Of a DNA stretch of 64,000 bases, positions 1-64,000 are shown piece by piece; position 1 is the first letter of the stretch, and each line of letters opens with the position of its first letter. Where the stretch lies: the NCBI RefSeq assembly GCF_001894785.1, contig NZ_BCWW01000004.1:1-64000 (forward strand), in the 5' to 3' direction. Below the pieces are notes generated by a model. The model saw only the letters and a program-made list of their open reading frames with translations, ran no database searches and had not been told where the DNA came from. The stretch comes from Rhodococcoides fascians NBRC 12155 = LMG 3623 (lineage in GTDB: Bacteria > Actinomycetota > Actinomycetes > Mycobacteriales > Mycobacteriaceae). The translations under genes were made by a program, and so were the position numbers.

Positions 1-1
1 G

Positions 2-475
2 GTCGCCGGTCGTGCTGTGCGGGCGATCGTGTGTACGCATGGTCACAACGATCATGTGACGGTCGCGCCGCAGTTGTCGGGGGAGTTGGATGCGCCGATT
101 CTGCTGCATCCGGCCGATGATGTGTTGTGGGAGCAGACGCATCCGGGCATCGGGCATTCGGTGCTCGAGGACGGTCAGCGGATCACCGTCGCGGGGACGG
201 AGATCGTGGCGTTGCACACTCCCGGTCATTCGCCGGGGTCGAGTTGTCTGTATCTGCCCGAGGCCGGTCAGTTGTTCTCGGGGGACACGTTGTTCTCCGG
301 TGGGCCAGGGGCGACGGGGCGGTCGTATTCGGATTTCCCGACGATCATCGGCTCGATCCGGGATCGGTTGTTCGCGTTGCCCGCCGAGACCCGGGTCAAC
401 ACCGGGCACGGAGACGGAACGAGTATCGGGGACGAGTCCCCGCACCTCGAAGAATGGATCGCCCGCGGGAACTGA
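2..475 (+). CDS. MBL-fold hydrolase, 5' truncated
   Basis: This is the C-terminal part of a metallo-beta-lactamase-fold hydrolase of the glyoxalase II-like type. The reading frame is open to the left edge, so the true start lies outside the window; a GTG at 17 is internal. The visible metal motif is THGHNDH (HxHxDH), followed by HTPGHSPGS and FSGDTLF, which supply further metal ligands, and a late NTGHGDGT His. These proteins hydrolyse thioesters or related substrates with a dinuclear metal centre; the substrate cannot be told here. A strong hairpin lies about 60 bases downstream, so the transcript probably ends there. Confidence 0.88.
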   Translation, partial: VAGRAVRAIVCTHGHNDHVTVAPQLSGELDAPILLHPADDVLWEQTHPGIGHSVLEDGQRITVAGTEIVALHTPGHSPGSSCLYLPEAGQLFSGDTLFSGGPGATGRSYSDFPTIIGSIRDRLFALPAETRVNTGHGDGTSIGDESPHLEEWIARGN

Positions 476-534
476 CACCGACGACACTGCCGTAGCTCGC
501 CTGCCGCGTTCGAGGTAGGTGGAATGAGACAGTG

Positions 535-570
535 GTGGGGACGCCGAAGCGCTCGCTGCGGCGTCCCCAC
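535..570. terminator. Perfect 12-bp hairpin after the MBL gene
   Basis: Arms at 535-546 and 559-570 are perfectly complementary (GTGGGGACGCCG and its reverse complement) around a 12-base loop. There is no U-tract, as is usual in actinobacteria. It sits between the hydrolase stop and the lipoprotein start, so it most likely terminates the upstream transcript. Confidence 0.7.
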
Positions 571-590
571 GAACTCGAAGAGGACTTCAC

Positions 591-1295
591 GTGAGCCGCG
601 CCGCACAGACCCGCCTGACCATCGCTGCCACGTCGGCGGCGATCGGAGCATTCGTGCTGGTGGGGTGCAGCTCCACCGTCACCGGAACAGCCGAGCCCAC
701 TGCCGGTGGCACCACCGCATCGCAGCCCGGCACGGACCTGAACACACTGCTCATCGACCCGGCGAGCTTCCCGGCCCCGTACGACGCGTTGGTTTTGCCC
801 CAGCAGGCCATCTCGCAGGCCGCTCCCGATCTCAGCGGAATACCGGCCGGTGCCGAGGTCAGCCCGGCGGGGTGCAAACCAGCGGACCAGGACTTCGGCC
901 CGACCGGTACGGCGATGATCGTCGGCACCGACAACGACAGTCGATCCACGATCTCCATCGAACTGACCGCTGTCGACCAGCCGCTCTCGGCGCGCAAAGA
1001 GCAGCTCGAACAGTGCGGCGAAGTGACCGCAACCAAGTCCGGTGCCACCTCCACGGTCACGTCCACGCTGACACCCGCACCGCCGATAGACGCTGACGAC
1101 ACACTCGCCGTCCGACAGACCGTCTCGTCGGGCACCGGCGGGGATGCCGTCACCCAGTCGATGTTGACCCTGATGGCGCAGGTCGACGGCGTGCGGATCT
1201 CGGCGACATTCATGTCCTTCGGGTCCGCCACACCCGATGCAATGACGTTGGACGAGCTGTTCACGGCCGCGGTGCAGAAGGTGAACCAGAGCTGA
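591..1295 (+). CDS. Putative secreted lipoprotein
   Basis: A 234-residue protein with a lipoprotein signal peptide: basic start, hydrophobic stretch, then a lipobox at FVLVGC, so the mature protein would begin at Cys26 and be tethered to the outer face of the membrane. A Thr/Ala-rich linker (about 28-46) precedes a compact domain with two Cys that could form a disulfide (near CKPAD and QCGEV). The layout resembles the small mycobacterial lipoprotein sensor-like domains such as DUF5642, but I cannot assign a family. The GTG start has an AAGAGGA ribosome-binding site about 8 bases upstream. Function unknown. Confidence 0.75.
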   Translation: MSRAAQTRLTIAATSAAIGAFVLVGCSSTVTGTAEPTAGGTTASQPGTDLNTLLIDPASFPAPYDALVLPQQAISQAAPDLSGIPAGAEVSPAGCKPADQDFGPTGTAMIVGTDNDSRSTISIELTAVDQPLSARKEQLEQCGEVTATKSGATSTVTSTLTPAPPIDADDTLAVRQTVSSGTGGDAVTQSMLTLMAQVDGVRISATFMSFGSATPDAMTLDELFTAAVQKVNQS

Positions 1296-1464
1296 CGTTC
1301 TCCCGCCGCGGTGGCGGCCTCTCTAGCAGAGCCGACCGACACGGTCCGCTCGGCGGAGGCGGGTGGACGCCGTTTCATCCACAGAGAGTCCGGCATGCAC
1401 AGGGTGCTGCTCGGCCCCTGGTCGAGCCGGGAAGACACCACGGAGCCTCGTAAGACTTCGAGGC

Positions 1465-2580
1465 ATGTACACACCGACGAACTCCCACGACCCCTTCTCC
1501 GGTCGACACCGCGTACGGATCGGTGACGCGAGCGAACTGTTGGCCGCGATCCCGGCGATGCTCGGCTTCGATCCCCATCGATCGATGGTGCTGATCGCGC
1601 TCGAGGACGGCGGCACCAGCATCGGCCCGACGATGCGGCACGACCTCGTGCTGGCCGGCGAACACACCGATCGACGTGCGGGTAGCGACACTCGCGCCAC
1701 GCCGGACATGCTCGACGTCATCGACTACCTGGCGGGCTACTGCGCATTCGAGAACATCGTCTCGGTGATCGCTGTGTTCGTCGACGACAGACTCGGCCGC
1801 AACGAGCGAACGCACTACACACTCGACGTTCAGGATCTGGTGAACGAGCTCGAGGTCACCCTCCCGACGTTCGGTGTGCGGCTCGAAGCCGCCTTCGCAA
1901 CCTCGGCCATTGCCGATGCCGCGCACTGGTGGTCGCTACAGGGCCCACGGCAGCACGGTCGTATCGCCGATCCGACGGCATCGCCGCTGACGGTGGCCAG
2001 AGTGCTGGGCGGCTATCCGGTGCGAGGATCGAGAGACGAGCTCGCCGAATTCATCGCACCCGGCCCGGTCGAGACGGTGCAGGCAGTCGCCGCCGAGATG
2101 GCAAGGTTTCGGCGCAGCGATGCACTGTCGCTGACCGACCACCTGACAGCGGTGTTGTCCTACCTCGCGCGGTCTCCCTACGACTCCGAGCTCGAGACCA
2201 CCGACTTCGCGCGGGTCGCCGTCGCGATCGGGCATGTGCAGGTCCGGGACGCGGTTCTGGCACTGACTCTCGGTGAGGATGCAGATGTCGTCGAGGAATT
2301 CTGGGCGCACCTCGTCCGTGTGGTTCCGAACCGCGAAAGAGCAATAGCAGCAACACTTCTCGCGTTCAGTGCCTACGTGCGAGGAGACGGACCGATGGCC
2401 CGAATCGCGATCGATGCGGCCCTGAAGGCAGACAGCTCCCACAGTTTGGCGTCGCTGTTGGACCGGTCGCTCGGTGTCGGTGCCAGTCCTGCCCTGGTTC
2501 GCGAAGTCGCCGAGAGTGGGTTCGCCTGTGCGCGAGCCTGTGGCATTCGGCTACCGGGCGACCCGTTCGGTCGGCGCTGA
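1465..2580 (+). CDS. DUF4192 family protein
   Basis: A 371-residue soluble protein of the actinobacterial DUF4192 family, recognised by the opening RIGDASELLAAIPAMLGF and PHRSMVLIAL. The family has no established function. I chose the ATG at 1465 because the frame upstream to 1363 reads as non-coding, Cys- and Arg-rich sequence. The protein is Ala-rich and probably mostly helical in its C-terminal half, which in relatives resembles tandem helical repeats. No signal peptide or membrane segment is seen. It ends 12 bases before the convergent galE stop. Confidence 0.8.
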   Translation: MYTPTNSHDPFSGRHRVRIGDASELLAAIPAMLGFDPHRSMVLIALEDGGTSIGPTMRHDLVLAGEHTDRRAGSDTRATPDMLDVIDYLAGYCAFENIVSVIAVFVDDRLGRNERTHYTLDVQDLVNELEVTLPTFGVRLEAAFATSAIADAAHWWSLQGPRQHGRIADPTASPLTVARVLGGYPVRGSRDELAEFIAPGPVETVQAVAAEMARFRRSDALSLTDHLTAVLSYLARSPYDSELETTDFARVAVAIGHVQVRDAVLALTLGEDADVVEEFWAHLVRVVPNRERAIAATLLAFSAYVRGDGPMARIAIDAALKADSSHSLASLLDRSLGVGASPALVREVAESGFACARACGIRLPGDPFGRR

Positions 2581-2592
2581 TCTGGAGTCTGC

Positions 2593-3573
2593 TCAGCGAG
2601 CCGCGTGAGAACGGTCGCCGAGCTGCTGCAGAAAGTCCCACGCATCGGACACGATGCGATCGAGATCGGTCAACTCCGGCGTCCAGTGCAGTTCCTCGAC
2701 GGCACGGGCGCTCGATGCAATCAGCACGGCCGGATCACCGAGTCTGCGAGGCGCATGTTCGACGGCAATGGGCAGTCCGGTGACGCGCTTGCACGACGAG
2801 ATGACCTCGTCGACGGAGAATCCCGTTCCGCTACCGAGGTTGTAGATGGAGTGCCGACCGGGCTGGGCGGCATCGACGGCGAGGATGTGCGCTTCGGCGA
2901 GATCGGCGACGTGGATGTAATCGCGGACGGCTGTGCCGTCGGGAGTGGGCCAGTCCGTGCCGAACACCGAGATCTTCTCTCGCTGACCGAGGGCGACCTG
3001 TAATACGAGGGGGATGAGATGGGTCTCGACGACGCGGTTCTCACCGAAACCCTTGTATGCGCCGGCCACGTTGAAGTACCTCAGACTGGTAGCGGCGAGA
3101 CCGTAGGCCGCTGCATACGAGGTGATGGCGTGGTCGATCGCGAGTTTGGTCGCACCGTACGGGTTGGTGGGACGGGTGGGGTCGTCCTCGGTGATGGGAG
3201 TCTTCTCGGGCTCACCGTAGGTGGCCGCGGTGGAGGAGAACACCAACTTGGGGGTGCCGGAGGACCGGATCGCGTCCAGAAGAGCCAGGGACGTCACTAC
3301 GTTCCCACTCCAGTACTTGTCCGGCGACACAACCGACTCGCCCACCAACGACTGCGCTGCGAAATGCAGAACTGCATCGAAGTCGCCGCCCGTCAATACT
3401 TCCGCCGCGACGTCTTTGATGTCACCCTCGACGAAAGTGGCCCCGGCGGGAACGGCATCCCGATTACCGGTGGACAGGTTGTCCACGACGACGACCTCAT
3501 GGCCGCGTTCGTCGAGTACCGCCGCGCACACACTGCCGACGTACCCTGCACCACCGGTAACGAGAAGCTTCAC
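2593..3573 (-). CDS. galE: UDP-glucose 4-epimerase GalE
   Basis: A 326-residue short-chain dehydrogenase/reductase that interconverts UDP-glucose and UDP-galactose with bound NAD. In mycolic-acid bacteria this supplies galactose for the arabinogalactan wall. Visible are the NAD-binding TGGAGYVGS at the N terminus, the [10 protein letters not shown] strand, the catalytic YGATK (Tyr-x3-Lys) and the [11 protein letters not shown] segment typical of GalE. Length is normal for the family. It starts with GTG 46 bases after the ideR stop on the same strand, so the two are probably cotranscribed; an ideR/dtxR-galE pair is also seen in corynebacteria. Confidence 0.96.
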
Positions 3574-3619
3574 TGTTCGATCTCCCTCACACGCGGCAGA
3601 GGCCGTCCGTGGGAAGAGA

Positions 3620-4306
3620 TCAGACCTTCTTCACCTGAACGGCATGCGCCATTTCGTCGGATATGTCGACACCACTGTGTCCTGGCACCGTGATCGTCAC
3701 CGACCCGGGCTTGGCTTCGACTGTAACCCGGGCATCGGGAACCACGCCCGCCTCGCGTAGCTGAGCGATGACCTCGGGGTCGGACTGAACGTGCTCGGCC
3801 AAGCGGCGGACGACGACCGCCGTAGGCTCGCCGAGCGGTACGTCGGTGAGACGAATGAGAGCCTCCGGTGCCAGTGTCGTCTGACCCAGACCCAGCTCCG
3901 CCAGACCAGGGATCGGATTACCGTAGGGCGAGGTCGTCGGGTTGTTCAGCACGGTGACCAACCGGCGCTCGACCTCCTCGCTCATCACGTGTTCCCAACG
4001 GCACGCCTCGGCGTGCACATCTTCCCAGCGCAGTCCGATGATGTCGACGAGCAGACGCTCCGCGAGACGGTGCTTGCGCATGACCGCGACGGCCAAGCTG
4101 CGGCCCTTCTCGGTCAGCTCCAGATGCCGGTCGCCGGCGACGGACAGAAGACCGTCGCGCTCCATTCGGGCGACGGTCTGACTGACGGTGGGACCACTCT
4201 GCTCCAGCCGCTCGGCGATCCGCGCGCGGAGCGGGATGACGCCTTCTTCTTCCAAATCGTAGATCGTCCGGAGGTACATCTCCGTGGTGTCGACCAGATC
4301 CTTCAC
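3620..4306 (-). CDS. ideR: Iron-dependent repressor IdeR (DtxR family)
   Basis: A 228-residue Fe2+-dependent repressor of siderophore and iron-uptake genes that also activates iron storage. The N-terminal winged helix-turn-helix begins [20 protein letters not shown]; the metal-binding and dimerisation region carries [16 protein letters not shown], which holds the His/Glu/Cys ligands; and an SH3-like domain closes the protein. All three domains of the full-length family are present. A TTG at 4312 also opens the frame, but the AAGGGG at 4313-4318 abuts it, whereas it lies 6 bases from the GTG at 4306; the latter also matches the known IdeR N terminus. Confidence 0.96.
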
Positions 4307-4478
4307 ACTCAACCCCTTCGTCGGGTTCGATCCTACCGTCAGCGGCTCTGAATCGGCGCTGCACCCGATGGCGGCGGGCGCGGCGCATCACAACCCCGGA
4401 AGCCGCTCGCCGTGGCGCGTCACAACCGGGTACCGAAGACAACACCGGAACCCGGCAACACCATCCCGCGCGGCAACG

Positions 4479-4484
4479 TAGTTT
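4479..4484 (+). promoter_or_regulatory. -10 element for leaderless acuC
   Basis: TAGTTT (TAnnnT) followed by 7 bases and then the acuC ATG. This places the expected transcription start on the A of the start codon. No Shine-Dalgarno sequence is visible and the -35 region is weak. Confidence 0.5.
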
Positions 4485-4491
4485 TGTCCGT

Positions 4492-5760
4492 ATGTCTGAT
4501 CAGGCGACACGCGCCGCCGTATCCATTCCGAACCGTCCCGAGGACATCGTCGTGTGGAGCGCGGACTATCTCGGTTACCGGTGGAGCGACGACCATCCGA
4601 TGAACCCGACGCGGCTCGATCTGACGATGGCCCTCGCCACCGATCTCGGTGTGTTGGCGGGCGTGGAGCTCGTCGAACCGTCGGCGGCACCGGACTCGGA
4701 GCTGCTGCGCTTTCATACCAGCGCGTACATCGAGGCCGTCAAGCGCGCGCCGTCGCAGGGTCCGGCCCTGCGAGACCCCGACGACGTCGTCCACGGTCTC
4801 GGTTCCGACGACAACCCGGTGTTCGAGCACATGCACGAAGCCAGCGCGATGCTGACCGGCGGCTCCTTGGCGGCCGCGCGGGAGATCGCGTCGGGGCGGG
4901 CCAGGAGAGCCGTGAGTATCGGCGGTGGAATGCACCACGCGATGGCCGATTGGGCCTCGGGCTTCTGCGTCTACAACGACGCCGCCATCGCGATTTCGTG
5001 GTTGCTGGACAACGGGTTCGATCGCATCGCCTACATCGACGTCGACGCACACCACGGCGACGGCGTCCAAGCAGCGTTTCTCGGTGATCCTCGGGTTCTG
5101 ACGGTTTCGCTGCACCAGCACCCGGCAACACTGTGGCCGAACACCGGATGGTCGACGGAGGTAGGAACCGAACGCGGCGAGGGTTCCTCGATCAACGTCC
5201 CGCTGCTGCCCGGTACCGCGGATCGGCTCTGGCTCCGTGCATTTCATGCGATCGTTCCGGGCGCGATCGGAGCGTTCCGGCCGCAGATCATCGTCAGTCA
5301 ATGCGGCGTCGACAGTCACCGCGAGGATCCGCTTGCAGATCTCGCGCTCACCGTCGACGGGCAGAATGCGGCCTTCCTGGCGATGCGCGACCTTGCGGAC
5401 CGATACTCGGAGGGTCGGTGGTTGGCCGTCGGGGGAGGCGGGTACGGCCTCGTTCGGGTGGTTCCACGGGCCTGGACTCATCTGATCGCCGCTGCCCTCG
5501 GCCGCGACATCGATCCGATGGCACCCCTACCCGACACCTGGCGCGAGCGAGTGAGAACCATGGCACCGAGCGTGGATCTGCCCCAGACCATGGGCGACGG
5601 TGGGGATGTCGACTATCCCGCCTGGGACGGTCCCGGCGGATCGTTGGCCGGAACGGACGGCACCGACCGGGCACTCGAACGCGTCGACTCGGCCATCATC
5701 GCCACTCGTCGAGCAGTGTTTCCGCTGCTCGGACTCGATCCGGAGGACCCGCGTGACTGA
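4492..5760 (+). CDS. acuC: AcuC-type lysine deacetylase (HDAC fold)
   Basis: A 422-residue zinc-dependent deacetylase of the class I histone deacetylase fold, as in Bacillus AcuC, which removes acetyl groups from lysines, classically to reactivate acetyl-CoA synthetase. Active-site features are visible: GGGMHHAMAD with the His pair, FCVYNDAAIAI, and DVDAHHGDGV with Asp and His ligands, followed by VSQCGVDSHREDPL and the GGGGYG turn. It overlaps the following acyltransferase gene by 8 bases, so the two are translationally coupled. The -10 spacing suggests a leaderless mRNA. Acetoin use is only one possible role; protein deacylation fits the neighbour better. Confidence 0.92.
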   Translation: MSDQATRAAVSIPNRPEDIVVWSADYLGYRWSDDHPMNPTRLDLTMALATDLGVLAGVELVEPSAAPDSELLRFHTSAYIEAVKRAPSQGPALRDPDDVVHGLGSDDNPVFEHMHEASAMLTGGSLAAAREIASGRARRAVSIGGGMHHAMADWASGFCVYNDAAIAISWLLDNGFDRIAYIDVDAHHGDGVQAAFLGDPRVLTVSLHQHPATLWPNTGWSTEVGTERGEGSSINVPLLPGTADRLWLRAFHAIVPGAIGAFRPQIIVSQCGVDSHREDPLADLALTVDGQNAAFLAMRDLADRYSEGRWLAVGGGGYGLVRVVPRAWTHLIAAALGRDIDPMAPLPDTWRERVRTMAPSVDLPQTMGDGGDVDYPAWDGPGGSLAGTDGTDRALERVDSAIIATRRAVFPLLGLDPEDPRD

Positions 5761-8482
5761 TTCCACCGGTACCGACCCGGCCGCCGAACAGGCCGCCGCG
5801 ACAGACGAGAAGAGCAGCAAGGAACTGGCGCGAGAGCGCGCGGAAACAGAGTTTCCGCGGCACTGGGTCGCCGACGTTCTCACGTCGGACGGCGGCGTCG
5901 TGCACCTGCGGCCCATCGTGCCCTCGGACTCCGAGGCCATCGTGGCTTTTCACGGACGACTGTCGGAGCGCACCAGATACCTTCGGTACTTCGGCCCCTA
6001 TCCGACGATGCCGCAGCGGGACGTTCTGAACTTCACCACTGTCGACCATCACGACCGCGTGGCCTTCGTTGCAGTACTGGGCGACGACATCATCGCGGTC
6101 GGCCGTTACGAGCGGCTACCCGAGGGCGACGGCAACTCGGCCGAGGTTGCATTCGTCGTCGCCGACGCCCACCAGGGCCGCGGACTCGGACCCATCCTGC
6201 TCGAGCACCTTGCGGGAGCGGCCGCCGAGAACGGCGTCAACATGTTCGTCGCCGAGGTACTTGCCGAAAACCGCAACATGGTCACCGTGTTCCGGGAGGC
6301 CGGATATCAGGTCAGCCGTTCCTTCGAGGGCGGCGTCCTACGGCTGGAATTCGCGATCGATCCGAGCGAGGCATTGCTGTCGGTGCGGAACTCTCGCGAG
6401 CGCGCAGCCGAGGCCCGTAGCGTTCGCAACGTACTCAGCCCTCGATCGGTCGCCGTGATCGGCGCATCGACCGACAGCTCCAAGGTGGGCAACGCGGTGC
6501 TGGCGAACCTGCTCGCCGGTAACTTCACGGGCCCGGTGTACCCCGTCAACGCCGACCACCGCTCGGTGCGCGGTGTGCGCGCGTACGCCACGGTGCACGA
6601 CATCCCGGACCCGGTCGACCTTGCTATCGCGGCGGTTCCGGCCGATGCCATCGACGCGGTGCTCGACGACTGCCTGGACAAAGGTGTCAAAGCGCTGCTC
6701 GTGGTGTCGGGTGGATTCGGCGAGACCGGGCCTGCGGGGCAGGAGAGCGAGCGCAGGCTGGTGCTCGCCGCCCGTGCCCACGGGATGCGATTGATCGGGC
6801 CCAACGCGCTCGGCGTCGCGAACACCGACCCTGAGTTCGGGTTGAACGCCACATTGGCGCCGCATCTGCCGACCCCGGGCAACGTCGGCTTCTTCTGCCA
6901 GTCCGGCGCGCTCGGCATCGCAATTCTCGACGAGGCAGCCAATCGCCGACTGGGTCTGTCGACGTTCGTCTCTGCCGGCAACCGAGCGGACGTCTCGGGC
7001 AACGACCTGTTGCAGTACTGGGACTCCGACCCGGCGACCGAGGTGATCCTGCTGTACCTGGAGAGCTTCGGAAATCCCCGCAAATTCACCCGAATCGCTC
7101 GACGGGTCGCGCGCAGCAAGCCGATCATCGCGGTCAAGAGCGGCCGCGGAGCCGTACCACCCGCACACGCCATCGGTGCCGACATCGACGATTCCATCGT
7201 CCGAGCGTTGTTCGCCCAAGCCGGAGTGATCCAGGTCGACACCATCTCTGAACTGTTCGACTGTGCAGTACTGTTCGGCAACCAACCCTTGCCGGCCGGC
7301 CCACGCGTGGCCGTCGTGGGCAACTCCACGGCCCTGGGAGTCCTGGCCGTCGACGCCGCTCGCGCCAAAGGCTTGCATGCCGATATCCCGACCGACGTCG
7401 GACCGCAGGCCGGTCCCGAGGATTTTGCCGCGGCCGTCTCGTCGGCACTGGCCGCCTCCGACATCGATGCAGTGATCGTCGTGTTCGTGCCCCCGGTCGC
7501 GGTCGAGGTAGAACCGTTCGCGACTGCGCTGGGCAATGCGGTCCGGGGATCCGACAAGCCGGTGCTGTCGACATTCCTTGCCACCGAAGGTATCCCGGAT
7601 GTGCTGGCTGTACGCGGGCCCGGCGGGCACCCGGTTCGGGGCTCGGTTCCGTCGTACTCGAGCCCCGAACGAGCCGTGGCGGCACTCGCTGCCGCGTGGC
7701 GGTATTCGTCGTGGCGCTCACGGCCGGTGTCGAATCTGGTTCGGCCCAAGAGCATCGACGGCGATCGCGCCAAGCAGCTGGTCCGGGATTGGCGTTCGGC
7801 AGGTGGCCAAGGGCGCTGGCTGTCGGATTTCGAGACTGCCGAGCTGTTGGCCTGTTACGGCCTCGATGTCGTGGCGTTCCGCGCCGTCACCGACGAGAAC
7901 GAGGCCGTCGCGGCGGCCGACGAACTGGGGTACCCGGTTGCCGTGAAGGCGACAGGGAAGCGGTGGCGGCACCGGCCCGATCTGGGCGGTGTTCGCTTGG
8001 ACGTCGCCGACGCCTCGGCAGTCCGTGTGGCATACCGCAACCTGGCGGCCGAGTCCGGAGAGCCGCTACTGCACGTCCAGCGCATGGCAGTCAAGGGAAT
8101 CGGCTGCGTGGTGCGGGTTCAGGACGACCCGTCGTTCGGATCGCTCATCTCGTTCGGTCTGGCCGGAGTGATCTCGGATCTGTTGGGCGACCGTGCCTAC
8201 CGTGTGCTGCCGTTGACCGAGGACGAAGCGGCACAGTTGATCGACGCGCCGAAGGCTGCCCCGCTGCTGTCGGGCTACCGAAACGCCGTGCCGGTCAACA
8301 AGAGTGCGCTGATCGACCTCGTCCAGCGCATATCTGCGCTGGCCGAGGACATTCCCGACATCCGTGAGATTTCTTGCGAACCGGTGCTGGCATCCGCCGA
8401 CGGCGCATACATCACCGATGCGCGAGTACGAATCGGGCCCGAACCGACGAAGGCAGACCTGGGTCCTCGACGATTGCGTTGA
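5753..8482 (+). CDS. pat: GNAT protein acyltransferase fused to an acyl-CoA synthetase-like (Acd) module
   Basis: A 909-residue fusion. A GNAT domain comes first (about 40-185, with VVADAHQGRGLGPILLEHL as the acetyl-CoA loop). Then come a CoA-binding Rossmann domain (about 215-310, SVAVIGAST), two succinyl-CoA-ligase-like domains and a C-terminal ATP-grasp domain (about 680-900). This GNAT-first order matches the Streptomyces lividans PatA type, which acylates and inactivates acyl-CoA synthetases. I see AHAIG where active ADP-forming synthetases have SHTG, so the ligase half may only sense ligands. I chose the GTG at 5753 because it overlaps the acuC stop and has GGAGGA just upstream. Modifier and acuC eraser form one unit. 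Confidence 0.88.
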   Translation: MTDSTGTDPAAEQAAATDEKSSKELARERAETEFPRHWVADVLTSDGGVVHLRPIVPSDSEAIVAFHGRLSERTRYLRYFGPYPTMPQRDVLNFTTVDHHDRVAFVAVLGDDIIAVGRYERLPEGDGNSAEVAFVVADAHQGRGLGPILLEHLAGAAAENGVNMFVAEVLAENRNMVTVFREAGYQVSRSFEGGVLRLEFAIDPSEALLSVRNSRERAAEARSVRNVLSPRSVAVIGASTDSSKVGNAVLANLLAGNFTGPVYPVNADHRSVRGVRAYATVHDIPDPVDLAIAAVPADAIDAVLDDCLDKGVKALLVVSGGFGETGPAGQESERRLVLAARAHGMRLIGPNALGVANTDPEFGLNATLAPHLPTPGNVGFFCQSGALGIAILDEAANRRLGLSTFVSAGNRADVSGNDLLQYWDSDPATEVILLYLESFGNPRKFTRIARRVARSKPIIAVKSGRGAVPPAHAIGADIDDSIVRALFAQAGVIQVDTISELFDCAVLFGNQPLPAGPRVAVVGNSTALGVLAVDAARAKGLHADIPTDVGPQAGPEDFAAAVSSALAASDIDAVIVVFVPPVAVEVEPFATALGNAVRGSDKPVLSTFLATEGIPDVLAVRGPGGHPVRGSVPSYSSPERAVAALAAAWRYSSWRSRPVSNLVRPKSIDGDRAKQLVRDWRSAGGQGRWLSDFETAELLACYGLDVVAFRAVTDENEAVAAADELGYPVAVKATGKRWRHRPDLGGVRLDVADASAVRVAYRNLAAESGEPLLHVQRMAVKGIGCVVRVQDDPSFGSLISFGLAGVISDLLGDRAYRVLPLTEDEAAQLIDAPKAAPLLSGYRNAVPVNKSALIDLVQRISALAEDIPDIREISCEPVLASADGAYITDARVRIGPEPTKADLGPRRLR

Positions 8483-8518
8483 CGAGGACTGCGTCGCCGA
8501 AAACGAGAGAAGCGGCGA

Positions 8519-8556
8519 CCGAGCCGACGTCCCGAGGGGAAAGAACGTCGGTTCGG
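8519..8556. terminator. Hairpin between convergent pat and sigB
   Basis: Arms at 8519-8530 and 8545-8556 pair over 12 bases with one G-T wobble, around a 14-base purine-rich loop. It lies in the convergent gap between the pat and sigB stops and could terminate both transcripts. Confidence 0.6.
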
Positions 8557-8619
8557 CCACCGCGTCGGATGGCGCGAACGGGAGTGGTCACCGTCGCTCC
8601 ACCGGTCGGAGAACCGGAA

Positions 8620-9591
8620 TCAGCTGGCGTACGAACGCAACTTCTCGGCGCGGTCACCCTGGCGAAGCTTGACCATCACCTCGCGCTCGATCTGACGTAC
8701 GCGCTCGCGAGACAGTCCGAAGAGCTTGCCGATCTGATCGAGGGTGCGCGGCTGGCCGTCGTCCAAGCCGTAGCGCAGACGAATGACCTGCTGCTCACGT
8801 TCGTCGAGGGTACCGAGCACGACGCGAACATCGCTGTGCAGCAGCCCGGCGATGACGGCGTTCTCGGCGGACGTGGCTTCCGAGTCCTCGATGAAGTCAC
8901 CCAGCGGCGCTTCCTCGTCGCTACCCACCGGCATGTCGAGGCTGACCGGATCCCGGCTGTGGTCGAGCAGATCCGCAATCTTCTCGACTGCGATGCCCGA
9001 TTCACTCGACAACTCTTCGTCGGTTGCCTCGCGTCCGAGCTGCTGATGCAGCTCCCGCTTGATCCGGGCGAGTTTGTTGACCTGCTCGACGAGGTGGACA
9101 GGGAGCCGAATCGTTCGGCTCTGATCTGCCATGCCGCGAGTGATGGCCTGACGGATCCACCACGTTGCGTAGGTCGAGAACTTGAAGCCCTTCGCGTAGT
9201 CGAACTTTTCCATGGCGCGAATCAGGCCCAGGTTGCCCTCCTGGATCAGGTCGAGCAACGGCATTCCGCGACCTGTGTAGCGCTTGGCGAGCGAGACGAC
9301 CAACCGGAGGTTTGCTTCGAGCAGATGGCTGCGCGCCGCGCTTCCGTCCCGCACGATGATGGCCAGGTTGCGCTTCTTGACTGCGCTCAACCGTTTCGTG
9401 TTCTCGAGAACCTGCTTGGCGTACAGACCTGCCTCGATCCTCTTGGCCAGGTCGACCTCTTCTTCAGCCGTCAGCAACGCGGTGCGGCCGATGCCGTTGA
9501 GGTACACGCGAACGAGATCGGCTGCTGGGCTCTGGGCGTCCAGATCGGCATCGGTGGGCCGCGGACGAATCGTGGTGCTGGGGCTGGTCAT
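8620..9591 (-). CDS. sigB: RNA polymerase sigma factor SigB (group 2)
   Basis: A 323-residue primary-like, non-essential sigma factor for stress and stationary phase. Region 1.2 starts [12 protein letters not shown]; region 2 has [17 protein letters not shown] and the -10-binding [12 protein letters not shown]; region 3 and the region 4 helix-turn-helix ([14 protein letters not shown]) follow. Unlike SigA it lacks the Lys/Ala-rich N-terminal extension. The ATG at 9591 is set by an AGGAGG 7 bases upstream. An ECF-type promoter lies just upstream. In mycobacteria and corynebacteria sigB adjoins ideR/dtxR; here acuC-pat separates them. Confidence 0.96.
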
Positions 9592-9626
9592 GACTTGCCT
9601 CCTGGTCGGTGGTGTCTCACAGGTTC

Positions 9627-9654
9627 AACGCTCGGGACACTCCGATAAGTTCCC
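9627..9654 (-). promoter_or_regulatory. SigE/SigH-type promoter of sigB
   Basis: On the minus strand GGGAAC (9654-9649) is followed by CGTT (9630-9627); GGAAC and GTT are 19 bases apart. This matches the GGAAC-N(16-20)-GTT pattern of actinobacterial SigE and SigH ECF promoters. The transcript would start near 9620, about 30 bases before the sigB ATG. Confidence 0.75.
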
Positions 9655-9760
9655 ACGCCGATCCTTGTGATACCCGCCTGACCAGGGAATACGGCGGGTC
9701 CGTCCTGAGAAGTTGCTGAGAACGTTCGCAGCGGGAACGGCAGCGCAGCCCCAGGCCCGT

Positions 9761-11254
9761 TCAGCGAGCCGGCAACACGAGTCCGTGCCGCACCAGACCC
9801 TGCATCAGCGTCACCGCATGCCCCGCCAGTTCGTCGGCATCCTCACCGTGCGCGGCGGCGAGCAGCTCGACCAGTTCGCCCACCGCGAGCCCATCCGGAC
9901 GCAGGCCCGCCAGAAGCGCGGCACCGAGCTCGTCGACGTCGTGCTGCCACTGTGGTCCGTTTCCCCGGTGGACACGGATCGCCACCGGAGCCCAGCCCTC
10001 GTCGCCGGGAAGAAACACCCGTTCGAGCGCGGTGTTGGGGTCGAGAGTCAGTACCGAGTCGAGAATGTCGTTGTCACGGAGCCACTCGAGCCGAGAGAAA
10101 TACTCGAGCGACTCGTTCCCGAGCGGGTCGGAGAACCCGTGCGTCAACTCCTCGGCGAGCAGATCCGTCGGAGAGTCCGTCTTGCGTAGATAGACGAACC
10201 CGAAACCGACGCCCTCGACACCCGCGGCGGCGAAATGATCGAGCCAGGACTGGGCCACCGCGGCCGCATCGGGGTCGCGCGGGTCCAGACCGCCGTCGCG
10301 CATCCAGGTGCCCACATACAGAGCGGGGTCTGCCACGTCACGCTCGACCACCCACGCGTCGACGCCGTGGGCGGGAAGCCAGGACGCCACTCTCGTACGC
10401 CAGTCCTCGCCCTCGAGGTGCACCCACGACGCGAGGATGGCAGCAGTCCCACCGAGGGTGAGGTGCCCGGGTGCCTGGGCGATCATCAACGCGCTCGCGC
10501 CGTCGAGGTCGAGGCCGGAATCTCGGTACGAGTGCAGTACTTCGGCGCGTCCCACGACGAACGGGGGATTGGCGACGATCCTATCGAACGTACGTCCGGC
10601 CACCGGCTCGAACCACGAACCGTGCAGCAATTCGACGTCGAGACCGTTGAGGGCCGTCGTCGCTGCCGCCAGATCCATCGAACGCGGGCTGATGTCGGTC
10701 GCGGTCACCGTCGTTGCGTAGTCGCACGCGTGGACGGCTTGGACGCCGCATCCGGTCCCGACGTCGAGGACGGTGTCCACTGGCGAGGTCGGTGTACCGC
10801 GCAACAACGACAGCGACGCCTGGCCGACGCCGAGCACATGATCGGTGGCCGTGTCGGCGACGCGCATGCTGCCGTCGGGATCGGAGACGATCCACCGGGT
10901 TCCGTGCCCGGCGTCGAGGGGCCGGATGTCGAGCAGGGTGCGCACCGTGGATCCGGTACGAGTGAGAATGCCGGCCGAGATGGCTTCGGGGACGGTCAGC
11001 GGTGCGAGAGCGGCCGCGACCTCGTCCTCGGGGCAGTCGTCGACCAGCAGGAACAATCGCACCAGGACACCCAGATCTCCGCCGCCGAGGCTCGCATTGC
11101 GGACCGGTACCGGTTCGCTGCGTCCCAGTGCGGCGTGGGCGTCGGAGCCCAGCAACCTCAGGACGCCGTCGGCGTCGTAACCCGCGCGATCGAAGGCTTC
11201 ACGGAGGGCAGCGGCGGCAGCGACCAGTGGGGAGAGAGAAATCTGTGCGTTCAC
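9761..11254 (-). CDS. Class I SAM-dependent methyltransferase (small-domain type)
   Basis: A 497-residue soluble protein with a central methyltransferase domain: SAM-binding VLDVGTGCGVQAVHA at about 165-180, an acidic TATDIS after the second strand, and the VANPPFVVG motif, the NPP(F/Y) signature of enzymes that methylate amino groups in bases or glutamine side chains. An N-terminal domain of about 130 residues and a C-terminal domain of about 170 residues have no close function that I can name; such flanks occur in actinobacterial relatives annotated DUF7059. The target could be rRNA, DNA or protein. It lies upstream of sigB on the same strand with a 169-base gap. Confidence 0.8.
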   Translation of the reverse strand: MNAQISLSPLVAAAAALREAFDRAGYDADGVLRLLGSDAHAALGRSEPVPVRNASLGGGDLGVLVRLFLLVDDCPEDEVAAALAPLTVPEAISAGILTRTGSTVRTLLDIRPLDAGHGTRWIVSDPDGSMRVADTATDHVLGVGQASLSLLRGTPTSPVDTVLDVGTGCGVQAVHACDYATTVTATDISPRSMDLAAATTALNGLDVELLHGSWFEPVAGRTFDRIVANPPFVVGRAEVLHSYRDSGLDLDGASALMIAQAPGHLTLGGTAAILASWVHLEGEDWRTRVASWLPAHGVDAWVVERDVADPALYVGTWMRDGGLDPRDPDAAAVAQSWLDHFAAAGVEGVGFGFVYLRKTDSPTDLLAEELTHGFSDPLGNESLEYFSRLEWLRDNDILDSVLTLDPNTALERVFLPGDEGWAPVAIRVHRGNGPQWQHDVDELGAALLAGLRPDGLAVGELVELLAAAHGEDADELAGHAVTLMQGLVRHGLVLPAR

Positions 11255-11287
11255 CGAGCAAGTGTCGCACCGCCTGTCGGCTTCCTG

Positions 11288-11656
11288 TCAGTCCTCGCCG
11301 GCTTCGATCACGCGGTGATTGCTCGATTCGATGGCCGGACTGTCGATGGTCCGGTAGTCGTACCGGCTCATTTCGTCCTTGGTACGCGGCGGCCGATCGT
11401 TCGCGATCAACACCGCCATCCATGGGAGCGGAATGGACAGACCGACGATCGCCATGGATATCCATGGGTTCATCCACATTCCGTATGCCAGTGCAGCGAG
11501 CACCAAGGCCGGTATGCGGAAGGACATGATGAACATGTACTTGCGGACACGCGCTTTGTGCTGCTCTTCCACCGACTGTTGCGCCTCGGTGATCAGGACG
11601 GGCCCATCCGGCGAGTCGCTGTACGCGCTTCCGTCGAACCCTGGGGTTCTCGTCAT
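11288..11656 (-). CDS. DUF3099 membrane protein
   Basis: A 122-residue protein with two closely spaced transmembrane helices (about 42-60 and 66-84), a polar N terminus opening with PVLITEAQQS, and a charged cytoplasmic-looking tail containing MSRYDYRTID. This is the DUF3099 family (Rv2709 type), whose function is unknown and which is conserved next to sigB in mycobacteria. It lies 33 bases upstream of the methyltransferase on the same strand, so the two may be cotranscribed. Confidence 0.82.
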   Translation of the reverse strand: MTRTPGFDGSAYSDSPDGPVLITEAQQSVEEQHKARVRKYMFIMSFRIPALVLAALAYGMWMNPWISMAIVGLSIPLPWMAVLIANDRPPRTKDEMSRYDYRTIDSPAIESSNHRVIEAGED

Positions 11657-11735
11657 ACCTCCACTGTGGCACTACCGCTCACAGATTGCATACGACGAGC
11701 TGTGCGACCGGTTCGAACACAGTGTGGCGACGGAT

Positions 11736-11741
11736 TAATCT
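11736..11741 (+). promoter_or_regulatory. -10 element for leaderless DUF3039 gene
   Basis: TAATCT followed by 6 bases and the ATG at 11748. No ribosome-binding site precedes that ATG. The geometry predicts transcription starting on the start codon. Confidence 0.55.
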
Positions 11742-11747
11742 GTGTTC

Positions 11748-11984
11748 ATGAGCACTCAGACGAAGGACCGTCCCGACATCGCTCCGGACGAAACCACCGA
11801 CGATGACCGGCCGAAATTCTTCCATTACGTCAAGAAGAACAAGATCGCCGAGAGCGCCGTCATGGGTACCCATGTGGTAGCGCTGTGCGGCGAGGTGTTT
11901 CCGGTCACCAAGTCTGCAAAACCGGGCTCACCGGTGTGCCCGGACTGCAAGAAGGTCTACGAGGGCCTCAAGAAGGGCGAGTGA
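11748..11984 (+). CDS. DUF3039 small putative zinc protein
   Basis: A 78-residue protein of the DUF3039 family (Rv2708c type). It contains HYV near residue 28, a central GTHVVALCGEVF and a C-terminal VCPDCKKVYEGLKK; the His and three Cys suggest one bound zinc ion. Function unknown. A GTG six bases upstream of the ATG at 11748 is possible, but the -10 element at 11736-11741 fits a leaderless transcript beginning at the ATG. It is divergent from DUF3099 and keeps the mycobacterial arrangement near sigB. Confidence 0.85.
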   Translation: MSTQTKDRPDIAPDETTDDDRPKFFHYVKKNKIAESAVMGTHVVALCGEVFPVTKSAKPGSPVCPDCKKVYEGLKKGE

Positions 11985-12014
11985 CGGCTCACGTTCGAGG
12001 GTGACTCCGCCGGA

Positions 12015-12040
12015 CCCGACCGTCACTGAGACGGTTCGGG
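12015..12040. terminator. Hairpin at the end of the YihY gene
   Basis: CCCGACCGTC (12015-12024) pairs with the segment at 12030-12040, with one bulged base, around a 5-base loop. It overlaps the YihY stop codon and lies in the convergent gap after DUF3039, so it may serve both genes. Confidence 0.5.
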
Positions 12041-13087
12041 CCGGTCGGATCGCTGCCGATCGCCGACCACTTTGATCGGGCCTGTGGCCAGACGCCGCGC
12101 TACCGCGGTCACCGGTCCCGACGGCTTGTCGTCCGCCGCTGCCTGCGCTGCGAGCCACTCACGCATTTGATCCATTCGGGTTGCTCTGGCCGGCCAGAAC
12201 TCCTGGATCGTCGCGTTGAACTCGGCTCCGAGGACCACGGCGAAGCCGAGAAAGAACGTGAAGAGCAGAAACGCGATCGGAGTTGCCAGCGCACCGTAGG
12301 TGTAGCCGGTGCTGGTGACCCAGGTCAGGTACCGGCGGAGTACGGCGCTGGCAATCATGAAGAACACCCCGGCCAGCAGTGCTCCGCCGAGCAGACGATG
12401 CCAGGGCAGTGACGTGTGCAACGCCAGCTTGTACAACGTGGTCAGTCCGATGATCAGCAGCAAGCCGACGGCCGGGTAGTACAGGAAGTCGACGAGTTCG
12501 CTGCCGACGGTCAGCCACGAATCGGGCAATATCTGCTGGACGTACACCGGTCCGAGTGCGACGAGCGGAAGCACGAACACCGCGATGATCAGGAAGCCGA
12601 CGTACAGGAGCAGCGCGAAGAACCGCTGCCAGACGGGATTTCGAGCGTCGGCCTGCCCGTGTGCTTCGACGATGGAGTCCACGAACGTCGAGATCGCCGA
12701 CGAGCCCGCCCACAGCGAGAGCAGAAAGCCGACCGAGACGATTTCACCGCTGCCCTGTGCGAGGACGTCTCGGACGGTCGGCGCGATGATCTGATCGACG
12801 ACACTGCTGCTGAAGAGCGTGTTGCTGAAGGTGATGATCTTCGACTCGATGATGTCGACGGTGTTGGGGCCGAACCATCCTCCGACGAAACCGAGACTGC
12901 CCAGCACCCCGAGCAGAAGGGGAGGTAGCGACAGCGTCTGCCAGAAGGCGGCGGTCGCGGCCTTGCTGAAGATCGAATCGTCCCAGGCCTTGCCGAGCGT
13001 GCGCAGAGTCACTTTCCACACCGCACGTAGCGGGTTTCTCGCCGACAATCGCGGCGGTGTGGGAGTTGGGCCTGCAGACTCGCTCAT
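12023..13087 (-). CDS. YihY/BrkB family membrane protein
   Basis: A 354-residue integral membrane protein with about six transmembrane helices, including the segments around LPPLLLGVLGSLGFVGG, FFALLLYVGFLIIAVFVLP and PIAFLLFTFFLGFAVVLGAE. This is the YihY (formerly RNase BN) family, now considered membrane proteins of unknown function. The C-terminal tail of about 50 residues is hydrophilic. The ATG has GGAGG 5 bases upstream. The homologue Rv2707 holds the same position near sigB in M. tuberculosis. Confidence 0.88.
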   Translation of the reverse strand: MSESAGPTPTPPRLSARNPLRAVWKVTLRTLGKAWDDSIFSKAATAAFWQTLSLPPLLLGVLGSLGFVGGWFGPNTVDIIESKIITFSNTLFSSSVVDQIIAPTVRDVLAQGSGEIVSVGFLLSLWAGSSAISTFVDSIVEAHGQADARNPVWQRFFALLLYVGFLIIAVFVLPLVALGPVYVQQILPDSWLTVGSELVDFLYYPAVGLLLIIGLTTLYKLALHTSLPWHRLLGGALLAGVFFMIASAVLRRYLTWVTSTGYTYGALATPIAFLLFTFFLGFAVVLGAEFNATIQEFWPARATRMDQMREWLAAQAAADDKPSGPVTAVARRLATGPIKVVGDRQRSDRPEPSQ

Positions 13088-13266
13088 GGTGCCTCCAGCA
13101 TTCCTGACCGATGCCGACTTCGCCTAACGACCGACGCGCCGTGTCGCGTCCGACATCACCCCAGCGATGCGGGATCCGTCGGTACGGAGCGATAGGCTCC
13201 TCGGCGGACACTGCAGGGCTACCGAGAGCGCGAGGAATTTACATCGATGCCAGGAACCGGCGGCCA

Positions 13267-15018
13267 GTGAGCGCTGACATGTTCGATCCCACACCACCAT
13301 CCACCGATCAGACGGCTGCGCCCGTCGCCGGCGGGGCACCGCTACGTGCCTGGCAGCGACGCGCGCTGACGAAGTATCTCGTCGCCTCGCCCAAGGATTT
13401 CCTGGCGGTGGCGACCCCGGGTGCAGGTAAGACCACGTTCGCCCTGCGCGTCGCCGCCGAACTGCTCGCGCACCGCACCGTCGATCAGGTGACGGTGGTG
13501 GCACCCACCGAGCACCTCAAGCATCAGTGGGCCGAGTCGGCGGCGCGGGTGGGCATCGCGTTGGACTCGCGCTTCTCCAACTCGACCGGGCAGACCTCGA
13601 GTGACTACCACGGTGTGGTGGTGACCTACGCGCAGATCGCCTCGCATCCGTTCAAGCACCGAGTGCGCACGGAGGCCCGCAAGACTCTGGTGATCCTCGA
13701 CGAGATCCACCACGGTGGTGACGCGAAGAGCTGGGGCGAGGGCATCCGCGAAGCGTTCGGCGACGCCACCCGACGCCTTGCGTTGACGGGTACTCCGTTC
13801 CGCAGCGACGACAGTCCCATTCCGTTCGTCAATTACGAACCGGATCAGGACGGCCTGATGCGGTCGAAGGCCGATCACGCGTACGGCTACTCCGACGCCC
13901 TCGCCGACGGAGTCGTTCGCCCGGTCGTCTTCCTCGCGTATTCCGGGGAGGCACGGTGGCGGGACAGCGCAGGCGAGGAGTACACCGCTCGGTTGGGCGA
14001 GCCGCTGAATGCGGAGCAGACCGCACGGGCGTGGCGTACCGCCCTCGACCCGCAGGGCGACTGGATGCCCGCGGTGCTGTTGGCTGCGAACACACGATTG
14101 GCACAGTTGCGGTCGGGCGGTATGCCCGACGCAGGTGGTCTCGTGATCGCAACCGACCAGACGGTGGCGCGGGCCTACGCCAAGCTGATCGAGGTGATCA
14201 CGGGGGAGACGCCGACCCTCGTCCTCTCCGACGACCCCACATCCTCGGCTCGTATCGCCGAGTTCGGCAAGAGTGATCAGCGGTGGATGGTTGCCGTTCG
14301 CATGGTGTCCGAGGGTGTCGACGTTCCGCGTCTCGCCGTCGGCGTCTACGCCACCAGTGCATCAACTCCGCTGTACTTCGCGCAGGCAATCGGCCGTTTC
14401 GTGCGATCACGCCGCAAGGGCGAGACGGCGAGCGTCTTCCTGCCGTCGGTACCGGTCCTCCTCGACCTCGCCTCACAGCTCGAGGCTCAGCGCGACCATA
14501 TTCTCGGCAAGCCCCACCGCGAGAAGGACGGCTTCGACGACGAGCTGCTGGCCGACGCCAACAAGCAGAAGGACGAGCTGGGCGAGGAAGAGAAGGCGTA
14601 CACCTCCCTCGGCGCGGATGCCGAGCTCGATCAGGTGATCTACGACGGGTCCTCGTTCGGGACCGCGACGTTCTCGGGCAGCGACGAAGAAGCCGACTAT
14701 CTCGGGCTCCCCGGCCTGCTCGACGCGACGCAGATGCGCGACCTGCTTCGCCAGCGTCAGCAGGAGCAGATCGACAAACCCGCTGCGGGCCCGGCGGTCC
14801 CCGCGCCTGCCGTCGTCAACGACAGGGCCACCAGTGCCGGCCAGTTGGCCGGCCTGAGGCGGGAATTGAACAGTTTGGTTGCGGTGTACCACCACCGGAC
14901 GGGGAAGCCGCACGGCGTCATTCACGGCGATCTGCGTCGAATCTGCGGTGGCCCGCCGACGGCGATGGCATCGGCGGAGCAGCTGGGTGAGCGAATCGCA
15001 CAGTTGCGCAAGATGTAG
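13267..15018 (+). CDS. DEAD/DEAH-box superfamily 2 helicase
   Basis: A 583-residue superfamily 2 helicase. Motifs in order: the Q-like PLRAWQRRAL, Walker A ATPGAGKT, VVAPTEHL (Ia), VILDEIHHGG (DEIH box, II), ALTGTPF (III), then in the second RecA domain VRMVSEGVDVPRL (V) and QAIGRFVRSRR (VI, with the arginine finger). A helical C-terminal extension of about 150 residues follows. It resembles restriction-type or XPB-like translocases, but no nuclease or partner gene adjoins it, so its role is open. I chose the GTG at 13267; an ATG at 13279 is also possible and the frame upstream looks non-coding. Confidence 0.87.
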   Translation: MSADMFDPTPPSTDQTAAPVAGGAPLRAWQRRALTKYLVASPKDFLAVATPGAGKTTFALRVAAELLAHRTVDQVTVVAPTEHLKHQWAESAARVGIALDSRFSNSTGQTSSDYHGVVVTYAQIASHPFKHRVRTEARKTLVILDEIHHGGDAKSWGEGIREAFGDATRRLALTGTPFRSDDSPIPFVNYEPDQDGLMRSKADHAYGYSDALADGVVRPVVFLAYSGEARWRDSAGEEYTARLGEPLNAEQTARAWRTALDPQGDWMPAVLLAANTRLAQLRSGGMPDAGGLVIATDQTVARAYAKLIEVITGETPTLVLSDDPTSSARIAEFGKSDQRWMVAVRMVSEGVDVPRLAVGVYATSASTPLYFAQAIGRFVRSRRKGETASVFLPSVPVLLDLASQLEAQRDHILGKPHREKDGFDDELLADANKQKDELGEEEKAYTSLGADAELDQVIYDGSSFGTATFSGSDEEADYLGLPGLLDATQMRDLLRQRQQEQIDKPAAGPAVPAPAVVNDRATSAGQLAGLRRELNSLVAVYHHRTGKPHGVIHGDLRRICGGPPTAMASAEQLGERIAQLRKM

Positions 15019-15062
15019 CACCCGACGGACGAGTGCTGCCGGCGGACTGTGCCGGTGACACG

Positions 15063-15098
15063 ACAACGACGGACGGTCCAGAGACCGTCCGTCGTTGT
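15063..15098. terminator. Strong 16-bp hairpin after the helicase
   Basis: A perfect 16-bp stem (15063-15078 with 15083-15098) has a 4-base CAGA loop. It lies between the convergent helicase and DUF7455 genes and is probably a bidirectional terminator. Confidence 0.8.
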
Positions 15099-15167
15099 GA
15101 TCGCGCGTTGATGCAGTTGTATCGGTACAGCTGTGGCGAACTGGCGTCCCCCGACGAGTCGGTGGGG

Positions 15168-15362
15168 TTACACCGTGGAGTCCGATTCGGTCATCACCGT
15201 TGCGTTCACTTCACGCAAGCGGGCTTCGTGCTCGGTGGCGTGGTGACCGCAGAAGAGAAGCTCTCCACCGGTCGAGAGCACGACACGCGCGCGAGCCCCT
15301 GCACCGCACCGGTCGCACCGGTCCGCTGCTGTCAATTGTGGGCTGGTCAATGTTCCGGGCAT
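15168..15362 (-). CDS. DUF7455 small zinc-ribbon-like protein
   Basis: A 64-residue protein with CDRCGAGARARV and LFCGHHATEHEARL: two CxxC-like knuckles followed by His residues, which suggests one zinc site. It belongs to the small actinobacterial family DUF7455, which commonly lies close to sigA, as here (about 1.7 kb away). Function unknown; a role with RNA polymerase or nucleic acid is only inferred from position and the zinc-knuckle look. The ATG has GGAGG 4-5 bases upstream. Confidence 0.8.
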   Translation of the reverse strand: MPGTLTSPQLTAADRCDRCGAGARARVVLSTGGELLFCGHHATEHEARLREVNATVMTESDSTV

Positions 15363-15583
15363 GACTCCTCCGTACTGGCTTGCGGGTATGTCCCGTTCGC
15401 CTGGGGCCGGTCCGCCGCGTCGGTATGGCGCGGTTCGTTCACTCTGTCAGACGTATGGCGGTCACGCGTTGTTCCCGAGCGCGTTTCTTTGTGTTGTCAC
15501 TAACACGAAACATGTCCTACGAGCAGGAACGCCGTGGATCCTGTTCGCTGACAGCTGATACGGAATGGGACGGGTGGCGGCAG

Positions 15584-15589
15584 TAGGGT
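15584..15589 (+). promoter_or_regulatory. -10 element for leaderless EamA gene
   Basis: TAGGGT, then 6 bases, then the GTG at 15596. No Shine-Dalgarno sequence is present, so the mRNA is probably leaderless. Confidence 0.45.
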
Positions 15590-15595
15590 CCCGGT

Positions 15596-16525
15596 GTGGC
15601 TTCGACTTCTTCTTCACTGTCCGGCGCTTCGAGGCTGGGTATCCCGTCGCTGTTCGTGATCGGTGCCGTATGCATGTACGTCGGTGCGGCCATCGGAGTG
15701 TTCCTGTTCGACACGGTGAACCCGGCTGCGGTGGCGTGGCTGCGGGGCTTCGGTGCCGCTGTCGTCCTGATCGCCTGGCGCAGGCCGTGGCGTCGACGCG
15801 GCGGTGCCGGATCCGCATGGACGGTACGACGCGCGGTGACCGCTGCCGCGTTCGGAGCGGCCACCATCGGCATGAACGTGATGTTCTACGAGGCCATCGC
15901 TCGGCTGCCCCTGGGTGCGGCGGTCGCCATCGAGTTTCTGGGCCCGATCGTCGTCGCCGCAGCAGGATCTCGGAAGCTCACCGATGCACTCGCGGTCGTT
16001 CTGGTGGTCGCCGGCGTTGCTGCCATCGCGTCGGCTCAGTTCGAGGGCGGCGAGGTGGGATTGATCGGAATCGCGTTCGCGCTCGGTTCGGCGGCTCTGT
16101 GGGCGGCGTACATCGTGCTGGGCAAGTCCGTGGCCGACGCCGGGCAGGGGCTCGACGACATGGCCGCCGGTTTCGGAATCGCATCGGTGGTTCTCGCCGT
16201 GCCGCTGTTCGCACCGTTCGCATTCGCGCACACCGACGTTCTGAGCGACTGGCGCATCTGGGTTCTGGGCCTGGGCGTCGGATTGCTGTCGAGCGTCGTT
16301 CCGTACGTTCTCGACCAGTACGTCCTGGTCCGAGTGGGTCGGGCTCGCTTCGCGTTGCTGTTGGCGTTGCTGCCCGCGACCGCGACTGTCGTCGGTGCCG
16401 TGGTGCTGACCCAGGTGCCGACGCTGCTCGAGTCCCTGGGAATCCTTGCCGTCATCGCCGCAGTGGTGCTCGGCGGCCTGCCGGGCCGAACGCGCGGTGG
16501 GGCACCCACGCTGCCCCCGCCCTGA
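15596..16525 (+). CDS. EamA-family (RhtA-like) exporter
   Basis: A 309-residue membrane protein with ten predicted helices arranged as two EamA repeats of five. The second repeat starts around GLIGIAFALGSAALWAAYIV, and PYVLDQYVLVRVG near residue 240 is typical of RhtA-like threonine/homoserine exporters. The first repeat has AATIGMNVMFYEAIARLPLG, the usual helix 3-4 pattern. The substrate, probably an amino acid or other small metabolite, cannot be read from sequence. It starts with GTG directly after a -10-like element. Confidence 0.88.
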   Translation: MASTSSSLSGASRLGIPSLFVIGAVCMYVGAAIGVFLFDTVNPAAVAWLRGFGAAVVLIAWRRPWRRRGGAGSAWTVRRAVTAAAFGAATIGMNVMFYEAIARLPLGAAVAIEFLGPIVVAAAGSRKLTDALAVVLVVAGVAAIASAQFEGGEVGLIGIAFALGSAALWAAYIVLGKSVADAGQGLDDMAAGFGIASVVLAVPLFAPFAFAHTDVLSDWRIWVLGLGVGLLSSVVPYVLDQYVLVRVGRARFALLLALLPATATVVGAVVLTQVPTLLESLGILAVIAAVVLGGLPGRTRGGAPTLPPP

Positions 16526-16584
16526 CTTCCAGGACACGGCTCGGGGACGCGCGGGGTAGGGGACACGAGGCCCCGAGAACCCGG

Positions 16585-16590
16585 CACAAT
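16585..16590 (+). promoter_or_regulatory. -10-like element before the DUF952 gene
   Basis: CACAAT is one mismatch from the actinobacterial TAnnnT consensus. It is followed by 6 bases and the GTG start, which suggests leaderless expression. Confidence 0.35.
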
Positions 16591-16596
16591 GGCGGT

Positions 16597-16956
16597 GTGA
16601 CCGAACGAACCGACGTCCTCGTACATCTGTGCACCACGGAGGAGTGGTCGAGAATCCGGGGCGGTACCGAGTACACGCCGGAGTCGTTCGCCGAACTGGG
16701 TTTCGTTCACCTCTCCACGCCCGAGCAGGTGCATCTGCCCGCGAACCGGCTCTTCCCAGGACGCACCGATCTGGTGCTGCTGGCGCTGGACCCAGCGCGG
16801 TTGAGTGCGCCGGTGCAGTGGGAGCCGGGTGTGCCGTCCGACCCGCAGTCGATGCTGTTTCCGCACCTGTACGGACCGCTACCGCTCGTGGCCGTCACTG
16901 CCGCCGTCGAGTACCGACCGGGGCCAGCCGGGGATTTCGGGACGCCCGTGCTCTGA
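16597..16956 (+). CDS. DUF952 family protein
   Basis: A 119-residue protein of the DUF952 family, recognised by LVHLCTTEEW, the FVHLSTPEQVHLPANRLF segment and the closing FPHLYGPLPL. The fold resembles ADP-ribosyltransferase-like enzymes (glutathione S-transferase-like in older annotations), but no activity is established. I chose the GTG at 16597 because the frame upstream is only the shadow of the EamA gene. It converges on sigA with a hairpin between them. Confidence 0.85.
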   Translation: MTERTDVLVHLCTTEEWSRIRGGTEYTPESFAELGFVHLSTPEQVHLPANRLFPGRTDLVLLALDPARLSAPVQWEPGVPSDPQSMLFPHLYGPLPLVAVTAAVEYRPGPAGDFGTPVL

Positions 16957-16985
16957 CCGAAAGCCTGGCAGTCGCCAGCAACGAG

Positions 16986-17019
16986 AAGCGACCGCCGATC
17001 CGAAGATCGACGGTCGCTT
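16986..17019. terminator. Bidirectional terminator between DUF952 and sigA
   Basis: A 9-bp stem (16986-16994 with 17011-17019), one internal mismatch and a further 5 bp close a CGAA tetraloop. It lies between two convergent genes and ends in TT on the plus strand. Confidence 0.8.
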
Positions 17020-17034
17020 GTCGTTCGAAGATTG

Positions 17035-18363
17035 TCAGTCCAGGTAGTCGCGCAGAACCTGGGACCGCGACGGGTGCCGCAGCTTCGACATCGTCTTGGA
17101 CTCGATCTGACGAATTCGCTCGCGGGTGACTCCGTACACCTGCCCGATCTCGTCGAGGGTGCGGGGCTGTCCATCGGTGAGGCCGAAGCGCAGGCGGACC
17201 ACGCCTGCTTCTCGCTCGGAGAGCGTCTCGAGCACCGACTGAAGCTGATCCTGCAGAAGCGTGAACGACACCGCGTCGACCGCGACGACAGCTTCGGAGT
17301 CCTCGATGAAGTCCCCGAGCTGGCTGTCACCCTCGTCACCGATGGTCTGGTCGAGGGAAATCGGCTCGCGAGCGTACTGCTGGATCTCCAGCACCTTCTC
17401 GGGCGTGATGTCCATCTCCTTGGCGAGTTCTTCGGGAGTGGGCTCGCGGCCCAGATCCTGCAGGAGCTCACGCTGGATGCGTCCGAGCTTGTTGATGACC
17501 TCGACCATGTGCACCGGGATACGAATGGTGCGGGCCTGGTCTGCCATGGCACGAGTGATGGCCTGGCGGATCCACCAGGTGGCATACGTCGAGAACTTGT
17601 AGCCCTTGGTGTAGTCGAACTTCTCGACTGCGCGAATCAGACCCAGGTTGCCCTCCTGGATGAGATCCAGGAACGCCATGCCGCGGCCCGTGTAGCGCTT
17701 GGCCAGCGATACGACGAGGCGGAGGTTTGCCTCGAGCAGGTGGTTCTTGGCGCGGTTGCCGTCACGGCAGATCCAGGTCATGTCACGCCGCTGGGCGACG
17801 GGGAGCTTCTCGCCCTTCTCCGCGGACTCGCGCATCTTCTCGACGGCGAACAGTCCTGCCTCGATCCGCTTGGCGAGCTCGACCTCTTCCTCGGCGTTGA
17901 GAAGGGCGACCTTGCCGATCTGCTTGAGGTACGCGCGGACCGAGTCCGCCGATGCGGTGAGCTCGGCGTCCTTGCGGGCCTGACGCAGCGCTTCGGATTC
18001 CTCTTCGTCCCAGACGAAGTCTCCCGACGCCTTGTCCTCGGCGGTCGGCTCGCTCGTTGCGTCTTCTTCGGTGTCGTCGCCTGCGGCGACGACCTCGACG
18101 ACGTCGTTCGCTGCGGCGGCGAGATCACCTTCGGAGATGTCGATGTCTTCGATTCCCGGGGTGCTCTCGTCGACGTCATCGCCGGTGGCGGGAGCTGCTG
18201 TCTTCTTCGCTGCGGCCTTCTTGGCCGGTGCCTTCTTGGCGGCGGCGCGTTTGGCCGGTGCCTTCTTAGCCGGTGCCTTCGCGGCGGGTGCCTTGACAGC
18301 AGGTTCAGGTGTCGTAGTTCCAGGTTCGGAATCTACGGTCTGACGGATATCGGTGGCTGCCAC
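17035..18363 (-). CDS. sigA: Principal sigma factor SigA (RpoD/HrdB)
   Basis: A 442-residue housekeeping sigma factor. An N-terminal segment (about 14-55) is very rich in Lys, Ala and Pro (repeats such as [16 protein letters not shown]), followed by an acidic stretch. Region 1.2 then begins [12 protein letters not shown], region 2 has [17 protein letters not shown] and [14 protein letters not shown], and region 4 ends with the [14 protein letters not shown] helix-turn-helix. I chose the GTG at 18363 because GAAAGGG lies 6 bases upstream and the frame above it reads as Arg-rich non-coding sequence. It faces DUF952 across a shared terminator. Confidence 0.97.
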
Positions 18364-18459
18364 GTACGCCCTTTCGTGACGAAGTCGTGCGGCGTCACGC
18401 CAGAGTTGTTTCCGGCGGAGAGGTCTTCGGATTCGGCCGGCTGCGTACCGGCACACACC

Positions 18460-18488
18460 ATTGTAACGACCTCTCAGGAGTTTGTTAC
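18460..18488 (-). promoter_or_regulatory. Candidate sigA promoter
   Basis: On the minus strand GTAACA (18488-18483) and TACAAT (18465-18460) are separated by 17 bases. The -10 is close to consensus and the -35 matches 4 of 6 positions. The transcript would carry a leader of about 90 bases before the sigA GTG. Confidence 0.5.
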
Positions 18489-18523
18489 CTACCCTCGTCC
18501 TTCGCAGGTGGCGACACCGCGTG

Positions 18524-19348
18524 TCAGTGCGGAGATCCAGCCGATGTACCGGTCTCGGCAGACGCGACGGCACTGTCCGCAGCGAGGGCCGCTCCGACGA
18601 TGCCCGCCGTGTTCAGCAGGGTCGCGGGGACCACCGGAGTTCGGTTGGTCAGGTGGGGAATCCACTTCTCGCTCTTGCGACTGATTCCGCCACCGGCAAT
18701 GAACAGGTCGGGCCACAGCAGCGCCTCGAACGTCGCGAGCACGGTGGAGACCTCTTTTGCCCATTCCTTGTAGGACAGCCCCTTGTTCTCCTTCACCGAG
18801 GACGCCGCGCGATGCTCGGCTTCCTTGCCACCGATCTCCATGTGTCCGAACTCGGTGTTCGGCAGCAGAACCCCGTTGTGCAGAACGGCGGAACCGATCC
18901 CGGTGCCGAACGTGAGCAGAACGACGACCCCGTCCTTGCCCTTGCCGCCGCCGTACTTGTCCTCGGCGACCCCGGCGGCATCCGCGTCGTTGAGGACGGT
19001 GATGTTCTCGTTTCCGATGGCCTTCGCGAACAGTGCGCGCGCATCGGTGTCGATCCAGCTCTTGTCGATGTTGGCGGCCGAACGAGCCACACCGTTGGTG
19101 ACCACCGCGGGCAGAGTGACGCCGATCGGTCCGGTCCACTCGAAATGAGCGACGATCTCGGCCACGGTCCGCGCGACGGCGTCGGGGGTCGAGGGCTGAG
19201 GCGTCTCGATCTTGTAGCGATCGCCCACGAGCTCACCGGTGTTCAGGTCGACGATGCCGCCCTTGATGCCGCTGCCACCGACGTCGACGCCGAACCCGTG
19301 ACGCTCGGCCGTCGCCGCGGTGCTGTTGTCCGAACCTGGCTGTGTCAT
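18524..19348 (-). CDS. ppgK: Polyphosphate glucokinase
   Basis: A 274-residue ROK-family sugar kinase that phosphorylates glucose with polyphosphate or ATP. Visible are the N-terminal phosphate loop [16 protein letters not shown], the catalytic region [32 protein letters not shown], and the FGHMEIGG segment. The gene lies next to sigA as Rv2702 does in M. tuberculosis. The ATG at 19348 has GGAG about 10 bases upstream. It is divergent from suhB with a structured gap between. Confidence 0.95.
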
Positions 19349-19407
19349 GTCGATGCCGCTCCTGGCCTGATCGAATTCGTGTGTGCCGTCGCTTCGGAAC
19401 AATAGTG

Positions 19408-19448
19408 CCGTCCGTTCGTCGGCGTGACGCCGACGCTGTAGCGGACGG
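19408..19448. other. Nested inverted repeat in the ppgK/suhB divergent gap
   Basis: A 7-bp outer stem (CCGTCCG at 19408-19414 with 19442-19448) encloses a 7-bp inner stem (19418-19424 with 19428-19434). It sits between two divergent starts, so it is not a terminator in the usual place; an operator or a 5' leader hairpin is possible. Confidence 0.4.
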
Positions 19449-19501
19449 CCCGCCGAGTGCCGCGGTGGTGCCGCGCCGGCGAAGTGTGTTGCGATGTACG
19501 C

Positions 19502-20446
19502 GTGCCGAAACATGACGGAACGCAGACCCACACCGCCACTGAGCAATTGCCGCAGACGCCGGCAACCGTAGAACGGTCGGATACCGAACCGACGACACGT
19601 GATGTGGAGGCACTGCGCGGGGTCGCCGTTCGGGTTGCCACGGAGGCAGCCGAACACGTGCGAACGCGTCGTCCGCAGGTGTTCGGTGGCAGTCCCGCTG
19701 CGGAGGCAGGTGCCGTGCAGTCCAAGAGCACACCGACCGATCCGGTCACCGTCGTGGACACCGAAACCGAACGTGTTCTTCGCGAATTGTTGGCGCGGCT
19801 GCGTCCCACCGATTCCGTCCTCGGTGAGGAGGAAGGTGGCGGAGACGAATCCGTCGACGGAGTTCGGTGGGTGCTGGATCCGATCGACGGAACCGTCAAT
19901 TTCATGTACGGCATTCCCGCGTACGCGGTCTCTGTCGCCGCGCAGATCGACGGAGAGAGCGTGGCAGGGGCCGTCGTCGACGTGGCCCGCGATGTGGTCT
20001 ATTCGGCCGCGCAGGGGCATGGGGCGACGGCTCGGTACGCAGACGGTCGTATCGAACGGCTGCAGTGTTCGGGTGTGACCGAATTGTCGATGACGTTGTT
20101 GGCCACCGGATTCGGGTACGGATCACGACGCCGCGCGGCGCAGGGCGCGATCATCGCCGAACTGCTGCCGAAGGTGCGAGATATTCGCCGAATCGGTTCT
20201 GCAGCATTGGATCTGTGCATGGTCGCGTCCGGTGCCGTCGACGCACACTTCGAGCACGGGCTCAGCCCGTGGGACTGGGCGGCGGGGTCGCTGATCGCTG
20301 CCGAGGCCGGAGCCCTCGTCGATGTGCCCGCAGCGACGTCGACGAGTGCGGACGGAGTCGTCACCGTGGCGATGGCCCCGGGAATCGCCGAACCCCTGAC
20401 TGCCGCCCTACGACTCGTCGGCGCACTCGATCCGATTCCGAGCTGA
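19502..20446 (+). CDS. suhB: Inositol monophosphatase family protein SuhB
   Basis: A 314-residue Mg2+-dependent phosphatase that dephosphorylates inositol 1-phosphate or related sugar phosphates, feeding phosphatidylinositol and mannoside synthesis. Motifs: STPTDPVTVVDTETE, the metal site LGEEEGG, WVLDPIDGTVNF, and the late SPWDWAAGSLIAAEAGA. The first 35 residues are polar and not conserved, so the start is uncertain; I used the GTG at 19502. The position beside ppgK and sigA matches Rv2701c. Confidence 0.92.
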   Translation: MPKHDGTQTHTATEQLPQTPATVERSDTEPTTRDVEALRGVAVRVATEAAEHVRTRRPQVFGGSPAAEAGAVQSKSTPTDPVTVVDTETERVLRELLARLRPTDSVLGEEEGGGDESVDGVRWVLDPIDGTVNFMYGIPAYAVSVAAQIDGESVAGAVVDVARDVVYSAAQGHGATARYADGRIERLQCSGVTELSMTLLATGFGYGSRRRAAQGAIIAELLPKVRDIRRIGSAALDLCMVASGAVDAHFEHGLSPWDWAAGSLIAAEAGALVDVPAATSTSADGVVTVAMAPGIAEPLTAALRLVGALDPIPS

Positions 20447-20494
20447 CGGACTGGTCCGTCTCAGCAGTGCAACCGTCTCAGCAGCGCGATCGAC

Positions 20495-21175
20495 TCAGCA
20501 ACGAGACTGGCGCGCGGCGGCGAGCAGATCGGGGTCGAGGGGCTGCGGCGCGGCACCGGGGGCTGCGCCCGCCAGCGTGCGTAGCACTTCCTCTGCGTCG
20601 TCGTTCGGCTGAATCTCGCTGAAGTAGGTGCCGAGTGCCAGATCCACCGAGTCGTCGGTTCTCGAGTCCTCGATGAGTTCTGCACACGGTGCGAGGAGCC
20701 ATACCGCGCTCGCGGCACCGATACCCGCGGATCCGAATCGGATCTGGCCTTGGCACTGCATGTTCTGGTCGACGTAGACGGGATCGTTGCCCACCTGCAC
20801 GTCCGGAGCACTCGCGAAGCCGTAGTCACTGAGCTGAGCCGCCACGTGTGCAGCTTGGCCGCGTTCGCCGTTGGCGTTGAACACTCGTACCTTCGATGCC
20901 GACAGGGCGGCAGGCTCGACGTCGAGAAGTGTCGTCGGGTCGACTTCCTCGCCGAGGGCAACCGGCTGCGTTCCGTCGGTGGCAGCGGTCGTGGTCGGGG
21001 TGTTGCATTCGGCAGTGGCCGATGTCGTCTCGGTGGTGGTGAACACCTTGACCCACACGACCACGGCGAGCAGAGCGAGTACTGCGAACACGGCGATGAT
21101 CGGAAGTGCGCGGCGTCGACGGAACGGACGGCCGCGGTCGTCGACCGGCTGGCCTTCGGTGATCAGAGAAACCAC
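20495..21175 (-). CDS. Envelope-integrity protein, LytR C-terminal-like domain
   Basis: A 226-residue single-pass membrane protein: an Arg-rich N terminus (RPFRRRRALP), one transmembrane helix (about 25-44, IIAVFAVLALLAVVVWVKVF), then an extracytoplasmic LytR_C-type domain with RVFNANGERGQAAHVAAQL. It corresponds by position and architecture to Rv2700 (Cei), which is linked to cell-envelope integrity and virulence. I used the GTG at 21175, since the frame above it is basic and poorly conserved. It starts a long divergent gap before the DUF4193 gene. Confidence 0.82.
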   Translation of the reverse strand: MVSLITEGQPVDDRGRPFRRRRALPIIAVFAVLALLAVVVWVKVFTTTETTSATAECNTPTTTAATDGTQPVALGEEVDPTTLLDVEPAALSASKVRVFNANGERGQAAHVAAQLSDYGFASAPDVQVGNDPVYVDQNMQCQGQIRFGSAGIGAASAVWLLAPCAELIEDSRTDDSVDLALGTYFSEIQPNDDAEEVLRTLAGAAPGAAPQPLDPDLLAAARQSRC

Positions 21176-21720
21176 AGTGATTCTTCGCCTTTCCGTCGGC
21201 AGTCGCCGAGACCGGTACAAGGAGTCGGTTCACACCGACGCGTGCCTACTGTAGATGCCCGCGGTCCTCGGCGACGGCACACTCGGCCGTGAGCTCGCTG
21301 AAAGCAGTGCGCGCGACCCGTTTGCACCGCGAAAACCAGCAGCAGAACTGCTTCTGCGGACTGCGGAATGAAGCCGGTGATCTCGGTGTTGATGCGGCGT
21401 GCACGGAGGCAATGAAGTGATCGGCGATTCGGTTTCGGCTTTGGGGTCGGCGTCGGCTATTGTCTGGCGGCCGCAGTGCTTAAGAAACAGAAAGCTGCCG
21501 ATGAATCGTCGATCAGGTGAGCGAAATCTCGATCGAGTTTCAACCGGCGGAATTCGGGAACTACCCGGTGTAGTTTCCGGCACCGCGTGATGAACCTGTT
21601 CGATCGAGAATCAAATCGGTGGGAGCGAGCAAGCGCCCTCTTCACAGCCGACGGCCACAAGCCGACCACACCGGCAGCTTCCACCACACACACGCACGAA
21701 GATGAGGGGTTACGAGAACA
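21176..21720. other. 545-bp gap between divergent genes
   Basis: The longest gene-free stretch in the window. It is locally richer in A+T from about 21480 to 21620. A TACAGT on the minus strand (21253-21248) is a possible -10 for the envelope gene. A hairpin at 21556-21579 (GGGAACTAC against GTAGTTTCC with one mismatch) and TAGTTT at 21571 may belong to the DUF4193 promoter. I see no convincing small gene or RNA, although the length would allow a small RNA. Confidence 0.5.
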
Positions 21721-22023
21721 ATGGCAACCGATTACGACGCTCCGAGAAGAACAGAATCCGACGACGTCTCGGAGGACTCTCTCGAAGAACTGAAGGCTCG
21801 CCGCAACGAGGCGCAGTCCGCAGTCGTCGATGTGGACGAGTCAGACACCGCCGAGTCCTTCGAGCTCCCGGGTGCCGACCTGTCCGGCGAAGAGCTTTCG
21901 GTCCGGGTGGTTCCCAAGCAGGCGGACGAATTCACCTGTTCGAGCTGCTTCCTGGTGCACCACCGCAGTCGACTGGCCAGCGATGCCAACGGTGTCCTCA
22001 TGTGCCGGGACTGCGCTGCCTGA
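21721..22023 (+). CDS. DUF4193 family protein
   Basis: A 100-residue acidic protein of the DUF4193 family (Rv2699c type). The N-terminal half is highly charged and low in complexity (SDDVSEDSLEELKARRNEAQ). The C-terminal half carries FTCSSCFLVHHRSRLA and LMCRDCAA, two CxxC knuckles that should bind one zinc ion. The family is near-universal in Actinobacteria and its function is not established. GAGGGG lies about 12 bases before the ATG. Confidence 0.9.
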   Translation: MATDYDAPRRTESDDVSEDSLEELKARRNEAQSAVVDVDESDTAESFELPGADLSGEELSVRVVPKQADEFTCSSCFLVHHRSRLASDANGVLMCRDCAA

Positions 22024-22109
22024 TCGACGGCAGACCCTGATCGAGGGCAGCCGATGCCCGGCCGAGCGGCCGGGCAGTGAGGTTTCGCAGCGAGAGTCCG
22101 ACGGCTGGG

Positions 22110-22688
22110 TCAGCGGGCTTCCACGCCGTGGGCACTGAGCACGGCGAGTAGATCCTCCGGCCGCTTGGTGCTGATCAACCAGTAGGGCGTCGGGTCGTCC
22201 GGGTCGTCCAGTACGACGATCACCATCTGTTTCACCCAGGTGCGGTGCTGTACGAAGGCAAGCGGGTCCAGCTGCCTTCCCAGCGCCGCACTTTTTGCTG
22301 TCGCGGGCACCACGGCTGCCTTGGACGCGACATCGAGAGGCAGATGCGCTTTGCCGACCCGTAGTTCGAGGCCAGCGGACGACGACCCGGTCGAGTCAGA
22401 GCTCGGATCGGTGGCCACCACCTGCACACGTAACCTGCTGAACGCCACCAGAGCCCAGGCGACCAGGGGCAGGAGCAACACGTAGGGCAGCCAGGCGCGA
22501 ACACCGGGGGCACCCATGTGTACCTCCGCTGCGAGTAGTACCGCCAGCGCTGCGCCGGCCACCCACCACCAGAGGGGTACCCACAGTCGTTCGGCGTAGA
22601 GCACCGACTCCGAGCCGGGGGAACCGGCACGCGAGGTGGGGTCGTCGGACTCGGGGTTCGCCCGATCGGCCTGTCGATCTGCAGTCAC
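22110..22688 (-). CDS. DUF3093 membrane protein
   Basis: A 192-residue protein with two adjacent N-terminal transmembrane helices (starting [20 protein letters not shown] and [16 protein letters not shown]) followed by a cytoplasmic domain ending [20 protein letters not shown]. This is the DUF3093 family (Rv2698 type), whose function is unknown. I chose the GTG at 22688 because a TACCCT -10 element lies 7 bases upstream and the frame above it is the shadow of dut. It is divergent from dut with only 58 bases between starts, conserved as in mycobacteria. Confidence 0.82.
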
Positions 22689-22695
22689 CCCACCC

Positions 22696-22701
22696 AGGGT
22701 A
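22696..22701 (-). promoter_or_regulatory. -10 element for leaderless DUF3093 gene
   Basis: TACCCT on the minus strand, then 7 bases to the GTG at 22688. It faces the dut -10 at 22733-22738, so both -35 regions fall within or beyond the opposing promoter. Confidence 0.45.
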
Positions 22702-22732
22702 GTCGCCGCGCCGACGGCGAAGCAGATCAGCG

Positions 22733-22738
22733 TAGTCT
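22733..22738 (+). promoter_or_regulatory. -10 element for near-leaderless dut
   Basis: TAGTCT, then 8 bases to the GTG at 22747. The transcript would have no leader, or a leader of one or two bases. Confidence 0.45.
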
Positions 22739-22746
22739 CGTTCGAC

Positions 22747-23268
22747 GTGAGTGACGAAGTCATCGAGTCCCGCAACACGCTTTCCGGCGACCAGCTCGAG
22801 GTGCCCCCGGACCGCCCCGGGGAGGTTCGACTTCGCCGGTTGGACCCAGATCTACCGGTTCCCACGCGTGCGCACGAGGGTGACGCGGGTGTGGATCTGC
22901 GGATCACCGCGCCAGTGACGATCGCTCCGGGCGAACGGGTTCTCGTGGGCACGGGGATTGCGGTGGCCCTGCCCCTCGGGATGGTGGGGCTGATCCACCC
23001 GCGCTCGGGCCTGGCGGCCAAATCGGGACTGTCGGTCGTCAACACCCCTGGCACCATCGACGCTGGATACCGCGGGGAGATCAAGGTCTGCTTGATCAAC
23101 CACGATCTCCGGACGCCCATCGTGCTCGATCGCGGCGATCGAATCGCTCAGTTGGTGGTGCAGCGCGTCGAATTGGTCGAGTTCGTCGAAGTGGATCGAC
23201 TCGACGACACCGTTCGAGGGGACGGCGGTCACGGTTCGACCGGCGGACATGCGAGTCTGGTGCAGTGA
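22747..23268 (+). CDS. dut: dUTP diphosphatase
   Basis: A 173-residue trimeric dUTPase that converts dUTP to dUMP and keeps uracil out of DNA. All five motifs are visible: [20 protein letters not shown], the central [24 protein letters not shown] and the flexible C-terminal arm [14 protein letters not shown]. In that arm His replaces the usual aromatic residue, as in mycobacterial dUTPases. The protein has about 20 extra N-terminal residues compared with typical forms, but the GTG at 22747 is supported by its upstream -10 element. Confidence 0.95.
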
Positions 23269-23346
23269 CGTCCTACGTAGTGCGTCTGTCGCGACGGTCG
23301 TCGGTGTACAGCGAACTGAATGCAACCGAGAAGAAGAGAGCTGAAC

Positions 23347-24174
23347 ATGTTCGGACGGCGTAAGAAGAACGACGCCGGCAGTGCCTCCGCGTCCAGCGCG
23401 GAGCCATTCGTCGACGGCCGCGACGACGACAACGACGATGCGACCGCGGACACCACCGTCGAGGGGCCCCACGATCTCGGTGATCTGGACGAGGATCGCG
23501 AGAGCGTCGCGGCGAACCGGCTGGATCTCGGCTCGGTGTTGATCCCTCTCCCCGAGGGCGGGCAACTGCAGGTCGAGATGTCTCAGGCGGGCAGCCCGCA
23601 GGCAGTACACATCGTCACCCAGTTCGGGCGCATCACCATCGCCGCCTACGCTGCCCCGAAGTCTCCGGGGCAGTGGCGCGAGGTGGCAGCCGATCTGGCG
23701 ACATCGCTCCGCAACGACAAGGCCGAGACGACCGTGGAGACCGGGCCGTGGGGCCGCGAGTTGGTCGGTGTCACCGCCAACGCCGATCTGCGCTTCATCG
23801 GTGTCGACGGGTATCGCTGGATGGTTCGATGCGTCCTCGCCGGGCCGTCGGGCGCGGTGGCGGAGGGGCAGCCCCTGGTCCAGCTCGCGCACTCGATTCT
23901 GCGACAGACCGTCGTCGACCGCGGCACCGATCCACACCCGGTGCGTACTCCGTTGCCGGTGGTTCTGCCGCAGGTGTTGGCCGAGCAACTGGCGGCTGCT
24001 GCGCAGCAGCAAGCAGCGCAGCAGGCCGCGCCGGCGCAGCCTGCTGCCCCTGATGCGAACACCGATGCGGCGCAGCAGCAGTCGATTCCGCAACCGGACG
24101 CCGAACAACCCGGTGCCGAGCGCGCTCCGCGCCGCGGGGCGTCCGGATCGGCGATTCAGCAACTGGGGGGCTGA
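23347..24174 (+). CDS. DUF3710 family protein
   Basis: A 275-residue soluble protein of the DUF3710 family (Rv2696c type). It begins MFGRRKKND, then has an acidic linker, then a conserved domain (about 55-200) with GPWGRELVG and RFIGVDGYRWMVRCVLAG. The last 60 residues are Gln/Ala/Pro-rich and probably disordered. No function is established. The ATG at 23347 has AAGAGAG upstream. It follows dut with a 78-base gap and is likely in the same transcript. Confidence 0.88.
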   Translation: MFGRRKKNDAGSASASSAEPFVDGRDDDNDDATADTTVEGPHDLGDLDEDRESVAANRLDLGSVLIPLPEGGQLQVEMSQAGSPQAVHIVTQFGRITIAAYAAPKSPGQWREVAADLATSLRNDKAETTVETGPWGRELVGVTANADLRFIGVDGYRWMVRCVLAGPSGAVAEGQPLVQLAHSILRQTVVDRGTDPHPVRTPLPVVLPQVLAEQLAAAAQQQAAQQAAPAQPAAPDANTDAAQQQSIPQPDAEQPGAERAPRRGASGSAIQQLGG

Positions 24175-24180
24175 TCGGCG

Positions 24181-24906
24181 TCAGCCGTCGAGTGCCGCGG
24201 TCAGAGCGTCGACGGCTTCTCGGCCCAGGACCCCCGGGTCGAGTCCGATATCCGTCAATGTCACGGTCCGCAGTACGCCTCTCGGTAGGGCGCGAGCCCA
24301 CTGCTCCGCCACCGCGATCGGATGCACCGGGTCGTCGATCGCGCCGACCACGACGGTCGGCGCGTCGATCCGCGCGAGACGGTCCAATTCCGGGCCTCGG
24401 TACGAGGCCGCCTCGTCCAGCGCGCGGGGGAGTGCCGGCCACTGCGACGCCCAGGATCGCGCCAGGGTGCGCGCGAGCCATTCTGGGCTCGACTCGGCCA
24501 TGGTCGCCGTGACGCTGTCGAGCCCGTGTTCGCGAAGCGACCCAGCCGTGAACCGTGCACTCAGTGCAGCCGGTGAGCCGGTGGGATCGCCCGTCCACGC
24601 CGGCAGCGCCAGCGCCAACGCGACGACACTCGAGCGGTTGCGTTCGGCCCAGTGCGCCGCGACGGCTGCACCCAGCGAGATTCCGGCGACCACGACGGGA
24701 CCGTGCGCGCGTACAGCGTCGTCGAGGGCACCGAGGTAGCTCCTCACCACGCCGGTCGGGTCGGGTTCCACGGCGACAGTGGTCAATCCCACAACGTCGA
24801 ACGCCTGCCCGAATGCCTCCTGCGCGAACTGCGCGTCCGATCCCGTCCCCGGTAGAACGATCGCGGTGGAGGTCTCGAATCGGGTGTGCACGAGACGATT
24901 GTGCAC
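24181..24906 (-). CDS. Alpha/beta hydrolase (Rv2695-like)
   Basis: A 241-residue alpha/beta-hydrolase. The nucleophile elbow is GISLGAAVAAHWAE with Ser at about residue 97; the acidic residue is likely in VVVGAIDDPVHPI. No clear catalytic His follows in the usual GH context near the C terminus, so activity is uncertain. The oxyanion region IVLPGTGSDAQF is at the start. No signal peptide, so it is cytoplasmic. A second GTG at 24891 could be the start. It converges on DUF3710 with 6 bases between stops. Confidence 0.75.
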   Translation of the reverse strand: MHNRLVHTRFETSTAIVLPGTGSDAQFAQEAFGQAFDVVGLTTVAVEPDPTGVVRSYLGALDDAVRAHGPVVVAGISLGAAVAAHWAERNRSSVVALALALPAWTGDPTGSPAALSARFTAGSLREHGLDSVTATMAESSPEWLARTLARSWASQWPALPRALDEAASYRGPELDRLARIDAPTVVVGAIDDPVHPIAVAEQWARALPRGVLRTVTLTDIGLDPGVLGREAVDALTAALDG

Positions 24907-24932
24907 GCCCCCGTTCGACGGCGTGGCGGTGG

Positions 24933-24962
24933 TTGGTCAGCGCGCCGGATCGGGTCTACAGT
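24933..24962 (+). promoter_or_regulatory. Candidate promoter of the OB-fold gene
   Basis: TTGGTC (24933-24938) and TACAGT (24957-24962) are 18 bases apart on the plus strand, a reasonable SigA-type pair. The transcript would start near 24969, giving a leader of about 90 bases if translation begins at 25059. Confidence 0.45.
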
Positions 24963-25058
24963 GGCGAAGTACCAGCTATGACGAGGGAAACTCCCAGGTC
25001 GCCGCAACTGCTCCCAGGAGTGGAGCTGCGAGACGACCCCCACCCGCAGGAGCGCACA

Positions 25059-25436
25059 ATGGCACCCGCTGCCGCAGGATACTTTCGCCGTTTGACGCGA
25101 AAGTTGACCGAGGACATCGATCAGCTCGACGCCGAGGAGATGGCCGAATCCTCCGAAGCGTCCGGAGCCCGACGCGCCTGCGATTGCTCGCGTGGCGAAG
25201 AGGTCACGATGTTGGGTCGTCTACGCAGCGTCGAAGCGTGTTCCAAGGCCGCGAACGCCAACATCGAAGCGGAGTTCTTCGACGGCACCGACACGGTGAC
25301 TCTCCTGTGGATCGGCCGGCGCAAGATTGCCGGAATCGAGCCGGGCAAGACGGTCCTGGTGCGTGGCCGGGTCGGCGAACGCGATGGGCGCAAGATCGTC
25401 TACAACCCGTACTACGAACTGCGCGACGACAACTGA
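25059..25436 (+). CDS. OB-fold nucleic-acid-binding protein (Rv2694c-like)
   Basis: A 125-residue protein: a helical N terminus (YFRRLTRKLTEDIDQLDAEE), a CDCSRGEEV turn with two Cys, then an OB-fold barrel (about 52-122) containing TMLGRLRSVE, VTLLWIGRRKIAGIEPG and VLVRGRVGERDG. OB folds of this kind bind single-stranded nucleic acid, but no partner is known. I used the ATG at 25059 because AGGAG lies 7 bases upstream; an ATG at 24978 would add a 27-residue extension. It is followed by DUF3159 on the same strand. Confidence 0.8.
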   Translation: MAPAAAGYFRRLTRKLTEDIDQLDAEEMAESSEASGARRACDCSRGEEVTMLGRLRSVEACSKAANANIEAEFFDGTDTVTLLWIGRRKIAGIEPGKTVLVRGRVGERDGRKIVYNPYYELRDDN

Positions 25437-25464
25437 TCGTCCCCGGTATGGCACTCTCGTTCTC

Positions 25465-26208
25465 GTGACGAACAGCGACGATGCAGTGCCGCACCCGAGA
25501 ACGTCGAGCATGCCGGAACCGGTACCCGACACGTCGACGCCGGACGCCGTGAAGACCGCCGCCCCCACCGTGCTCGAGCAGCTCGGCGGTGTGAGCGGAT
25601 TGGTGTATTCCACACTGCCCGTGGTCGTCTTCGTCCCGTTCAACAGCTACTTCGGCCTGTCGGTCGCTCTGTGGGCGGCGTTGGGTGTCGCCGCGGCCGT
25701 TCTGGTGTGGCGTCTGGTACGCCGCAGCCCGATACAACCGGCCATCTCCGGATTCTTCGGCGTCGGCATCTGCGCTTTCATCGCGTACCGCACCGGGGAC
25801 GCCAAGGGCTACTTCCTGTTCGGCATCTATACATCACTCGTCTACGGCGGGGCGTTCGTGCTGTCGGTTCTCGCCCGGTGGCCGCTCGTCGGCGTCATCT
25901 GGGGTTACCTCAACGGCAAGGGAACGTCGTGGCGTCGGGAGCGGTCTGCGGTTCGTTACTACGACGTGGCCACCATCGCCTGGGCGTCGGTGTTCGCTGC
26001 GCGCTACATCGTTCAGTCCCAGCTCTACGACTCGGACCAGACCGGCTGGCTCGCGGTGGCACGGATCGGGATGGGGTGGCCCCTGACCGGCGTAGCCCTA
26101 CTGGTGACTCTGTGGGCGGTGCGTCAGGCAGATCGAGCGCTCGACCTCGCATCGAACGACGAACAGGCCGACGAGCTGCCGTCAGGTCAGACCGACCGCA
26201 GCACGTAG
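25465..26208 (+). CDS. DUF3159 membrane protein
   Basis: A 247-residue membrane protein with about six transmembrane helices after a polar N terminus of 35 residues. Conserved-looking segments are VLEQLGGVSGLVYSTLPVVVF, PFNSYFGLSVALWAAL and RTGDAKGYFLFGIYTS. It is a DUF3159 protein (Rv2693c type), whose substrate and function are unknown. The GTG start is 28 bases after the OB-fold gene. Its last 27 bases overlap the convergent ceoC gene. Confidence 0.85.
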   Translation: MTNSDDAVPHPRTSSMPEPVPDTSTPDAVKTAAPTVLEQLGGVSGLVYSTLPVVVFVPFNSYFGLSVALWAALGVAAAVLVWRLVRRSPIQPAISGFFGVGICAFIAYRTGDAKGYFLFGIYTSLVYGGAFVLSVLARWPLVGVIWGYLNGKGTSWRRERSAVRYYDVATIAWASVFAARYIVQSQLYDSDQTGWLAVARIGMGWPLTGVALLVTLWAVRQADRALDLASNDEQADELPSGQTDRST

Positions 26209-26841
26209 TTCGTCCTCCACCTCTTTCGCCGCGACGAAGAGCAACTCGTCACCGCCTTCGAGCGGATCGTCGTGCTGCGGAACGATGACACGGCCACCGC
26301 GAAGAATCGTCACCAGTGCTGCGTCCCGCGGTAGCTGGAGCTTGCGTACCGGCTTGCCCGCCAGGGGCGTGTTCTCGGGCAGAGTGATTTCCACGAGATT
26401 TGCCTGTCCCTTGCGGAACGTCATCAGGTGGACCAGATCGCCTACCGACACGGCCTCCTCCACCAGTGACGCCAGCATGCGTGGGGTCGAGACTGCGACA
26501 TCGACACCCCAGGCTGCATCGAAGAGCCATTCGTTTCTGGGGTCGTTGACGCGGGCCACCACGCGGTTCACTCCGAACTCGGTTTTGGCCAGCAAGCTGA
26601 GCACCAGGTTCGCCTTGTCGTCGCCGGTAGCGGCGATCACCACGTCGTAGTTCTCGAGATGGGCGGCCTCGAGCAGACTCAACTCACAGGCGTCCGCGAG
26701 CACCCATTCGGCCTCGGGTACCGCGGCCTGATCGACGTGGTCGAGTTTGCGTTCGAGGAGCATCACCTCGTGCTCGCTTCGGATCAACTCGCGTGCAATG
26801 GATCTGCCGACTGCGCCGGCACCGGCGATGGCGACTTTCAT
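26182..26841 (-). CDS. ceoC: Potassium uptake regulator CeoC (TrkA/RCK)
   Basis: A 219-residue peripheral membrane regulator with an N-terminal RCK Rossmann domain (KVAIAGAGAVGRSIARELI; acidic LLERK after the second strand) that binds NAD(H) or nucleotide, and a C-terminal RCK_C domain (about 135-215, LVEITLPENTPLAGKPV). Such proteins gate K+ channels and transporters. It lies 49 bases after ceoB on the same strand, forming a two-gene operon that faces a KimA-like permease. Confidence 0.92.
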   Translation of the reverse strand: MKVAIAGAGAVGRSIARELIRSEHEVMLLERKLDHVDQAAVPEAEWVLADACELSLLEAAHLENYDVVIAATGDDKANLVLSLLAKTEFGVNRVVARVNDPRNEWLFDAAWGVDVAVSTPRMLASLVEEAVSVGDLVHLMTFRKGQANLVEITLPENTPLAGKPVRKLQLPRDAALVTILRGGRVIVPQHDDPLEGGDELLFVAAKEVEDELRAAVGLT

Positions 26842-26890
26842 GGCTTCCCGTTCGGGTCGATGGGGGAGGAGAACAACGTACGGGCGAGCA

Positions 26891-27556
26891 TCAGTCGTCC
26901 GACGGTGGCGGATTGCCGGCCAATGCGATGGCCTCGGCGACGGTCCCGGAGACGGCAGCGACGTACACCTCGTCGCCTGCCTGGATCACGGTGCGCTTGT
27001 CGGGCAGCAGTCCGGTGCCGAAACGGATGACGAACGCGGCCCGCGACCGGGTCGCATCCTCGAGTACCGACAATTTCTTGCCGATCCACGCATCGTGGAA
27101 GTCGAGCAGCACCACCGCGACGCTCCCGGACGGATCTCGCCACTTGGTGGTGGGGTCGTCCCGCAGAAGATTGTGCAGAAACCGGTCGGTCGCCCACGGC
27201 ACTGTGGCCACGGTCGGAATACCGAGGCGCTCGTACACGGCGGCGCGTTTGGCGTCGTAGATCCTGGCGACGACCTTCTCGACGCCGAACGTCTCGCGCG
27301 CGACGCGCGCGGAGATGATGTTGGAATTGTCACCGGAGGATACGGCTGCGAATGCCTCCGCCTTCTCGATTCCGGCGCGCACCAACACATCTCGGTCGAA
27401 TCCCATACCGACTACTCGATGCCCGCCGAAGTCGGGGTCGAGGCGCAGAAACGCGGTTTCGTCGCGGTCGATGATCGCCACCTCGTGCCCGATGCGCTCG
27501 AGCGCTCCGGCCAGCGATGCGCCGACACGGCCACACCCCATCACAACTACGTACAA
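26891..27556 (-). CDS. ceoB: Potassium uptake regulator CeoB (TrkA/RCK)
   Basis: A 221-residue RCK protein: N-terminal nucleotide-binding domain starting YVVVMGCGRVGASLAGALE, then a C-terminal RCK_C domain (about 145-215, GTGLLPDKRTVIQAGDEVYV). The start is a TTG at 27556: it lies 7 bases after GGAG, and it makes the N terminus match the mycobacterial form. With ceoC it probably forms a hetero-assembly controlling K+ flux. The divergent partner 180 bases away is the KimA-like permease. Confidence 0.92.
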   Translation of the reverse strand: MYVVVMGCGRVGASLAGALERIGHEVAIIDRDETAFLRLDPDFGGHRVVGMGFDRDVLVRAGIEKAEAFAAVSSGDNSNIISARVARETFGVEKVVARIYDAKRAAVYERLGIPTVATVPWATDRFLHNLLRDDPTTKWRDPSGSVAVVLLDFHDAWIGKKLSVLEDATRSRAAFVIRFGTGLLPDKRTVIQAGDEVYVAAVSGTVAEAIALAGNPPPSDD

Positions 27557-27723
27557 CGCCCAGCTCCGTCCCGATCTCGATTGCCGACCAACACTGCCGA
27601 CGACATTGCCACCGTGTGCATGCGAGCACCAACGTATCGGGGATTCGTCACCGGCTCGACCGTGGGTGGGCATCGGATGGAAGTCAAAGGGCGCGTGGTT
27701 GCGCCGCCGGCGACCCGACGGCC

Positions 27724-27729
27724 TACGCT
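27724..27729 (+). promoter_or_regulatory. -10 element for leaderless permease gene
   Basis: TACGCT, then 7 bases to the GTG at 27737. TTGCGC at 27699-27704 is a possible -35 with a long 19-base spacer. There is no Shine-Dalgarno sequence. Confidence 0.45.
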
Positions 27730-27736
27730 TCTGATC

Positions 27737-29734
27737 GTGTCCAAGGTCTCGACTGCCGCAAAGCGGCTGGTTCTCGGTAAGCCGTTCCGCAGCGACAAGC
27801 TCGGTCATACCTTGCTACCCAAGCGAATCGCGCTACCGGTGTTCGCCTCGGACGCCATGTCCTCGGTTGCGTACGCACCCGAAGAGATCTTCCTGGTGTT
27901 GTCCGTGGCCGGGATATCGGCGCTCACGTTCACTCCGTGGATCGGTCTCGCGGTCTGTGTCGTGATGGCGGTGGTGGTCGCCAGCTACCGGCAGAACGTG
28001 CACGCCTACCCGTCCGGCGGTGGTGATTACGAGGTCGCGACCACCAACCTCGGTCCTGCGGCGGGTCTGACCGTGGGTAGTGCATTGTTGGTGGACTACG
28101 TGCTGACCGTGGCGGTCTCCATTTCGGCGGCCGCGTCGAACATCGGTTCGGCCGTGCCCTTCGTCGCGCAGCACAAGGTGCTGTTCGCGGTGGTGGCCAT
28201 CGTGTTCATCACGTCGATCAACCTGCGCGGTATCCGCGAGTCGGGTGCCGCGTTCGCCATTCCCACATACGCCTTCATGGGCGGCATGTTCCTGATGTTG
28301 GGCTACGGGTTGTTCCGGGTCTACGTGCTCGGAGACGACATTCACGCCGAGTCGGCGACGTTCGATCTGAAAGCCGAGGACTCGCATCTGTACGGGATCG
28401 CGTTCGCGTTCCTCGTCGCGCGGGCGTTCTCGTCGGGTTGCGCGGCGCTGACCGGAGTCGAGGCCATCAGTAACGGGGTGCCTGCCTTCGAGAAGCCCAA
28501 GTCCCGTAACGCGGCAACCACGCTGTTGCTGCTCGGCGGTATCGGCATCACGTTGTTGATGGGCATCATCGTGCTGGCGCAGAAGATCGGCATCAAGTAC
28601 GCGATGGACCCGGAGACGCAGCTGATCGGGGCACCGGATGGCTACCACCAGAAGACGTTGATCGCGCAGTTGGCGGAGGCAGTGTTCAGCGGGTTCCCCG
28701 TTGGGTTCTTCTTCATCACCGCCGTGACGGCGTTGATCCTGGTACTCGCCGCGAACACGGCATTCAACGGCTTCCCCGTGCTGGGCTCGGTGCTCGCTCA
28801 GGACCGGTATCTACCCCGACAGTTGCACACACGCGGCGATCGCCTTGCCTTCAGTAACGGCATTCTGTTCCTGTCCGGCGCAGCCATCGTGTTCGTCGTG
28901 GTGTTCGGAGCAGAGGTCACCAAGCTCATCCAGCTCTACATCGTGGGTGTGTTCGTCTCGTTCACCCTGAGCCAGACCGGCATGATCCGGCACTGGACCC
29001 GCCTGCTCCGAACCGAGACCGATGGCGAGCAGCGCGGCAGGATGCAGCGCTCGCGGGTGGTCAACAGCGTCGGTCTGGCCATGACGGCGACCGTTCTCGT
29101 GATCGTGTTGATCACCAAGTTCGCTGCCGGAGCCTGGATCGCGATCGTGGCGATGGTGGCCATCTTCATCCTGATGCGGATGATCAGAAAGCACTACGAC
29201 ACCGTGGCGCGCGAGCTCGAGAACGAGGTGTGGGACGGCGTACTACCCAGCCGCACGCACTCGATCGTGCTGGTGTCCAAGCTGCACATGCCGACCCTGC
29301 GGGCTCTCGCCTACGCACGCGCGACCAGGCCCGACACTCTCGAAGCCGTCACCGTCAACGTCGACGAGGTGGACACCCGAGCATTGGTACGTGAATGGGA
29401 GGCCAGTGACGTCTCGGTACCCCTGAAGGTCGTCGAATCGCCCTACCGCGAAGTCACCAAGCCGGTTCTGGACTACGTCAAACGAGTTCGACGCGACTCA
29501 CCACGTGATGTGGTGACCGTCTTCATCCCCGAGTACGTCGTCGGTCACTGGTGGGAGCAGGTCCTGCACAACCAGAGTGCGCTGAGATTGAAGTCCCGAC
29601 TGCTGTTCCAACCCGGCGTGATGGTCACCAGCGTTCCGTGGCAGCTGCGCTCGTCGGAGAAGGCCAGGCGCGAGGTGCTCGGAAATGCGCCGGGTGCATC
29701 GCGTCGCGGCTACGAACCGCCGGCGGGCAAATGA
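27737..29734 (+). CDS. APC-family permease, KimA-like potassium importer
   Basis: A 665-residue APC-superfamily transporter with about 12 transmembrane helices (about 35-450) and a C-terminal cytosolic domain of about 190 residues. The first helix carries FASDAMSSVAYAPEEI, close to the SDALSSVAY segment I recall from the Bacillus potassium importer KimA (YdaO), and the C-terminal domain is also a KimA feature. Many annotations call the family amino-acid permease. The adjacent ceoBC operon of K+ regulators supports potassium transport. The start GTG gives a leaderless mRNA; the frame above it is the ceoB shadow. The stop overlaps the next ATG. Confidence 0.85.
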   Translation: MSKVSTAAKRLVLGKPFRSDKLGHTLLPKRIALPVFASDAMSSVAYAPEEIFLVLSVAGISALTFTPWIGLAVCVVMAVVVASYRQNVHAYPSGGGDYEVATTNLGPAAGLTVGSALLVDYVLTVAVSISAAASNIGSAVPFVAQHKVLFAVVAIVFITSINLRGIRESGAAFAIPTYAFMGGMFLMLGYGLFRVYVLGDDIHAESATFDLKAEDSHLYGIAFAFLVARAFSSGCAALTGVEAISNGVPAFEKPKSRNAATTLLLLGGIGITLLMGIIVLAQKIGIKYAMDPETQLIGAPDGYHQKTLIAQLAEAVFSGFPVGFFFITAVTALILVLAANTAFNGFPVLGSVLAQDRYLPRQLHTRGDRLAFSNGILFLSGAAIVFVVVFGAEVTKLIQLYIVGVFVSFTLSQTGMIRHWTRLLRTETDGEQRGRMQRSRVVNSVGLAMTATVLVIVLITKFAAGAWIAIVAMVAIFILMRMIRKHYDTVARELENEVWDGVLPSRTHSIVLVSKLHMPTLRALAYARATRPDTLEAVTVNVDEVDTRALVREWEASDVSVPLKVVESPYREVTKPVLDYVKRVRRDSPRDVVTVFIPEYVVGHWWEQVLHNQSALRLKSRLLFQPGVMVTSVPWQLRSSEKARREVLGNAPGASRRGYEPPAGK

Positions 29735-31002
29735 CCGAGAACTGGTTCGGGCTGGTGCTCGACGTCGAACTGGGTGCTCCCGGACACGGTGGGTTCTGCG
29801 TGGCCCGTCACGAAGGTCGGGTGGTGTTCGTCCGCCACGGGCTACCGGGGGAACGCGTCATGGCCAAGGTGACCGAGGATCGCGGTGGGTCGTTCTGCCG
29901 CGCCGACGCGATCGAGATCCTCACCGCGTCGCCGGACCGCATCGACGCTCGCTGCCCCATCTCCGGCCCCGGTGGTTCGGGATGCTGCGACTATTCTCAC
30001 GCGACCCCCGAAGCCGGTCGTCGACTCAAGTCCTCCGTCGTCGCCGAACAGCTGCGCCGCGTCGCGGGCATGGAGAGGGACGTTCCGGTCGAGGAGTTGC
30101 CGGGCACCGGCGACGGCACCGGATGGCGGACCCGTGTTCGGCTGGCAGTGGATTCGGGTGGACGGCCCGGCTACCACCGCTATCGAAGCAGTTCGATCGT
30201 CACGGAGTTGTCGTGCCCGCAAATGGATCCGGTTGCGTTCGACGGATTGTCGGACCGTGAGTGGCGCGCAGGTGCCGAATTGCAGGTGGTCCTCGACGGT
30301 ACGGGTGAACGCCATGTGGTGGAGGTGGCACCGGCCCAGTTGACGCGAACCGGACGCCGGTCTCCGGGCCGCCGCGGTGCGTCGGCGCGTCGAGCAGCGT
30401 CGTCCCGGGCCAGGCCGGAAAAGGCTGTCATCGGCTCGGGTCGCGTCACCGAATTCGTCTCGGCGCGACCGTGGACACTCGATGCCACCGGCTTCTGGCA
30501 GGCGCACAAAGGAGCGGCTCAGGTGTACACCGACGTCGTACGCGACTGGGCAGACGCCGAGCCGGGTGACGGCGCATGGGATCTCTACGGCGGTGTCGGC
30601 GTGTTCGCGGCGGCTCTCGCCGAGCGGGTGGGATCGAGCGGACGAGTCACCAGCGTCGAGTTCTCGCGCCGGGCCGCCGAGGACGGGCGTTCGGCGCTGC
30701 ACGACCTTGCTCAGGTTTCGTTCGCGCCGGGCCGGGTCGAGCGATCGATGGATTCGTTGCCGGAATCGGTGGCGGTGGCGGTACTCGATCCGCCGCGAGC
30801 CGGTGCCGGACGCGACGTCATCGAAGGTCTCGCGACGCGGTCTCCCCGCACGATCGTCCACATCGGCTGCGATCCGGCATCGTTCGCGCGGGACGCGAGC
30901 CTCTACCGGGCAGCCGGTTACGAGCTGACGGACGTGCGCGCGTTCGACGCGTTTCCTCTGACCAGCCACGTCGAATGTATCGGCCGCTTCGTCCGTAAAT
31001 AG
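29731..31002 (+). CDS. TRAM-domain RNA (uracil-5)-methyltransferase family
   Basis: A 423-residue protein with an N-terminal TRAM domain (about 3-60, HGGFCVARHEGRVVFVRHGLPGE in two blocks) and a C-terminal SAM methyltransferase domain of the TrmA/RlmD family. Visible are WDLYGGVGVFAAALAE (SAM site), VAVLDPPRAGAG (DPPR) and the catalytic cysteine in HIGCDPASFARD. The Cys cluster CPISGPGGSGCCDY may ligate an iron-sulfur centre. The substrate is probably a uridine in rRNA or tRNA. The ATGA overlap with the permease indicates coupling. Confidence 0.9.
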   Translation: MTENWFGLVLDVELGAPGHGGFCVARHEGRVVFVRHGLPGERVMAKVTEDRGGSFCRADAIEILTASPDRIDARCPISGPGGSGCCDYSHATPEAGRRLKSSVVAEQLRRVAGMERDVPVEELPGTGDGTGWRTRVRLAVDSGGRPGYHRYRSSSIVTELSCPQMDPVAFDGLSDREWRAGAELQVVLDGTGERHVVEVAPAQLTRTGRRSPGRRGASARRAASSRARPEKAVIGSGRVTEFVSARPWTLDATGFWQAHKGAAQVYTDVVRDWADAEPGDGAWDLYGGVGVFAAALAERVGSSGRVTSVEFSRRAAEDGRSALHDLAQVSFAPGRVERSMDSLPESVAVAVLDPPRAGAGRDVIEGLATRSPRTIVHIGCDPASFARDASLYRAAGYELTDVRAFDAFPLTSHVECIGRFVRK

Positions 31003-31017
31003 GGTTGCCTCACCAAT
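30999..31017. promoter_or_regulatory. Possible IdeR box before a siderophore-binding lipoprotein
   Basis: The 19 bases match the TTAGGTTAGGCTAACCTAA iron-box consensus at about 12 positions, with the TAGG-type left half and CACC-type right half kept. The site covers the stop codon of the methyltransferase and ends 29 bases before the GTG of the iron-siderophore binding protein. The match is imperfect, but the context and the presence of ideR make it plausible. Confidence 0.4.
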
Positions 31018-31046
31018 CTTGGCGAGTCTGACGTACCGTTTCTCGG

Positions 31047-32042
31047 GTGAGAATTCGTCGCACCGTCGGTGCTGTGTCGGTCGCCCTGCTGTTCCTGACC
31101 GCCGTCGTCTCGTGTGGGTCGGGCGGGGACGACGGACCCGGATCGGAGGCGCCGTCCGACGGATCGGCGGCTGCGTTCCCTGTCACGATCGATACCGAGT
31201 TCGGCGGCGTGACCGTCGACAGTGCCCCGCAGCGCGTCGTCGCGCTCGGCTGGGGTGACGCGGAAACCGCACTGGCGCTCGGTGTCTCACCGGTCGGTGC
31301 GAGCGACTGGCTTGCCTTCGGCGGCGACGGCGTCGGTCCGTGGGCGGCCGGGCTCTACGACGCACCACCCCAGATCATCGGGACGCAGGAGCCGTCGTTC
31401 GAGCAGGTCGCGGCGCTGGAGCCGGATCTGATCTTCGACACCAAGAGCTCCGGTGACGCCGATCGGTACGCCACGCTGTCCGCCATTGCTCCGACGGTGG
31501 GTATACCGGCGGGGGCGGACAACTACCTGACAACGCTCGAGCAGCAGGTCATGATGGTGGCCACGGCACTCGGCAAGCAGTCCGAAGGGGACGCGCTGCT
31601 CGCAGGAATCGCCGACCGTTTCGATGCAGCGGCCGCTGCCCATCCGGAATTCGCCGGCAAGACAGCGGTGGTCGGGGCCTACAGCGGCACCGGATACGGC
31701 GCATACATCTCGTCGAACAGTCGACTCGAGTTCATGAAGAAGCTCGGCTTCGTCACCAGCCCGACCATCGATTCTCTTCCGCCGCGCGGCTTTTCGGTTC
31801 CGATTTCCGGGGAGGAGCTCGACCTGCTCGACGCCGACGTACTGATCGTCTTCCCCATCCAGAAGGCGCCGTCCGAGGTGACCGACAATCCGCTGTTCCA
31901 ACGGATTCCGGCTGTCGCGGACGGTCGCTACGTCGTGTTCGACGACCCGGAAGTCGCGAAGTCCTACGCCACCAACTCGGCGCTGTCCATCGGCTATGCA
32001 CTCGACACAGTGGTGCCTGCGGTGGCGAACGTGCTGGGGTGA
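31047..32042 (+). CDS. Iron-siderophore ABC transporter substrate-binding lipoprotein
   Basis: A 331-residue lipoprotein: signal peptide with lipobox AVVSC (Cys23), a Gly/Asp/Ser-rich tether, then a class III periplasmic-binding fold like FepB or ViuP. Typical features are QRVVALGWGDAETALALGV at the domain start, the LEPDLIFD strand, and the AVVGAYSGTGYGAYI and GRYVVFDDPE segments. It should capture ferric siderophores at the membrane. No permease or ATPase for import adjoins it, so it must work with components encoded elsewhere. Confidence 0.9.
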   Translation: MRIRRTVGAVSVALLFLTAVVSCGSGGDDGPGSEAPSDGSAAAFPVTIDTEFGGVTVDSAPQRVVALGWGDAETALALGVSPVGASDWLAFGGDGVGPWAAGLYDAPPQIIGTQEPSFEQVAALEPDLIFDTKSSGDADRYATLSAIAPTVGIPAGADNYLTTLEQQVMMVATALGKQSEGDALLAGIADRFDAAAAAHPEFAGKTAVVGAYSGTGYGAYISSNSRLEFMKKLGFVTSPTIDSLPPRGFSVPISGEELDLLDADVLIVFPIQKAPSEVTDNPLFQRIPAVADGRYVVFDDPEVAKSYATNSALSIGYALDTVVPAVANVLG

Positions 32043-32191
32043 TCCACTTCGGCAACCGGGGCGAATGTCTGCGCGGGTACCGAGACGATGCGTTGAGCTC
32101 CGCAGTGGCAGCCCTGGTAGCCGACGAGGCCCTCGCTGGTGTCGTGGAGCGAGCGGGTGGTCCAGGAGTGTGTGCTGTGTTCGATGTCCAT
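31994..32191 (-). CDS. Small Cys-containing hypothetical protein
   Basis: A 65-residue protein with an ordered-looking N-terminal half: HSWTTRSLHDTSEGLVGYQG followed by CHCGAQRIVSV. The pattern (W-T-T-x-S-x-H, then a G-Y-x-x-C-x-C-G turn) resembles very small actinobacterial proteins that I recall as common but uncharacterised. The tail overlaps the 3' end of the substrate-binding gene on the opposite strand. It is divergent from the CGNR gene, with 25 bases between starts, suggesting a shared control region. It may still be spurious. Confidence 0.5.
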   Translation of the reverse strand: MDIEHSTHSWTTRSLHDTSEGLVGYQGCHCGAQRIVSVPAQTFAPVAEVDHPSTFATAGTTVSSA

Positions 32192-32216
32192 GCATCCACT
32201 GTGATGTAATGGTCTT

Positions 32217-32738
32217 GTGCACATCAACCCTTACGGAGAATATGCCGTGAAACTGGGCATCGACCTCCTCAACCGGCCACCCACGTCGCCGAGCGAATTG
32301 GGGGCCCGCTGCATCGACGCCGGCCTCGTTCCCGACTGGACTGCCACCGACGCCGATCTCGCGGACACACTCGAATTCCTCCGCGAGTGGGCTCGCGTGG
32401 TGGATGCAGAGACAGCCGAGGAGCGCGCCGAGGCCCTGAACGCCCTCCTTGCACAGGCATCCGCGTACCCGCGATTGACCAACCATGCCGACGACGGCTG
32501 GCACATGCACTATCGCGACCCCAACATCGCGTTGGGCGGCGTCATCAGGGCACTGGTCGGTGTCGGTACCGCGCTGCACTTGACCGGTCGAGGAATGGAC
32601 AGACTCCATCGGTGCGCCGCAGCCGACTGCACGACCGCCTTCGCCGACACCTCACGTACCGGACGGCAGCGGTACTGCGGAACCGTGTGCTCGAACCGGG
32701 ACGCAGTCCGCCGACACCGAGCCCGCGCCGCATCCTGA
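32217..32738 (+). CDS. CGNR zinc-finger protein
   Basis: A 173-residue protein with an N-terminal helical, Ala-rich domain (about 10-120, the stress-related ABATE-type region) and a C-terminal CGNR zinc finger: HRCAAADCTTAF followed by RYCGTVCSNRDAVRRHRAR, with four Cys and the NR motif. Family members are presumed DNA-binding regulators. Its close divergence from the small Cys protein suggests that it may control that gene or itself. The GTG at 32217 has no clear ribosome-binding site. Confidence 0.88.
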   Translation: MHINPYGEYAVKLGIDLLNRPPTSPSELGARCIDAGLVPDWTATDADLADTLEFLREWARVVDAETAEERAEALNALLAQASAYPRLTNHADDGWHMHYRDPNIALGGVIRALVGVGTALHLTGRGMDRLHRCAAADCTTAFADTSRTGRQRYCGTVCSNRDAVRRHRARAAS

Positions 32739-32760
32739 CGCTTGCACCGGGAGGCGCGGA

Positions 32761-33600
32761 TCAGGACTTGCGGTTGTACAGCCGCATCGTGATCGGTCCG
32801 AAGATCGCCAGCATCGCCGCCGACAGCACCAGAGTCACTCCGAGTTGGCCGGTGTCGACATCGCCCTGCATCAGGCCTCGAAGTGACGTCACCAGAAAGC
32901 TGACCGGGTTGACGTCGACGAACGCACGAAGCCACCCCGGCATCGTGTTGGGGTCGACGAAGATGTTGCTCGCGAACGTCAGCGGAAACAGGATGAACAT
33001 CGACATCCCCATCACGGCTGCCTCGGTGCGCACGATCATGGCGATCATCGTCCAGATCCAGGACAGACAGAACGAGAACACGAGCAACAGCACGATCGAT
33101 GCGATCACACCGAGTAGCCCGCCTTGCGGCCGGAAACCGAGAATCAGCCCCAAGATCAGTACGATCACCGACGCCAACGTGTAGCGTACGACGTCACCCA
33201 GCAACGCACCGACCAGCGGCGACGGGCGCCAGATCGGCAACGATCGGAACCGGTCGAACACACCCTTCTCGATGTCCTTGTTCATCGTCACGCCGGTGTA
33301 CATCGTGATCATCACCACGGTCTGCACCAGGATGCCCGGCAGCAGAAACTGGATGTACGCGTCGGTCGAACCGGCCAGAGCGCCGCCGAACAGGTACGTG
33401 AACAACAGCGTGAACATGATCGGAAACGCCGTCACGTCGAACAACTGCTCCGGTACGTGCTTGATCTTCAGCAACGCCCGCCAGCCGAAGCTCAGCGAGG
33501 TCGACAGCGACGACGGACGCTCCGGCCTCGGACCTGCGGCTGAGAGAACATCGATGATCGTCGACGCCTGCGGGGCGGATCGTTGGGCCTCGGTGGTCAT
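32761..33600 (-). CDS. ABC-2 type transporter permease (DrrB-like)
   Basis: A 279-residue permease with six predicted transmembrane helices and the ABC-2 signature stretch (FIQ-like [18 protein letters not shown], then [16 protein letters not shown], and [15 protein letters not shown] near the end). It is the DrrB type found in daunorubicin-like and lipid exporters. Its ATG overlaps the stop of the upstream ATPase gene by 4 bases, so the two form one exporter. Substrate unknown. Confidence 0.92.
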
Positions 33601-34592
33601 GACGCGATCTCCCCGTTGTCGATTTCAGCTTTTTTCGCACCCACCGGCTCCACTCCCGCTCCCGCGTCGTGCCCGGTCAGCGCCAGGAACACCTCGTCCA
33701 GACTCGGCTGACCGAGGGTGAAGGATGCGATGGCGATTCCGGCGGATTCGAGAGCAGGAAGGATCGGTGCCGCCTGCGCCGGATTGTCCAGTCGTGCGGA
33801 CACGGTGAACGGGTCGGCGTCCTCGGTCACGGTGCTGCCGACCAGATCTCGAACGATTCTCGCCGCGGCATTCCGGTGCCCGGCATCGAGCACGCGCAGG
33901 TGCAGTGAGTTCGATCCCACCGATGCCTTCAGCTCGCCCGTCGTGCCCTCGGCGATGACTTTGCCGTGGTCGATCACCGCCACGCGCCCGGCCAGGTGGT
34001 CGGCCTCGTCGAGATACTGCGTCGTCAGCAGTACCGTCGTGCCGCCTGCCACCAGTGCACGGACGATCTCCCAGACGTGATTGCGACTGCGCGGGTCCAG
34101 GCCGGTGGTGGGTTCGTCGAGAAAGATCAGCTCGGGGGTGACGATGATGCTCGCCGCGATGTCGATGCGCCTGCGCATGCCACCGGAGTAGGTCTTGACC
34201 TGTCGCGGTCCGGCGTCGGCGATGTCGAATGCTGTCAACAGTTGATCAGCGCGCGCTCGGGCGGCCGGACGTGAGTAGCCGAGCAGCCGCGCCAGCAGAA
34301 CGAGATTCTCGGTGCCGGTCAGATCCTCGTCGAGCGAGGCGAATTGACCCGTGAGAGAGACTTTTCGGCGAACGGCCTCCGGCTCGGTTGCCACGTCGTG
34401 TCCCAGGACTCGTGCGCTGCCGCCGTCTATCGGAAGAAGTGTCGCCAGCATCCGGATGGTCGTGGTTTTCCCGGCCCCGTTGGGTCCGAGTACGCCGTAC
34501 ACCCCGCCGGACGGGATCGACAGATCCACGCCGTCGACTGCGGCGGTGGTGCCGAAATGTTTGACGAGCCCGTGGGTTTCGATGGCCGTCAT
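33597..34592 (-). CDS. ABC transporter ATP-binding protein (DrrA-like)
   Basis: A 331-residue ATPase: Walker [12 protein letters not shown]-loop [18 protein letters not shown] signature [13 protein letters not shown], Walker [13 protein letters not shown], and an H-loop equivalent TTQYLDEAD in which Gln takes the place of the usual His, as in other DrrA-type ATPases. A C-terminal extension of about 100 residues (to [15 protein letters not shown]) is the DrrA-family domain. It energises the overlapping permease. I used the ATG at 34592, with GGAGGG about 10 bases upstream. Confidence 0.92.
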
Positions 34593-34702
34593 GCGTGTCC
34601 GTCCCTCCATCGAGCTGTCCGCCCGATTGCCCGCGTTTGTCCGATTCTCGCACCCAGGATGAAGCCCGGTCCAATTCTGCGCAAACGAATTTCGGTCGCG
34701 GA

Positions 34703-34730
34703 CCATCCCTCGGGGTGTTTGTTCCGAATA
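34703..34730 (+). promoter_or_regulatory. SigK-type promoter upstream of sigK
   Basis: CCATCC (34703-34708), 16 bases, then CGAATA (34725-34730). This matches the CCATCC and CGAAT pattern that I recall for mycobacterial SigK promoters. It lies 44 bases before the sigK ATG, so sigK probably controls its own operon. Confidence 0.7.
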
Positions 34731-34774
34731 TGTACTGCGGCGGGAAAACGCGGAGGTTTCGATATGAGGGCTAC

Positions 34775-35530
34775 ATGACCACTAGTGTCATGATCGATGA
34801 ACTCGATCATGAACCCGTCTGCTGGGACGACAGTCCGATGAGCGTGCCGTTCTCCGACGCTTCCGGATCTGCGGGCACCGGCCGTGACCGAACGCCGCCC
34901 GTGTCCGAGGACAGCACCTCGGTCGAGGATGCGGTGTGCGCAGTACCGAGCCCGCAGCTGAAGAATCTGCGTGCCGAGGAGACGGACCGTCTCCGTCGCT
35001 TGATGGCGGCCGTTGCCCAGGGCGACCGGTCGGCCTTCGCCGAACTGTACGACGCCACGTCCTCCCGTGTGTACGGGATGGTGGTGCGCGTGCTTCGCGA
35101 CCCGGGGTACAGCGAGGAGACCGCGCAGGAGGTGTTCCTCCAGATCTGGCGTGCAGCACCGAATTACGATCCGAGCCAGGGGAGTCCGCTGGCGTGGATC
35201 ATGACGCTTGCACATCGCCGGGCGGTCGATCGGGTACGTAGCGAACAGTCGGGTACCGACCGCGAGGCGGCGTACGGTGCCGTGAGTCACACGCCCGAGC
35301 ATGACGAGGTACTCGAGACGGTGACCCAGCGGCTCGAATCGGAGGCCGTCGTGGCCTGTCTCGACACTCTGACCGATACGCAGAGCGAGTCGGTACGAAT
35401 GGCTTATTACAGCGGGTACACCTATCGCGAGGTTGCCGAACGGCTCGGGGTGGCCGTGCCGACGATCAAATCGCGCATACGAGATGGATTGATCAAGTTG
35501 AAGACATGCCTGGGGGTGATCCCGCAATGA
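34775..35530 (+). CDS. sigK: ECF sigma factor SigK
   Basis: A 251-residue ECF sigma factor with a 60-residue polar N-terminal extension, region 2 (about 75-140, [20 protein letters not shown] and [16 protein letters not shown]) and region 4 (about 180-240, [20 protein letters not shown] then a helix-turn-helix [14 protein letters not shown]). Group and partner fit SigK. The ATG at 34775 has GAGGG upstream; an ATG at 34790 is possible. It overlaps rskA by 4 bases. In mycobacteria SigK drives genes for secreted MPT70/MPT83-type antigens, none of which is in this window. Confidence 0.9.
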
Positions 35531-36285
35531 GTGAAGCGTCACGGCAACGACTGCTGGACGAAGCGGAGGTCTATGCCCTCCACGCGATGAGCGAGTCCGA
35601 GCGGCGCGCCATCGAATCCGAGCGAATCCGCGTCGACGAGACGACCCGGGCACAATTCGACATCCTCGTGGGTGAGATTCACGAAACGCTGGCGTTGGCT
35701 GCGGCGGCAGACGCGACTCCCGCACCCGAACGCGTGCGGGAGGCCGTGCTAGCGCGTGTCGCCGCGAGCGATCAGGAGCCGACGGTCCGAGAACTTCCGC
35801 CGAACGTCACTCCGCTGCACCGGCACCGACGTGAGCGCTCCAAGACGTGGCGATACTCGATGGTGTCCGCGGCTGCCGCGATCGTCGTCGCAGTCGGTGG
35901 TGTAGTCGTCGTCACGCAGACCATGGGCTCGGACCCGCAGCCTTCCCAGGCCGAGCAGATCGTCGCAGCGCCCGACGCTCGTGAGGCGTCTGCGGAGTTC
36001 CCGGGTGGCGGCACGGCAAAGGTGTCGTACTCGCTGAGCCGAGATGCGGTCGTGGTGACTCTGGACGGTGTCTCGGAGCCGCCCTCGGGGCGGGTCTACC
36101 AGATGTGGTTCGTCGACGGTGCGCCGCGCTCCGCCGGCGTTGTCACCGAGGATCAGCTCACGTCGAGCGACGGCACCGTGGTGGACGGCATGGGAGCGTC
36201 GACCAACTTCGCGTTCTCGCTCGAGCCTGCCGGCGGCTCGGCGCAGCCCACCGAGGTCCTCACTATGATCACGCTCGACGCCTGA
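35527..36285 (+). CDS. rskA: Anti-sigma-K factor RskA
   Basis: A 252-residue single-pass anti-sigma factor. The N-terminal cytosolic part (LLDEAEVYALHAMSESERRA) is the sigma-binding helical domain, one transmembrane helix lies at about 119-139 (YSMVSAAAAIVVAVGGVVVV), and the rest is the extracytoplasmic RskA domain with GRVYQMWFVDGAPRSAG. Family members are inactivated by regulated proteolysis, freeing SigK. The ATGA overlap with sigK ensures matched synthesis. A terminator follows. Confidence 0.93.
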   Translation: MSEASRQRLLDEAEVYALHAMSESERRAIESERIRVDETTRAQFDILVGEIHETLALAAAADATPAPERVREAVLARVAASDQEPTVRELPPNVTPLHRHRRERSKTWRYSMVSAAAAIVVAVGGVVVVTQTMGSDPQPSQAEQIVAAPDAREASAEFPGGGTAKVSYSLSRDAVVVTLDGVSEPPSGRVYQMWFVDGAPRSAGVVTEDQLTSSDGTVVDGMGASTNFAFSLEPAGGSAQPTEVLTMITLDA

Positions 36286-36305
36286 TCAGGGGCCATGCAC
36301 GTCCA

Positions 36306-36354
36306 CTCGGGCGGTTCGACAGTCGGATCAGATGCCGATGTCGAACCGCCCGAG
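36306..36354. terminator. Bidirectional terminator overlapping the glutaminase stop
   Basis: A perfect 16-bp stem (36306-36321 with 36339-36354) has a 17-base loop. The right arm lies inside the last codons of the convergent glutaminase gene, so one hairpin ends both transcripts and also encodes the protein's C-terminal residues. Confidence 0.75.
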
Positions 36355-38154
36355 CGTCTTGACGACGGACGCCATCTGGCCGTACGCGCCGCTGGCCAGA
36401 TTTTCCAGGAGCGCCAGCTTCACTTCCGGGGCGTCCCGAGTCAGTGACTCGAAGTGCGATACCGACACGACCACCAGATCGACAGGGGTGTCGGCCACCA
36501 TGTCCAGCAGGAACGGCACCGACATCAGCAGTGGCATCTCGCCGAAGCTCATCCCGGGGGAGAGCGTCGTGATGCGGTGTGTGCCCCCGTCTGCGGACAC
36601 GGCCGTCGATGTCACTTCTCCGCGCAGGATCAAGAACAGACCCGCTGCCGGCGCACCACGGTGAACGATGACGTCGCCCCGTGCGTAGTGACGTTTCTCC
36701 AGATATGGAGTCACCGAGTCGAATTGCTCGGTGGACAGACCGGCGAGCAACGGGTGCTCGGCCGGAGTGATCTCTGCCGGTTGCCGCGCGCCGGAGCAGT
36801 GCCGATCGAGCAGCAGGTTCTCTGCCCACTGGATGGCCGAGCTCAGACTCGAGTACACCCGGCCCGCCGGATCGTTCGGGTCCAGGCTCGACGTCGTGTG
36901 GCCCATGATGGCTCTGGGATCCACCAGGCACACCACACAGCCGTGGTCGGCGAGATCGCGGCGTAGGTCCTCGAACATCGAACGGGCGATGTCGCTCACC
37001 TCGTCGACGCCACGAACGTCGATGACGAGTGCATCGAGATTCCGGTCGAGGTTGCCGATCTCGCGGACCGCTGTCTCGGCACCCGAGAACAGCAGGTCCC
37101 CGTGCAACTCGTAGACCCGCGCCCGGTCGCCGACTGCAGCGAGTGTGGCCTGTTCGATCTCGGATCGTCGTTTTCGCGACGGTGCCTCGGTGAGAACGTA
37201 CCGACGTCGAATCGACGACTTCGCGGCCCGAGTGACATGTAGAAAGTGCAATTCGAGTCTGGTGGAGAGTTCTCGGCAGGCAGCAACGCCGCGCACGCTG
37301 TTGCCGTGCGAATCGAGGCGGGGGGAGTAGACGGCGATGCCCATCTGCCCAGGAAGCACCGCCAGGATGCCGCCGCCGACCCCACTCTTGGCCGGCATAC
37401 CCACCCGCGCCACCCAGTCGCCTGCGCCGTCGTACATCCCACAGGTCGTCATCACCGACAGCACGCGTTCGACCAGTGCGGGTGCCAGGGCGCGCTCCTT
37501 GGTGTGGGGATTGACTCCGTTGTTGGCCATCGTGGCGGCCATCATGGCCAGATCCGCCGCCGTGACGTCGATCGAGCACTGGCGGAAGTACAGGTCGACG
37601 GCGGCCTCCGGATCGTGGTCGATGATGCCGAAGGACCGCAGCATGTAGCCGATGGCGCGATTGCGGTGTCCGGTGCGCGCTTCGGATCGGTACACGGCGT
37701 CGTTGAAGCTCAGAGACCTTCCTGCATACCGGGAATACGACGCTCGAATGCGCTCGAATCGTTCCTCTGCGGTGCGGCCGGCGATGAGCGACGCGGACGT
37801 GATCGCACCCGCGTTGATCATCGGGTTTCGGGGCCGCTCCGTGACGGGGTCCAGGCTGATCTCGTTGAACGGCTCACCCGAGGGTTCGACGTCGATCTTG
37901 CCTGCGACGACGTCGAGCCCGCGGTCGGCCAGCGCGAGTGCATAGGTGAAGGGTTTCGAGATGGATTGGATGGTGAACGGCATCCTCGTGTCGCCGACTT
38001 CGTACAGGTAGCCGTCGGTGGTCGTCAGGGCGATACCGAAGCCGTCCGGCGTCACGGCTGCGAGTTCGGGGATGTAGTCGGCGACCTGTCCCGACGCGTC
38101 GTCCCGGCACAGTTCGTGAACCCGGGTCAGGATGGCATCGACGACGTTGCTCAT
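36328..38154 (-). CDS. glsA: Glutaminase A fused to STAS and cyclic-nucleotide-binding domains
   Basis: A 608-residue fusion. Residues of about 15-310 are a serine-dependent glutaminase of the beta-lactamase-like fold (PFTIQSISKPFTYALAL with the Ser-x-x-Lys pair; NPMINAGAI; AKSGVGGGI), which turns glutamine into glutamate and ammonia. A STAS domain follows (about 345-450, NLDALVIDVRGVDEVSD), then a CNB domain (about 480-590, YARGDVIVHRGAPAAGLFLI and GMSFGEMPLL). The two C-terminal modules suggest control by a nucleotide or partner protein. I used the ATG at 38154, 7 bases from a TACAGT -10; a GTG at 38163 is possible. Confidence 0.92.
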   Translation of the reverse strand: MSNVVDAILTRVHELCRDDASGQVADYIPELAAVTPDGFGIALTTTDGYLYEVGDTRMPFTIQSISKPFTYALALADRGLDVVAGKIDVEPSGEPFNEISLDPVTERPRNPMINAGAITSASLIAGRTAEERFERIRASYSRYAGRSLSFNDAVYRSEARTGHRNRAIGYMLRSFGIIDHDPEAAVDLYFRQCSIDVTAADLAMMAATMANNGVNPHTKERALAPALVERVLSVMTTCGMYDGAGDWVARVGMPAKSGVGGGILAVLPGQMGIAVYSPRLDSHGNSVRGVAACRELSTRLELHFLHVTRAAKSSIRRRYVLTEAPSRKRRSEIEQATLAAVGDRARVYELHGDLLFSGAETAVREIGNLDRNLDALVIDVRGVDEVSDIARSMFEDLRRDLADHGCVVCLVDPRAIMGHTTSSLDPNDPAGRVYSSLSSAIQWAENLLLDRHCSGARQPAEITPAEHPLLAGLSTEQFDSVTPYLEKRHYARGDVIVHRGAPAAGLFLILRGEVTSTAVSADGGTHRITTLSPGMSFGEMPLLMSVPFLLDMVADTPVDLVVVSVSHFESLTRDAPEVKLALLENLASGAYGQMASVVKTLGRFDIGI

Positions 38155-38161
38155 GGGCGAC

Positions 38162-38167
38162 ACTGTA
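38162..38167 (-). promoter_or_regulatory. -10 element for leaderless glutaminase gene
   Basis: TACAGT on the minus strand, then 7 bases to the ATG at 38154. No ribosome-binding site is visible and the -35 region is not consensus. Confidence 0.45.
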
Positions 38168-38334
38168 TGTCGGGTGTCCGTTTCGAGCGTATTCGAGGTT
38201 AGGGGCGACTGACCCCGGGCACCTGCCTACTCGACGGTAGTGTCGGCGAGACAATGCTGGACGGGGCGGCTGGGTGCAGCCACTCCGTAGACTGGTTTTT
38301 CGAATATGTTTTCCGGCCGGAGGGAGCGATCTCG

Positions 38335-40215
38335 TTGGGTGTCCTAGCGCGAATTCAGACGCCCGAGGACTTGCGCGACCTCGATAGTGCGGAGCTGGCC
38401 GAACTGGCTCGCGAGATCCGCGCCTTCCTGGTCGAGAAGGTATCGGCAACAGGGGGCCACCTCGGTCCCAATCTGGGAGTGGTGGAGCTGACTCTGGCGA
38501 TCCACCGCACCTTCGACTCACCGCGTGATCCGGTCATTTTCGACACGGGCCACCAGGCCTACGTGCACAAGATGCTCACCGGACGCGCAGGAATGTTCGA
38601 CACACTCCGCAAGCAGGGCGGGCTGTCCGGCTATCCGTCTCGGGTCGAGAGCGAACACGACTGGGTCGAGTCCTCGCACGCATCGGCATCCTTGTCGTAC
38701 GCCGACGGGTTGGCCAAAGCGTTCGCCCTCAAGGGAGAGACCGACCGGCATGTCGTCGCTGTGGTCGGTGACGGCGCGCTGACCGGGGGTATGTGCTGGG
38801 AGGCGCTCAACAACATCGCCGCCGGCCGAGACCGGTCGCTGGTGATCGTCGTCAACGACAACGGCCGTTCGTACGCCCCGACGATCGGCGGTTTGGCCGA
38901 TCACCTGGCAGCTCTGCGACTGCAGCCGGGATACGAGAAGATTCTCGACAACGGCCGCCGGATCGTGCGACGGATCCCCGTCGTCGGCCGCGCCGCCTAC
39001 ACGATGCTGCACGGCATGAAAGCGGGAGTGAAGGACGCCATCAGCCCGCAGGTCATGTTCACCGATCTCGGCATCAAGTACCTGGGCCCGGTGGACGGTC
39101 ACGACCAGCACGCCATGGAATCGGCACTGCGCAGAGCCAAGGCGTACGGCGGCCCGGTCATCGTGCACGCGGTAACGCGCAAGGGCATGGGATATATCCA
39201 TGCCGAGAACGACGTGGCCGACCAGATGCACGCCACCGGCGTCATCGATCCTGCGACCGGCCTCGCCCGATCCAAATCGGCTCCGGATTGGACGTCGGTG
39301 TTCTCGGCGGCGCTCATCGAGCAGGGCGAGCAGAACGAGGACGTCGTGGCCATCACCGCCGCAATGGCCGCGCCCACCGGGCTCGCGGCGTTCGGGGTGC
39401 GGTTTCCGGACCGAATGTTCGACGTGGGTATCGCCGAGCAGCATGCGATGACGTCGGCCGCCGGGCTTGCGCTCGGCGGCATGCATCCCGTGGTCGCCAT
39501 CTACTCCACGTTCCTCAACCGCGCGTTCGATCAACTGCTGATGGACGTCGCCCTGTTGGGTCTTCCCGTCACCATCGTGTTGGATCGCGCGGGAGTCACC
39601 GGTGCCGACGGCGCGTCCCACAACGGCATGTGGGACATGTCTCTACTCGGCATCGTTCCGGGCATGAAGGTGGCAGCGCCCCGAGACGCCGCCACTCTTC
39701 GAGAGGAGCTGGCCGAGGCGATCGCCACCTCGGACGGCCCTACGGCACTTCGCTTCCCGAAGGGCGCGGTCACCGAAACAGTGCCTGCGGTGCGCAGGTT
39801 GGACGGAATACTCGACGTGCTGACCGAGCCGTCCGAGGCCACCGGCGACGTGCTGATCGTTGCTGTCGGAGTGTTCGGGTCGCTCGCCCTCGACGCCGCG
39901 AAAAAGCTCGAAGCAGAGGGTATTTCGGTTGCCGTCGTGGATCCACGCTGGGTGCTCCCGGTCCCGCAGTCGCTGCTCAAGATGGCCGAGGATTACCGGT
40001 TGGTCGTCACCGTCGAGGACAGCGGCCTGCACGGCGGGATAGGTTCGACGCTCTCGGCCGCGCTGCGCGGTGCCGGTGTCGACGTGCCCTGCCGCGATCT
40101 CGGTGTGCCGCAACGGTTTCTGGACCACGCATCGCGGGAGCAACTGCACCACGAGTTCGGACTCACCTGCGAAACCGTGGTGCAGCAAGTTTCGCATTGG
40201 GTCAAGAGCCTCTGA
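38335..40215 (+). CDS. dxs: 1-deoxy-D-xylulose-5-phosphate synthase
   Basis: A 626-residue thiamine-diphosphate enzyme that condenses pyruvate and glyceraldehyde 3-phosphate in the first step of the MEP isoprenoid pathway. Visible are [32 protein letters not shown], the ThDP/Mg motif [17 protein letters not shown] ending NDN, the [14 protein letters not shown] transketolase segment, and the C-terminal domain WVLPVP. The start is probably the TTG at 38335 (a purine-rich GGAGGGAG lies about 11 bases upstream), which matches the mycobacterial length. Its last 14 bases overlap the convergent transporter. Confidence 0.95.
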
Positions 40216-41530
40216 CGGCGTCGGCCGGCTCCGCCTCGCTTCCGACCACGACGCGGCGGCCGGCCACCGCACCTGCTGCAGCCATGGGGATCGTCACCAC
40301 CAGAAGAAACACAATCGACGGTTCCCACCGCTGCGTCGCCGAATGAACGGCCCCGCACACCAGCGGACCGGCAGCAGCCAGCACGTATCCGACCGTCTGC
40401 GCCATGGAACTGAGCGACGCAGCATCACGGGCGTTCGAGGCCCGCAGGTTCATCAGCGTCAGCGCGAGCGACAACTGCCCGCCCTGGCCCAAACCGAGCA
40501 GTACCGCCCACACCAGGGCCCAGGAATCGGCCGACGACACTATCCCGAGCAGGCCCACGCACGTCGGTAGCGTCACGGCGACCGCCAACGCGCTCTGATT
40601 CCCCAACCTTGTCGCGAGGCTCGGAACCGTCAATGCAGTCAGCACGCTGCTGACCGACAATGCCGTCAACAGCAGACCGGCATCACGCGCGTCCACCCCG
40701 CGGTCACGAAAGATCGTCGGTAACCACGCGATCATCGAATACGCCATCAGCGACTGCAAACCCATGAATGCCGTCAACGACCACGCCACGGGCGATGTCA
40801 GAACCCCCGTGCGACTCCCAGGAGCGTCGTCGGGGAGTGTCGCCGACCCGGCAACCGACCGCCCGCGCGACAGCGTTCGCCCGAAGATCGCCATACATCC
40901 GGCGGCCAACACGACCGGAATCGACCACAGCCCCAGAACAATCCGCCAACCACCGTCGAACGCCTCGGCCAACGGAACGGACACTCCCGACGCCACTCCC
41001 GCACTGGCGCTGATCACAGCGGTCAACACCCCGGTCAACAACCCCAGTCGTCGCCCCGCCGCCGCATCGGATTCACCTGCCGAACTCCACTCCCTGCCCC
41101 TGGGTCGTTCCGACAGGCTCCACTCCCTGCCCCTGGGTCGTTCCGACAGGCTCCACTCACGCACCACCAGACGGACGAAAACCGGACCCAACACATTCGC
41201 CACCGCGATACCCGCCGCCGCGACGAGAGTGCCGACCACGAGGATCGGCCACGACGGCACCGCGCGTACAGCTGTGCCGACGGCCACCAGGAACAGGCAC
41301 ACCACGAGAACGTGCGTGACCTGGGCGCGGCGCACGAAATAGCGTGCGGTGGCGGCGAATACACCGAGGCAGATCACCGGACCCGTAGTCAGCAACGCCA
41401 TGGATGTCGAGTTCGCGGAGTAGAACTCGGCGATGTCGGAGGTGAGTGCCGACGTACTGCCGAACAGCAGGCGCAGGCTCAGTCCGAACACCACGACGGT
41501 GCCCACGGCGCATGCGATACGAAGCTTCAT
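40202..41530 (-). CDS. MFS transporter (CynX/NimT-like) with an internal duplication
   Basis: A 442-residue major facilitator with 12 predicted helices, of the CynX/NimT group (cyanate or nitroimidazole-type exporters; substrate unknown). The cytoplasmic loop after about residue 122 holds two copies of [11 protein letters not shown] plus a third partial copy (REWS), coded by a 33-bp tandem repeat at 41085-41159. The loop is otherwise short in the family, so this looks like an in-frame insertion. The rest of the fold appears complete, with [20 protein letters not shown] and [16 protein letters not shown] intact. Confidence 0.87.
41085..41159. repeat. 33-bp tandem repeat (2.3 copies) inside the MFS gene
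   Basis: Identical 33-bp units lie at 41085-41117 and 41118-41150, followed by a 9-base partial third copy whose last base differs. Each unit contains a small hairpin (GTCG, TTC, CGAC flanked by CCTG and CAGG). The length is a multiple of three, so the reading frame is kept. Confidence 0.93.
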
Positions 41531-41629
41531 GTCCTACTTTCGACGGCAGATCGACCGACAGAGTGCACCCCCACCCTGCCTTATCGGTCGAGAGAACCGC
41601 GGACCCGCCGTCGTTCGGGCAACCTCGAT

Positions 41630-43027
41630 TCAGACGCCCATCTCTTCGAGTTCCATCCCTTTGGTCTCGGTGATCTTGTATTTGACGAAGAAGAAGGAAA
41701 GGAGAGCGAACAGTGCGAAGAACGAGTAGATGAAGCCGAGTCCGATGGTGTCGGACAACGGCGGGAATGCCAATGTGATGGCGAAATTCGCTATCCAGTT
41801 CGCGGCGGTACTGATGCCCAACGCCACTGCACGCATTCGATTGGGGAACATCTCTCCGAGCATCACCCACATGATCGGTCCCCATGTTGCTGCGAAGAAG
41901 ACCACGAACAGATTTGCGCCGACGAGCGCGACCGGGCCCCACGGCGACGGCAATTCCAGTTGGTCGCCGCTTCCGACGGCTTGCGTGAACGAGACTGCGG
42001 CCAGGACCAAACCGACGAACATGCCGATCGAGCCGATCATCAACAGATTTCGGCGACCGAATCGATCGACGAACAAGATTGCGACGAATGTCATCGATAC
42101 ATTGATGACGGACGTGATCACCGACGTGACGAACGATTGATTCTCGCTGAAGCCCACCGATTTCCACAGCGTCGTCGAGTAGTAGAAGATCGCGTTGATC
42201 CCGACGAACTGCTGCAGAATCGCCATTGTGATACCGACCCACACGATCGGCTGCAGACCGAATTTGGGGCCTCGGATATCGGCGAACGAGGATTTGGATT
42301 CTCGCCGGAGAGTCAGGCGAATTTCCCGGATGCGTTCGTCGGGATTCACTTCGCCGGTGATGTCGCCCAGAATGCGTGCAGCTTCCTCGTCGAGGTGTTT
42401 ACCCACCAGATACCGAGGTGATTCTGGAATGAGTGTCGCGAGAAATCCGTAGACCAGTGCGGGCGCGACCCCGACCAGGAACAAACACCGCCACGCTTCG
42501 AGGCCGAACCACAGATCGTTCGACGGTCCGCCTGCCGCGTTCTGAAGAACCGCATCCGAGAGCAGCGCGGCAAAGATTCCGACGGTGATTGCCAATTGCT
42601 GCAGCGATGCCAATCCACCGCGATAGCGAGCCGGTGCTATCTCCGAGATGTACGCCGGCGCGATCACCGACGCAATTCCGATACCCAGCCCGCCGAGGAC
42701 CCTCCACAACATCAGATCGGGGACGCTGAAGGCGAACCCGGACCCCACCGAGGAAATGGTGAACAGCGCAGAGCCGAGCAGCATCACCTTCTTGCGGCCC
42801 CAACTGTCGGCCAGGCGACCGGCGAACCAGGCCCCGACCGCGCACCCGAGGAGTGCGATTGCGACCGCGAACCCCGTGACGAACGAGGACAGAGCGAAAT
42901 TCTCCTGGATCGAGTCGACTGCACCGTTGACGACGGACGAATCGAATCCGAACAGAAACCCGCCGACAGCGGCGGCGATGGTGACTCCGATGACCTTTGC
43001 GGTGTGCCGATCGGTCGATTGCGTCAT
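41630..43027 (-). CDS. Sugar-porter family MFS transporter
   Basis: A 465-residue proton/sugar symporter-like protein with 12 predicted helices. Signatures: GGFLFGFDSSVVNGAV in helix 1, GRLADSWGRKK in loop 2-3, PESPRYLVGKH at the central loop, QQFVGINAIFYYST in helix 7, DRFGRRNLL in loop 8-9, and a closing ETKGMELEEM. This places it near the myo-inositol, glucose and xylose carriers (IolT, GlcP, XylE). No catabolic genes adjoin it, so the substrate is open. Confidence 0.93.
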   Translation of the reverse strand: MTQSTDRHTAKVIGVTIAAAVGGFLFGFDSSVVNGAVDSIQENFALSSFVTGFAVAIALLGCAVGAWFAGRLADSWGRKKVMLLGSALFTISSVGSGFAFSVPDLMLWRVLGGLGIGIASVIAPAYISEIAPARYRGGLASLQQLAITVGIFAALLSDAVLQNAAGGPSNDLWFGLEAWRCLFLVGVAPALVYGFLATLIPESPRYLVGKHLDEEAARILGDITGEVNPDERIREIRLTLRRESKSSFADIRGPKFGLQPIVWVGITMAILQQFVGINAIFYYSTTLWKSVGFSENQSFVTSVITSVINVSMTFVAILFVDRFGRRNLLMIGSIGMFVGLVLAAVSFTQAVGSGDQLELPSPWGPVALVGANLFVVFFAATWGPIMWVMLGEMFPNRMRAVALGISTAANWIANFAITLAFPPLSDTIGLGFIYSFFALFALLSFFFVKYKITETKGMELEEMGV

Positions 43028-43178
43028 GGCATGAACCAGCTTTCGGGTGAACAGCGTCCATGGTGGTCATCGCCATCTTCGTCCTCGCACACACGGAATG
43101 GGAGCGAAATCGCCTCGATATTCGTGGCGTGCAGCAATCCAATTGCCGAAATAGGTGAATTGTCCGATATTGCGCTGT

Positions 43179-43234
43179 CGAACTCGAAGTTGCGGACGGA
43201 AAACTGCCGTAAGTCGTCCATAACTTCGAGTTCG
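43179..43234. repeat. Inverted-repeat element, copy A
   Basis: Arms of 20 bases (43179-43198 and 43215-43234) pair with two mismatches around a 16-base loop. The innermost part is GGACG and CGTCC, and the right arm contains CGTCCATAAC, shared with copy B at 44976-45033. It lies just downstream of the NAD-binding gene's stop and could also act as its terminator. Confidence 0.8.
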
Positions 43235-43245
43235 GCGGCAGGTGG

Positions 43246-43992
43246 CTATCGCGCCTTGGTGGCCGACCACTGATCGAAGGTCTGGAAACCGTGATCCGAA
43301 CCGGTCGTGGTGACCAACGTTCCGTCGCGCATCGCCCGGCCGTACGCCCCCGGGACGGGAACTTCGAGCACCACGCCACGGGCACCGATGGCACGTGCAT
43401 AGCGCCGCACCATCTCGGCCATCCGTTCGTGTCTCGGCCCGCCGAGGTCGGCAACGCGGCCCGCGGGGGAGTGCTCGGCCAGATCGATCAATCGATCGGC
43501 GACCTCGCGGGCGGCGATCGGTTGCGAGACCATCTTCGGGACGATGCTCACCGGACCGAACGACGCGCGTGCACGGATCTGAGCGGCGAATTCGTGGAAC
43601 TGAGTGGCTCGCAGGATCGTCCACGGCACCGACCCGGACCGAATCATGTTCTCCTGCTCGGCTTTTCCGGCGTAGTACGAGTGCGGAGCCTTGTCTATCC
43701 CCACGATGGACAGCGCCACATGGTGGCCGACTCCGGCCTCGATCTCGGCCGCCAGCAAGTTGCGGGTGACGGCGGAGAAGAACGCCGTCGATTCCTTCGC
43801 CGAGACCGTTTGTGTCGACGCGACATCGACGACAGCGTCGACGCCGGCCAGAGCGTCGGACAGGCGGGTCCCGTCGACGAGGTCGACACCGGCCGACCGC
43901 GACAGCACGACGACCTCGTGCCCACGCTCACGCGCCACGTCGACGACATGCGTTCCGACGGTACCTGTTCCACCGGCTACGGCGATCTTCAT
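43246..43992 (-). CDS. NAD(P)-binding epimerase-like protein, ECF41 partner
   Basis: A 248-residue atypical short-chain dehydrogenase (NmrA/epimerase-like). The cofactor motif AVAGGTGTVGTHVVDVARER opens the protein; the usual Tyr-x3-Lys is represented by YYAGKAEQENMIRSG, and WTILRATQFHEFA follows. Substrate unknown. It lies 92 bases downstream of an ECF41 sigma factor gene on the same strand; ECF41 loci typically include such an oxidoreductase, an epimerase or a carboxymuconolactone decarboxylase, so it is probably the sigma factor's target or effector. Confidence 0.86.
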   Translation of the reverse strand: MKIAVAGGTGTVGTHVVDVARERGHEVVVLSRSAGVDLVDGTRLSDALAGVDAVVDVASTQTVSAKESTAFFSAVTRNLLAAEIEAGVGHHVALSIVGIDKAPHSYYAGKAEQENMIRSGSVPWTILRATQFHEFAAQIRARASFGPVSIVPKMVSQPIAAREVADRLIDLAEHSPAGRVADLGGPRHERMAEMVRRYARAIGARGVVLEVPVPGAYGRAMRDGTLVTTTGSDHGFQTFDQWSATKAR

Positions 43993-44084
43993 CGTGTGTC
44001 CACCTGTCCTGTTCGGAGTCGATCGGCTCGAGAAGTTCGGGCCTCACCTGCACTGACGACGTAGCCCACGAGAATGTATGGCCG

Positions 44085-44945
44085 TCACGACCAGTGTCGA
44101 AGTTTCTCCGGGTTCAGCACGATCCACACGTCGGTGACCACGGCGGAATCGGTGCGGAAACCGATCACACCGGTGACCACACCGTGTCGGCGAAGGACTA
44201 TCCCGGTCAGGCCGTTGACCGATTCGATCGACCGGTCGAGGTCGGTGGACTTGACGGTGATACCCCGAACGAAGCGGGCGACTCGATCGGCCCCGCGAAC
44301 CGGGTTGCGGGCCGCCGACACCCGTCCGCCGCCGTCACTGACCAGGGTGATGTCGGGGGCGAGCAGTGCGACGAGCGCATCGAGATCTCCGCCGGCGGCG
44401 GCAGCCACGAAAGCGCGGACGACGCGGTCGTGGGTGTCGGGAGCGCTGGGGCCGCGGCGATCGTCGTGAACCCGTCGCCGGGCGTCCGAGGCCAGTTGGC
44501 GGCAGGCGGCGGGGGTCCGACCGAGAACGTTCGCGATGTCGTCGAATGGAACCGCGAATGCATCGTGCAGCACGAACGCGACACGTTCTGCGGGGCTCAG
44601 TGAATCCAGAACGACGAGCAACGCCAGGCCGACGGACTCGTGGAGGGCGACACGGTCGGCCGGGTCCGATGTGCCGTCGTTGCCGGTCGCAAGGGCTCGG
44701 ACGGGTTCGGGAAGCCATTGCCCCACATAGTGTTCCCGGCGTACGCGGGCGGATCCGAGCAGGTCCAGACAGATGCGGCCGACGACGCGGGTGAGCCACG
44801 CACGGGGGACGTCGATGGCGTCACGTTCGGCGTCTGTGAGTCGGTACCAGCGGAGCAGCGCTTCCGATGCTGCGTCCTCGGCGTCGCTGTAGGAACCCAG
44901 CATTCGATAGGCGATGCCGATCAACCGACTGCGTTCGCTGTTCAT
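44085..44945 (-). CDS. ECF41 sigma factor with SnoaL-like C-terminal domain (SigJ-like)
   Basis: A 286-residue ECF sigma factor without an anti-sigma gene. Regions 2 and 4 occupy about 1-165 (RLIGIAYRMLGSYSDAEDA; VPFDDIANVLGRTPAACRQLA). The C-terminal SnoaL-like extension shows the ECF41 hallmarks: QWLPEP in the linker, SDGGGRVSAARNP, and a final LNPEKL. In this group the extension both activates and restrains the sigma factor. The gene has TAAGGT 8 bases before its ATG. I found no TGTCACA-type ECF41 promoter before the partner gene. Confidence 0.92.
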   Translation of the reverse strand: MNSERSRLIGIAYRMLGSYSDAEDAASEALLRWYRLTDAERDAIDVPRAWLTRVVGRICLDLLGSARVRREHYVGQWLPEPVRALATGNDGTSDPADRVALHESVGLALLVVLDSLSPAERVAFVLHDAFAVPFDDIANVLGRTPAACRQLASDARRRVHDDRRGPSAPDTHDRVVRAFVAAAAGGDLDALVALLAPDITLVSDGGGRVSAARNPVRGADRVARFVRGITVKSTDLDRSIESVNGLTGIVLRRHGVVTGVIGFRTDSAVVTDVWIVLNPEKLRHWS

Positions 44946-44975
44946 CGGGTCAGACCTTATCCCGACACGAAAAAA

Positions 44976-45033
44976 CCGAGTTCGAGGTTGTGGACGAAAA
45001 TCCGGAGAAATCCGTCCATAACCCCGAACTCGG
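44976..45033. repeat. Inverted-repeat element, copy B
   Basis: Arms of 21 bases (44976-44996 and 45013-45033) pair with two mismatches around a 16-base loop. It shares with copy A the GGACG and CGTCCATAAC core, the loop length and the outer CGAACTCG/CGAGTTCG motif. It lies just downstream of the fadB stop and may act as its terminator. Confidence 0.8.
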
Positions 45034-45042
45034 CGGGTAGAG

Positions 45043-47148
45043 CTAGACGCTGGCTACACCGGGCGCGAGGAAGCGCTGACCGGTCGCGGCCTCGGACGCT
45101 CCGCTGCGATCCAGGTACGGAGTGATACCGCCGTTCCAGAATCCGAAGCCGCCGCCCAGCAGCAGGCAGAGATCGATGTCCTGGGCCGCGGCAACGACCC
45201 CTTCGTCGAGCATGATCTTGATCTCGTCGGCGAAGGCGTTGCGGGTTCGCTCGAGAACCTGTTCGGCCGTCGACGGTGAATCACCCTGCGGCCACAGTGC
45301 GGCCACCTCGGGGTCGACGACCTGGCCCTCGGGTCCGTAGGTCCACACGCCCGGCTTCTTCGCCTCGACGAGCGCACGGAATCCGGCGGAGTCCTTGAAT
45401 CGCTCCGGGTACGCCTCGGCCAGCGTTTCCGCGGTGTGCAGAGCGACGGCCGGTCCGACGAGCGCCAGCAACGTCAGCGGGCTCATCGGCATGCCGAGTT
45501 CGCCCACTGCGCCGTCGGCCACATCGAACGGGGTGCCCTCGTCGATCGCGCTGATGATCTCGTTGGACGCACGAGTGACCAGCCGGTTGAAGACGAATCC
45601 GGGGAGATCCGCCGACAGCACGGCAGACTTCTTCAGAGTTTTCGCGGTCGCGAATGCTGTTGCGAGAGTGGCATCGTCGGTCTTCTCGCCCTTGACGACC
45701 TCGAGCAGCGGAAGCACCGCGACCGGGTTGAAGAAGTGGAAGCCCACCACGCGCTCTGGGTGCTTCAGGTCGGCCGCCATCTTCGTGATCGACAACGACG
45801 AGGTGTTGGTCGCGAGAATCGTTTCGGCAGAGACGAATTCTTCGACCTCGGCGAACACCTTCTTCTTGACGTCCAGGTTCTCGAACACGGCCTCGATGAC
45901 GAAGTCGGTGTTCGCGAATGCGGACTTGTCGATCGATCCGGACACCAACGCCTTCAACCGATTCGCGGCGTCGGGGGACAGGCGCTTCTTGCCGAGCAGC
46001 TTGTCGATCTCGCTGTGAACGTAGCCGACGCCCTTGTCGATGCGCTCCTGATCGATATCGGTGAGAATCACCGGCACCTTCAGCTGGCGCACGAACAGCA
46101 ACGCGAGCTGGCTGGCCATCAGACCAGCACCGACGATGCCGACACCGGAGATCTTGCGCGCGAGCGACTTGTCGGGCGCACCGGCGGGACGCTTCGCGCG
46201 CTTCTGAACCAAGTCGAAGGCGTACAAACCGGCACGCAACTCGTCCTTGACCAACAGCGTCGACAGCGCGTCGTCCTCGGCCGCGAAGGCCTTGTCGAGA
46301 GACGCGGAATCGGTGATGTCGGTGTTCTTGGCCAGCTCGAGCAGGTCGACGGCAGCGACCGGTCCCGGTGCGAAATTGCCGGTCTTGCCGGCCACGATGC
46401 CCCGGGCACGGGCGATGGCGTCGTCCCAGGCCTGCCCGCGGTCGATCTCGGGACGGTGGGGGACGACCTCGCCATTGATGACCTGAGCGGCCCACGCGAG
46501 GGACTGCTCGAGGAAGTCGGCTCCGCCGAAGAGGGCATCGGCGATCCCGAGGTCGAGTGCCTGCTGCGGCTTGAGGACGCGGTTCTGGTTCAGCGCGTTC
46601 TCGATGACGACGGTGACCGCGTTCGAGGCCCCGATGATGTTGGGCAGCAACTGAGTTCCGCCCCATCCCGGTACCAGGCCGAGGAAGGCCTCGGGTAGGC
46701 CGAGCGCGGCGGCGTTCTCCGCGACGGTCCGGTAGTGCGAGTGCAGTCCTACTTCGAGTCCACCGCCGAGTGCGGCACCGTTGATGAAGGCAAACGTCGG
46801 AATCGTGCTTTCGCGCAGGCGACGGAACACCTTGTGGCCGAGCTGCCCGATTTGCAGCGCCTCGTCCTTGGTCTTGATGTTCGGCACACCGTTGAGGTCG
46901 GCACCGACGGCGAAGATGAACGGCTTGCCGGTGACGGCGATGGCCACCGGGTTCGCTGCGAACGCTTCGTCCAGTGCGGCGTCGAACTTGGCGAGTCCGC
47001 CGGGACCGAAGGTCGACGGCTTGGTGTGATCGAAGCCGTTGTCCAGGGTCACCAGTGCGATGGAGCCGTCGAGCCCCGGTACGGACACGATCTTGGTGAA
47101 CGCGTTCGTGACTACCTCGTCCTCGAACGCCGTCGTGAAGTCACTCAT
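45043..47148 (-). CDS. fadB: Fatty-acid oxidation multifunctional enzyme FadB
   Basis: A 701-residue bifunctional beta-oxidation enzyme. The N-terminal enoyl-CoA hydratase domain (about 15-290) has AVGADLNG and the catalytic region INGAALGGGLEVGLH and PEAFLGLVPGWGGTQLLP (both Glu visible). The 3-hydroxyacyl-CoA dehydrogenase part begins at GVGIVGAGLMASQLAL (about 340), with VGFHFFNPVAVLPLLEVV and the C-terminal domain after residue 520. Its ATG overlaps the fadA stop, so thiolase and FadB are made together, as in fadA-fadB operons of mycobacteria. Confidence 0.95.
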   Translation of the reverse strand: MSDFTTAFEDEVVTNAFTKIVSVPGLDGSIALVTLDNGFDHTKPSTFGPGGLAKFDAALDEAFAANPVAIAVTGKPFIFAVGADLNGVPNIKTKDEALQIGQLGHKVFRRLRESTIPTFAFINGAALGGGLEVGLHSHYRTVAENAAALGLPEAFLGLVPGWGGTQLLPNIIGASNAVTVVIENALNQNRVLKPQQALDLGIADALFGGADFLEQSLAWAAQVINGEVVPHRPEIDRGQAWDDAIARARGIVAGKTGNFAPGPVAAVDLLELAKNTDITDSASLDKAFAAEDDALSTLLVKDELRAGLYAFDLVQKRAKRPAGAPDKSLARKISGVGIVGAGLMASQLALLFVRQLKVPVILTDIDQERIDKGVGYVHSEIDKLLGKKRLSPDAANRLKALVSGSIDKSAFANTDFVIEAVFENLDVKKKVFAEVEEFVSAETILATNTSSLSITKMAADLKHPERVVGFHFFNPVAVLPLLEVVKGEKTDDATLATAFATAKTLKKSAVLSADLPGFVFNRLVTRASNEIISAIDEGTPFDVADGAVGELGMPMSPLTLLALVGPAVALHTAETLAEAYPERFKDSAGFRALVEAKKPGVWTYGPEGQVVDPEVAALWPQGDSPSTAEQVLERTRNAFADEIKIMLDEGVVAAAQDIDLCLLLGGGFGFWNGGITPYLDRSGASEAATGQRFLAPGVASV

Positions 47149-48371
47149 GCCTTGGCTCCTGAGTAGTCAGCGTGGTTGGGGTTCTCCCAGATGACGGTGC
47201 CGCCCATGCCGAGACCGATGCACATGGTCGTCAGGCCGTAGCGGACGTCGGGTTGCTGGGCGAACTGACGGCTGAGCTGCGTCATCAGGCGGACGCCCGA
47301 GGAAGCGAGGGGGTGGCCACACGCGATGGCACCGCCCCACTGGTTGACGCGGGGGTCGTCGTCGGCGATGCCGTAGTGCTCGAGGAAGGCGAGAACCTGG
47401 ATGGCGAAGGCCTCGTTGATCTCGAACAGGCCGATGTCGTCGATGCTCAATCCGGTTCGGCCCAGCAACTTTTCGGTTGCGGGAACCGGGCCGATGCCCA
47501 TGACGGCGGGATCGACGCCGGCGAAGCTGAAGCCGACCATCCGCATCCCGATGTTCAGGCCGAGCTCGTGCGCGGTGTCCTCACCGGCGAGGATCGCCGC
47601 GGTGGCGCCGTCGTTCAGGCCGGCGGCATTGCCTGCGGTGACGCGACCCGCGGGCCGGAACGGTGTCTTGAGCTTGGCGAGATCGTCGACGGTGGTGCCG
47701 GGGCGAGGCGGCTCGTCCTCGGTGGCCAGGCCCCACCCTGCGGCGGACTTGGTGGCGACGGGCACGAGGGTGTCGGCGATGAAGCCGGCCTTCTTGGCGG
47801 CGTCGTACTTGTTCTGGCTCGCGACGGCGTAGGCGTCGGTGCGGTCTTTGGTGATGCTCGGGAACCGGTCGTGCAGATTCTCGGCGGTGTTACCCATCAC
47901 CAGTGCGCTGGGATCGACGAGCTTGTCGGCGAGGAAGCGCGGGTTGGGGTCGACGCCTTCACCCATCGGGTGGCGGCCCATGTGCTCGACGCCACCGGCG
48001 ATGACGACGTCGTACTGGCCGAAGCCGATGCCCGATCCGGTGGTCGTCACCGAGGTCATCGCACCCGCGCACATGCGGTCGATCGCAAATCCCGGGACGC
48101 TGCGGGGGAGCCCGGCCAGCAGCGCGGAGGTCCGGCCGATTGTCAGGCCCTGATCGCCGGTCTGTGTGGTCGCGGCGATCGCGACCTCGTCGATGCGCTC
48201 GGGAGGAAGGTTGGGGTTCTTGCGGAGAAGCTCGCGTATCGCTTTGACGACGAGGTCGTCTGCGCGAGTGTCGGCGTACATGCCCTTGGGGCCTGCCTTG
48301 CCGAACGGGGTGCGGATGCCGTCGACGAAGACAACATTCCTCTGTGAGCTGGTGGACGGGGGTACAGACAC
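47145..48371 (-). CDS. fadA: Acetyl-CoA acyltransferase (thiolase) FadA
   Basis: A 408-residue thiolase that performs the last step of beta-oxidation. The nucleophile cysteine is in DRMCAGAMTSV; the others are NEAFAIQVL, GGAIACGHPLASSG (catalytic His) and a closing MCIGLGMGGT with the second Cys. It is upstream of fadB with a 4-base overlap. I used the GTG at 48371, with GGGAGG about 11 bases upstream; the frame above it is not conserved. Confidence 0.95.
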   Translation of the reverse strand: MSVPPSTSSQRNVVFVDGIRTPFGKAGPKGMYADTRADDLVVKAIRELLRKNPNLPPERIDEVAIAATTQTGDQGLTIGRTSALLAGLPRSVPGFAIDRMCAGAMTSVTTTGSGIGFGQYDVVIAGGVEHMGRHPMGEGVDPNPRFLADKLVDPSALVMGNTAENLHDRFPSITKDRTDAYAVASQNKYDAAKKAGFIADTLVPVATKSAAGWGLATEDEPPRPGTTVDDLAKLKTPFRPAGRVTAGNAAGLNDGATAAILAGEDTAHELGLNIGMRMVGFSFAGVDPAVMGIGPVPATEKLLGRTGLSIDDIGLFEINEAFAIQVLAFLEHYGIADDDPRVNQWGGAIACGHPLASSGVRLMTQLSRQFAQQPDVRYGLTTMCIGLGMGGTVIWENPNHADYSGAKA

Positions 48372-48443
48372 GCTTTTCGATCCTCCCGACAGATGCGGAC
48401 GACTCGTCCGGGTGCCCGGACGCGCCACCCACTGTAGCGGGTA

Positions 48444-49724
48444 TTACCCGTCGGTAACTTGGGAAGGGTGCAGTGCCTTCGTCAGAACCGGCACCACCAG
48501 CGAGCGTTGCCACGGCCGAGCCCCACCCTCGGTCAACCGAGCGTCGATCATCTCGCCTGGGTCGACGCCGTCGTCGTCGGGAGTCTGCCAATCCCACACG
48601 AGTCGCCGAAGTAGATCCGGCATGAGTAGGTTCTCGACCGGTACCGACACCGATTCGCTCAGCTCGGTCATCGCCGCTCGCACATCGGCGAGTCGGGCCG
48701 CTGCGTCCGGATCGCGGCGGGCCCATCGGTTGACCGGTGGCGGCCCGTCGAACGATGCCGCCATCGACGGCAATTCCGCGGTGGGCAGCGCCCGTGCTCG
48801 GGTCAGGGCCGAGGCCCACAACCGAGAGGACCGACGCTGACGGGGGCCGCCGAAGACGGGTAGCTGTTCGAGTTCGCGTGAGGACTTCGGATCGGCCGTC
48901 GCCGCGGCGACGATCGCCGAGTCGGGCAACACCCGGCTCGGTGCCACATCACGCTTGGCCGCCAATTCGTCTCGCGTGGTCCACAATTCGCGGACGGCAG
49001 CCAACGTTCGTGGTGACTTGATCGCATGGATTCCCGATGTCCGACGCCATCTGTCGGTTTTCGGTTTGGGCGGGCCCAGGGCGAGGATGTGGGCGAACTC
49101 CTGTGCTGCCCACTCGGTTTTGCCCTGTGCCTCGAGTTCGGTGGCCATCGCGTCTCGCAGCTCGAGCAGAACTTCGACGTCGAGGGCGGCGTAGTTGAGC
49201 CAGGTGTCGGGGAGGGGTCGGGTAGACCAGTCGGCCGCGCCGTGCCCCTTCTGCAGGGCCAGGCCGAGGGTTCGCTCGACTATCGCACCGAGGCCGACGC
49301 GGTCGAATCCGGCCAGGCGGCCGGCGAGTTCGGTGTCGTACAGCGTGGCGGGGACGAGCCCCAGTTCGGCGAGACCGGGCAGGTCCTGGTCCGCGGAGTG
49401 CAATACCCATTCGAGCGGGTTGATGACCTCGGCCAGGGGTGCGAGGTCGCCGGTGACGGGAATGGGGTCGAGCAACACGGTGCCTGCGCCGCGGCGGCGG
49501 AACTGCACGAGGTACGCACGTTGGGAGTAGCGGAAGCCGGACGCGCGCTCGGCGTCGACAGCGAGGGGCCCGTGGCCTGCGGCAAGTGCCTCTGCGGCTG
49601 CGCGAACGGCATCGGCGGTGTCGACGACGTCGGGAACCCCGTCAGCGGGGGCCAACAACGGAACGGCGACAGGCTCGTTCGCTTCTACATCCGACGCGGC
49701 GTCCGGGGAACTCTCGGCTGACAT
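48444..49724 (-). CDS. RNase D-like 3'-5' exonuclease (DEDD, HRDC)
   Basis: A 426-residue protein with a DEDD-type 3'-5' exonuclease domain (about 40-230): LAVDAERASGFRYS (Asp and Glu), HSADQDLPGL, and LNYAALDVEVLLEL, in which the last Asp and the following residues form motif III. One HRDC domain follows (about 255-335). It probably trims stable RNAs. This is the Rv2681 type. The ATG at 49724 has a TAGAGT -10 element 8 bases upstream, with 19-bp direct repeats before it. Confidence 0.9.
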   Translation of the reverse strand: MSAESSPDAASDVEANEPVAVPLLAPADGVPDVVDTADAVRAAAEALAAGHGPLAVDAERASGFRYSQRAYLVQFRRRGAGTVLLDPIPVTGDLAPLAEVINPLEWVLHSADQDLPGLAELGLVPATLYDTELAGRLAGFDRVGLGAIVERTLGLALQKGHGAADWSTRPLPDTWLNYAALDVEVLLELRDAMATELEAQGKTEWAAQEFAHILALGPPKPKTDRWRRTSGIHAIKSPRTLAAVRELWTTRDELAAKRDVAPSRVLPDSAIVAAATADPKSSRELEQLPVFGGPRQRRSSRLWASALTRARALPTAELPSMAASFDGPPPVNRWARRDPDAAARLADVRAAMTELSESVSVPVENLLMPDLLRRLVWDWQTPDDDGVDPGEMIDARLTEGGARPWQRSLVVPVLTKALHPSQVTDG

Positions 49725-49732
49725 GAGATGTG

Positions 49733-49738
49733 ACTCTA
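49733..49738 (-). promoter_or_regulatory. -10 element for near-leaderless RNase D-like gene
   Basis: TAGAGT on the minus strand, then 8 bases to the ATG at 49724. The direct repeats at 49765-49802 lie immediately upstream of the expected -35 region. Confidence 0.4.
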
Positions 49739-49764
49739 GGCCCTGGGGCCCAACGGACCGGCAA

Positions 49765-49802
49765 CTATGTACGACTGGAACTGCTATGTCCGACTGGAAC
49801 TG
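49765..49802. repeat. Two 19-bp direct repeats before the RNase D-like gene
   Basis: CTATGTACGACTGGAACTG (49765-49783) and CTATGTCCGACTGGAACTG (49784-49802) differ at one base. The second copy contains the stop codon and last codons of the DUF3000 gene. The position just upstream of the next promoter would suit a regulator site, or this may be a simple duplication. Confidence 0.8.
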
Positions 49803-50383
49803 CGCTGCCCGAGGGTGGTGATGCCCGCGGGCGGCAGGCCCGCGGCGTAGGCGAGCACCTCGCAGAACGCCTCGACGTGGGTCGAGAGATCCTCCGAGGT
49901 CGCCGTCCAGGACGCGCGAAGTTCGAGTTGGTGAGCCTTCGGCGGGCCGGCGATGTCGCCGTACCGAACCGAGCTGGTCGAGGTGACCGTGCCGCCGAGC
50001 GCGTTCAACGGTTCCGATCGCGATTCGAGGGCATCGACCAGCCAACTCCAGCCGACCTCGGGGAGCAGTGGATCGTCGGCGAGGGACTCGTCCACGTCGG
50101 CCTGGATGTACGCGACCAGGCGGTGAGTGCCGTTCCAGGCCTCGGCACCGTCGGGGTCGTACAACAGGATCAGACGGCCGAACGCGTCGCCGTCGCTCTG
50201 TTCGTCGATCTGCTCGGAGTCGGCGTGCTTGACCTCGGCACCGATCGCATAGCTGTAGGGAGCGAGTCTCTGCGGCGGCCGAATCGGACCGATTTCGATC
50301 GCCGGGTGTACCTGCGCCCGATGCATCGCGTCGATGGCGGCGCGGAAAGGCGCAGGTTCGGCGTCAGATCGGTGCTCGGTCAC
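49784..50383 (-). CDS. DUF3000 family protein
   Basis: A 199-residue soluble protein of the DUF3000 family (Rv2680 type), recognised by FRAAIDAMHRAQVHPAIEIGP in two blocks, LAPYSYAIGAEV, and GRLILLYDPDGAEAWNG. Function unknown; it is conserved beside the RNase D gene. Start GTG at 50383, with a TAACGT -10-like element 8 bases upstream, so probably near-leaderless. Its last codons (SSSRT) and stop lie within a short tandem repeat. Confidence 0.87.
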   Translation of the reverse strand: MTEHRSDAEPAPFRAAIDAMHRAQVHPAIEIGPIRPPQRLAPYSYAIGAEVKHADSEQIDEQSDGDAFGRLILLYDPDGAEAWNGTHRLVAYIQADVDESLADDPLLPEVGWSWLVDALESRSEPLNALGGTVTSTSSVRYGDIAGPPKAHQLELRASWTATSEDLSTHVEAFCEVLAYAAGLPPAGITTLGQRSSSRT

Positions 50384-50442
50384 GTCACCGGACGTTAGAC
50401 GCGTCACGTTGTCCTGCGATGGAGGCGCGCCGAGCCGTGATC

Positions 50443-50501
50443 GAACTGCGCCGAGCGTCCGTCGAACGATCCGAGTGTCCTGAACTGCGATGAGTGTCTC
50501 G
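50443..50501. repeat. Three imperfect repeats between DUF3000 and hemE
   Basis: Three consecutive units begin GAACTGCGCCGAGCGTCC (50443), GAACGATCCGAGTGTCC (50464) and GAACTGCGATGAGTGTC (50482), of 18-21 bases each. They lie in the gap between the divergent DUF3000 and hemE starts, about 45 bases before the hemE ATG. They could be operator sites or a genome-wide interspersed repeat. Confidence 0.65.
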
Positions 50502-50547
50502 CCCTCGAGGGTAGCGGCGGTTGTCGCACGTGGCAGCATGGACGGTG

Positions 50548-51621
50548 ATGAACGCCGAATCGCACACCGCAGCCCCCGCCCGACGAGAACTTCCGGAGGC
50601 ACCGTTTCTGGCCGCGATCGACGGCCGACCGACGTCGAGGCGGCCGGTGTGGTTCATGCGTCAGGCCGGCAGGTCCCTCCCGGAATACCGCAAGATCCGT
50701 GCAGGCATCGGGATGTTGGACTCGTGCTTCCGGCCCGATCTGGTCGCCGAGATCACCCTGCAGCCCGTACGTCGTCACGACGTCGACGCAGCGATCCTCT
50801 TCTCCGACATCGTGGTTCCGCTCAAAGCCGCGGGCATCGATCTCGACATCGTCGCCGGTACCGGACCGGTGGTTGCGCATCCGGTGCGTTCGGCTGCGGA
50901 CGTCGCGGCTCTGCCCGTCCTCACCTCCGACCAGGTGCGGCCGGTGGCCGACGCCGTCCGCATTCTCACTCGTGAGCTGGGAACCACCCCGCTGATCGGA
51001 TTTGCCGGCGCACCCTTCACCCTTGCGTCGTACCTGGTCGAGGGTGGTCCGAGCCGCAATCACGAGAAGACCAAAGCTCTGATGCGGTCCGACCCGGCCA
51101 CGTGGCACGCCTTGCTCGACGCATTGGCCTCCACCACGATCACCTTTCTGCAGGCCCAGCTGGCTGCGGGCGTCGACGCCGTTCAGGTGTTCGACTCCTG
51201 GGCGGGTGCACTCTCGCTCGCCGATTACCGCGAGTACGTATTGCCGCACTCGACACGAGTGTTCGACGCCGTGTCCTCGGCCGGCGTCCCGAAGATCCAC
51301 TTCGGGGTCGGCACCGGAGAACTGCTCGGTGCCATGGGCGAGGCCGGTGCCGACGTGGTCGGGGTCGACTGGCGGATTCCGCTCGACGACGCGGTGCACC
51401 GGGTGGGCCACGGCAAGGCTCTGCAAGGCAATCTCGATCCCGCAGTGCTGTTCGCGGGCTGGGACGCAGTCGAGGCCGAGGTCCGACGCATTGCTGCCGA
51501 GGCGGATCGTGCGATTGCGGCCGGTGCCCGCGGCCACGTGTTCAATCTCGGCCACGGCGTGCTTCCCGATACCGATCCCGACATCCTGACTCGGGTCGTC
51601 TCGTTGGTGCATTCGTTGTGA
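50548..51621 (+). CDS. hemE: Uroporphyrinogen decarboxylase
   Basis: A 357-residue enzyme that removes four acetate carboxyls from uroporphyrinogen III to give coproporphyrinogen III. The family signatures are [16 protein letters not shown] and [17 protein letters not shown]; also visible are ILFSDIVVP (catalytic Asp), DSWAGALS, and [16 protein letters not shown]. It opens a run of overlapping genes (hemE, hemY, hemQ, HAD, molybdoenzyme). The ATG at 50548 sits directly after a GTG that could also serve. Confidence 0.96.
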
Positions 51622-52973
51622 CCGTCCGGCGTTACGCCGTCGTGGGCGGCGGAATTTCCGGCCTCGTCGCGGCGTATCGCCTGCGGCAGGCGTGCGGGCC
51701 CGACGCTGAGATCACCGTGGTCGAGGCATCGTCCCGGGTGGGCGGCACCCTGCGCACCACCTCCGTCGGCGATCAGTCGCTCGATGTCGGTGCCGAGGCG
51801 TTCATCGGGCGCCGTCCGGAGGTGCCCGCCCTGCTTGCGGAACTGGGGCTTACCGAACAGCTGGTGCACCCGTCGACGGTGCGACCGCTCGTCTTCTCCG
51901 GTGGACGCACTCATCCACTTCCGGTGGGCACCCTGATGGGTATCCCGTCGTCGGCGGAGTCCGTCCGAGAGCTGGTCGATCCGTCCGAGCTGCACATCAT
52001 CGACACCGAGACCGAGCGGCCGTTTCGATGGGTCCGGGGCTCCGATGCCAGCGTGGCCGATCTCGTGGGCACACGTTTCGGGAACCAGGTGGTGAGCCGT
52101 TCGGTCGATCCACTGCTCGGCGGGGTCTACTCCGGTTCGGCGAGCTCCATCGGTGTCCGTGCTGCGCTGCCGACGCTGGCCGCTGCGTTGGACAACGGCG
52201 CGGCGAACCTGACCGAGGCTGTGCTGAAGGCACTCCCGACTCCGTCCCCGGGGCCGGTGTTCGGTGGACTCCGGGACGGCTACGCGGTGCTGCTCGACGC
52301 CTTGGCTACAGTCACCGACGCTCGCGTTCTGCGCGAGACGAGCGTCGGCGAGATCCGCCGTGAGTCGGGCGGCTGGTTCGTCGATCGGGTAGGTGTGGTC
52401 GACGGGGTCGTGCTGGCGGTACCGGCACCGATACTGGCCGATCTCATCGCAGACCTCGCACCGGACGCGTCGCGCGCGGCCCGTGAGATCGAACTCGCGT
52501 CGTCGACGGTCGTGGCCATGGCGTTTCCGACGTCGACCGAGCTGCCGCAGAATTCGGGAATTCTGGTGGCGACGGACGCGGGGCTGGACGTGAAGGCGTT
52601 CACGCTGTCCAGTCGAAAGTGGCCGCACCTGGCCCAGCGTGACGCGGTACTGCTGCGAGCCTCGCTCGGGCGTTTCGGCGACGACACTGCCGCGCAGCGA
52701 TCCGACGAGGACACGATCGACGTTGCGCTCGCCGACCTGGCCACGGTCGCGGGTATCGACACCAGGCCGCTGGCAGTGACCGTCCAGCGGTGGCCGGGCG
52801 GATTGCCGCAGTACGCTCCCGGACACCTCGACCGCGTCGCCGCCATCGAATCCGGAGTGTCCGAACTCGCCGGGCTCGCCGTGACCGGAGCGTGGCAGCG
52901 CGGCGTCGGGGTACCGGCCTGTATTGCGTCCGCCACCACCGCTGCCGCCCGTCTGGTCGAGGTGGCACGATAG
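51618..52973 (+). CDS. hemY: Coproporphyrinogen III / protoporphyrinogen oxidase HemY
   Basis: A 451-residue FAD enzyme. The dinucleotide fold [17 protein letters not shown] opens the protein, the [13 protein letters not shown] segment follows, and the C-terminal FAD part has [19 protein letters not shown]. In Gram-positive bacteria with HemQ this enzyme oxidises coproporphyrinogen III to coproporphyrin III. The GTG at 51618 overlaps the hemE stop by 4 bases, indicating coupling. HemQ follows 5 bases later, so the coproporphyrin-dependent pathway is likely used. Confidence 0.95.
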
Positions 52974-52978
52974 GGGCC

Positions 52979-53674
52979 ATGGCACGCCTCGATTACTCAG
53001 CGCTCAATTCGACTCTTCGGTACTTGATGTTCTCGGTCTACAAGGTCACACCCGGGGTTCTGGGCGACGACCGCGCGGCCGCTGCGAAGGAAGCCCGGGC
53101 ATTCTTCGAGGGCCGTGAGGACAAGGGTGTCGTCGTGCGCGGGGTCTACGACATCGCCGGCATGCGGGCCGATGCCGACTTCATGGTGTGGACGCACGCC
53201 GAACGCGTCGAGGACCTGCAGGCGACGTACTCCGACTTCCGGCGCACCACCGCGCTGGGCAAGGCGAGCACGCCGGTATGGAGCAACACTGCTCTGCACC
53301 GCCCCGCCGAGTTCAACAAGAGCCACGTGCCTGCGTTCATCGCGGGCGAGGATCCGGGCGCGTACATCTGCGTGTACCCGTTCGTCCGCTCGATCGACTG
53401 GTACCTGCTGCCCGACGAGGAACGTCGGACGATGCTCGCCGATCACGGGAAGGCAGCACGCGACTACAAGGACGTGCGCGCCAACACCGTCCCCTCGTTC
53501 GCGCTCGGTGACTACGAGTGGATCCTGGCTTTCGAAGCCCCGGAGCTCGACCGCATCGTGGACCTGATGCGCGATCTCCGGGCCACCGAGGCACGCCGAC
53601 ACGTGCGCGAGGAGACGCCGTTCTTCACCGGCCCTCGGGTCGAGGTGGACGCGCTCGTCGAATCACTACCGTGA
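52979..53674 (+). CDS. hemQ: Coproheme decarboxylase HemQ (chlorite dismutase-like)
   Basis: A 231-residue member of the chlorite-dismutase fold that converts coproheme to heme b with peroxide, the last step of the actinobacterial pathway. Visible features are [19 protein letters not shown], the central [18 protein letters not shown] (with the tyrosine-bearing loop), the [13 protein letters not shown] segment with the likely proximal His, and the closing [15 protein letters not shown]. It follows hemY by 5 bases and overlaps the HAD gene by 4. Confidence 0.95.
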
Positions 53675-54375
53675 CGGGGACGGACACACCCATCGTCGAC
53701 GCCGTTCTCTTCGACTTCTCCGGCACACTCTTCCGACTGGAAGAGGAGCCGTCGTGGTTCGACGGTGTGCACGATGCCGACGGCGTTCCGGTCGACGGAG
53801 CCGGAGCCGCCGAGCTCATGCGACGCATGACCGCTCCGGTCGGCGAGACCGTCGAGTTCGACGACGCCACTCGGCACGCATGGCGTCATCGCGATCTGGA
53901 TCCGGCCCTGCATCGGCAGGCGTATCTGCACGTTCTGGCGCAGTCCGGCATCACCGCCGAGGCACAGGCCGAATCGGTGTACGGACGAGTCATCGACGCC
54001 GACTCCTGGACGCCCTATCCCGACACGGAAGCGGCACTGTCGACATTGGCGGGACGGTCGATTCGCGTCGGGGTGCTGAGCAACATTGCCTTCGACATCC
54101 GTCCGGCGTTCACTGCCCGGGGCCTGGACCGGTACGTCGACGAATTCGTGCTCTCGTTCGAGGTCGGGCACGTCAAACCGCAACCGGAGATCTTCCGACA
54201 TGCGGTGGCCGCTCTCGGCGTCGAGCCCGCGCGGACGCTGATGGTGGGCGACAGCGCCGAGGCCGACGGCGCGGCACAGGAGATCGGGTGCAGTTTCGCA
54301 CTCGTCGATCCGGCGCCGACGGCCGAGCGTCCCGACGCACTGCTGGCAGCGTTGAGCGCGTTCGGGATTCGATGA
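53671..54375 (+). CDS. HAD-family hydrolase
   Basis: A 234-residue haloacid-dehalogenase-like phosphatase. Motif I is [11 protein letters not shown]; here Ser replaces the usual second Gly/Asp, so the typical DxDGT pattern reads DFSGT, with the first Asp kept and the general acid-base Asp replaced. Motif II is VLSN, and motifs III/IV are [11 protein letters not shown] and [14 protein letters not shown]. The missing second Asp may lower phosphatase activity. It is translationally coupled to hemQ and to the molybdoenzyme gene (4-base overlaps); the substrate is unknown. Confidence 0.85.
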
Positions 54376-56693
54376 CCGGAGTGACCGGCGTCCAGCACAT
54401 GGGCCACTGGGGGATGTTCCGCGCCGACTCGGACGGACGTGACGTCACCGCGATTCATCCTCAGGTGACGGACAGCAATCCTTCCCCGGTGCTGGGCAAC
54501 CTCGTCGGCTCGGTGACCCATCGATCCCGCGTCACCTCGCCTGCGGTACGCAGGGGCTGGCTCGAGAACGGTCCCGGCCCCACCGACAGGCGCGGTAGCG
54601 AGGAGTTCGTCGACGTCTCGTGGGACGAGCTCACCGACCTGTTGTCGCGCGAGTTGCGCCGCGTGGTGGACACATTCGGCAACAACGCCATCTACGGCGG
54701 GTCGTACGGTTGGGCCAGTGCCGGCCGCTTTCATCATGCGCAGAGTCAGGTACACCGCTTCCTGAACTGCATCGGCGGCTACACGCGATCCGTGCACAGC
54801 TATTCGCTCGGTGCGACCGGCGTCATCATGCCGCACGTGCTCGGCGCGCACTGGAAGATGTTCTCCCGCTCCACATCCTGGTCCGTGATCGCCGAACACA
54901 CCGAACTGCTGGTGGCGTTCGGCGGAGTTCCGGTGAAGAACACCGGCATCAATCACGGTGGTACGTCGGATCATCCGACCGTCGGTTCGCTCGACGCGAT
55001 GCGCGCCCGCGGCGGGCAGATCGTCACCGTCGGTCCATTGCGCAACGACATGTCGGGCGAGGCGCGGTGGATCGCCCCACGGCCCGGAACCGACGTGGCG
55101 ATGATGCTGGCTCTGGCATACGTCCTGGCCGACGAAAAACTGCACGACACAGCGTTTCTGGAGAAATACTGCGAGGGTTACCCCGAGTTCGAGCGCTACC
55201 TTCTCGGTGTCTCGGACGACACTCCCAAGACCCCGCAGTGGGCGTCGGAGATCTGCGGTATCGAGCCGTCCGTAATCGCAGAGCTGGCACGGGACATGGC
55301 GTCGATACGCACGATGGTGACCGTCACGTGGTCCCTGCAACGTACGCAGCACGGTGAACAGGCTCCGTGGATGGGCATCACGTTGGCAGCGATGTTGGGC
55401 GAAATCGGCGTGCCCGGTGGGGGATTCGGACACGGATACGGCTCGATGAACGAGCCCGGCCTCGCTCCTGTGCCCTATCCGTTGCCGACACTGCCGCAGG
55501 GAATCAATCCGGTGGCCGATCTGATCCCGGTCGCAGCTGTCTCGGACATGCTGCTCAACCCAGGGCACGAATTCGACTACGACGGCCGACGTTTGGTCTA
55601 TCCCGACATCAAAGTGGTCTATTGGGCGGGCGGCAACCCGTTTCATCACCACCAGGATCTGGGACGATTGCGCCGGGCACTCGGCAGGCCCGATACCGTC
55701 GTCGTCCACGATCCCTACTGGACGCCGATGGCCAAGCACGCAGACGTCGTAATCCCGTCGACCACATCGCTGGAACGGTCGGATCTGAGCTGCACACGCA
55801 ACGATCCACTGCTCGTGGCCATGGCGCCGGCTGCCGAGCGATTCGCCGATTCGCGCGACGATTACGACACTTTCGCGGAACTCGCTATGAAACTCGGTGT
55901 GGGGCAGCAGTTCACCGAGGGGCGCACGTCACAGCAATGGCTCGAGCACATGTACGGGCAGTGGCGCGAGTATCTGCGGGCCGACGGCGTGCAGACCCCG
56001 GAATTCGACGACTTCACGCGTGAGGGTTCGTTCCGGATGAAGACCGAGGACGAGTTGACGTTTCTGGAGGATTTTCGCCAGGACCCGATCGGCAACGCGC
56101 TGCGGACACCGAGCGGCAAGATCGAGATCTTCTCGGCGACGGTCGCGGGGTTCGATTACGACGACTGCCGAGGGCATCCGATGTGGTTCGAGCCGCAGGA
56201 GTGGCTCGGCGGGGCGCGGGCCGAGCAGTTTCCTCTGCACTTGATCGCCAACCAGCCGCGCACCAGGCTGCACAGTCAGCTCGATCACGGTGCGGTGAGC
56301 CGGAATTCGAAGGTTCAGGGCCGAGAGCCGATTCGAATGCATCCGTGTGCGGCGGAGGCCAGGGGAGTGTCGGACGGCGATGTGGTGCGAGTGTTCAACG
56401 ACCGCGGTTCGTGCCTGGCCGGTGTGGTCGTCGACGACGCGATGCTCGAAGCGGTAGTTCAGTTGTCGACCGGGGCCTGGTACGACCCGCTCGATCCGGC
56501 TGATCCCGATTCGATGTGCAAGCACGGCAGCGTGAACGTTCTCACCGCCGACGTCGGGTCGTCGTCGCTCTCGCGAGGGTGCACCGGGCAGCACGTGCTG
56601 GTGGAGATCGAACGCTACGACGCGCCGCTGCCGCCGATCACTGCGTTCGATCCACCGGTGACACGATCGGTCAGAACACCACCCGCGAGATGA
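54372..56693 (+). CDS. Molybdopterin oxidoreductase (BisC/DMSO-reductase family)
   Basis: A 773-residue molybdenum enzyme of the biotin sulfoxide/TMAO/DMSO reductase group. It has no signal peptide and no N-terminal Cys cluster, so it is cytoplasmic and lacks the [4Fe-4S] centre, like BisC. The likely molybdenum ligand is the Ser in GGSYGWASAGRFHHAQ. Cofactor contacts are VYWAGGNPFHHHQDL and HPCAAEARGVSDGDVV (C-terminal domain). It probably reduces S- or N-oxides. It is the last gene of the heme cluster, overlapping HAD by 4 bases and the convergent MaoC-like gene by 23. Confidence 0.92.
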   Translation: MTGVTGVQHMGHWGMFRADSDGRDVTAIHPQVTDSNPSPVLGNLVGSVTHRSRVTSPAVRRGWLENGPGPTDRRGSEEFVDVSWDELTDLLSRELRRVVDTFGNNAIYGGSYGWASAGRFHHAQSQVHRFLNCIGGYTRSVHSYSLGATGVIMPHVLGAHWKMFSRSTSWSVIAEHTELLVAFGGVPVKNTGINHGGTSDHPTVGSLDAMRARGGQIVTVGPLRNDMSGEARWIAPRPGTDVAMMLALAYVLADEKLHDTAFLEKYCEGYPEFERYLLGVSDDTPKTPQWASEICGIEPSVIAELARDMASIRTMVTVTWSLQRTQHGEQAPWMGITLAAMLGEIGVPGGGFGHGYGSMNEPGLAPVPYPLPTLPQGINPVADLIPVAAVSDMLLNPGHEFDYDGRRLVYPDIKVVYWAGGNPFHHHQDLGRLRRALGRPDTVVVHDPYWTPMAKHADVVIPSTTSLERSDLSCTRNDPLLVAMAPAAERFADSRDDYDTFAELAMKLGVGQQFTEGRTSQQWLEHMYGQWREYLRADGVQTPEFDDFTREGSFRMKTEDELTFLEDFRQDPIGNALRTPSGKIEIFSATVAGFDYDDCRGHPMWFEPQEWLGGARAEQFPLHLIANQPRTRLHSQLDHGAVSRNSKVQGREPIRMHPCAAEARGVSDGDVVRVFNDRGSCLAGVVVDDAMLEAVVQLSTGAWYDPLDPADPDSMCKHGSVNVLTADVGSSSLSRGCTGQHVLVEIERYDAPLPPITAFDPPVTRSVRTPPAR

Positions 56694-57129
56694 TCTCGGC
56701 AACCAAGGCCGGCTTGTCCTCGCCTTCGATCTCGAGCGTTGCGGTCGTCACGATCTGCAACGCTCCGCCCGACGCGTCCTCGACAGAGGTGAGGGTGGTC
56801 CGCAACCGGACATGGGATCCGACCTTGACAGGGTTGATGAAGCGAACTTTGTTGGAGCCGTAGTTGATTCCGAGTTTGGTGTTCTCGATGGTGTAGATCT
56901 GCCAGTTCAGCATCGACACGAGCGACAGACTCAGGAATCCGTGGGCGATCGGCGCGCCGAACGGGCTCTCTTTTTTCGCTCGTTCGACGTCGACGTGGAT
57001 CCACTGGTGGTCGCCGGTGGCGTCGGCAAAGGTGTTCACCCGTTCCTGGGTGATCTGGAGCCAGTCGCTGGTTCCCAGTTCTTCGCCGACGGCCGCCTTG
57101 ATCTGCTCTGGTGAGGTGAAAGTGCGCAT
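56671..57129 (-). CDS. MaoC-like (R)-enoyl-CoA hydratase
   Basis: A 152-residue hot-dog fold protein. The hydratase-2 motif is visible: FADATGDHQWIHVDVERA with catalytic Asp and His, followed by PFGAPIAHGFLSLSLVS. Such enzymes hydrate trans-2-enoyl-CoA to (R)-3-hydroxyacyl-CoA. I used the ATG at 57129; the frame continues upstream to 57174 but the N-terminal residues there look non-coding. It overlaps the end of the molybdoenzyme gene on the other strand. Confidence 0.92.
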   Translation of the reverse strand: MRTFTSPEQIKAAVGEELGTSDWLQITQERVNTFADATGDHQWIHVDVERAKKESPFGAPIAHGFLSLSLVSMLNWQIYTIENTKLGINYGSNKVRFINPVKVGSHVRLRTTLTSVEDASGGALQIVTTATLEIEGEDKPALVAEIISRVVF

Positions 57130-57217
57130 GCTCACAGTATGCACCGTCGCAATAGGGCGCTCGAAAGCGATCATGTGGGAGCGAATGATGACCGGCTCGA
57201 GTGTCGGCCTGTCGAAT

Positions 57218-58030
57218 TCAGGCTGTGTAGGGCGGAGCGAAAGGAAAGGCTCCGATCAGTTTGTTCTGAATTTCTTTCAGATTCGGGACCGGCCGATATT
57301 CGTGCTGTAGCTGCGCGATTCGATCGTGATCTCGCGCAAGGTCCGACGAATGCTGGACAGCTTCTCGGTCGAAAGCAGAGTAATAATCGTCGAATTTGTA
57401 TCCGTTGCCGCCTATGTCTTGCGGCAGCTTTATCCATGCGTTGGGGATGCCGTACGAGTCTGCGACGATCAACCCGTGCAGACTCGTGGACATCACGAAG
57501 TCACATGCAGTGATGTCGGCGATGACCTTGGCCGGCTTTCTGGACGGGTCGATCAACGTGACGCTCTTGTCTCGCGCAAGCGAGCGCACTACGGGATCCT
57601 TCTTGTGCACCCAGTGGTAGACGAGGCCGATCCGGCCGGGTACACGTGGGGAGCGTGCATAGACTCTGTTCGCCAGCAGCCCGGGGTCCCCGACCGCGAC
57701 CTCGCGCTCGGACTTGATGCGTCCCAGCGACAGATGTCCGCGAACCGCGTAGAAGTCGAAATCGGGGTAGCTGAAGTCTCGTTCGTGGGCGGCGTCACTG
57801 AGCATGAAACCCGAGCCCCAGACCTTGAGACCCTTCCGGGCCTGCATGAGCTGGACCATTTCCAGGGTGGAACCTGCCCCGATCATGTCGCAGCGCTTCG
57901 CGCGACGCCAGGAACACTTCTGCCCGAACAATGTTCCGACCAGTCCCGGCGTCAATTCGTCACCGAAATTGGGTGTGACGCCGGTGATTTTCACCTGGCG
58001 CCACCAGAAGGTCTTGATCGACGTGGCCAC
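57218..58030 (-). CDS. Polysaccharide pyruvyl transferase family protein
   Basis: A 270-residue GT-B-like protein. The motifs NFGDELTPGL at the N terminus, KVWGSGFMLSD, FYAVRGHLSLGRI, and FVMSTSLHGLIVADSYGIPN near the C terminus are those of the pyruvyltransferase family, which adds ketal pyruvate from phosphoenolpyruvate to sugar residues of surface glycans. It stands alone here, without glycosyltransferases of an exopolysaccharide cluster, but aftC is close by. Acceptor unknown. Confidence 0.85.
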   Translation of the reverse strand: MATSIKTFWWRQVKITGVTPNFGDELTPGLVGTLFGQKCSWRRAKRCDMIGAGSTLEMVQLMQARKGLKVWGSGFMLSDAAHERDFSYPDFDFYAVRGHLSLGRIKSEREVAVGDPGLLANRVYARSPRVPGRIGLVYHWVHKKDPVVRSLARDKSVTLIDPSRKPAKVIADITACDFVMSTSLHGLIVADSYGIPNAWIKLPQDIGGNGYKFDDYYSAFDREAVQHSSDLARDHDRIAQLQHEYRPVPNLKEIQNKLIGAFPFAPPYTA

Positions 58031-58155
58031 AACCCCAAAGCTACCCTAACGATCGGGTCAAGCAGAGGTAATCTCCGGAGTTCGCGGCTCGGTTTCGACG
58101 CATCCTCAGCACAGGTTCGCCGAGTGCGCGGCGATCCCCGGGATGTCCGGACCGA

Positions 58156-58584
58156 TCAGGATGCAGGCTTGAGCACCAGAGAAATCGAGTTGATGCAGTA
58201 CCGCTGGTCGGTCGGGGTGGGGTAGCCCTCGCCCTCGAAGACGTGGCCGAGGTGGCTGTGGCAGTTGCGGCAGACGACCTCGACGCGGCGCATACCGAGG
58301 GTGGTGTCCTCTTTCAGGATGACGGCGTCGCTGTCGGCCGGGTCGAAGAAAGACGGCCATCCGCAATGCGATTCGAACTTCTCGGTGCTGCGGAACAGTT
58401 CGGCTCCGCAGGCGCGGCACTCGTAGATGCCTTCGGTGGTGGTGTCGGTGTATTCGCCGACGCCCGGGCGCTCGGTACCGGCCTGACGCAGAACCGCGTA
58501 CTCCTCGGGTGTCAGCTTCTCCCGCCACTGCGCGTCGGTGAGCTGGACGGCCGGAGCGGCATTGTTGTCTGTTGCTGAACTCAT
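58156..58584 (-). CDS. msrB: Methionine-R-sulfoxide reductase MsrB
   Basis: A 142-residue enzyme that repairs methionine (R)-sulfoxide with reduced thioredoxin. The catalytic cysteine is in the C-terminal RYCINSISL; zinc is held by ECRACGAELF and VCRNCHSHLGHVF (CxxC pairs), and KFESHCGWPSFFDP is the family hallmark. It lies upstream of aftC on the same strand with 27 bases between, as Rv2674 lies next to Rv2673. Confidence 0.97.
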   Translation of the reverse strand: MSSATDNNAAPAVQLTDAQWREKLTPEEYAVLRQAGTERPGVGEYTDTTTEGIYECRACGAELFRSTEKFESHCGWPSFFDPADSDAVILKEDTTLGMRRVEVVCRNCHSHLGHVFEGEGYPTPTDQRYCINSISLVLKPAS

Positions 58585-58611
58585 GCTGACACGCTAATAC
58601 GATTTGCCGGG

Positions 58612-59850
58612 TTATGCCGTTTTCGCTGGTGACGCGGTCGGTAATAGGTAGTTGGGCTCGATTCCCTCGTCGAGCCGTCCCTCTGTTCTCGCGGCGAACC
58701 AGCGTCCGACGAGCACTCCGAAGATCACGACGATCAGCAGCGCCCAACCGAAGGTGGTGCGGAGATAGTCGAGGGCCCGTCCGGTTTCGATCCACCGTCC
58801 GGACAACCAACGATCGGCGTTCATGAACCCGTAGATCGCGAGCCAGGCCGGCCAGTTCCGGAGTAGCGAGTTCCTGAGCACCACCGTCATGAGCAAGGGG
58901 AACAGCATCATCGAGTAGTACATCTGGCCCAGTGAGCCCAGCAGCCAGTGCGCGGTGAGGATCAGGCCGGAGGTGGTGGCGAAGAAGAACAGTCGATCTT
59001 CTCGGCAGTACCGGTAGAGCAACCACAGCGAGACCAACACCATGATGCCCAGGACGGCGCGGATGCCGAGGGTCAGGAACTCGGGCACTCCGTAGTAACG
59101 GCCGTTGCCAACGACAGCGCTGTTGAAGTAGTCACGCGTCTGCAGCAGGTACGGCAGCGTCCGATCGATGAAATTTTTGGGATCGACGGACAACGGCCAG
59201 GCAATGGCCATCATCACCACCGGGATGGCGATCGAGGTGATGAACACCTTCCACTGTCTCGTCATCAGGGGGAGCAGCAGCAGTGGTGCGAGCATCGGCT
59301 TGATCGCCAGGGTCAAGCCCATCGCGACACCGGCGGACAAATCCTTGCGCTGCAACAGGAATCCGAGAAACGCCGCTTCGCCGAGGAGTACGAAACCGTT
59401 GAAGTTGGTGAACACCAGTGTGTTCGTCACCGTCTCGCTGACGAAGGCAGCCAGGAGCAGGGCGGGTGCAGCCACCGAGTCCAACCGGAAGCCGAAGATG
59501 CGCAGCAGGATGTACAGCGCGACGAGGATGGCCACGGTGCTGGCAAGGATGAACAGCCAGCGAGAGCGCTCCGGGTCGATGATGGCGATGGGGGAGAGCA
59601 GCATCGTCGCGCTCGGCTGGTACAGGTAATGAGGATCGACCGAATCGAAGTTCGCGGTGTACACCGGCTGCCGGTTGAGGAACGCGAGAGCTGCGTTGTA
59701 CACCGGGTTGAAGTCGTTGGTGACATCGCCGTTGACCGCCCTGATCACCACCCGATGCACGACGGTCATGATGGCGATCGGCCAGAGCGCGTACTTGATT
59801 ACTTCGGCGGTGGTCCGCCCGGTACGCGGCTCCAGAAAGCTAAGTGACAC
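58612..59850 (-). CDS. aftC: Arabinofuranosyltransferase AftC-like (GT-C, GT87)
   Basis: A 412-residue polytopic GT-C glycosyltransferase with about ten transmembrane helices. The first extracytoplasmic loop carries the acidic motif GDVTNDFNPVYNAALAF, which holds the catalytic Asp, and PHYLYQPSATMLLSPIA follows. The position next to msrB and the size match Rv2673, the alpha-1,3 branching arabinofuranosyltransferase of arabinogalactan and lipoarabinomannan, which uses decaprenyl-phosphoryl-arabinose. Start GTG at 59850; the frame above it is non-coding in character. Confidence 0.9.
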   Translation of the reverse strand: MSLSFLEPRTGRTTAEVIKYALWPIAIMTVVHRVVIRAVNGDVTNDFNPVYNAALAFLNRQPVYTANFDSVDPHYLYQPSATMLLSPIAIIDPERSRWLFILASTVAILVALYILLRIFGFRLDSVAAPALLLAAFVSETVTNTLVFTNFNGFVLLGEAAFLGFLLQRKDLSAGVAMGLTLAIKPMLAPLLLLPLMTRQWKVFITSIAIPVVMMAIAWPLSVDPKNFIDRTLPYLLQTRDYFNSAVVGNGRYYGVPEFLTLGIRAVLGIMVLVSLWLLYRYCREDRLFFFATTSGLILTAHWLLGSLGQMYYSMMLFPLLMTVVLRNSLLRNWPAWLAIYGFMNADRWLSGRWIETGRALDYLRTTFGWALLIVVIFGVLVGRWFAARTEGRLDEGIEPNYLLPTASPAKTA

Positions 59851-59936
59851 CCGCGAACGGTACCCGAGACGGTCGGTGCGCCCGTTCAGGACACCCCGCG
59901 GGGCCCGTGTCTTTCGCGGCCCTCCGAGGAGTCGAG

Positions 59937-61511
59937 TCAGGCCGGACAGACGGTGCCGTCGGTCGGAAGCGTCGTGTCTCGCGCGTAAGTGACAGCAGCA
60001 CTCTGCAGGCACTGCGACCCGCCGATGCTCGGATGCCCGCTGCCCTGCCAGGCGGCGGAGGCGACGGCGGCACCCGTCGCACCGATCAGGCCGGTGACCG
60101 AGGACAGGCCGCCGTTGCCGACGATCGGGTCGCCGGCGTTGGACAGAACCAGGACCGGAACGTCCAGCGAGGTGGGTAGTGGGACGGAGGGAGCCGTCGG
60201 CCAGGACGAGCACAGCAATGCCGTCAGGGCAGCGTCGGTTCCGTAGATCGGGTAGCGGTCGGTCCACCCCGTTGCCAGGTCGCGGACGCCCTGCGGAGAA
60301 GGCCACTGCTGCCCGTCCGTGCAGCGGGCGACGAACTGGCCGTCGGTGCCGTACGCCGCCCGGCCTCGTTCGGCGAGCGCTGCGAGCGCAGTCGTGTCGG
60401 AGGCGGCGGCAGCGGAAAGCGTCGAGGACAGATCTCTCGCCCGCGTCGACGCGTCTCCCGCGGTCGAAGCCAGGGCAAAGGTGATCGCGTCGAGAACTTC
60501 GTGTGTGGACAGCGGTGCGAACTCGCCGCCGGCGGCGCGCTTGATCAACTGTGCCACTGCGGCCGTCGGGTCACTTCCGAGCGAGCAGTTCAGCGCGACG
60601 CAACGCTGTGCGAAGGCAGCGAACGCCGCTTCCTTGCCCTGAGTTCGCTGCTCGGCGAGCGTTGCCTGGTCGGCGTTGACGCCCGTCGGCGAATCGAGGA
60701 TCAGGCGCGCGACGTTGTCGGGAAACTTCGCGGCGTAGGCCATGGCGGTGAGAGAACCGTTTCCCGCTCCGATCAGGCCGATCCGGTCCACGCCCCACAA
60801 CTGTCGAAGCCGATCGAGATCGTCCGCGGCGTACCCGGTGCCGAAGGCGAGCTCCTGCGGCTGCAGGGTGTCGGTGCATTCGATGGTGGCGTCGCGTCCG
60901 GCGTCGACCGCGCGGTCGACGGAGTCCGAGTCGGATCTGGAGAACTGTCCCAGGGCATCGACGGCAGCCTTGGTAGGCGCCTGGGGTGTGTCGTCGATGC
61001 AGTCCACGGCCGTCGAGCGTCCGATGCCGCGGCGATCCACGGCAACGATCGGATGTGCCTCGAGCAGCGTGGCGAGTGGGCCGGCGGCCATCGTGGCCAA
61101 GGTTGCGATGGACGAACGATCCGAACCGGACGTGAACACCAGGGGCCCGGCATCGACGGGTGTCCGGTCGAGTTTGGCCCGAAGCGCCCCGACGGCGAAG
61201 GTGCCGAACATCTGACCGCTGGCGTCGACATCGGCCTCGTACTCACCGCATTCGAGTGTCAGGCCCGGCGTGGTGGCGGTGAGCCCGAACATCCCGAGAG
61301 TGGCCGAGGTGCACTCGGACCAATCGAGGTCGGTGGTCGGAACATCGAGTGCAGCCGGTTCGGGCGGGGTTGCGGGCGACGACTCGGCGGGCTGACCGGG
61401 CGAGCGCTGCTCCACCGCCACTTCGGGACGGATCGACGGGCCGCCTCCACAGGCCGCGCAGACCGTGGCCACGAGGAGTACTGCGGCGAGCAACGAACGT
61501 TTCTGCGTCAC
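59937..61511 (-). CDS. Secreted alpha/beta-hydrolase-like lipoprotein (Rv2672-like)
   Basis: A 524-residue lipoprotein: signal peptide with lipobox TVCAAC (Cys21), then a Pro/Ser/Glu-rich tether, then an alpha/beta-hydrolase fold like tripeptidyl aminopeptidases, with IVAVDRRGIGRST (cap start) and DNVARLILDSP. At the nucleophile elbow, where relatives have GxSxG, this protein reads GAGNG, so the usual serine is replaced by Gly. The C-terminal part keeps VLVLSNAGDPIV (acidic residue) and GSGHPSIG (His). Thus two triad members remain but the nucleophile is absent: possibly a binding protein or an inactive paralogue. Confidence 0.85.
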   Translation of the reverse strand: MTQKRSLLAAVLLVATVCAACGGGPSIRPEVAVEQRSPGQPAESSPATPPEPAALDVPTTDLDWSECTSATLGMFGLTATTPGLTLECGEYEADVDASGQMFGTFAVGALRAKLDRTPVDAGPLVFTSGSDRSSIATLATMAAGPLATLLEAHPIVAVDRRGIGRSTAVDCIDDTPQAPTKAAVDALGQFSRSDSDSVDRAVDAGRDATIECTDTLQPQELAFGTGYAADDLDRLRQLWGVDRIGLIGAGNGSLTAMAYAAKFPDNVARLILDSPTGVNADQATLAEQRTQGKEAAFAAFAQRCVALNCSLGSDPTAAVAQLIKRAAGGEFAPLSTHEVLDAITFALASTAGDASTRARDLSSTLSAAAASDTTALAALAERGRAAYGTDGQFVARCTDGQQWPSPQGVRDLATGWTDRYPIYGTDAALTALLCSSWPTAPSVPLPTSLDVPVLVLSNAGDPIVGNGGLSSVTGLIGATGAAVASAAWQGSGHPSIGGSQCLQSAAVTYARDTTLPTDGTVCPA

Positions 61512-61559
61512 GGTGCGAGGCTATCTACTTTTGCTTCGCTGCCGCGCCCGCGTCTCTCG

Positions 61560-62345
61560 TCACGGCCGCACCCAGCGGGTCAACAGCGTGCCGTCGGTGT
61601 CGCCGAGCACGAGTGCGCGCTGCATGGACGTATCGGCGGCGTGTGCGGCATGGGCGATGCGGCCGGCAGGCCCACTGATCACCTTCGGTGAGATCGTCAG
61701 GCATACGTCGTCCGCCGCCCCGTCGGACACCAGCTGACCGAACAGTCCTGGTCCGCCCTCGCACAGCACGCGACCGAACCCGAGCTGGGACAGAGACTCG
61801 ACAATGTCGGTGGTCGACACCGATTCGCCGGACACCTCGAGCACCGTCGCCCCGGCCGTCCGGAGTTCGCCTACCGCAGAGCGGTCCGCCGCGGCGGACG
61901 TGAGCACCACCGGCATCACCGCTGTGTCCGTCAGTAGGCGAGACCGCGCATCGATGGAGCCGGAGGCGGTGACGACCACGATGGTCGGCACCGATTCCTG
62001 ACCGTTCGCCTGCCGGCGAGAGATGACATCGGGAGACAGGGCGACCCCGCCGTAGTTCTCTCCGCGCACGGTGCCGGCGCCGACGAGCACCGCATCGCAC
62101 AGCTCACGCAGGATGCCGAACAACCGGGTGTCTGCCGGGGTGCCCAATCCGGCCGAGGCACCGTCGGAGGTGACGGACCCGTCGATACTGGAGACGAAAT
62201 TGGTACGGATCCACGGTCGGCCCACATCGGTCGGGTAGGCATACAGCGATCGCAGACCGTCGTCGTCCACTTCCGTTCCGATGGCGGGGAGCGCTGCGGC
62301 GGCCTGCTCCGATGTGAAGTAGGTCCCAATATCGAGAAGCTGCAT
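61560..62345 (-). CDS. RibD C-terminal-domain reductase (Rv2671-like)
   Basis: A 261-residue single-domain reductase of the dihydrofolate-reductase/RibD_C fold. Features: RTNFVSSIDGSVTSDG, FGILRELCDAVLVGAGTVRGENYGG in two blocks, and VLCEGGPGLFGQLVSDG. It lacks the N-terminal deaminase domain of full RibD. By position it matches Rv2671, which has been reported to have dihydrofolate-reductase-like activity; whether this one reduces riboflavin intermediates or folates is not decidable here. It is divergent from zapE. Confidence 0.87.
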   Translation of the reverse strand: MQLLDIGTYFTSEQAAAALPAIGTEVDDDGLRSLYAYPTDVGRPWIRTNFVSSIDGSVTSDGASAGLGTPADTRLFGILRELCDAVLVGAGTVRGENYGGVALSPDVISRRQANGQESVPTIVVVTASGSIDARSRLLTDTAVMPVVLTSAAADRSAVGELRTAGATVLEVSGESVSTTDIVESLSQLGFGRVLCEGGPGLFGQLVSDGAADDVCLTISPKVISGPAGRIAHAAHAADTSMQRALVLGDTDGTLLTRWVRP

Positions 62346-62367
62346 GAGTCACATGAGACCACGTCGT

Positions 62368-62373
62368 TACGCT
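62368..62373 (+). promoter_or_regulatory. -10 element for leaderless zapE
   Basis: TACGCT, then 6 bases, then the ATG at 62380. No ribosome-binding site is present. The same hexamer stands before the KimA-like gene at 27724. Confidence 0.5.
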
Positions 62374-62379
62374 CGATCA

Positions 62380-63393
62380 ATGCCCGCACGCCTTGTCGAC
62401 CGAAATCCCGTGGTCCCCTCCGATCAGCTGATCGCGCAGATGGTTCCGCCGGCGATGTTCGACGACGTCAGCTTCTCCTCGTACATTCCCGATCCCAAGG
62501 AGCCGACGCAGGCCGCTGCGGTCGCGAAAGCCGAGGAATTCGCGAACAAGGTGCAGAAGATTCGCGGCAAGGGCAAGCGCGGGCTGTTCGGTAAGAAGAC
62601 CCCGGCCACCGGTGCGGGGCTCTACCTCGACGGCGGCTTCGGCGTCGGTAAGACCCACTTGCTGGCCTCGATCTATCACAGCGTCCCCGAACCGAAGGCG
62701 TTCGGCACGTTCGTGGAGTTGACGCACGTCGTCGGTGCATTGGGCTTCAACAAGGCTCTCGAAGAGCTCTCGAACCACAGTGTTCTGTGCATCGACGAGT
62801 TCGAGCTCGACGATCCGGGCGACACGATGTTGGTCTCGCGACTGCTGTCGGAGCTCTCGCAGCGCGGCGTGTCCATCGTGGCGACGTCGAACACCCTGCC
62901 CGGCCAGCTCGGCGAAGGCCGCTTCGCGGCCGAGGACTTCCTGCGGGAGATCAAGAAGCTCGGTTCGATCTTCGAGTCCGTCCGCGTCGACGGTCCCGAT
63001 TACCGGCACCGCGATCTGCCGCCGGCCCCGGAGCCGACGTCGGAGGCCGAGCTCGTCGAGCGTGCCGACGGTATCGAGGGCGCGACCCTGGACGACTTCG
63101 ACGACCTGCTGGCGCACCTGAGCACGCTGCACCCGTCGCGCTACGGCAAATTGTTGGACGGTATTCCCGCGGTGTTCCTGAAGAACGTGCACCCGGCTTC
63201 CGATCAGGCAATTGCGTTGCGACTGGTCGTCCTCGCCGACCGCCTGTACGACGCGGGTATTCCGGTGACGGCCTCGGGTGGCAAGCTCGACGAGATCTTC
63301 ACCGAGGAGATGCTCGCGGGTGGTTACCGGAAGAAGTACCTCCGTGCGACGTCCCGTCTGCTCGCACTGTCTCGTTTCGCTGCCGTCGGCTGA
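62380..63393 (+). CDS. zapE: Cell-division ATPase ZapE / AFG1-like
   Basis: A 337-residue AAA-type ATPase. Walker A is DGGFGVGKTHLLAS (about 85-98), Walker B is VLCIDEFELDDPGD, sensor 1 is ATSNTLP, and the C-terminal part has RLVVLADRLYDAGIPV. In Escherichia coli ZapE affects FtsZ at the septum; in mitochondria AFG1 acts in protein quality control. The actinobacterial role is not established. The ATG at 62380 fits a leaderless start; ATGs at 62344 and 62353 in the same frame are less likely. A hairpin follows the stop. Confidence 0.9.
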   Translation: MPARLVDRNPVVPSDQLIAQMVPPAMFDDVSFSSYIPDPKEPTQAAAVAKAEEFANKVQKIRGKGKRGLFGKKTPATGAGLYLDGGFGVGKTHLLASIYHSVPEPKAFGTFVELTHVVGALGFNKALEELSNHSVLCIDEFELDDPGDTMLVSRLLSELSQRGVSIVATSNTLPGQLGEGRFAAEDFLREIKKLGSIFESVRVDGPDYRHRDLPPAPEPTSEAELVERADGIEGATLDDFDDLLAHLSTLHPSRYGKLLDGIPAVFLKNVHPASDQAIALRLVVLADRLYDAGIPVTASGGKLDEIFTEEMLAGGYRKKYLRATSRLLALSRFAAVG

Positions 63394-63413
63394 CCTGCCT
63401 CGGTCGAGGCAGG
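63394..63413. terminator. Terminator between convergent zapE and GNAT genes
   Basis: CCTGCCTC (63394-63401) and GAGGCAGG (63406-63413) form a perfect 8-bp stem with a GGTC tetraloop. It fills the 21-base gap between the two stops. Confidence 0.75.
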
Positions 63414-63414
63414 C

Positions 63415-63942
63415 TCAGAGCTGCACCTGCATGACGTAGTCGTCGTGCGTCCGGTCGCCGACGACGAACGTCTTGGTGCCGACTGTCTCGAATCCGTACT
63501 TGGCATAGAACTTCTGGGCGCGGACGTTCTGTTGGTTGACGCCCAGCCACGCCCCTCGGCAGCCATGCCGACGAGCACTGTCCAGCGCCGACGTCATCAG
63601 GCGCGCTGCGACTCCGCCGCCGTGTTCGGTGGGTCGGACGTACAGCTTGCTGATCTCTACCGTCGGCTCGTGGGACAGCGCCGAGCGGATGCCGGAGTCG
63701 GTGGGAGTGCCGAACACCAGCATCGCGTATCCGAGTACCTGTGCCTCGGCCGACTCGTCGAGCAGTACGGTCCTGTTCGGGTCGGCGATGTACGTCTCGA
63801 AGTGCTTGGCCGACAACACGTTCGAGATGAAAGTCTCGATATCGCCGGGTTGCGTTCCCGGTGGGCAGGCCAAGGGGAAGGTCAGTGCGGCCAGATCGGC
63901 GACTCGGTGCGCATCCGCCGGGCCCGCCTCACGAACGCTCAC
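63415..63942 (-). CDS. GNAT-family N-acetyltransferase
   Basis: A 175-residue single-domain acetyltransferase (Rv2669 type). Visible are SVREAGPADAHRVADLAAL at the start, the central ISKLYVRPTEHGGGVAARLM acetyl-CoA loop, and the late NVRAQKFYAKYGFETVG, typical of RimI-like enzymes. The substrate is unknown. The GTG start overlaps the stop of the preceding gene by 4 bases, so it is translationally coupled to a gene that extends beyond the window. Confidence 0.9.
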   Translation of the reverse strand: MSVREAGPADAHRVADLAALTFPLACPPGTQPGDIETFISNVLSAKHFETYIADPNRTVLLDESAEAQVLGYAMLVFGTPTDSGIRSALSHEPTVEISKLYVRPTEHGGGVAARLMTSALDSARRHGCRGAWLGVNQQNVRAQKFYAKYGFETVGTKTFVVGDRTHDDYVMQVQL

Positions 63943-64000
63943 AGCTGATCGACGGCATTCTTCGCGTCCCGCAACGACAGTCCTGTTCGATCGCGCAGCA
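63939..64000 (-). CDS. C-terminal fragment, ribosomal L7/L12 C-domain-like
   Basis: Only the last 19 residues are in the window: LRDRTGLSLRDAKNAVDQL, then a stop that overlaps the GNAT start. The pattern (R-x-x-T-G-L-x-L-x-x-A-K-x-x-V-D) resembles the C-terminal helix-turn of L7/L12 proteins and of small proteins that carry this domain. The beginning lies past the right edge, so the gene cannot be identified further. Confidence 0.5.
   Translation of the reverse strand, partial: LRDRTGLSLRDAKNAVDQL

Follow-up and report, generated by a model that had tools for sequence, protein, structure and literature searches.

A conserved acuC-pat gene pair in Rhodococcoides fascians as a probable bicistronic operon for reversible lysine acylation

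Here we describe a pair of overlapping genes in Rhodococcoides fascians NBRC 12155 = LMG 3623, acuC and pat, which we consider, with a probability of roughly 80%, to form a bicistronic operon for reversible lysine acylation. This reading draws on gene structure, domains, active-site residues, an overlap conserved among relatives, a codon bias at that overlap and the presence of candidate substrates in the genome. AcuC would be a metal-dependent (by homology, zinc-dependent) class I HDAC-like deacylase and Pat a GNAT protein acetyltransferase. Ribosomes finishing acuC are predicted to reinitiate at the GTG of pat within the overlap, aided by a GGAGG motif inside acuC, so that the opposing enzymes would be made in a fixed ratio. 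Lysine acylation seems to have received little attention in Rhodococcus and related bacteria, with no Rhodococcus acetylome paper among the matches listed, and the pair offers a concrete, widely conserved writer/eraser module with such a predicted ratio. No description of the acuC-pat pair or of its placement between ideR and sigB was found in the literature searched, which took in a minority of subscription papers.

Results

The window analysed is a stretch of 64,000 nucleotides (positions 1 to 64,000 of contig NZ_BCWW01000004.1), and the features of the locus are collected in Table 1. The initial annotation had located the pair between ideR and sigB, both on the minus strand, and matches to the NCBIfam DtxR and SigB models bear this out, as do the GTG start of pat at 5753 and the acuC stop for the 8-base overlap it had reported. 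In a mechanical list of open reading frames the pat frame opens at GTG 5600; GTG 5753 is the sole ATG, GTG or TTG of that frame between 5607 and 5899, and the next start codon, at 5900, falls within the GNAT domain. Because the genes overlap on the same strand, their arrangement implies a single transcription unit. The gene order recurs within the family and over much of the order, and is thus not due to chance. A simple scan of 3500-9800 recognised no sigma-70 promoter, terminator matches in the same interval were only at chance level, and the window gave neither a tRNA nor an RNA family match at gathering score.

Table 1. Coordinates of the acuC-pat locus and its flanking genes
Feature	Position	Strand	Evidence or remark
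ideR/dtxR, iron-dependent repressor, divergent from acuC	3620..4312	-	NCBIfam NF053665 (actinobacterial DtxR) 333 bits vs cut-off 290; Pfam Fe_dep_repress, Fe_dep_repr_C, DtxR SH3
ideR-acuC intergenic region, 179 bases	4313..4491	.	Without IdeR-box-like sequence
acuC, predicted class I HDAC-like lysine deacylase, 422 aa	4492..5760	+	PF00850 E 1.7e-85
GGAGG within acuC coding sequence, putative ribosome-binding site for pat	5742..5746	+	6 bases upstream of GTG 5753
acuC end / pat start overlap, 8 bases, GTGACTGA	5753..5760	+	acuC stop TGA = 5758-5760
pat, predicted GNAT-first fused protein acetyltransferase, SlPatA/type II kind, 909 aa	5753..8482	+	Pfam domains; PDB 4nxy
Pat GNAT domain, about residues 42-199	5876..6349	+	Domain and structure matches
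Pat NDP-forming acyl-CoA-synthetase-like region: CoA_binding_2, Succ_CoA_lig, ATP-grasp_5	6443..8434	+	Pfam
sigB, sigma factor, convergent to pat	8620..9591	-	NF005920 (SigB) 634 bits vs cut-off 464

By its sequence, the upstream product is an AcuC-type deacylase with intact active-site residues. The PF00850 Hist_deacetyl model is matched at full length (model positions 1-297 of 298), and the metal-ligand (D, H, D) and catalytic (HH, Y) residues are present as H148, H149, D185, H187, D274 and Y318, invariant in 12/12 aligned sequences. At a constant offset of 15 these match H133, H134, D170, H172, D259 and Y303, the residues named for an AcuC that is apparently the Geobacillus enzyme (PMC13039410). 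Certain classical deacylases of bacteria act specifically on acetylated polyamines (PMC8556138), which would suit a reading in which AcuC acts on small molecules of this sort and Pat on proteins, the two being merely co-expressed. We regard such a division of substrates as very unlikely, given that the closest PDB sequences to AcuC are HDAC6, clr6, HDAC8, HDAC2 and HDLP, and that B. subtilis AcuC deacylates both acyl-peptides (PMC11532494) and AcsA (PMC13039410).

Judged by its domains, Pat is a GNAT-first protein of the Streptomyces lividans PatA (SlPatA) kind. Its Pfam order runs from GNAT (Acetyltransf_1, residues 80-185) through CoA_binding_2 and Succ_CoA_lig to ATP-grasp_5, in agreement with the GNAT-first fusion read initially and opposite to the solved protein acetyltransferase 9it0, in which GNAT comes last. 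The top PDB match of the GNAT part is 4nxy (E 2.6e-47, residues 31-201), and the Q/RxxGxG loop is conserved, with G144 in 58/58 and G146 in 53/58 aligned sequences. As is characteristic of type II Pat enzymes, the ligase part has no catalytic His that is conserved among relatives: in a poorly aligned stretch of the 58 sequences, the column of H472 holds Leu in 30 and a gap in 13. A His does lie in the right stretch of the window's Pat, but in only 4/58 sequences including this one, and the region was rejected as a working acyl-CoA ligase. The C-terminal part would probably sense acetyl-CoA or another metabolite rather than synthesise acyl-CoA.

The likely substrates of the predicted enzymes are AMP-forming acyl-CoA synthetases, which Pat would switch off by acylating the lysine of the PxxxxGK motif and AcuC would switch back on. 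AMP-binding_C has 54 matches in the genome, and PxxxxGK occurs in 28 of the best 30 of these 54; several of the matches are in frames thousands of codons long, which probably encode peptide synthetases. As a general feature of the ANL superfamily, the motif is no proof of regulation. The best AMP-binding_C match is an acetate-CoA ligase (Acs) carrying PKTRSGK, on contig C1. Acs itself may not be a substrate here, because SlPatA, the closest characterised enzyme, showed no acetylation of its own Acs in vitro, although it acetylates acetoacetyl-CoA synthetase (PMC4053389). AcuC would act alongside the cell's two sirtuin-family proteins; since sirtuin-family genes are near-universal in the family sample (144/151 genomes), it need not be the main eraser.

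The proposal that eraser and writer are made together is supported by the recurrence of the overlap and by the unusual codon that creates it. Junctions were counted in 38 family loci and 17 loci outside the family, a tally that omits three g57 loci (L039-L041) where pat precedes acuC, and two loci (L101 and L105) without a pat match. The pat GTG and the acuC stop form the 8-base overlap in 32/38 family loci, covering 20/26 genera. It is missing in the other 6/38 and present in only 2/17 loci outside the family; this form of coupling is therefore not general in the order. The acuC arginine codon that supplies the GTG is CGT in 32/38 family loci and 2/17 outside, whereas CGT makes up 108 of the 1071 arginine codons elsewhere in the same acuC genes (10%) and 19/169 near gene ends. 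Because of this codon preference the coupling looks to be under selection, although the 38 loci share ancestry and binomial statistics on CGT overstate the case. GGAGG with a 6-base spacer accompanies the junction in 23/38 family loci, all of them among the 32 with the GTG; the motif occurs in 1/6 family loci without GTG and 23/32 with it (Fisher p 0.018, on rows that are not independent).

Alternatively, genomes that are dense and GC-rich might acquire the overlap as a side effect of conserving the AcuC C-terminus, DPRD. Most loci of other families also have this ending, and the GTG overlap is mostly missing there, so part of the overlap sequence is fixed by the protein. The protein does not, however, dictate the choice of CGT among synonymous codons, and the kinship of the loci weakens the codon argument but hardly abolishes it; we consider a by-product without selected coupling quite unlikely.

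Coupled or not, the pair is probably old and common in the order, not an innovation of this genome. In the family sample acuC lies adjacent to and divergent from ideR in 125/130 acuC-bearing genomes, with 72-359 bases between the matched stretches. In the order sample, the one in which Pat was searched for, pat is the gene directly after acuC in 104/127 acuC-bearing genomes, and in 12/15 acuC-bearing families at least one genome has acuC divergent from ideR at a distance of no more than 10 kb. These distributions speak against the initial idea that the pair has been placed between ideR and sigB, and its insertion there in this lineage was rejected as less likely. Where Mycobacterium-like and other genomes have no acuC between ideR and sigB, the absence instead looks derived, because the gene stands near ideR in so many families. 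The suggested survey of the interval upheld the link to ideR in most of the family, with exceptions: in both genomes of the genus g56 acuC is unlinked to ideR, the acuC-pat pair being intact but away from ideR-sigB, and linkage was found in 0/18 genomes in each of the order families f2 and f9. Many f9 assemblies are fragmented into hundreds of contigs, so that absent linkage there is partly a lack of data; in this tally one f9 genome (G089) has an ideR place below the printed list and one f2 genome (G147) has no ideR match. A tree of IdeR plus SigB calls for 7 changes, or 6 with family rows alone; with its open backbone, long branches and 13/14 outgroup rows fetched through acuC, it therefore gives only the number of changes and no direction.

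Whether this position also means something for function is a separate matter. The initial annotation had suggested a link between acyl-CoA status, iron and stress responses, which could take the form of IdeR regulating acuC-pat or of acylation of IdeR or SigB. The persistent divergent neighbourhood of ideR and acuC would fit such a tie, as would sigB lying within 1 kb of pat in 33/34 family loci with ideR-acuC-pat. In the same block, however, galE (31/34) and a methyltransferase gene (29/34) are preserved nearly as faithfully, so conservation of the block explains the proximity of ideR and sigB; with these two genes as controls, conserved position alone was rejected as evidence of function. 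Neither regulator shares its strand with the pair, linkage of acuC to ideR is absent in g56, f2 and f9, and the best match to a 19-base IdeR box in the ideR-acuC interval has 11 mismatches, the same pattern finding one site with 3 mismatches elsewhere in the genome. The link thus draws no support beyond position, and we consider it unlikely.

Discussion

The analogy with the Bacillus acuABC operon drawn in the initial annotation holds as a resemblance in kind. As in B. subtilis, a GNAT writer and an AcuC eraser share one operon, here a predicted one, and an ATGA stop/start overlap with coupling has been reported for the Bacillus operon between acuB and acuC (PMC13039410). In contrast to acuABC, the eraser here precedes the writer, a large fused Pat takes the place of the small AcuA, and the overlap joins eraser directly to writer. 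Neither an acuB-like gene nor acsA is among the eight genes examined (1363-11656).

Pat itself is closer to SlPatA, a type II GNAT with an N-terminal GNAT domain followed by an NDP-forming acyl-CoA-synthetase-like part (PMC4053389, PMC8556138), for which a collagen-like G-P-S region has also been reported. The poor conservation of the catalytic His among relatives of the present Pat agrees with what the review says of such enzymes (PMC8556138). Unlike the locus described here, the Streptomyces acuC flanks that were fetched, several of which extend only a short way beyond acuC on one side, hold no pat relative. Saccharopolyspora spinosa, a member of the same order, has an acuC of this gene family, which in our record of that locus (L162) is flanked by ideR upstream and pat downstream. 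Knock-out and overexpression strains of this acuC have been made, and overexpression altered sporulation and spinosyn yield; the available part of that study speaks of acuA and leaves the neighbouring pat unmentioned (PMC8296664).

The Mycobacterium-like genus differs: in 13/13 genomes acuC and pat were not found at the thresholds used, and ideR lies beside sigB. The mycobacterial enzymes MtPat and MsPat act on Acs. Like the Pat described here they are GNAT protein acetyltransferases (PMC6434083, PMC8556138), but a cAMP-binding domain precedes their GNAT domain, in place of a ligase-like part after it, and their gene occupies another genomic place than acuC-pat. Within these surveys such a cAMP-regulated Pat occurs only in this genus without acuC, an apparent exchange of the acetylation writer as read from gene content. 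We tentatively offer a fuller scenario, to which we give somewhat less than even odds: the family would hold writer and eraser at a fixed ratio through a start encoded within the final codons of the eraser, at a cost in codon choice, and the mycobacterial stem would have deleted this module from between ideR and sigB and swapped in a cAMP-gated writer used with sirtuins, the adjoining ideR and sigB of mycobacteria being the scar of the deletion. The clean split between genomes with AcuC/Pat and genomes with cAMP-Pat in these samples suggests that one genus changed its control of acetylation, which would matter for transferring results between Rhodococcus or Streptomyces and mycobacteria, in both directions.

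Organization of the acuC-pat locus

Upstream of the predicted lysine deacylase gene acuC lies the divergent ideR, and downstream of pat, which encodes a predicted GNAT-first fused protein acetyltransferase, lies the convergent sigB, so that neither flanking gene should be co-transcribed with the pair. A frame scan identified a GTG as the sole start codon in the pat frame between 5607 and 5899, with GGAGG positioned 6 bases ahead of it. The open frame antisense to pat probably arises as a side effect of the GC-rich coding sequence.

Features of the acuC-pat locus in the window
Feature	Position	Strand	Remarks
ideR	3620-4312	-	divergent from acuC
acuC	4492-5760	+	ORF; stop at 5758-5760
acuC/pat overlap	5753-5760	+	8 bases, GTGACTGA; contains acuC stop
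pat	5753-8482	+	start GTG at 5753
Antisense frame	6307-7773	-	488 codons, antisense to pat
sigB	8620-9591	-	convergent to pat
Methyltransferase gene	9761-11254	-	DUF7059 and DUF7782

A histone deacetylase domain spans the full length of AcuC (Pfam), whose nearest PDB sequences are HDAC6, clr6, HDAC8, HDAC2 and HDLP. Six residues (H148, H149, D185, H187, D274 and Y318) show no variation across 12 aligned sequences, from the window and 11 other loci, and match, at a constant offset, the AcuC residues named in PMC13039410. The Pfam domains of Pat run from GNAT through CoA_binding_2 and Succ_CoA_lig to ATP-grasp_5, the reverse of the solved protein acetyltransferase 9it0, in which the ligase part comes first and GNAT last. 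Its GNAT domain finds its best PDB match in 4nxy (E 2.6e-47), which we take to be the GNAT domain of S. lividans PatA. PMC8556138 describes type I and type II enzymes as lacking the catalytic His in their ligase-like part; among 58 aligned Pat sequences, the corresponding column holds His in 4, including that of the window, and Leu in 30.

Probable coupling of pat to acuC

Of 38 family loci (the window and 37 others, from 26 genera), 32, representing 20 genera, share the same overlap between the pat GTG and the acuC stop; beyond the family the GTG overlap occurs at 2 of 17 loci. The Arg codon that supplies this GTG is CGT in 32/38 family loci, and CGT accounts for 108 of 1071 Arg codons elsewhere in the same acuC genes and for 19 of 169 near the ends of these genes. 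GGAGG is present in 23/32 loci with the GTG versus 1/6 without (Fisher p 0.018), and, as the rows are related by descent, such probabilities overstate the surprise. The synonymous choice nonetheless recurs across genera, and we read it as reflecting selection on the pat start.

Conservation in the family and order

AcuC was matched (E 1e-60) in 130 of 151 family genomes. In 125 of these, acuC and ideR diverge, and the matched stretches lie 72-359 bases apart (median 185). The five exceptions are two genomes of genus g56, where acuC-pat is intact at another site and ideR adjoins sigB, and three of genus g57 (loci L039, L040 and L041), which carry a distant pair away from ideR, in the order pat-acuC and with an AcuC identity of 38-40%. 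The 21 genomes with no AcuC match at this threshold belong to g2 (nine), g57 (seven), g59 (two), g61 (two) and g67 (one, 66% complete). In the 34 family loci retrieved with ideR-acuC-pat, the distance is <1 kb between sigB and pat in 33, between galE and ideR in 31 and between the methyltransferase gene and sigB in 29; the pair is thus part of a generally stable block. One g4 genome (G136) has two acuC-pat pairs, one at ideR-sigB and another elsewhere (L069, L070).

The order sample of 150 genomes gave matches to acuC in 127, pat in 118 (E 1e-150), ideR in 148 and sigB in 147 (E 1e-90, at which other sigma factors also match). Directly after acuC (same strand, <1.5 kb) stands pat in 104 of the 127 acuC-bearing genomes. 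A divergent ideR lies less than 10 kb upstream in 87 of the 127 and less than 1 kb upstream in 36. Of the 15 acuC-bearing families, 12 include one or more genomes with ideR linked within 10 kb, and in 11 of these 12 pat also follows acuC (the exception, f13, is one genome). Such linkage was seen in 0/18 genomes of family f2, 0/18 of f9, where many assemblies are fragmented, and 0/1 of f6; among the unlinked f2 genomes are complete assemblies in one contig, for example G001, in which ideR adjoins sigB.

In 80 named loci of varying length, pat is downstream in 53, and ideR (49) and sigB (32) are in the expected place. The pair occurs in records of Rhodococcus, Nocardia, Gordonia, Williamsia, Tsukamurella, Dietzia, Amycolatopsis, Saccharopolyspora, Micromonospora and Geodermatophilus; Streptomyces, Kribbella and Nonomuraea records have acuC with no pat relative within the fetched flank. 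Of the named records, that of Rhodococcus sp. AW25M09 is closest to the window (AcuC identity 94%). The acuC-pat pair is real, conserved and functionally coherent.

The Kitasatospora arboriphila record L152 (NZ_JNYV01000001.1) holds the entire galE-ideR-acuC-pat-sigB block, with spacing and identities nearly those of a g63 locus (L046) and unlike the remaining Kitasatospora and Streptomyces loci; it is probably mislabelled or contaminated. The genus label of Nocardia sp. NRRL S-836 (L171) looks doubtful: its AcuC identity of 59%, versus 66-69% in other Nocardia records, and ideR-acuC gap of 1.7 kb resemble records such as those of Saccharothrix and Kibdelosporangium (L165, L168).

Position between ideR and sigB

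The initial annotation held that the pair had been placed between ideR and sigB, suggesting a link between acyl-CoA status, iron and stress. On a 65-row IdeR plus SigB tree with an open backbone, long branches and a biased outgroup, the state with the pair between takes at least 7 changes (6 with family rows alone). Since acuC near ideR is the commoner state in the order survey, we infer that the pair was more probably lost or relocated several times than inserted several times, although the unlinked state is also widespread, as f2 and f9 show. The proposed insertion between ideR and sigB is not supported.

An iron or stress meaning of the position is likewise unsupported, the block being generally stable and the ideR-acuC interval holding no IdeR-box-like sequence (best, 11/19 mismatches to the 19-base box pattern used). 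The plus strand of the window has no site with ≤6 mismatches, and the best matches in the intervals of 34 relatives carry 8 to 11. The sole site with ≤3 mismatches in the window's genome (L222, G000:C4:346350-346368, 3 mismatches) lies outside the window. A weak or changed IdeR box may be present between ideR and acuC.

Apparent exchange of the acetyltransferase in g2

Judging by sequence, g2 would be a Mycobacterium-like genus; in PDB comparisons, one g2 genome has an IdeR that matches 1fx7 (IdeR, E 8e-125) and a second has a Pat that matches four Pat entries, including 4ava, with E values of 4e-125 or lower. None of the 13 g2 genomes of the order sample has a match to AcuC (E 1e-60) or window-type Pat (E 1e-150), and ideR adjoins sigB in all 13, with 124-248 bases between matched stretches. 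The cAMP-regulated Pat model NF058543 matches 13/150 order and 9/151 family genomes, all g2, and no genome outside g2 in either sample. Sirtuin-family genes are found in 9/9 g2 family genomes and 144/151 of the family sample overall. Neither acuC nor cAMP-Pat was matched in g61, g59 and seven g57 genomes of the family sample, so a genome can lack acuC without carrying cAMP-Pat. Genus g57 is perhaps Corynebacterium-like; one g57 IdeR is slightly closer to diphtheria toxin repressor than to IdeR.

Candidate substrates and known relatives

The window's genome has 54 AMP-binding_C matches, and PxxxxGK is present in 28 of the best 30 of these, several in very long frames. Locus L112 passed acetate-CoA ligase models and carries the motif PKTRSGKIMRR, and L113 is propionate/acetate-ligase-like, under model cut-offs. 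These ligases are candidate targets of Pat; SlPatA does not acetylate the Acs of its own host in vitro (PMC4053389). The S. spinosa record L162 has acuC-pat with ideR upstream, and acuC overexpression in S. spinosa increased both the yield of spinosyn and the content of acetyl-CoA and changed sporulation (PMC8296664). With the eraser gene first and a writer of the SlPatA type, the acuC-pat pair is a variant on the acuABC theme.
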